Below, in pieces: positions 1-20,177 of a stretch of 20,177 nt of DNA (positions are counted from its first letter, which is position 1; each line of letters starts with the position of its first letter). The stretch is from positions 1 to 20,177 of the IMG/VR virus record IMGVR_UViG_3300044608_000283; one strand, 5' to 3'. Under the pieces are notes generated by a model. It did not search any database and was not told the DNA's origin. It worked only from the letters and a program-made list of their open reading frames with translations. The DNA comes from a virus. Position numbers and translations under genes: made by a program.

Positions 1-263
1 ATAAGCGGTGGGCCTATTGGAGCTGTAGGAGGAAATGCTGACGCAAGCATTCCGGCCCCAATTGTTAATTCAGGCGCTATTGCACCTAACCCAGCGCCAC
101 CAATTGCAGACCCAACAACCTCTCTGCCACGCTGCATAAATGTTTTTTCTTTTGGTTTTGGCTGCGGCTCAAGGCTTGGAACGCTTGATGAAGGCAAATC
201 ATCTTTTGGAACTGACGTTCCACGCAAGGAGTTAGGAAGGTCGTCTTCAGGTACAGCAGCCAT
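1..263 (-). CDS. N-terminus of probable internal virion protein (partial)
   Basis: The frame opens with ATG at 263, overlaps the stop of the upstream gene (TAATG) and stays open for 87 codons to the window edge, so only the N-terminus is present. It starts MAAVPEDDLPNSLRG and shows a repeated V-P-x-D-D-L-P motif near residues 4-10 and 18-24, then a Pro/Lys-rich linker. From about residue 49 a small-residue hydrophobic stretch follows (GSAIGGAGLGAIAPE), which looks like a glycine-zipper membrane segment. Short DDLP motifs near the N-terminus are common in large phage structural or ejected proteins, and the place behind three similar proteins fits. A catalytic domain such as a lytic transglycosylase could lie downstream but is not visible here. 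The reading frame is certain; the role is inference from context. Confidence 0.72.
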   Translation of the reverse strand, partial: MAAVPEDDLPNSLRGTSVPKDDLPSSSVPSLEPQPKPKEKTFMQRGREVVGSAIGGAGLGAIAPELTIGAGMLASAFPPTAPIGPPL

Positions 264-1714
264 TACTTGTACTCCCATGCCCCGTTGCGAAACACAATTG
301 GTTTACCAGACTTAGAAGTTGATTCTTGCCCTTCTTGCGGCCCCGCTTGAGGCGAAGGTTGCATCATGACTGGCGCTGCTGTTTGATAAGGGTTAACTCT
401 TTCGCCTGCAACAACCCCTGTATTCATTCCCGGCCTTACTTGTATAGCAGGCAAACCGGTAAACATTTGGCGATACACATCAATTGTGTCCTGCACGCCG
501 CGAGACATAATTTTTAATTTTTCATCAATAACTTGTGGGGTATCTCCTGGCTGAGGAACAGCACCATAGTTTCGCAATGCTTCAGCGCCAGTAACTGCTT
601 TTCCTGATTGGTCTAGATAATACTTATTTCTCATCCGAATAATCTTTGTCATGAATTGACGCACTTCTGGATCGCGTTCTGTTTGCATGACTTGAGAAAG
701 AAGCATACCCCCTTGTTCGGAGGCCCATTCTTGAGGCCTAGTTTTTTGAATTTTTTCAGCCAACGTTGGATTTTGTAAGTCTTGAACTAATTCATTTATA
801 TCGGCAACAAGTACATTGTCAGAAACAAATTTTTTAGTCACATCTGAACCAGGTTTTAACGAACCTTGTTGCGATTTTTGTTCTGCAAGTTCGCGCCTAA
901 GCTGTAAATTGTTTTCAGCAATCTGTTTTTGTACCGCCATCTGCTCTCTGCGCAACTCCGCTTGTTGTTGCAATTGAAACATTGTCTGTGATGCGCGGTC
1001 AGAACCTTCTATAGCTTTATTAAGAGCATCTTGTGCTTGCTTATATTGCCCTGCTCTCATTGAAGCAGCAAACACACTATTTTGATTCTCAGCTTCTAAA
1101 ACTTTTAATTCACCTTCGGCAGCCTTGCGGTCGGTTTGCAACAAACTCATAGCACGATTAAATCGTTCTAAGGTCTGTTTGTTGTTTTCTTTAATAGCGT
1201 CAACGTTTTTAGAAAAAACATCTAGTTCACGCTTGTAAACATCTTGCCTTCCTTGACGAAAACCTTCTACAGCTCCGTTAAGAGCTGCCATAGCAGCCAT
1301 CCCTGACCGCTTGCTAGCGCCACCAGTAAGGAAACCAGCAACAATACTAAGGCCAAGTACGTTTCGGATGTCTTCAAAGTTTGCAACACTAGGCTCAAAT
1401 GGTGGAATCTCTGCCTGACGATATTCAGGCGATTCCATAAGGGCTCGTTCTTTTACAGCAAATTCTTCGCCAATTTCTTTTTGGCGCGTAGCCATACCCG
1501 TACGCTGTTTAGCAATTTCCGCAGTAGACTTTTCCGCTTCTGCACGTTGAGCCTCCATAAGAGAAGGTAACTCTTCTTCCGCTGCGGTTCCACGGCTAAT
1601 GCGTCGCTGCATTCTCTGTTCAGGCGTTTCTTGCGCTGGAACTTGAGAAAATGTTGAACGCATTGCCCTTGTAATCGGGTCGCCTGTCGTACCAAGAGCG
1701 TCTTGCAGTGCCAT
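263..1714 (-). CDS. Probable internal virion / DNA-ejection protein, coiled coil
   Basis: This 483-residue protein has no enzymatic motif that I recognise. Residues 30-100 are charged and helical. Residues 119-152 form a small-residue hydrophobic block (LGLSIVAGFLTGGAS, then MAAMAALNGAVEGF) that could insert in a membrane. Residues 155-285 are a long Gln/Glu/Lys/Arg-rich helical region, probably coiled coil, and the last 60 residues are Pro/Gln-rich. A hydrophobic glycine-zipper block followed by a long helix is the usual look of internal virion proteins of podoviruses, which leave the head and form a conduit for DNA. It starts 2 nt after the preceding stop (TAATCATG) and its own stop overlaps the next start, so it is translationally coupled. 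The alternative is a tail or tape-measure-like protein. Confidence 0.72.
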   Translation of the reverse strand: MALQDALGTTGDPITRAMRSTFSQVPAQETPEQRMQRRISRGTAAEEELPSLMEAQRAEAEKSTAEIAKQRTGMATRQKEIGEEFAVKERALMESPEYRQAEIPPFEPSVANFEDIRNVLGLSIVAGFLTGGASKRSGMAAMAALNGAVEGFRQGRQDVYKRELDVFSKNVDAIKENNKQTLERFNRAMSLLQTDRKAAEGELKVLEAENQNSVFAASMRAGQYKQAQDALNKAIEGSDRASQTMFQLQQQAELRREQMAVQKQIAENNLQLRRELAEQKSQQGSLKPGSDVTKKFVSDNVLVADINELVQDLQNPTLAEKIQKTRPQEWASEQGGMLLSQVMQTERDPEVRQFMTKIIRMRNKYYLDQSGKAVTGAEALRNYGAVPQPGDTPQVIDEKLKIMSRGVQDTIDVYRQMFTGLPAIQVRPGMNTGVVAGERVNPYQTAAPVMMQPSPQAGPQEGQESTSKSGKPIVFRNGAWEYK

Positions 1715-1716
1715 GA

Positions 1717-2727
1717 TTAGCCTTTACCAGGAACAGTTGCAGTCGTTGATGTCGTAACAGGCGTTGTAGTCGTGCCGTAAATCGTGCGATACAAGTTAGT
1801 CAGCGTTGTATTCAGCATGTCGCGTGTAGCTTGGTCGGCAGCATAACCAGCCTTAATAGCCGCCGCTTGATACTGATCGCCAATGCCTGCAATCTTCAAA
1901 CCTTGATCAAGCACATCTTGCGCTGCACGCTGCTCTCTCATCACAGCCTGAGCCTGAGCTTGTTGCGCTGCGGTACCAGAGGTTAAACCACGTTGCGCTA
2001 ATTGCTGGCGCTCTCTTGCCGCCAACGCTTCGAGTTGCTGACGCTGTACAGGTGTAATCTCACCGCGCTGACCAGCCGCAATCATTTGTTGACCTAACGC
2101 TCGTTGCGGCGCACCAATAGCCGCTAACTCATTTTGCATACGTCTTGCTTGCTGACCAGCCTGTCTTGCTTGATAAATTGCAGCGGCTGTTCCAAGACCT
2201 GCTAAACCTTCTCTCGTACCAAGCACTTGCTTTGCGCCGCCCATGATGCGTTCTTGCATAGACCTTGGCTCTTCCGATGCAGGAAAATCCATTTGCATCT
2301 GTTTTGCATCGTAGTAACGAACATCAGGAATGCCCATGTCAGACGGCAATCGTTGCGGCGCAGCAATTGGTTCAAACGTGTCGTAAGTAAACCCTTGAGT
2401 TTGCATGGCTGGTTCAAAGCCTGGTGAAGCAGAAGGAGCTTCGTAAGTATCGTAAGTAAAACCTTGTTGTATATCTGGCGTAGATACAGGCATTGAAAAT
2501 GGAGCGCCTTCATAACCGAAACCGTAATTCTCTGGGTCTTCCTGAAACTCAGGTAATCCTGTCATAGGATTGATTGCACCAGAGCCACCATTAGCCTTGA
2601 GCATCTCTGCTTCTCTAGGCGTAATGTGCGCTAACACCGTGTCTTTACCGCGCCCATGCTGCCGCACTAACTCAGCTAATCGCTGTATATCGACACCACC
2701 AAGTAATGCTGCAAGTTGCTTTGCCAT
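1717..2727 (-). CDS. Probable internal virion protein
   Basis: This 336-residue protein has three parts. Residues 1-62 carry a conserved-looking segment (LAHITPREAEMLKANGGSG, then INPMTGLPEF) that I associate with internal or tail-tip proteins of aquatic podoviruses. Residues 85-125 hold two copies of a GFTYDT motif (89-94 and 112-117) in a Pro/Tyr-rich linker. Residues 155-300 are Ala/Gln/Arg-rich helix, including a small-residue patch (GLAGLGTAAAIY) near 174-185, and the tail is Thr-rich. No catalytic motif is visible. It begins 2 nt after the stop of the 1059-residue gene and ends 2 nt before the next start. Membership of the ejection-protein set is inferred from position, composition and the lack of membrane-anchor or enzyme features. 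Confidence 0.7.
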   Translation of the reverse strand: MAKQLAALLGGVDIQRLAELVRQHGRGKDTVLAHITPREAEMLKANGGSGAINPMTGLPEFQEDPENYGFGYEGAPFSMPVSTPDIQQGFTYDTYEAPSASPGFEPAMQTQGFTYDTFEPIAAPQRLPSDMGIPDVRYYDAKQMQMDFPASEEPRSMQERIMGGAKQVLGTREGLAGLGTAAAIYQARQAGQQARRMQNELAAIGAPQRALGQQMIAAGQRGEITPVQRQQLEALAARERQQLAQRGLTSGTAAQQAQAQAVMREQRAAQDVLDQGLKIAGIGDQYQAAAIKAGYAADQATRDMLNTTLTNLYRTIYGTTTTPVTTSTTATVPGKG

Positions 2728-2729
2728 GA

Positions 2730-5700
2730 TCAGATTCCTAATGCTCGACGCAGTTTTAATGATCTAACGTTCCATACTGGTTGCTGCTCTTCTTCACCAG
2801 TACCTTCAACATCATCACCCATGCCTTCAGACAACTGCACTCTGGTCGGCAAAATACTTGACCCTGTATCTACAACCCTTGTCCCTGGCTTTGGCGTATA
2901 CACGGGTCTTGGTGCAATTGCAAGTTGTTCTTCTGTAGCCACATCTGCTGGGCCTGCAACAGAACCTGGCGTTGTATCTTCAGGTTCTGCAACAGGTTCT
3001 GCACGTTCTACAGGTTGTTCTTCAATTCTGTCTAAACCCAAGAAACGTATGATGTCGTCATCTTCACCATAGGTCGGTGTTGTTTCTTCTGCGGGGCCAG
3101 TATCAAGCGCAGGGCCGGTGTTAACAGGTCTAGTTCCTGTTGGTGTTGTATCTAAGAAAGTTGTATCTTGGCCTGTTGTATCGACAGGCGATACGGTATC
3201 GATATTGACTCTTCCTGTTGTACCAGTTAAGTCAATCGTTTCTGTCACTGAAGGCTGTGTAGTCGGTGTCACAGCCGGAGTAGTAGTCGGTCGTGTGGCA
3301 GGCGTGGTTGTTGGTTGTGTCGCAGGTTTTGTTTCAGTACCACCTTGCGTGATAACTGTAGGCCCACCTTGCTGACCCGTTGATACCGTTGGCGTACCTG
3401 CTGGTTGCGTACTTGGCTGTTGAGTAACACCTCTTTGGCGAACCATCTCAGACAAGACTTCAATTTCTTGGCCTACCTGAGCAACAGTCGGGTTGCCTGC
3501 AAGCAAGATGCGAATAGCACCAGGACTAGATGGCAAACCTTTTAGCGCAAGTAACTCAGCAACTACTTCTGGCGTAGCAGGAACATTGGCGCTATACGGG
3601 GCTGCTGATATGGGCGCTGTCGGCTTTCCTACGTCTGCACCATTACCTCCGGTTTGCGCAACCTCTGTCGATACAGGCACGCCGCCTGTTGTGGCTGGGC
3701 CTGTTGTGGCTGGGCCTGTTGTGGCTGGGCCTGTTGTGGCTGGGCCGCTAACAGTCGGGGTTGTCGTCGGGCCACCGCCAGACGTAAGTTGATTGCCAGC
3801 AGTAATCGTGAGTGATTGGCCTTGCGTTACTGGTGCGCCAGTTGCAGTATCTGTTGCACCAACAATCTTTGTTGCACCAGAGCTATCAATTACTAACGCT
3901 GTATTGCTAGCAGGGTCAGTGCTAATAACAACTGCCGTATTAGGCGCACTAGGAATAACTTGTTGACCACCTGTTCTTGCTGCGACAACAGGTTCAATTG
4001 CTAATGTTCCACCGGCAGCAGGTGTTTGATCAGCAGGTAACGGCGTTGAACGAACTGTAATCGTGCCAAGCGAAGGCAATCCTTGTTGCGCAATATTCTG
4101 ACCGGCAGCGGCGATCTCTTCACCAGTTTGCACAGCAGCGGTCGTCTTGCCGCCAAGAACACCACCTAATACGGCATTGCCAAGTGCCTTGCTCTTATCG
4201 CCGGTAAGAAGGTAAGTTGTTAGACCTTCTTCTAAAAACTCATTAAAACTCTCTTTAAGTGGATTTAGTAACTTAGAACCGGCACCAGGAATCAAGCTCA
4301 TGGCAGCAGTTACTGCGCCTGCAACACCAGCATCGTTTCTTGCAGCGGCAACCAATTGCTCTGTTGTAAGGTTCGGGTAAGCTGCACGCAACTCGTCAAT
4401 CTTTTGCAAGGCTTGATTGCCAGCAGACTCTGCAATATTGAGTGCAAAACTACCAACCAGTGCTGCGGCTCTACCAGGTATAAGCAGTTGAGGTAGCTCT
4501 TGCGCCAGCTCTTTACTAACAAGCGTTAGCGAGCCAAGCGGATTATTCAAAGTCGCTTCAATAACAGCTTTTGCTATCTCAGTAATAGTTGCATTCGGAT
4601 TAGATGCTGTGGCGTAGATTTGATTGATAAAGGCTTGTTGCTGCTGTTTAACATCAGCAGGTATAAGCGCTTCACCACCTTCTTCGATGACTTTTAAATA
4701 GTCAATAGCACGTTGCAATCTTTCAGGCGCAATACCAAGTTGCTGGCCTGCCGACAACCAACTTTTTCCAAGTTCAGCAAGACCTGATTGCAAGATGCCG
4801 CGAGTCGTATCAAAGAAACCGGCCTGCACTAATGCTGGGTCACGTTCGCCCATGACGTAATCAACAGGGCCAGCACCGGATAAATCTTCGTATTCACCTA
4901 CAAAGCCAGCGCCTGATGCAGCTCTTGCAGCTCTTGCTTCATCTTGATTAATGGCGGTCGATGCGCCTCTTGTAAAGCCTTGTATAAAAGATTGACCTGG
5001 GTCGCCACCAGTAGCTAATGCCTGCGCAATACTTGTTCCACCTGAAACCAAACCGCTATCAATTGTTCTGTCACCAGTAATACTTAAGTCACCCGCAAGT
5101 GATTGAGCGCCAGAAGCAATCAATGAGTTAACAACAGCATTCTCAACATTGCCGCCCATAAGCTGAGCGCCAGCAGCGGCTTTTACTGCGTTATCAATAA
5201 TCGGATTGCCAACGACATTAGGAATGATTGAGCTTGCAACGTTTTGTTTTATTGCTGTTTCAATCGGTACGCCTTGAGCGACCTGAATGCTTGTATTGAT
5301 AATGCCTTGCCCAACGACTTGAGCTACTGCTGCATTAGTAATACCAAGCGCATTGCCAATAGCTGAGGCATAAGGGCCAAGTACAGGAGCCGCAAGCAAT
5401 CCAGCAGCCATACCAACAAAATCTTTGAAGGCTTGATCTGGATGCTCACCTTTATAGAATTGCCCTTCACCTACAGGAACAAGCTGATCACCTTGCACAG
5501 CATACATCTGCGCATAACGTTCACGATTTGGCCCACCTGTCTTGCCAGCAATGTGATAAAACTGGTTGCCATTGACATCGGTATAAGGCGTAATGCTCGT
5601 GCTTGTATGGCCTACAAGCGCTTGATAAATTGGGTTTGCAGCATCAACATTTTGAGACAACCATTCAAGCGCTGTCATTGGTTGGGTTTCATACCCAACG

Positions 5701-5909
5701 ACACCTTGTTCATTCTCAATAGGAACCTGTTTAGTTTCAAAGTCAGTTACACCAGCAAAAGGGTTAGGCAATGACATGCCTGGGCCAAGATTTCTGACCG
5801 CTGTTGCTTGCTCATTAGCTGAAGGTAATGCAGCAGGATTTACGCCGACTTCTTGAATCAGACTTTCAACCATTGTTGGGTCGTCAAGTAGTCGTCGAGT
5901 AGTTGCCAT
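2730..5909 (-). CDS. Very large internal virion / ejection protein with Thr/Pro-rich region
   Basis: This is the largest gene here (1059 residues) and it starts directly after the preceding stop (TAAATG). Residues 1-160 look globular. From about 160 to 330 the chain is Ala/Gly/Val/Ile-rich with amphipathic or membrane-active character (FVGMAAGLLAAPVLGPYAS; IGNALGITNAAVAQVV). Residues 340-640 are mostly helical, with a second hydrophobic glycine-rich block near 535-610. Residues about 640-960 are low-complexity Thr/Pro/Gly/Gln sequence containing an exact PATTG repeat. The C-terminus is acidic and then basic (SLKLRRALGI). I find no transglycosylase, peptidase or nuclease motif. Size, position after the fibres and membrane-active composition suggest an ejected internal protein comparable in role to T7 gp15/gp16 or P22 gp16/gp20, but I cannot show homology. 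Confidence 0.72.
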   Translation of the reverse strand: MATTRRLLDDPTMVESLIQEVGVNPAALPSANEQATAVRNLGPGMSLPNPFAGVTDFETKQVPIENEQGVVGYETQPMTALEWLSQNVDAANPIYQALVGHTSTSITPYTDVNGNQFYHIAGKTGGPNRERYAQMYAVQGDQLVPVGEGQFYKGEHPDQAFKDFVGMAAGLLAAPVLGPYASAIGNALGITNAAVAQVVGQGIINTSIQVAQGVPIETAIKQNVASSIIPNVVGNPIIDNAVKAAAGAQLMGGNVENAVVNSLIASGAQSLAGDLSITGDRTIDSGLVSGGTSIAQALATGGDPGQSFIQGFTRGASTAINQDEARAARAASGAGFVGEYEDLSGAGPVDYVMGERDPALVQAGFFDTTRGILQSGLAELGKSWLSAGQQLGIAPERLQRAIDYLKVIEEGGEALIPADVKQQQQAFINQIYATASNPNATITEIAKAVIEATLNNPLGSLTLVSKELAQELPQLLIPGRAAALVGSFALNIAESAGNQALQKIDELRAAYPNLTTEQLVAAARNDAGVAGAVTAAMSLIPGAGSKLLNPLKESFNEFLEEGLTTYLLTGDKSKALGNAVLGGVLGGKTTAAVQTGEEIAAAGQNIAQQGLPSLGTITVRSTPLPADQTPAAGGTLAIEPVVAARTGGQQVIPSAPNTAVVISTDPASNTALVIDSSGATKIVGATDTATGAPVTQGQSLTITAGNQLTSGGGPTTTPTVSGPATTGPATTGPATTGPATTGGVPVSTEVAQTGGNGADVGKPTAPISAAPYSANVPATPEVVAELLALKGLPSSPGAIRILLAGNPTVAQVGQEIEVLSEMVRQRGVTQQPSTQPAGTPTVSTGQQGGPTVITQGGTETKPATQPTTTPATRPTTTPAVTPTTQPSVTETIDLTGTTGRVNIDTVSPVDTTGQDTTFLDTTPTGTRPVNTGPALDTGPAEETTPTYGEDDDIIRFLGLDRIEEQPVERAEPVAEPEDTTPGSVAGPADVATEEQLAIAPRPVYTPKPGTRVVDTGSSILPTRVQLSEGMGDDVEGTGEEEQQPVWNVRSLKLRRALGI
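3685..3744 (-). repeat. Four exact 15-bp tandem repeats
   Basis: Four perfect head-to-tail copies of a 15-nt unit (plus-strand cctgttgtggctggg) lie inside the 1059-residue gene. They encode the pentapeptide PATTG/GPATT about four times near residues 722-742. The length is a multiple of three, so copy-number changes would keep the frame. The repeat sits inside the longer Thr/Pro-rich low-complexity region. Confidence 0.97.
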
Positions 5910-6248
5910 TTACAGTCCTAGTGCATTGATGATTTGCTGGTGAATCAATAAATGGCCTTGCAACCATTCATAAAAGTCATCTTCCTGGTTCCAGTCCGTA
6001 TCAAACAAGTCAAACGGGTTTTCCAACCCTAACTGCTCTGCAAGCGCGTTATGCTCTACTGAATGCGCCCACAGCCAATCGTCCAAGTCCTCAATGTCAG
6101 CATCGGCTATAGGGAACCGAGGTATCAATATCCCCGTATCCGCAAGCTGATTCGCAAAAGTCTGGTGCTGGACGGCATTTTCAAAGAGCATCTCGCGCAA
6201 GCCATCGCTATCACCAAAAACAACGTTAGATAGAGTCTCCAGATTCAC
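5910..6248 (-). CDS. Unknown 112-residue protein with internal helical repeat
   Basis: This is an acidic small protein of unknown function. It starts at a GTG (6248) inside the end of the preceding gene, with a 23-nt overlap; a weak AGGGG lies about 10 nt upstream. Two C-terminal units can be aligned, residues 58-75 and 95-112, sharing W-L-x-x-H-x-x-x-H and a terminal L-G-L. A weaker first copy sits near residues 21-36 with His28. His28, His66 and His103 are spaced 38 and 37 residues apart, suggesting repeated helical hairpins. Trp and Asp are frequent (DDWLWAH, DTDWNQEDD). It lies between the adhesin cluster and the ejection proteins, so it could be a tail accessory protein. The GTG start is likely but not proven. 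Confidence 0.72.
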   Translation of the reverse strand: MNLETLSNVVFGDSDGLREMLFENAVQHQTFANQLADTGILIPRFPIADADIEDLDDWLWAHSVEHNALAEQLGLENPFDLFDTDWNQEDDFYEWLQGHLLIHQQIINALGL

Positions 6249-6573
6249 TCGAATCTGCCCCTAAACCAAGGTCAATAACAGGAACAATCCACTGACATGT
6301 CGCTTCATCAAGCGTTGCATCATCACTAGGACGCGGTGGAATAAACGCATCACGCACCGGATCGTAGGTGTAGCCGATACCTGCGTAGTTCTTGCGCTTG
6401 CTGCCATTGTAGGAAGTCTGTTTCCAGTGCTGATAACCACCAGACCAAGCTACCAAGAAGTCGATGCCTTTCTGTTCTTGCTCAACACCGTTTTCGTCAA
6501 GCAGTTCGTTGTTGTGAACAACATGCACTTCAAGCACATTGTTGTTCTGATCTAGCTTTGCGAAGTGGGCCAT
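6226..6573 (-). CDS. Conserved aquatic-phage protein of unknown function (MAHFAKLD type)
   Basis: I place the start at ATG 6573, giving 115 residues beginning MAHFAKLDQNNNVLEVHVV. A GAGG Shine-Dalgarno lies 5 nt upstream, and this start lies 7 nt after the stop of the glycine-rich gene. A longer frame would begin at 6630 inside that gene. The sequence matches in style a small protein frequently seen in cyanophages and other aquatic phages: N-terminal MAHFAKLD, middle W-K-Q-T-S-Y-N, then KNYAGIGYTYDPVRDAFIPP and a Cys-x-Trp near the end. Its function is not established to my knowledge. Frequent occurrence beside tail-fibre genes suggests a virion or tail role, which is inference. The last 23 nt overlap the next gene. 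Confidence 0.8.
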   Translation of the reverse strand: MAHFAKLDQNNNVLEVHVVHNNELLDENGVEQEQKGIDFLVAWSGGYQHWKQTSYNGSKRKNYAGIGYTYDPVRDAFIPPRPSDDATLDEATCQWIVPVIDLGLGADSSESGDSI

Positions 6574-6580
6574 ATCAACC

Positions 6581-7489
6581 TCAGAATGTGATGGAGCCGT
6601 TGCCGGTCCATGAGTAAATGCGATAACCACCAGACGTTGTCACAGTCGGGCTTCCGGTTGTTGAGGTTGCAGCGGGATAAGTGTCTGGATAACGAATAGC
6701 GACAAAGCCAGAGCCGCCGTTTCCGCCATTTGTGGTGCCAGTTGCAGCAGATCCGCCACCACCGCCACCTGTATTGGCAGTGCCGCTTGTTCCGGCGCCT
6801 GAGGTTGATCCGGCGCCGCCGCCTGCCGTTGCAGTTCCTGCTGTTCCGCCACCGCGAGTCCCCGCACCACCACCACCACCGCGAGCAACAGCAGAGCCAG
6901 TGATGCTTGAGGTCACTCCACTTCCGCCATTACCTCCAGTGTTTTCGGCAGAACCGTTAGCACCATTTCCACCAGCACCACCACCGCCACCTCCATAACC
7001 TCTTGAGTTGACCGTCGGGGCAGAAGGAGGCGTTCCGCCTGCATAACCTTGTGCAGTTGTTCCTGCTTTACCTTGACCGGGGCCAAAAACAGTTCCGGCA
7101 GAATCACGCATTACTGCGCCACCACCTCCAGAGCCGCCAACTACACCGTCAATATTTCCGGTTGTTGCTGAACCACCACCGCCCCCGCCTGTACTGATGA
7201 TTGTGTCAAAGTAGGAATTAGTTCCATTTGGACCCTGATTTAACCCACCTGTTCCACCACCACCGACTTGAATGCTGTATGCAACTCCAAACCGTGCGTC
7301 AAATTTTGCTTCGGCGCTTGCGCCGCCCCCTGAGTTTTCTCCGGTAACAGATGACCGATAACCACCTGCTCCACCACCAGCGCCAGAAGCGTTTCCGCCA
7401 CCACCAGCGCCACCCCCTGCTAAAACTAAATATTCAAGAGGAATGCCGGAGGAAAACGAACCAAGCACAAGATTAAGTATTCCAGCCAT
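6581..7489 (-). CDS. Glycine-rich tail adhesin / candidate receptor-binding protein
   Basis: This 302-residue protein is dominated by glycine runs at residues about 25-43, 76-82, 101-124, 164-190, 204-228 and 241-262, separated by Ser/Thr/Asn/Ala spacers. The N-terminus (EYLVLAGGGAGGGG at 19-32) and the C-terminus (GGYRIYSWTGNGSITF at 287-302) are typical of the phage glycine-rich-domain proteins found at fibre tips. T4-like gp38 adhesins use similar glycine-rich motifs to build polyglycine-II sandwiches whose loops bind the receptor; that comparison is structural analogy, not shown homology. The spacers between glycine runs would be the variable, host-specific parts. It follows the 142-residue protein by 3 nt without a strong Shine-Dalgarno. 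It is the best candidate here for the receptor-contact protein. Confidence 0.83.
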   Translation of the reverse strand: MAGILNLVLGSFSSGIPLEYLVLAGGGAGGGGNASGAGGGAGGYRSSVTGENSGGGASAEAKFDARFGVAYSIQVGGGGTGGLNQGPNGTNSYFDTIISTGGGGGGSATTGNIDGVVGGSGGGGAVMRDSAGTVFGPGQGKAGTTAQGYAGGTPPSAPTVNSRGYGGGGGGAGGNGANGSAENTGGNGGSGVTSSITGSAVARGGGGGAGTRGGGTAGTATAGGGAGSTSGAGTSGTANTGGGGGGSAATGTTNGGNGGSGFVAIRYPDTYPAATSTTGSPTVTTSGGYRIYSWTGNGSITF

Positions 7490-7492
7490 GAT

Positions 7493-7921
7493 TTAGCTCA
7501 CGTTTCCGGTGATCACGCACACCGTACCGCTGATAAATAACACTGTTGCAACGCCACGAGTTGCTAACGAAACCGATGCTTTATCACTATCCGTGCCAGC
7601 AATGTAAGCCGTGGTAATGCTGCAAGTAATCGTTATGGAGCCGGTCGTGTTGTTAAAGATCGATACAACATCACCTTCGCTAAACGTTGCATCAGGTATC
7701 GTTATTGAACCACTTGTTCCAACCTGTACGTACTTGCCAACGTCACCTACTGCGAGCGTATAGCTGGTCGTCTTTGTTCCAACCGGAGGTGCGTTCAAAT
7801 AACCAAGCGTTACAGAGTCTGTCGTAGGCAGCGTCTGCGTCAACGATGAGTTTGTATTTGCTGACTGAAGGGTTACTGAACCCGTCCCACTTGCATTGCC
7901 TTTAAGAACTATTGAAGACAT
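7493..7921 (-). CDS. Small tail-fibre protein with duplicated C-terminal domain
   Basis: This 142-residue protein has an AAGGAAG Shine-Dalgarno 5 nt before ATG 7921. Residues 1-42 (VLKGNASGTGSVTLQSANT) resemble the beta-rich linkers of fibres. Residues 44-142 form a domain that aligns along its whole length with the C-terminal 100 residues of the fibre protein at 10377-11075: about 65 of 99 positions are identical by eye, including KTTSYTLA, CSITTAY and SGTVC. The domain is predicted to be all beta and is known from fibre-tip regions of aquatic phages. Lying between the 693-residue fibre and the glycine-rich adhesin, it is probably a distal fibre subunit or an alternative tip. No chaperone motif is seen. 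Confidence 0.8.
   Translation of the reverse strand: MSSIVLKGNASGTGSVTLQSANTNSSLTQTLPTTDSVTLGYLNAPPVGTKTTSYTLAVGDVGKYVQVGTSGSITIPDATFSEGDVVSIFNNTTGSITITCSITTAYIAGTDSDKASVSLATRGVATVLFISGTVCVITGNVS
7496..7792 (-). repeat. Paralogous fibre-tip domain, copy 2
   Basis: This stretch codes residues 44-141 of the 142-residue protein and is the second copy of the domain found at 10380-10679. Protein identity is about 65 percent without gaps, so the pair descends from a duplication or repeated acquisition of one cassette. Confidence 0.9.
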
Positions 7922-7931
7922 GATGCTTCCT

Positions 7932-10013
7932 TTAGAAATTCATAACAACCCAACGCTCGTCAGTGCCTACTGTCACTGTAACGTTCGTATTTACTGTGAC
8001 AGGCCCAACACTTAAACCGTTATACCCGTCTGTAATCGTGTAATTGCTTGAAATCGTGCGCTGGTTCTCAAGAATGACCGATGAACCGCCACCGCCCCCT
8101 GAATACTGAGGAATGTTCAGCGTGTTACTAATAAAAGTAGCCGCGCCGGATGTTCCTGTTGTAGTAAGCGTAATAGGCGCTTGGTAATCAGTTCCAGCGG
8201 CAGCATTGCTAAATCCACCCGTACCAGAACCTTTAAGGATGCTAGTACCTGATGTTGCTGGCGCATAGTCAGTGCCTGATGTTGCCGTTGTAAACCCTGA
8301 ACCATCACCTTTTAAAATGCCGCTAAGGCTTGTCGTAACCGCAAGCGTCCCCGATCCTGTAACCGGCGAATTGGCAACAGAAAAACCGGTCGGCATCGTA
8401 AGACCAACTGATGTAACCGTTCCTGATGTAACCGTATCCCACGCAAAAGCAGAACCATTCCACTTCAGAAACGAATTAGTTACCGTAGGTGCTGTTGCAA
8501 AACTCGTAGAGCCAATCGTGTCCTGATAAAGCAACTGGTTAGCAGCGCCACCGGCAATATCTGCCGCACTGGTTGCCGAGCCAACAGTAACTAACGAAGC
8601 GGCAACGTTTTCCCAGTAAGGGCCAGCCGAATCGTATTGCAGCAAATCGCCATTAGTCGGACTTGTAATGAGTACATTGTGTAACTCATCAAGCTCCCAG
8701 CCATTATTGATGTTAAGGAAAAGCTCACCGCTCGATGAATTGACCTTAACAATCCAGCCAAGAAACACCGTATGCGCAGGCGCAGAAGGCCTGGTTGATG
8801 TAAAAGCACCAGCCGTTTGTGACAGGTAAACTGGGTCGCCTGCTGTAAAACCGTTGGTGTTGATGCCTCGAATCGTGCCAAAGGTTGCGACAAAACCTTC
8901 TGCACCAGCACCAATACTTTCATTAGCAACACCAAGCGTGGCAGCACTTAATGGCTCTGAATCAGCGTCTGCAAGTACAACCGCAGGTCGCTGGCCTTGA
9001 GCGCCATTAACTGCAACAACCTGGCCTTTATTGATGGTCGTGCCGCTATTGTTGTACGCAAGAACAACGTTTTCTTGACCAATCTGTAGGTCAACGTTGC
9101 CACCTTTGAGTTGCGTAACAAGCGTTCCATCACCATTGTCATACCAGAGCTTGCCAACAGCGCCTGTAACAGTCGCCGTCGTATCAAACTGAATGTAATC
9201 AGGGCTGCTAATACCGCCTGTAATGCTATCTAGGCTTGTAATATTAGTGTTAGCACCTGAATTAGCAGCGCCAAAGGTGTTGTAGCTAATGGTTCTAGCA
9301 ACAGACCCATCAAAAGTTGTACCTGATGCGTCGCCAGTACCGCCATTATTAAAAGTAACAGCATAGGTTGTTGTCCCGCTTCCGCCGCCACCAACCGATG
9401 CCCATGTGAGGCCCGATGCCGTTGTTGAATCAGCAGTTAACACATAGCTATGAGCACCAACACCAAGTCTGATGTTGTCGCTACCATCATAGACAATGAT
9501 GTCGCCTTTAGTTGTCGTTGGTGCAAGCGCATCAAACGCAGCAACATCAGTCGTCTCACCAGTTCCACCATTAGCAATAGGAACAATGCCTGTAAGACTA
9601 ATGTCAGGCGTAGCGCCACCCGATGATGCAAGCGGTGCCGTTGCCGTAACGCTAGTTACACCACCTGCCGCTACTGAATCCCATGCTAAACCAGAGCCTG
9701 TCGTGCTATCTGCTTTCAGGTAATAGCCATTTGTACCAACTGCTAGCCGAATATTGTCCGTGCCATCGTAAACAACTAAGTCACCCTTGGTTGTTGTAGG
9801 CGCTAACGCATCAAAGGCTGCTGTTTTAGAGGTTTGCCCTGTACCGCCGTTGGCAATATTAAGCGCACCACCAATAGTGATCTCGCCAGCCGTCGTAATT
9901 GGCCCACCGGTCGTTGTTAAACCGGTCGTCCCTCCAGAGACATTGACGCTGGTAACGGTGCCTGAGCCACCGCCCCCACCACCAGTACCTCTTGCTACGG
10001 TCTTTAATGGCAT
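7932..10013 (-). CDS. Long tail-fibre protein with internal repeats
   Basis: This 693-residue fibre starts at ATG 10013, with AGGAG 7 nt upstream. The N-terminal part has a poly-Gly hinge (residues 10-18) followed by GTVTSVNVSGGTTGL, a common fibre signature. Residues 53-114 and 146-207 are two copies of a 62-residue repeat (IANGGTG, AAFDALAPTTTKGD, DNIRL, ADSTT) with about 46 identical positions. Residues 318-448 carry a domain frequent in phage fibres (NKGQVVAVNGAQGQRP ... GDPVYLSQT ... GWELDELHNV). Later come SGILKGDGSGF / TSILKGSGTGGF repeats with GTDYAP and GTDYQAP, the NIPQY motif and a second Gly hinge. It is Thr/Ser/Gly-rich with almost no Cys or Trp outside the domains. It probably forms a trimeric fibre attached to the nozzle and contacting the host surface. 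Confidence 0.88.
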   Translation of the reverse strand: MPLKTVARGTGGGGGGSGTVTSVNVSGGTTGLTTTGGPITTAGEITIGGALNIANGGTGQTSKTAAFDALAPTTTKGDLVVYDGTDNIRLAVGTNGYYLKADSTTGSGLAWDSVAAGGVTSVTATAPLASSGGATPDISLTGIVPIANGGTGETTDVAAFDALAPTTTKGDIIVYDGSDNIRLGVGAHSYVLTADSTTASGLTWASVGGGGSGTTTYAVTFNNGGTGDASGTTFDGSVARTISYNTFGAANSGANTNITSLDSITGGISSPDYIQFDTTATVTGAVGKLWYDNGDGTLVTQLKGGNVDLQIGQENVVLAYNNSGTTINKGQVVAVNGAQGQRPAVVLADADSEPLSAATLGVANESIGAGAEGFVATFGTIRGINTNGFTAGDPVYLSQTAGAFTSTRPSAPAHTVFLGWIVKVNSSSGELFLNINNGWELDELHNVLITSPTNGDLLQYDSAGPYWENVAASLVTVGSATSAADIAGGAANQLLYQDTIGSTSFATAPTVTNSFLKWNGSAFAWDTVTSGTVTSVGLTMPTGFSVANSPVTGSGTLAVTTSLSGILKGDGSGFTTATSGTDYAPATSGTSILKGSGTGGFSNAAAGTDYQAPITLTTTGTSGAATFISNTLNIPQYSGGGGGSSVILENQRTISSNYTITDGYNGLSVGPVTVNTNVTVTVGTDERWVVMNF
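9393..9578 (-). repeat. Fibre 62-residue repeat, copy 2
   Basis: This codes residues 146-207 of the long fibre. It differs from copy 1 at about 16 of 62 residues, mostly conservative changes, and lies 93 codons further along. Confidence 0.9.
9672..9857 (-). repeat. Fibre 62-residue repeat, copy 1
   Basis: This codes residues 53-114 of the long fibre, beginning IANGGTGQTS and ending before a Gly-rich linker. It pairs with the copy at 9393-9578. Such NGGTG-plus-KGD units recur in tail fibres of many phages. Confidence 0.9.
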
Positions 10014-10026
10014 TTGCTGCTCCTAA

Positions 10027-10368
10027 TCAGAGTCCGTCGCCTGGAGTTATATAAATCGCCGCGCTATCGCTTGCCGTAATCGCTGTAAAGTAAGCATTAG
10101 GCGGAAACGACAGAATTTCATCAGTTCCTGCCAGTAAAGGCAAGACTGTTTGCGAGTTAGCACCGCTTCCCGTTGGGATCACGCAGTTGCTGCTTGCCGT
10201 GGCCGAGTCAGAGGCAAACGATAAGAAAGCAGTCACTAACCCATCGTTAATAACACGGTACTGATTGCCACCCAGTGTGGTTGATGGCACTTGCGCAGCA
10301 GCAGGTGCCGTTGTTGCGCCAACAATCTTGACGGTCTTGCCTGTAATCGTAAATGCTTGAACGCCCAT
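10027..10368 (-). CDS. Small beta-rich tail/fibre accessory protein
   Basis: I start this gene at ATG 10368, giving 113 residues (MGVQAFTITGKTVKIVG). An AGAGG Shine-Dalgarno lies at 10374-10378 and the start is 8 nt after the preceding stop. The frame stays open upstream to 10512, but those 48 codons lie inside the preceding gene in another frame, are rich in Cys/Trp/Arg/Tyr unlike the rest, and have no good start. The protein shows alternating beta pattern with NQYRVINDG, GTDEILSFPPNAYFTAI and a terminal YITPGDGL, a pattern I associate with small proteins encoded next to phage fibres. Its function is unknown; a fibre-attachment, tail-knob or head-surface protein are all possible. Confidence 0.8.
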   Translation of the reverse strand: MGVQAFTITGKTVKIVGATTAPAAAQVPSTTLGGNQYRVINDGLVTAFLSFASDSATASSNCVIPTGSGANSQTVLPLLAGTDEILSFPPNAYFTAITASDSAAIYITPGDGL

Positions 10369-10373
10369 GTCTA

Positions 10374-10378
10374 CCTCT
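10374..10378 (-). promoter_or_regulatory. Shine-Dalgarno AGAGG that fixes the start at 10368
   Basis: AGAGG lies 5 nt before ATG 10368 and spans the stop of the previous gene. It supports the short form of the 113-residue protein over the longer frame beginning at 10512. Confidence 0.7.
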
Positions 10379-11075
10379 ATGGAGTAACAGCGCCAGTAAT
10401 AATGCAAACAGTGCCGCTTAAAAACAAAACTGATCCAACGCCTCTTGGCTGTATTTGAACTGTAGCTTTGTCGCCATCTGTTCCTGATAAATAAGCAGTC
10501 GTAATAGAACAAGTAAGCGTAACGTTGCTTGATGTATTGTTTGCTATGCCAACTACATCGCCATTAGCAAAAACAGCGTCTGGAATCACAATACTGCCAC
10601 CAGAACCGATCTCAACATACTTACCAATATCAGCCTTAGCAAGCGTATAAGACGTTGTTTTAGCACCTACGGGTGGGACATTGAAATAACCATTGGTGTT
10701 GAGCAACAAGAACTGCGTACCGTCATACATGATGTCAACAATGGCACCAGCCAGAATCGTACTTGGCCCAAGGCTTGTACCGTTGGCATAAGTGATGTTC
10801 TTGACACCTTGCCCATTGACGTTAATCGTTGACGCACCCGTATTCGCGTTAGTTGCCTTGAACTGAATCCTAAGACCTGCTGCGTAAGTCGTTGTTAAAC
10901 TTGAAAAAGTTACAACGTAAGCGTTTGCCACACCCGTATCAGCAGCATAGTTGCTGTAGGTATTGGCATCGTTGATTGAGTTAGATACCGTCGTAAAGTT
11001 GCTATCAAGCTGAGACAACGGAATGGTTGTCGTCGCTGTAGCAAAAGTATTCGGTACGGTAATAGGCTTAGTCAT
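10377..11075 (-). CDS. Tail-fibre protein with conserved N-terminal fibre domain
   Basis: This 232-residue protein starts at ATG 11075, sharing one base with the stop of the nozzle gene (TGATG), which implies coupled translation. Residues 1-45 carry the fibre-like start (PLSQLDSNFTTVSNSIND). Residues 48-126 form a beta domain common in phage fibres (ANAYVVTFS, FKATNANTGASTINVNG, VDIMYDGTQFLLLN). Residues 129-232 are the paralogous tip domain shared with the 142-residue protein at 7493-7921. Its place directly after the nozzle protein suggests it is the first fibre segment attached to the tail, or a short separate fibre. The fold is expected to be all beta and trimeric, by family analogy. Confidence 0.83.
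   Translation of the reverse strand: MTKPITVPNTFATATTTIPLSQLDSNFTTVSNSINDANTYSNYAADTGVANAYVVTFSSLTTTYAAGLRIQFKATNANTGASTINVNGQGVKNITYANGTSLGPSTILAGAIVDIMYDGTQFLLLNTNGYFNVPPVGAKTTSYTLAKADIGKYVEIGSGGSIVIPDAVFANGDVVGIANNTSSNVTLTCSITTAYLSGTDGDKATVQIQPRGVGSVLFLSGTVCIITGAVTP
10380..10679 (-). repeat. Paralogous fibre-tip domain, copy 1
   Basis: This codes residues 133-232 of the 232-residue fibre protein and matches the domain at 7496-7792 with about 65 percent protein identity and no gaps. A short G-Y-[FL]-N stretch just before it is also shared. Confidence 0.9.
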
Positions 11076-12967
11076 CAGAACCTCGCACGCAATTCATGCT
11101 CCATCTGGAAACCATTGACGACAAAGTTAGGCGTATTGCTGGTAACCGTTAAGCCAAGGTACTTGCCATACTGTTGAGCGTCATACTTGTAGAGCTGGTA
11201 TCCAACAGAAGCCCAGCCAATCAATGTACCTACATTGTTTGACCAAGGAATGTTTTCACCGCTGTTATTTTGCCAGTTTACTGTGTTGGCTAGTGAGATT
11301 GCACTACTTGAACGGTTCTCATTGTCCACCGTCACGTTAATAATCGCAGCTTCAGTGTCTGGCATCGTCGCTTCAATACCAAACTTAAGCGCCTGCTTGT
11401 CTCTAATGGGGTCGTTTAACGCCCAAAGCGCTGTCTTGATCTGGCTTGCAATGGCAGCAGTCGCACTTGAATACAGTTTGACCAGACTTGTGCCATCAGA
11501 CCCGTACATATTGAGCTGACCAGATACGGGCGCTGGCGCAATGACAATGATTTCGCCCTGGTAAGTGAAAAACCATTTGCGATCAAAGAAAACTGCTTGC
11601 AATTTGCGACCATCGTACACAAACTGGAAGGCTGCACACAGAATATTGTTGATAACAACCTGTCCACCATAGATGCCAGACGAAAAATCAATATCTGGGA
11701 AGACACCATCAAGCGCATCACTGATCTTGGTCGTCGTAGCACCAACAAGTGCGTAGATACCGTATCGATTCATGAAGAAAATCGACCGAAAATAGGCAAA
11801 TATCGCGTATTTCAGGTTAGAACCAATCGATGCAGATATGTTGGTATTCGTAAAAAGCGTGGTTCCTGTGGTATTGACCCGCACATCTGAGAATACGTTG
11901 ATTGAATCAGTGCCAAAGATGTACAAAAAGTTGTTGGCAGAGATGATCTGAATGATGTCGCCATGCAATGTAGCATCTGTAATCGTGATATTGCCTGCCG
12001 ATACGCTTGTAAAGTCGTAATAACTATCGGCTGCGGTGTAATAGATCGTCCTATCCTGCGCAATCCATACTCTGCCGCTAAACGATGCAATGGCAATACC
12101 AGGCTGGTTGATGACTGTAGCCGTAGCCGTTGCGCCCGTACCGCCACCATCGCTTACCGTCACATAAAGCAGTGTTGCAGTGCCGTTTGTTTGCGATCCA
12201 GAAGTGTGAGTTGGTGCGGTTGAACTTGTCGTTCCAGCGACAGTTACCATGTAGTAATTGCCACCTGACGATAGCAACGTTCCTTTGGTAACTGCCGTGG
12301 TACTAGCCCATGCAACCGAACCTTGAGAGCCAATATAGACGCTAGGCGCTGAGGTATAGCCTGTTCCAGCAACATCAAAAGTCGCCGTATTGAAAGAAAC
12401 GTCTGTAACCTTTCCGCCGCTAACTGTAGCTGTAGCCGTGGCTTGTAGACCAGCCGTTTCATTAGGTGGGCCAATCGTTACAGTCGGTGCTGATGTGTAA
12501 CCTGACCCTGCTGCTGTGATCGTAAAGGTCGCAACTGAACCGATCCGAACGATATTCGTCCCGTCGAACGAAGCGTATCCATAAGTTGAGTCAATGATAA
12601 GGATTCGTTCGTTCTTCCACTGAGTGATTTGTGTGGTTGAGCCGCTAAATGTCGCTGCCGCTGCCAGCGTTGACTTTGCGTTAGTCCCCAGGTTGACATA
12701 CTCCGCACCTCCATTTGTGAAGAAAGCAAAGAGATATTCAGTTCCACCGATGTTGCCCTGCGCCATGTAGTAGACCGTGCCACTCCATATCACTGCGCCA
12801 ACGTCGGTTTGCTTGTTAACGACCTTGAGATTGCCGAATCCAATCGGCATGACATTTTCTAGCCAAGCAAACTCAGTCTCCTGAATCGAAGTGCGGTTTG
12901 CTTTGGTGTTGACACCCTTAAAGTCTTTGACGACCTGATACGACTTTTTCTGCTCAGTCGCAGCCAT
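11075..12967 (-). CDS. Tail nozzle / DNA-stabilisation-type beta-propeller protein with inserted adhesin-like module
   Basis: I choose ATG 12967 (630 residues); the frame also opens at a TTG at 12973 overlapping the previous stop. Neither has a clear Shine-Dalgarno, so coupling is likely. The N-terminus (FKGVNTKANRTSIQETEF) and the WLENVMPIGFGNLK segment resemble the start of P22 gp10-like and T7 gp12-like tail nozzle proteins. Repeated beta blades follow (RILIIDSTYGYASFDG; RVWIAQDRTIYY; FLYIFGTDSINVFS; SIFFMNRYGIYALVG; LNMYGSDGTSLVKLY). Residues 150-290 (numbered from the TTG) interrupt this pattern with two GxGYTSAP repeats and a GNYYMVTVAGTTSSTAPTHT module like carbohydrate-binding fibre pieces. 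The gene follows the adaptor and precedes the fibres, as expected for the tail hub that closes the channel and anchors fibres. The family assignment is by pattern and position. Confidence 0.82.
   Translation of the reverse strand: MAATEQKKSYQVVKDFKGVNTKANRTSIQETEFAWLENVMPIGFGNLKVVNKQTDVGAVIWSGTVYYMAQGNIGGTEYLFAFFTNGGAEYVNLGTNAKSTLAAAATFSGSTTQITQWKNERILIIDSTYGYASFDGTNIVRIGSVATFTITAAGSGYTSAPTVTIGPPNETAGLQATATATVSGGKVTDVSFNTATFDVAGTGYTSAPSVYIGSQGSVAWASTTAVTKGTLLSSGGNYYMVTVAGTTSSTAPTHTSGSQTNGTATLLYVTVSDGGGTGATATATVINQPGIAIASFSGRVWIAQDRTIYYTAADSYYDFTSVSAGNITITDATLHGDIIQIISANNFLYIFGTDSINVFSDVRVNTTGTTLFTNTNISASIGSNLKYAIFAYFRSIFFMNRYGIYALVGATTTKISDALDGVFPDIDFSSGIYGGQVVINNILCAAFQFVYDGRKLQAVFFDRKWFFTYQGEIIVIAPAPVSGQLNMYGSDGTSLVKLYSSATAAIASQIKTALWALNDPIRDKQALKFGIEATMPDTEAAIINVTVDNENRSSSAISLANTVNWQNNSGENIPWSNNVGTLIGWASVGYQLYKYDAQQYGKYLGLTVTSNTPNFVVNGFQMEHELRARF
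12104..12526 (-). other. Inserted host-contact-like segment in the nozzle gene
   Basis: Residues 150-290 carry AGSGYTSAPTVTIG and AGTGYTSAPSVYIG repeats about 47 residues apart. A W-A-S-T-T...G-N-Y-Y-M-V-T-V-A-G-T-T module and an ATATATV linker follow. These motifs belong to fibre or adhesin proteins, and blade-like sequence resumes on both sides, so the segment looks like a domain insertion. Confidence 0.65.
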
Positions 12968-12969
12968 GA

Positions 12970-13605
12970 TCAATACGGAATGCTATAGGGTGTCGGAAGT
13001 CGGCGCGTCATGGTCGAAGTCAGTGCTGCCTTGACTTGCTGCTCATACTGCGCCTTAAAGATTTCTGCTTCACCATATGACTGCTCTTTGTACTTCGCAG
13101 TATGCGCTGCGTAGTATTTAACAGGCTTGGTATACGGGTCAAGAATGGTTTCAATGGATGAGTTCGAGGTCAGCGGTTCAGGAAGAATCACTGTATCGAC
13201 TTCAATCTGGTAGTTTTGGTCAGGAATCGGGCCAAAGTAAATCGTTTGCTGTCCGTAAATGCTAAAAGCAACCGGTCTGCCCGTGTAATTCTGCCAAAAA
13301 CGCAACTCTGCGTTGAACTGGCTCCAAGCAAGGTAGCGCAGCGGAATACGGGTGTTACCCCAGTATAAATTGACGTTTAAGACATCAATCGTGCGATTGG
13401 CTTGCGGAAGCGCTGCATAAGACAGTGTTTCAACCGCATTAAGGATGGTATACGACTGGATCGTACGCAAACAGCCGGTATCTCGAACGACACGCTCTCG
13501 CGCATCATTGATATAGTCGGCTAGCTCGGTATCCGTCCAAAAGTTACCAGCCGCATCGTGCAGAAGCCTTCTAACTTCCGTGATGTACCCCGAATACGTT
13601 GCCAT
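12970..13605 (-). CDS. Head-to-tail adaptor (connector) protein
   Basis: This 211-residue protein begins at ATG 13605 with GAGG 5 nt upstream. Residues 1-60 (YSGYITEVRRLLHDAAGNFWTDTELADYINDARERVVRDTGC) are a helical start typical of phage adaptor proteins of the P22 gp4 / HK97 gp6 type: a short helix, a W-T-D-x-E-L turn and a long helix ending in VVRDTG. The middle is beta-rich (RTIDVLNVNLYWGNTRIPLRYLAW; YFGPIPDQNYQIEVDTVILPEPL), as in the extended adaptors of short-tailed phages, and the C-terminus is helical (YYAAHTAKYKEQSYGEAEIFKAQYEQQV). Twelve subunits would sit under the portal and hold the nozzle. Its position between capsid-side genes and the nozzle gene fits. Confidence 0.83.
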   Translation of the reverse strand: MATYSGYITEVRRLLHDAAGNFWTDTELADYINDARERVVRDTGCLRTIQSYTILNAVETLSYAALPQANRTIDVLNVNLYWGNTRIPLRYLAWSQFNAELRFWQNYTGRPVAFSIYGQQTIYFGPIPDQNYQIEVDTVILPEPLTSNSSIETILDPYTKPVKYYAAHTAKYKEQSYGEAEIFKAQYEQQVKAALTSTMTRRLPTPYSIPY

Positions 13606-13612
13606 TCAAACC

Positions 13613-13954
13613 TCATTGAGTGGACACCGTGGATGTGGACTTTTGCCCCGCCTTGCCTTTAGGACTAGGAGGGGCTACTCGCTCCACCACCAGGGCTGAC
13701 AAGTGGCTGGTATTTGCTGGTTCACGGCTAAATGAAAACTCGCGTAAGCGCTTCATTGCAAGCTCATACTCGGTATTCATCTTCATCCAGCCTAAACGAG
13801 CAAGGTATGGAACTTTGTTGTCATCGCCGTAACCAAAGATGTGTGTTGCAACCTCTTCAGGTACGCCGATACAGGTATTAGGCGGGAACTCATACGATTG
13901 ACCATCGAAACGGTCAACCAGTGTATGAGCGCCCTTGTTGGTAACGTAAATCAC
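13613..13954 (-). CDS. Small head/neck protein of unknown function
   Basis: This 113-residue protein starts at GTG 13954, which overlaps the preceding stop (GTGA); no strong Shine-Dalgarno is seen, so coupling to the upstream gene is likely. It opens MIYVTNKGAHTLVDRFDGQ, a compact beta segment that I associate with small proteins beside capsid genes in aquatic phages, followed by a PNTCIGVPEEVATHIFGYG motif and a helical part (YELAMKRLREFSFSR). The C-terminal 30 residues are Pro/Ser/Lys-rich and probably disordered. Its position just before the adaptor suggests a neck or head-completion role, which is inference. Confidence 0.75.
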   Translation of the reverse strand: MIYVTNKGAHTLVDRFDGQSYEFPPNTCIGVPEEVATHIFGYGDDNKVPYLARLGWMKMNTEYELAMKRLREFSFSREPANTSHLSALVVERVAPPSPKGKAGQKSTSTVSTQ

Positions 13955-14370
13955 GCTTGTAGAATGTCGCCGTAGACGTACACATCTGCCGTTGCTGCTG
14001 CACCTTGAGCGGTGGTCAGCGACAAATACAGATTAGGAATGCTTGATTTTACCGTTGTGCTTGCGCTGCCTGACGTACTGAGTGTCAGATCGAGGAACAA
14101 GGCAGAAGTAGTAAGCGAAGAGTATGCTTGAGCTGCCGCAACAACCGCAACACCACCTTTGGAGGCAGCGGTATAAACGCCGCCTGCCGCAGTGGTCAAC
14201 GAAATTGAAGCATTAGCCACCACGATACGCCGAATAATGTACTTCGACGGGTTGCTAAACATCGTGATGATCTGATCGTCGGTGGAATTCATGTTCGCGC
14301 CGATCAGTGTCCCAAGCAGGATACCTCCGAACTGCTGAGGTAGCAGACTACCTACTTTGTTGGCATCCAT
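13951..14370 (-). CDS. Unknown beta-rich head protein, possible decoration protein
   Basis: This 139-residue protein has ATG 14370 and a TGGAG Shine-Dalgarno. It is rich in Ala, Ser, Thr and Val with alternating hydrophobic pattern from residue 45 on (IIRRIVVANASISLTTAAGGVYTAAS; LFLDLTLSTSGSASTTVKSS; VYVYGDILQA), which predicts a beta sandwich. The N-terminus (KVGSLLPQQFGGILLGTLIG) is hydrophobic but lacks a basic signal-peptide start, so secretion is unlikely. It is the second gene after the capsid gene. Head decoration or a minor structural role is the natural guess; I recognise no family. Confidence 0.75.
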   Translation of the reverse strand: MDANKVGSLLPQQFGGILLGTLIGANMNSTDDQIITMFSNPSKYIIRRIVVANASISLTTAAGGVYTAASKGGVAVVAAAQAYSSLTTSALFLDLTLSTSGSASTTVKSSIPNLYLSLTTAQGAAATADVYVYGDILQA

Positions 14371-14382
14371 GCTTTACTCCAA

Positions 14383-14715
14383 TTACGTGTTGTAAGTACC
14401 GGTCGCTGCTTGACCACCATTGATGGTCAGATACTGCGCAGTCACGGTTCCCGATGCTGAACTCCATTTGACGTTAACGCCATCAGAGATCACAACGCCG
14501 CCAGTGGTTGTTGACGCAGCCATAATGCTGGTAAACGTCGTACCATCCAGACTAGCCTTAACCGAAAGGTTAGCAACGGGGAACATGATGTACAGACCGG
14601 CAGGGATAACAACATCCGTACCTGCTGCAACAGTCTGCGAACCAGCGTCAAAATAAGCGCCGTCAGAGTTTGCGGCAAGACCGCTAACAATGATTTTATT
14701 AAGTGCAAGTGCCAT
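14383..14715 (-). CDS. Unknown beta-rich protein directly after the capsid gene, possible decoration protein
   Basis: This 110-residue protein begins at ATG 14715 with AAGGAG 6 nt upstream, one of the best Shine-Dalgarno sites in the window, so high expression is likely. The sequence is an alternating beta pattern with Gly/Ser/Thr turns (GTDVVIPAGLYIMFPVANLSVKASLDGTTFTSI; VVISDGVNVKWSSASGTVTAQYLTI) and no Cys or His. Lying 10 nt after the major capsid stop and having its own strong ribosome site, it fits a capsid decoration or cement protein; a tail-related beta protein is the alternative. There is no family match that I can name. Confidence 0.76.
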   Translation of the reverse strand: MALALNKIIVSGLAANSDGAYFDAGSQTVAAGTDVVIPAGLYIMFPVANLSVKASLDGTTFTSIMAASTTTGGVVISDGVNVKWSSASGTVTAQYLTINGGQAATGTYNT

Positions 14716-14725
14716 GTTTTACTCC

Positions 14726-15736
14726 TTACAGGGTCAACGAGTTGTAGCCCGTTACCTTGGTCATGGCCTTGGGCTTGGTGTTTACCAATTCTGCAATGGT
14801 CAACACAGCGCCAACATATCCAATCTGCCAGTTAGGCAAGGTGGACTCAAAGCCAGTAAAGGCAAACTCAGCCTGTTCGTGAATATACATGCTCATGTAA
14901 TTCGTGTTGAGCAAGTACAGGGTGCCTTCTGGGCAATACGGATCAGGATAGATCGGTACGCCAGCAACCATCAACGCACGAAACGCTGCATTGGGGCCAT
15001 CTTCACCGTTGGCAAAGCTCGATCCTGGCGTGATCATGTAGGTTTCTTGGCCTACAAAGTCTTGTGCCAGCAACGTCCATGTGCCAAAACCGCAAACGCC
15101 AAAGGTCGGAACCTCTGCCGAGTTCTTTACGGTACCGGAGATGTACTGAAGCAAGTTCTGACGAGTCGGGTTAACCGAGCCAGCAGCGTATTGCTTTGAC
15201 TTCCACCAGGTGTTGGTCGAACGGTTGATATTGCCGTAAGTCGCTGTACCCGTACCATCATCCACAGCAGCGGGAAGACCCGTGAATTGCTGCGTATTGG
15301 TGGTGTTGGTGTAAAGCGCGGTCGCCATAGCATCCATCATGACGTTGGTCGCATCGTTCATGCGAGCCTCAATCAAGGGAATCACAGCGTAGTCTTGCTG
15401 AACTGCACCTTCCATACCGAGGAACGGCACGGGTGCAATCATCAGCTTGAGGTTCCACTCAGCGTTGTATGCACCTTGCTGAACAGCAGGCTGTGCAAAC
15501 GAACCAGAGTAGTCCGACCACTGCGCGTTAACAAACTGGGAACCCTGAACCGGCACGGTGACGGAAGACACACCACCAGAGGCGGTTTGTGAGTTCGCCA
15601 GCAGCGCGGCAAGCAGGGGCGTTGAGTTATAAAGCTGGACAACCAGTTTGGGAATGAATGCTCTACGAGTAACGTAGGTCAGTTCATTAAACTGACTGGT
15701 GCCCGATGCTGGGAGAATACCACCACCGATAGCCAT
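14726..15736 (-). CDS. Major capsid protein (HK97-type fold expected)
   Basis: This 336-residue protein starts at ATG 15736 with AGGAG at 15743-15747, 6 nt upstream. It follows the scaffold candidate and portal, the canonical place of the major head gene. The N-terminal part (FNELTYVTRRAFIPKLVVQLYNSTPLLAAL) resembles the N-arm and early helix seen in many phage capsid proteins. The region around residues 175-240 (NTWWKSKQYA ... NLLQYISGTV ... TWTLLAQDFVGQETYMITPG) and GVPIYPDPYCPEGTLYLLNTNYMSMYIH near 258-285 resemble the P- and A-domain strands of capsid proteins of short-tailed aquatic phages. No N-terminal delta domain or protease gene is visible, so maturation may not need cleavage and a separate scaffold is used. 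The assignment is by recognition and context. Confidence 0.9.
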   Translation of the reverse strand: MAIGGGILPASGTSQFNELTYVTRRAFIPKLVVQLYNSTPLLAALLANSQTASGGVSSVTVPVQGSQFVNAQWSDYSGSFAQPAVQQGAYNAEWNLKLMIAPVPFLGMEGAVQQDYAVIPLIEARMNDATNVMMDAMATALYTNTTNTQQFTGLPAAVDDGTGTATYGNINRSTNTWWKSKQYAAGSVNPTRQNLLQYISGTVKNSAEVPTFGVCGFGTWTLLAQDFVGQETYMITPGSSFANGEDGPNAAFRALMVAGVPIYPDPYCPEGTLYLLNTNYMSMYIHEQAEFAFTGFESTLPNWQIGYVGAVLTIAELVNTKPKAMTKVTGYNSLTL

Positions 15737-15759
15737 GTTTAGCTCCTAAAAAACAGCCC

Positions 15760-16299
15760 TTAACCTAAACCAATAGGCCGCGAACGATTACCGTTACGCA
15801 GCTCATTAAACGCAGCAGCCGCCTGCTCTCGCGCAGCGGCAACCGGATTCTTCATAAAGTTCTGGATGCCCATCTTGTTAATGACAGCCGAACCATTAAA
15901 GACCGGTGTAGGACGATCAAGCTGCTTTTCCTGCATGATGTACTGCGCAGCAGTCTCATGGTTGTTGATTCCTTTTTCAACCATGATTTTTTCGATCATC
16001 TTGATGTCATCTTCGTTTTCAGCAAACCCTTTCTCTTTCAACACCGAGCGCCGTCTTGCCAACTCTTCTTTAGCTTCCTTCTCACGAAGTCTGGCTTCCA
16101 AAGCGGCAATTTTTGCCTCTTGTGCTGCAACCGCACGGTTGGTGTGCTCTTCAATCTCAATTTCAGGCACCGGCAAATCAGGGTGCGCTGTTTTAGTGAG
16201 TTTTAAGAACTCACGACGAGTTTTAGGATTCTCGGCAAGCGCTTTTGCAAGTGCTGCCAACTCATCGCGTGCATCTGGGGTTAGTGATTCGAGTGACAT
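15760..16299 (-). CDS. Capsid scaffolding protein (candidate)
   Basis: This 179-residue charged, helical protein lies just upstream of the capsid gene, with an AGGAAGGG Shine-Dalgarno before ATG 16299. Residues 1-38 are helical (DARDELAALAKALAENPKTRREFLKL). Residues 55-95 form a strong Ala/Glu/Arg/Lys coiled coil (AQEAKIAALEARLREKEAKE). A second helical part (EDDIKMIEKIMVEKG) and a C-terminal section with a basic tail (RNGNRSRPIGLG) follow. High charge, coiled coil and a basic C-terminal end are characteristic of phage scaffolding proteins, which line the inner surface of the procapsid and leave before or during packaging. No protease motif is seen. The role is inferred from position and structure. 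Confidence 0.78.
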   Translation of the reverse strand: MSLESLTPDARDELAALAKALAENPKTRREFLKLTKTAHPDLPVPEIEIEEHTNRAVAAQEAKIAALEARLREKEAKEELARRRSVLKEKGFAENEDDIKMIEKIMVEKGINNHETAAQYIMQEKQLDRPTPVFNGSAVINKMGIQNFMKNPVAAAREQAAAAFNELRNGNRSRPIGLG

Positions 16300-16318
16300 G
16301 TTCAGCCCTTCCTAAAAC

Positions 16319-16498
16319 TTAGTAAACTTTCTTGGTGTCCCCAGGCTTGCTGAGGCTCATCTTGTTACGCGACACTTTGTTAGCGCCAGAAAGGCCACCA
16401 AACATGTCGTAACGAGGAGGGTTAGTGATCTGACCGTTTTGCTGCTGGTTATCCAGCGGCTTACGAATCGTTCCAGCGCGAGGGCGAAAAAGTTCCAT
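16319..16498 (-). CDS. Small 59-residue head-module protein
   Basis: Reading the minus strand from ATG 16498, with AGGAG 6 nt upstream, gives a clean 59-residue frame ending in TAA at 16319. It begins MELFRPRAGTIRKPLDNQQ and contains NPPRYDMFGGLSGANKVSR near residues 27-45; the end is basic (KPGDTKKVY). It is basic, Pro/Asn/Gln-rich and probably mostly disordered. It sits 9 nt after the preceding gene and 19 nt before the scaffold gene, filling what would otherwise be a gap, so I regard it as real. Its function is unknown; an assembly cofactor or minor head protein is possible. Confidence 0.75.
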   Translation of the reverse strand: MELFRPRAGTIRKPLDNQQQNGQITNPPRYDMFGGLSGANKVSRNKMSLSKPGDTKKVY

Positions 16499-16507
16499 TG
16501 CTTGCTC

Positions 16508-16972
16508 CTAGATAGGAAGGGGTGGTTTTTGCGTACCAGGGACAGGTGATGCAGCCATTGCTCGCATTTCTGCCGAGGCACCACCAGCTTGAGGCAACGT
16601 CTGGATCATTTGCATGATGTCAGCCGGAGCCAATTCTTTTGCTTTGGCATCCATCTCGCCAAAGGAAGAGCCAAGTTGCCGAATCACTTCGGTAAGTGCT
16701 TTCGCCTCTTTGGAATCTTCAGGAAACTTTTGGAGCGCACCCATCAACATACCCATGCCGAGCTGCACATCGATGCGGCCTTGCATCTCTTCGCCCTGCT
16801 TGGGTTCTGGTGTTGACATGGGAGAGGCCATAGGTGGCGAATCAGCGCCAGACAACGCAGGCTTTTCTGCGTCTTCCATATCCTCTTTTTCTTCACCCTC
16901 GACTTCGACTTCGACTTTCGTCTTATCGCCACCGCGAATGAGTTTCATAATCTCTTCGGTTGAGACAGCCAT
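16508..16972 (-). CDS. Acidic head-module protein of unknown function
   Basis: I start at ATG 16972 (154 residues) rather than GTG 16975, because AAAGGAG lies 6 nt before the ATG but only 3 nt before the GTG. Residues 1-14 (MAVSTEEIMKLIRGG) form a short helix. Residues 15-40 are very acidic with a K-V-E-V-E-V-E-G-E-E run, and residues 40-65 are Pro/Ser/Met-rich. Residues 66-125 are helical with a Met-rich patch (VQLGMGMLMGALQKF) and AKALTEVIRQLGSSF. The end is Pro-rich. It is the first gene after the promoter candidate at 16992-17020. An assembly or scaffold-like helper is plausible because of charge and position, but no family is recognised. Confidence 0.77.
   Translation of the reverse strand: MAVSTEEIMKLIRGGDKTKVEVEVEGEEKEDMEDAEKPALSGADSPPMASPMSTPEPKQGEEMQGRIDVQLGMGMLMGALQKFPEDSKEAKALTEVIRQLGSSFGEMDAKAKELAPADIMQMIQTLPQAGGASAEMRAMAASPVPGTQKPPLPI
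16899..16916 (-). repeat. Three tandem 6-bp units
   Basis: Three exact copies of the hexamer tcgact on the plus strand encode the alternating Glu-Val stretch in the acidic part of the 154-residue protein. It is a short in-frame microsatellite. Confidence 0.9.
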
Positions 16973-16978
16973 CACTTA

Positions 16979-16985
16979 CTCCTTT
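16979..16985 (-). promoter_or_regulatory. Shine-Dalgarno AAAGGAG of the acidic head protein
   Basis: AAAGGAG reads on the minus strand 6 nt before ATG 16972. It is one of the strongest ribosome sites in the window and decides the start. If the promoter just upstream is used with normal spacing, this site would lie at the very 5' end of the message. Confidence 0.8.
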
Positions 16986-16991
16986 GCGCGG

Positions 16992-17020
16992 TTTGTAAGC
17001 GTTTACTCACTTGTTGTCAA
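16992..17020 (-). promoter_or_regulatory. Sigma70-like promoter candidate
   Basis: On the minus strand a perfect -35 box TTGACA (plus-strand 17015-17020) is followed after exactly 17 nt by TACAAA (16992-16997), which matches 4 of 6 positions of TATAAT including the important T-A and an A. It lies in the only sizeable stretch of the packaging-head region with little coding content, just before the acidic protein and the scaffold and capsid genes. A separate promoter would let head genes be expressed above the packaging genes. The -35 box and spacing are seen; activity is inference. Confidence 0.6.
16995..17006. promoter_or_regulatory. Imperfect palindrome overlapping the promoter spacer
   Basis: The plus-strand 12-mer gtaagcgtttac equals its own reverse complement at 10 of 12 positions. 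It overlaps the -10 box and most of the spacer side next to it. The G-T-A-A-n-C-G-n-T-T-A-C form resembles operators of LacI-family repressors, but the resemblance may be chance. Confidence 0.35.
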
Positions 17021-17022
17021 GT

Positions 17023-17070
17023 CTAGCGACGCGAAGGACGCGCACGACGAAGCATTTTGCGTTGATACAT
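17023..17070 (-). CDS. Possible 15-residue arginine-rich peptide
   Basis: A tiny frame from ATG 17070 to TAG 17023 encodes MYQRKMLRRARPSRR, with 7 of 15 residues Arg or Lys. It starts 1 nt after the stop of the 57-residue gene and has AAAGG 7 nt upstream, which is good spacing for translation. It could be a small nucleic-acid-binding or assembly peptide, or only a chance frame near the promoter. It is too short to judge by composition alone. Confidence 0.35.
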   Translation of the reverse strand: MYQRKMLRRARPSRR

Positions 17071-17071
17071 A

Positions 17072-17245
17072 TCAATACCTTTTGCCAGCAGAACGGTAAG
17101 CCGTCCGGTTCATGGGTGCTCGCTGATACTGCAAGCGAGGTGCTTTATTCATTTCACGCAAGTCCGTTTCCGTTACGCGAGGTTGATCGCCTTGTGAACG
17201 GTAGGAATTTTGCATATTGCTTGACGATTCACTGTTTTCGTTCAT
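17072..17245 (-). CDS. Small 57-residue protein after the portal
   Basis: The minus-strand frame starts at ATG 17245, overlapping the portal stop as ATGA, and runs 57 codons to TGA at 17072. It begins MNENSESSSNMQNSYRSQ, is hydrophilic, rich in Ser, Asn, Arg and Gln, and ends in a basic Tyr/Arg-rich tail (NRTAYRSAGKRY). The ATGA overlap and lack of any other frame in this space make it a likely real gene. It is probably disordered. Small proteins at this position in short-tailed phages have no assigned role; a minor head or portal-associated protein is a guess. Confidence 0.7.
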   Translation of the reverse strand: MNENSESSSNMQNSYRSQGDQPRVTETDLREMNKAPRLQYQRAPMNRTAYRSAGKRY

Positions 17246-18867
17246 AACGCCTCCGGTTGAGCAGCACTTTCAGGCTGTTGCTGGGCTTGCATCATTTGAG
17301 CAGATTGTTGCGCTTCTTGCATCTTACGCAAATCTTCTTTCAATTGCTGTTTCATAGGTGGTTCAAGGATGTCAATGAGCCTTTCTTTGGTAATTGCGCC
17401 ACGATCTGCCAGCGCAAAGGCCAAAGCACGCAAATCTTCGGTAAAGATAGGCGAATTGCTATGCGCATCCACTTTCACCACAAAATCGTCGGTAAATTGG
17501 CCTGCAATGAACTTATTTTGGTCTAAATCACGATAAGAACGGGCCGAATAGACCTGCATACACTTCAAATAGAGCGTTGCCATCTTTTCTAGCGCATCTT
17601 CAACGATTAAAGCGCGTTTTTTAGCCCTTGAAGAGCCTAAACGAGCCAATTGTGAAGCATGACCAGCGCTTCTAACGCCTGATTCGCCCCTACCTTGCAG
17701 CACATTCACAATGCCAGAGGCTTCTTCAAACATTTTGTCGATCTGATCGATCTCTCTAAAGAGATCATTGGGTATCGAAGGCGCTAATTGCTCAACTTTC
17801 GCGTTGGGCATGTCGGTTGCAAGCAAGCCAGCAGCACGATTAAGCGCAAAATTCTTTTCATCAAGCAAGCCTGTAAAGCCAATAAGCGCTGTAGGCGGTG
17901 CTACTTGCTTAGAAAGCAGGTCAAGAATCTCTGCCATGCGTTTATTGCGCATGTCTTGCAGGAAAACTAGCCTTCCAACCTCAGAGATACCCCAGTAATA
18001 GTCGTACTGAGGTGTTGGGCAAATCTGCACAAAGGGTAATTCACCCTTTAAGAACATGCTTGCACCTGGTCTGTCATACACAACGACGTTAGGATCGGCA
18101 ATGGTTACGCACTGATAGTCTTCCGTGTCGTCATTCCAGACCCATAACTCCGTCATCTTGATGGTTTCTTCACCCACCGTTGGCTTATAAGTCTGCATCC
18201 CAGCGATATTGAGGTTCACATTCCCGTACATCGTTGGGTCAGTAGCCGAAAGAATCAGACGCTGGATGCCATCAGGCACTTGAGACTGCTGCGACTCACC
18301 TATTTGCACCCGCGCAAAGATCGCATCTCGATTGGGGTGCGAGTAAAGACGGGCTTGCAGTTCGCTCTTTGTGATGTAGTAAATCTGTACGAGCGCTTCT
18401 TGCCTATCGGTGTAAGGCGTATCTTCACGCAACACACCCATCAAGCGTGGGTCAACCATGTAAGGGTGCATACCCTTTTTAGGAATGAGCTTGATAAAGG
18501 TGGAGTTGTAGCAAAGCGCCCAGTTAAGCGCTTGGGCAAAGACCTGATCAGCATTGGAGTTTAGCCAGTCATCATTCAATGCGCCTGTCAGCGAAGGAAT
18601 CATGGACTGATAGCTAGGTTCTACTGAGGCACCAAGCGTGATGGAAAAGCGCGTCGTTTCTGCCGAGTAGAGAAACGAAGAGAGCTGATCAATGTGAGGG
18701 TAAATCTTGTTGTAGTAGGCAGGCGGTGCATCAATGCCTGCGCCAAAAAGATAGTAAGAGCGCAATGAATCGTATTCGCCAGTCCTTGATTGGATACTGA
18801 CGGAGCATTTCTCCACTAAGTCATAGTAAAACTGCTCACGCTCAACCAAATCTGTTGGGATTTTCAT
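17242..18867 (-). CDS. Portal protein
   Basis: This 541-residue protein follows the zinc-ribbon gene with an ATGA overlap and is the expected size for a portal of a short-tailed phage. The N-terminal third is helical with a loop (YYNKIYPHIDQLSSFLYSAETTRFSITLG) and FAQALNWALCYNSTFIKLIPK, typical of the portal clip and stem approach. The region EVGRLVFLQDMRNKRMAEILDLLSKQVAPPTALIG matches the stem/crown pattern of portals. Further on, EEASGIVNVLQGRGESGVRSAGHASQLARLGSSRAKKRA is a strong portal signature: a Gly-rich turn and long helix that line the channel. The C-terminal 35 residues are Gln/Met/Ala-rich. Twelve copies would form the DNA entry ring that binds terminase and adaptor. The assignment is by pattern and by the terminase-portal-scaffold-capsid order. 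Confidence 0.92.
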   Translation of the reverse strand: MKIPTDLVEREQFYYDLVEKCSVSIQSRTGEYDSLRSYYLFGAGIDAPPAYYNKIYPHIDQLSSFLYSAETTRFSITLGASVEPSYQSMIPSLTGALNDDWLNSNADQVFAQALNWALCYNSTFIKLIPKKGMHPYMVDPRLMGVLREDTPYTDRQEALVQIYYITKSELQARLYSHPNRDAIFARVQIGESQQSQVPDGIQRLILSATDPTMYGNVNLNIAGMQTYKPTVGEETIKMTELWVWNDDTEDYQCVTIADPNVVVYDRPGASMFLKGELPFVQICPTPQYDYYWGISEVGRLVFLQDMRNKRMAEILDLLSKQVAPPTALIGFTGLLDEKNFALNRAAGLLATDMPNAKVEQLAPSIPNDLFREIDQIDKMFEEASGIVNVLQGRGESGVRSAGHASQLARLGSSRAKKRALIVEDALEKMATLYLKCMQVYSARSYRDLDQNKFIAGQFTDDFVVKVDAHSNSPIFTEDLRALAFALADRGAITKERLIDILEPPMKQQLKEDLRKMQEAQQSAQMMQAQQQPESAAQPEAL

Positions 18868-19295
18868 TGCTTTATCTGCAAGTTTTCGTGATCTTTCATC
18901 ACTACACCAGGTCTGGGCTTCGCCAATGTTACACCTGAGTTCCTGATTGCGGCTAGCCCACCAACAGTTTCATCCCGAATCGGATTGAGGTTGTACTGCT
19001 TGGCTTGATCAGGCGAACCCCATTTCACACTGAATGGGTTCTCAGCCATTTGCTTTTGCTGAGCATTTAATAAAGCATGAGGTTGCGCCTCACCCTCACG
19101 GGTGGACTTGATGTCACTCATACCGTAATCCTTGGCTAACTCTCTTAAGGTGCTATCAGCGTGTTTGGTGCTGTCTGATTTAAGACCAACGGGTTGTAGA
19201 AACACCAGTTGCACATCCGTGCAGCCAGCAGGACAGATAGCTTCTTTAGATTCAAAGAAACCGTGTACGGGGCATTTGTAGTCATGTAACACCAT
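18864..19295 (-). CDS. Small zinc-ribbon protein of unknown function
   Basis: I start at the second ATG, 19295 (143 residues), because AAAGGA lies 5 nt before it while the ATG at 19301 touches that site. The protein opens MVLHDYKCPVHGFFESKE, with Cys-Pro-x-His-Gly and later Cys-Pro-Ala-Gly-Cys (Cys8, His11, Cys22, Cys26), a likely four-ligand zinc ribbon. The following VFLQPVGLKSDSTKHADSTLRELAKDYGMSDI and STREGEAQ segment recurs in small proteins next to the portal of aquatic short-tailed phages. Residues 95-130 are less conserved in look. Possible roles are a packaging helper or protein-protein adaptor; none is established. It overlaps both neighbours at the stop/start, so it belongs to the packaging operon. 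Confidence 0.83.
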   Translation of the reverse strand: MVLHDYKCPVHGFFESKEAICPAGCTDVQLVFLQPVGLKSDSTKHADSTLRELAKDYGMSDIKSTREGEAQPHALLNAQQKQMAENPFSVKWGSPDQAKQYNLNPIRDETVGGLAAIRNSGVTLAKPRPGVVMKDHENLQIKQ

Positions 19296-19297
19296 GA

Positions 19298-19681
19298 TCA
19301 TCCTTTCATCTGTTCATCAAGCGAACGACGACGGTAGTCCTCAGCCCTGGGGCGTATACCGACATCCAACTTAAAACCCTGACCATCAAAGGTCAGTAAC
19401 GTGCGCCTTACCATCGCTGGCTTAGGCGTTTCTCGATACTCCACCCAGCGTTTCAAACCACGCTGCATGGTGCGTATTTCACCTTTCAATACCTGGGCAT
19501 AGATTTTATTGACACGACGTTGTACGCGCTCTGTAAGCGGCACCTTCTGGTAGATGAAGATGTCTCGCAAGTGATAGTGATCAACACCGCATAGCTCGGC
19601 AAAGTGAGGTAGCGAAATCCCTCGGTTCTTATCGGCAAAGAACTTGGGTAACTCCTCCATCATCTGCGCTTTCGTCAACAT
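19298..19681 (-). CDS. Small HTH-like protein between terminase and portal genes
   Basis: This 127-residue protein starts at ATG 19681, sharing one base with the terminase stop (TGATG); a GTG three bases earlier is possible. Residues about 23-59 (SLPHFAELCGVDHYHLRDIF and PLTERVQRRVNKIY) have the helix-turn-helix look of a Cro/repressor-like fold, and the C-terminal half is basic (RTMQRGLKRWVEYRET; RAEDYRRRSLDEQM). A DNA-binding role in packaging or regulation is plausible. A small terminase subunit would more often precede the large one, so I would not assign that. The function is unknown. Confidence 0.75.
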   Translation of the reverse strand: MLTKAQMMEELPKFFADKNRGISLPHFAELCGVDHYHLRDIFIYQKVPLTERVQRRVNKIYAQVLKGEIRTMQRGLKRWVEYRETPKPAMVRRTLLTFDGQGFKLDVGIRPRAEDYRRRSLDEQMKG

Positions 19682-20177
19682 CACACACCAATCGCTTTCA
19701 GGTAATTGTTGATGGACTTTTGCATCACAGGCTCATCGCGCATGACCTCTTGCTCTTCACGCTTTGAGCGCGTTACCCGCAAGGCCATCAATCTTGGCAT
19801 GACTTGCTCGGCAAAGGCAACGGTCGCCAAGGCTGTTGCAATCACTCGATCATCTTTGTTTCTGCCATGCGCTGAAATGCCACCCATATCTCGAATCACA
19901 GACTTCATTTCTTCGAGTAACTCCATTGAACGCACGGTCAACATCTGGCGTTCAAAGTAGTCCTTGAAGTAATTCATCATCCTCTCTTTGGATGAATGGG
20001 TGGTTAAGTAACCTAATGAGTTTGATAAACCACCGAGTGAATCATTGCGCCGCCAAAGGTAGTGCGACATGTGAGCCAGCACATCCATTAAACCTCTTGC
20101 CTTGTTAGCATCATAGGTCTGTGCTTGACGCTTTAAGTTCTTGATCTCGTTTAAGACCGCTTGACCTGGCCCATTGA
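19681..20177 (-). CDS. terL: Terminase large subunit, C-terminal part (partial)
   Basis: The frame is open from the window edge to TGA at 19681, so at least 165 C-terminal residues are present and the N-terminal ATPase lies outside. The end of the RNase H-like nuclease domain is visible: HGRNKDDRVIATALATVAFAE, with a Gly-Arg-x-x-Asp-Asp motif followed by a conserved helix, typical of the last catalytic acidic residue of large terminases. Earlier segments (FKDYFERQMLTVRSMELLEEMKSVI) match the usual elongated helix before this motif. The enzyme cuts phage DNA and drives it into the portal. The stop overlaps the next gene, so the packaging genes form one operon. An internal ATG at 20088 is not the start, because the frame continues upstream. 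Confidence 0.88.
   Translation of the reverse strand, partial: NGPGQAVLNEIKNLKRQAQTYDANKARGLMDVLAHMSHYLWRRNDSLGGLSNSLGYLTTHSSKERMMNYFKDYFERQMLTVRSMELLEEMKSVIRDMGGISAHGRNKDDRVIATALATVAFAEQVMPRLMALRVTRSKREEQEVMRDEPVMQKSINNYLKAIGV

Follow-up and report, generated by a model that had tools for sequence, protein, structure and literature searches.

A probable ejection-protein cassette of environmental short-tailed phages, marked by two conserved terminal motifs

Four consecutive genes (A, B, C and D) at one end of an environmental phage contig very probably make up a short-tailed phage's cassette of internal virion (ejection) proteins. The sequence analysed (the window) was an entire IMG/VR record of 20,177 bases, which ends at position 1. 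In the proposed mechanism, A, B, C and D would be made late and packaged close to the portal inside the head, then expelled before the DNA, lining its path through the envelope. B would be the outer component, like gp14 or gp7, C the tunnel component, like gp15 or gp20, and D the inner component, like gp16, with A as an extra, length-variable glycine-zipper protein inserting into or permeabilising a membrane. The C-terminus of A (WNxxSLR) and an N-terminal box of B may act as docking or loading handles; fixed termini of this kind would explain the free variation of the remainder. The cassette itself would carry no peptidoglycan hydrolase; in the relative that has one, it sits on C. The genes and their order, the protein families, both motifs, a companion gene of 112 aa, the enzyme-free D of relatives, a transglycosylase domain on one C and a mosaic junction were observed directly, and from these we infer packaging and ejection, the sequence in which the proteins leave, insertion into a membrane, how A–D divide the work and the docking role of the termini; detailed knowledge of ejection proteins comes from a few phages such as T7.

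Gene content of the locus

The open reading frame listing of the window, together with homologues in other contigs, confirmed the four genes and the sizes given in the initial annotation, all of them on the minus strand (Table 1). The visible part of D amounts to 92 aa counted from its first ATG and 87 aa from the second. Reading from right to left, the window encodes the portal-like protein, several small genes, the major head protein, the SU10-type adaptor and a 632-aa protein, followed by fibre-like genes, a 134-aa gene, the 112-aa gene and finally A, B, C and D. With the last four, a structural module of short-tailed-phage type reaches its downstream end; contigs of relatives in IMG/VR extend past position 1. 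Both the head-tail module around the cassette (major head protein, SU10-type adaptor and fibre-like genes) and its placement, with the adaptor and tail genes on one side and lysis on the other, support a role in ejection.

At the DNA level, the window was 95–97% identical to two related contigs (L002 and L003) from position 1709 rightward, across B and A, and only ~71% identical to them in a short stretch of C. For C and the beginning of D, identity to two others (L009 and L019) was ~75%. The break in identity sits at the B/C boundary (1714/1717); in the lineage of the window, A with B and C with D have been inherited as two separate blocks.

Table 1 Features of the window
Feature	Position	Strand	Description or basis
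Gene A	2730..5909	-	1059 aa; Gly/Ala-rich segments, low-complexity P/T/Q/G-rich linkers, conserved C-terminus
A first hydrophobic Gly/Ala segment (aa 159-199)	5313..5435	-	Hydropathy scan
A second hydrophobic segment (aa 472-493)	4431..4496	-	Hydropathy scan
A C-terminal motif PVWNVRSLKLRRALGI	2733..2780	-	W(N/S)..SL(R/K) in homologues
Gene B	1717..2727	-	336 aa; N-terminal box, disordered linker, C-terminal helical hairpin; gp14/gp7 slot
B N-terminal box (aa 25-61; GRG.DT.LAHITP.EA...NP.TGLPEF)	2545..2655	-	Alignment of homologues
B helical region (aa 172-317)	1777..2214	-	Confident part of AlphaFold2 model
Gene C	263..1714	-	483 aa; mostly helical; gp15/gp20 slot
C Gly-rich core (aa 106-169; F.PS...GG..KRSG...GFRQGRQD..KRE)	1208..1399	-	Alignments of 17 and 49 C proteins
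Gene D	3..278	-	92 aa visible, open at contig end; gp16 slot
112-aa gene	5910..6248	-	Acidic, His-rich; directly upstream of A; fifth cassette member
SU10-type adaptor	12970-13605	-	Pfam E 9.1e-20
Major head protein	14726-15736	-	phrog_9953, E 1.3e-36
Portal-like protein	17242-18867	-	Weak PHROG matches

Conservation of the cassette and its motifs

Relatives of B were encoded by at least 437 of the 600 IMG/VR stretches examined. At least 80 loci could be retrieved through B, 20 through A and 14 through C; the 80 taken from the B search are not independent samples, and several of their contigs are shared with the A- and C-search loci. Removal of incomplete cassettes and near-duplicates reduced the 80 loci to 58 and finally to 48 representatives. 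The order A-B-C-D was conserved in the 80 loci, with median intergenic gaps of 0, 2 and -1 bases, and A, located in 75 of them, abutted B directly in every case. Since homologues keep order and spacing in many contigs, A–D are genuine genes and not chance open reading frames. Complete copies of B, C and D had median sizes of 352 aa (range 317–481, n = 78), 486 aa (316–676, n = 73) and 791 aa (184–990, n = 70), that is, three adjacent genes of the structural module in the small-medium-large order of podovirus ejection sets. Complete homologues of A ranged from 246 to 1744 aa (median 528, n = 68), an about sevenfold variation in length.

The 112-aa gene was present, by tblastn, in 65 of the 66 loci that had a complete A and at least 700 bases upstream. 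When the window protein was aligned with 60 distinct sequences, its histidines 28, 62, 66, 99 and 103 showed at least 98% identity, and a sequence search of the PDB gave nothing significant for it (best E 0.81). The gene belongs to the cassette as its fifth member and is better conserved than A–D.

Despite the variation in length, the W(N/S)..SL(R/K) motif was found within the final 40 residues of 71 of the 75 A homologues, the remaining four having close variants. In its strict form, WNxxSL(R/K), it occurred in 69 of 75 A proteins compared with none of 80 B, 76 C and 72 D proteins. Among the 48 representatives, no residues besides the W and S were invariant, although P, N and L came close. 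The conservation of this motif is independent evidence, because it was not used in finding the 80 loci. The initial annotation had described membrane-active Gly/Ala segments in the four proteins: for A, the richness in Gly and Ala was borne out, whereas hydrophobicity proved moderate (largest 19-residue Kyte-Doolittle mean 1.53), which we count against the ejection reading. Glycine-zipper families of Pfam were recognised in 4 of 48 A homologues (best E 9.3e-5).

In B, 20 residues between aa 18 and 58 were invariant in 49 sequences. This conservation is partly by construction, because two octapeptides inside the box served as search patterns; even so, the invariance of the box exceeds what those patterns require. 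An AlphaFold2 model of B built from 49 sequences had a mean pLDDT of 64.4, with most of aa 172–317 at ~86–94. No PDB entry matched the model in Foldseek with an E-value as low as 0.001. Alignment with VIA-align to the T7 gp14 chain (8e4g_a) covered 126 of 127 residues (Z 8.7, rmsd 4.7, rank 42), against a background in which 117 of 761 chains reached Z of at least 8 and unrelated helical proteins scored equally. Among predicted viral proteins in BFVD, three matches with uninformative names reached E 0.001, and at E 0.002–0.023 the names 'internal virion protein' and 'DNA transfer protein' appeared amid tape measure and others; absence of a family from such fold-match lists excludes nothing. 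The model agrees with a gp14-like role and suggests rather than proves it, T7 gp14 appearing only at rank 42.

The predicted structure of C (55 sequences, mean pLDDT 73.3) was mostly helical. A Foldseek search with it returned no match reaching E 0.001, which also counts against the ejection reading; a cyanophage A4 pre-ejectosome chain at rank 44, with an rmsd of 30.6, was taken as meaningless.

The cassette proteins have no Pfam models, and no description of the cassette or of its motifs was found in the open-access literature searched. The motif strings returned nothing relevant, the sole occurrence of wntrsl being unrelated, and a search there for environmental ejection cassettes likewise yielded none. 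Through two short terminal motifs, a large set of environmental short-tailed phages becomes annotatable. The cassette also makes testable whether fixed termini act as head or portal loading signals and how a tunnel forms without a hydrolase.

Comparison with known ejection systems

As the initial annotation had stated, no enzyme is visible in the four genes: A, B and C gave no enzyme match in Pfam, PHROG or PDB sequence searches, and the visible piece of D gave none in Pfam or PHROG. Nor was a peptidoglycan hydrolase, as carried by T7-like sets, found in A–C of the window, the visible D or the scanned 893-aa relative. A single exception emerged among 97 B and C proteins scanned, namely the C protein of one relative (L104), which has an SLT transglycosylase domain (Pfam E 1.7e-26; E 4e-14 to soluble lytic transglycosylases in the PDB) at its N-terminus, followed by the usual C core (FVPTQETAGDIASLF...GWRQGRQD).

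It had been proposed that the part of D beyond the record might hold the wall-cutting activity, with a lysozyme or transglycosylase domain to be sought beyond position 1. The own D of the window runs off the record, and relatives were read in its place. Its first 92 aa are 81.5–84.8% identical to D of three of them (L009, L019 and L020); in relatives sharing this N-terminus D has 893–896 aa, while in others it has 464–999 aa and is partly unrelated. No enzyme family was found in ten D proteins scanned, including one of the 893-aa type, nor in D of any of the 48 representatives. The proposal is thus left unsupported, since the D proteins of relatives are enzyme-free, although this is no direct disproof. 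D is mosaic, its short and long forms having only parts in common (D of MW202753 bridges them, with an N-terminus like the short form and a middle like the long one), and the SLT domain can relocate, so that the window's own D could in principle have gained an enzyme by mosaic exchange; with relatives that share its first 92 residues having an 893–896-aa D, the scanned one enzyme-free, and with no enzyme in 48, we consider this extremely unlikely. Relatives have a separate lysozyme gene of 155–171 aa downstream, of which the one tested was GH24-type (PDB, E 6e-18), and in MW202825 a lysozyme is likewise annotated downstream of the cassette. A separate endolysin for lysis is ordinary and uninformative on entry. 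P22 gp4 has a hydrolase role, which was not used as evidence here.

The review by Swanson and colleagues (PMC8954989) describes an ejection gene order of gp14-gp15-gp16 homologues, with P22 gp7, gp20 and gp16 of 229, 471 and 609 aa. According to the same review, the hydrolase domain of T7 gp16 is missing from gp16 of P22 and Sf6 and can be transferred to gp15-like proteins, K1E gp35 being one example. The distribution of the hydrolase in the cassettes, mostly absent and in one relative on the gene in the gp15 slot, is as in that part of the account. The claim that gene order matches neither T7 nor P22 did not hold, as B-C-D repeats the 7-20-16 order and its rough size classes and A alone is extra. 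P22 is resembled in the small-medium-large order, in the size of C (483 aa, compared with 471 aa for gp20) and, with Sf6, in having no hydrolase domain reported on gp16. The cassette differs from P22 in its extra A with the C-terminal motif, in the N-terminal box of B and in a usually larger D. With T7 it shares the gp14-gp15-gp16 order, and the helical region of B aligns with T7 gp14, though unrelated helical proteins score equally; T7 carries its hydrolase on gp16, whereas the cassette has none or, in L104, has it on C.

No sequence similarity was detected to ejection-region proteins of P22, T7, Mx8 or BUCT555, the best hhalign probability being 10.9%. Here four profiles were compared with 49 targets, including P22 gp7, gp20, gp16, gp14, gp26 and gp10 and T7 gp13–15 as well as proteins of Mx8, BUCT555, a Bradyrhizobium phage, a TM7 phage and MW202803. 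T7 gp16, one MW202803 protein of >1100 aa, the A profile and two smaller D profiles lay outside this run, and these omissions are partly covered by hmmsearch of A, B, C and D profiles against open reading frames of at least 60 aa from eleven annotated loci, T7 and P22 among them. Two marginal hmmsearch matches, of A to a TM7-phage open reading frame (E 0.0012) and of D to Venkman gp43 (E 0.0021), were not relied on. By analogy, the cassette probably works like a P22-type ejection set, but we do not place it in the P22 family because no homology to P22 or T7 proteins was detected. We regard it as a version of a familiar type of ejection system that has diverged in sequence.

Judged by head and portal protein, the nearest annotated genomes are those of the uncultivated Manatee Spring phages MW202825 and MW202753. 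Both have the same arrangement of a 112-aa gene and A-B-C-D, largely unannotated or misnamed (A of MW202825 is annotated as ribonuclease E), and differ in the sizes of A (616 and ~275 aa, respectively) and D (476 and 633 aa). Beyond these, head-protein identity fell to 24–29% for Mx8, Mx9, BUCT555 and others. BUCT555 and Mx8 (27–28%) have a comparable run of large genes, which in BUCT555 includes one annotated as a transglycosylase; however, their ejection-region proteins do not match A–D.

The initial description of the four proteins as ejection-type was supported by matches of short D forms to phrog_26400, 'DNA ejection protein' (8 of 48, best E 1.2e-16), by the SLT domain on one C and by the glycine zippers in A, and no tail-fibre or replication homology was seen for A–D. 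However, the long D of the window type did not match the ejection PHROG, which counts against this reading. A might instead serve as a tape-measure-like spacer or lie on the outside as an appendage (fibre, needle or adhesin), in which case B-C-D alone would be ejected. Its long P/T/Q/G-rich linkers, its extreme spread of length and the adjoining fibre-like genes would suit such a protein, as would the related phage DSL-LC04, in which the B box occurs, without the rest of B, inside a protein of 759 aa that carries a tail tape measure annotation. Against this, homologues of A bear glycine-zipper families, A abuts B in all 75 loci that contain it, and the minimal A of MW202753 consists largely of Gly/Ala-rich membrane-type sequence, and we find an external or spacer role for A unlikely. 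It is very unlikely that A–D are assembly factors for scaffolding or morphogenesis that are not delivered to the host: in two phage contigs from genome bins (L135 and L138) the B box does lie in a small protein among head genes, but the SLT domain on the L104 C and the ejection PHROG on D better fit proteins that act on the envelope.

The B box outside the cassette

In bacterial genome bins, the B box was found in 34 loci. By eye, a terminase-like gene was seen near three of these (L127, L129 and L132), and in several others the box lay among ordinary chromosomal genes. Many of the carriers are large proteins in which the box lies ~100–160 residues from the start, and most of these come from Alphaproteobacteria. 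Ten of the bin proteins were scanned (nine of bacterial and one of phage type), and all nine of the bacterial type had an N-terminal PG_binding_1 domain; in one, a glycine zipper followed immediately after the box. The C-terminal domains appear interchangeable: a GH108 muramidase domain with PG_binding_3 (E 6.8e-21) was identified, as well as CHAP (E 0.0019) and the barnase-like nuclease PBECR1 (E 0.0001), the latter two below the Pfam cut-off. From this domain layout the box-bearing proteins look like polymorphic toxins, a label that is our own.

To cross the inner membrane of the target, the T6SS effector Tde1 needs its glycine zipper, according to PMC10240207, which also notes a glycine-zipper element in prophage tape measure proteins. 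With Tde1 and other glycine-zipper toxins we see a common principle only and claim no homology; by analogy, the Tde1 results lend some support to shared translocation. We tentatively raise, as a rather doubtful reading, that the B box is a portable envelope-delivery module common to phage ejection proteins and toxin-like proteins. If so, phage DNA ejection and interbacterial toxin delivery would rely on a common element for addressing and translocation, perhaps because toxins of this sort travel inside virions or particles derived from them. The cassette also makes it testable whether the box shared with toxin-like proteins serves generally in envelope crossing.

The box is also present, again without the remainder of B, in the 302-aa gp46 of Methylophilales phage Venkman (EXVC282S), the nearest cultivated carrier among those found. 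According to PMC8163748, Venkman particles have a short tail by electron microscopy, and the authors class the phage as a siphovirus whose tail structures were possibly lost.

Cassette mosaicism and its most conserved gene

Within the predicted ejection-protein cassette, A and B of the window were nearly identical to those of the IMG/VR relatives L002 and L003, while C and D resembled L009 and L019 instead, a switch at the B/C boundary that marks a recombination junction. The gene ranking highest in conservation was that of the 112-aa protein upstream of A; no known family could be assigned to this protein, and a metal-binding helical bundle would be our guess.

Features discussed and their positions
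Feature	Position	Remarks
Recombination junction	window about 1709-1717	B/C boundary
112-aa acidic protein	window 5910-6248	five near-invariant histidines, two HxxxH pairs
302-aa extremely Gly-rich protein	window 6581-7489	phrog_2295 (unknown function)
Small fibre-region protein	window 10027-10512	
112-113-aa gene of relatives	e.g. L003:19468-19806	downstream of D
A homologue	MW202825 14522-16372	labelled ribonuclease E
Box-bearing protein	OR003939 43137-45416	labelled tail tape measure protein
Small B-box proteins	L138:7857-8837; L135:3338-4216	phage-like contigs
Toxin-like B-box proteins	L127:7767-9899; L134:152-2197; L134:4244-6412; L145:7566-9920	genome bins

The B box and annotation of relatives

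Unlike in the cassette, the conserved N-terminal motif of B (B box) was carried in L138 and L135 by a small protein amid head genes. The toxin-like proteins combined an N-terminal PG_binding_1 domain and the box with differing C-termini (barnase-like, CHAP, GH108); the two neighbouring L134 copies shared the N-terminus and diverged at the C-terminus. Both labels on phage relatives (MW202825, and OR003939 with its podovirus-type genes) are probably misannotations.

Fibre and lysis regions

The small fibre-region protein was about 30% identical to the relatives' 112-113-aa protein, so that it seems to have been duplicated into the lysis region. The Gly-rich protein adjoins fibre-like genes.
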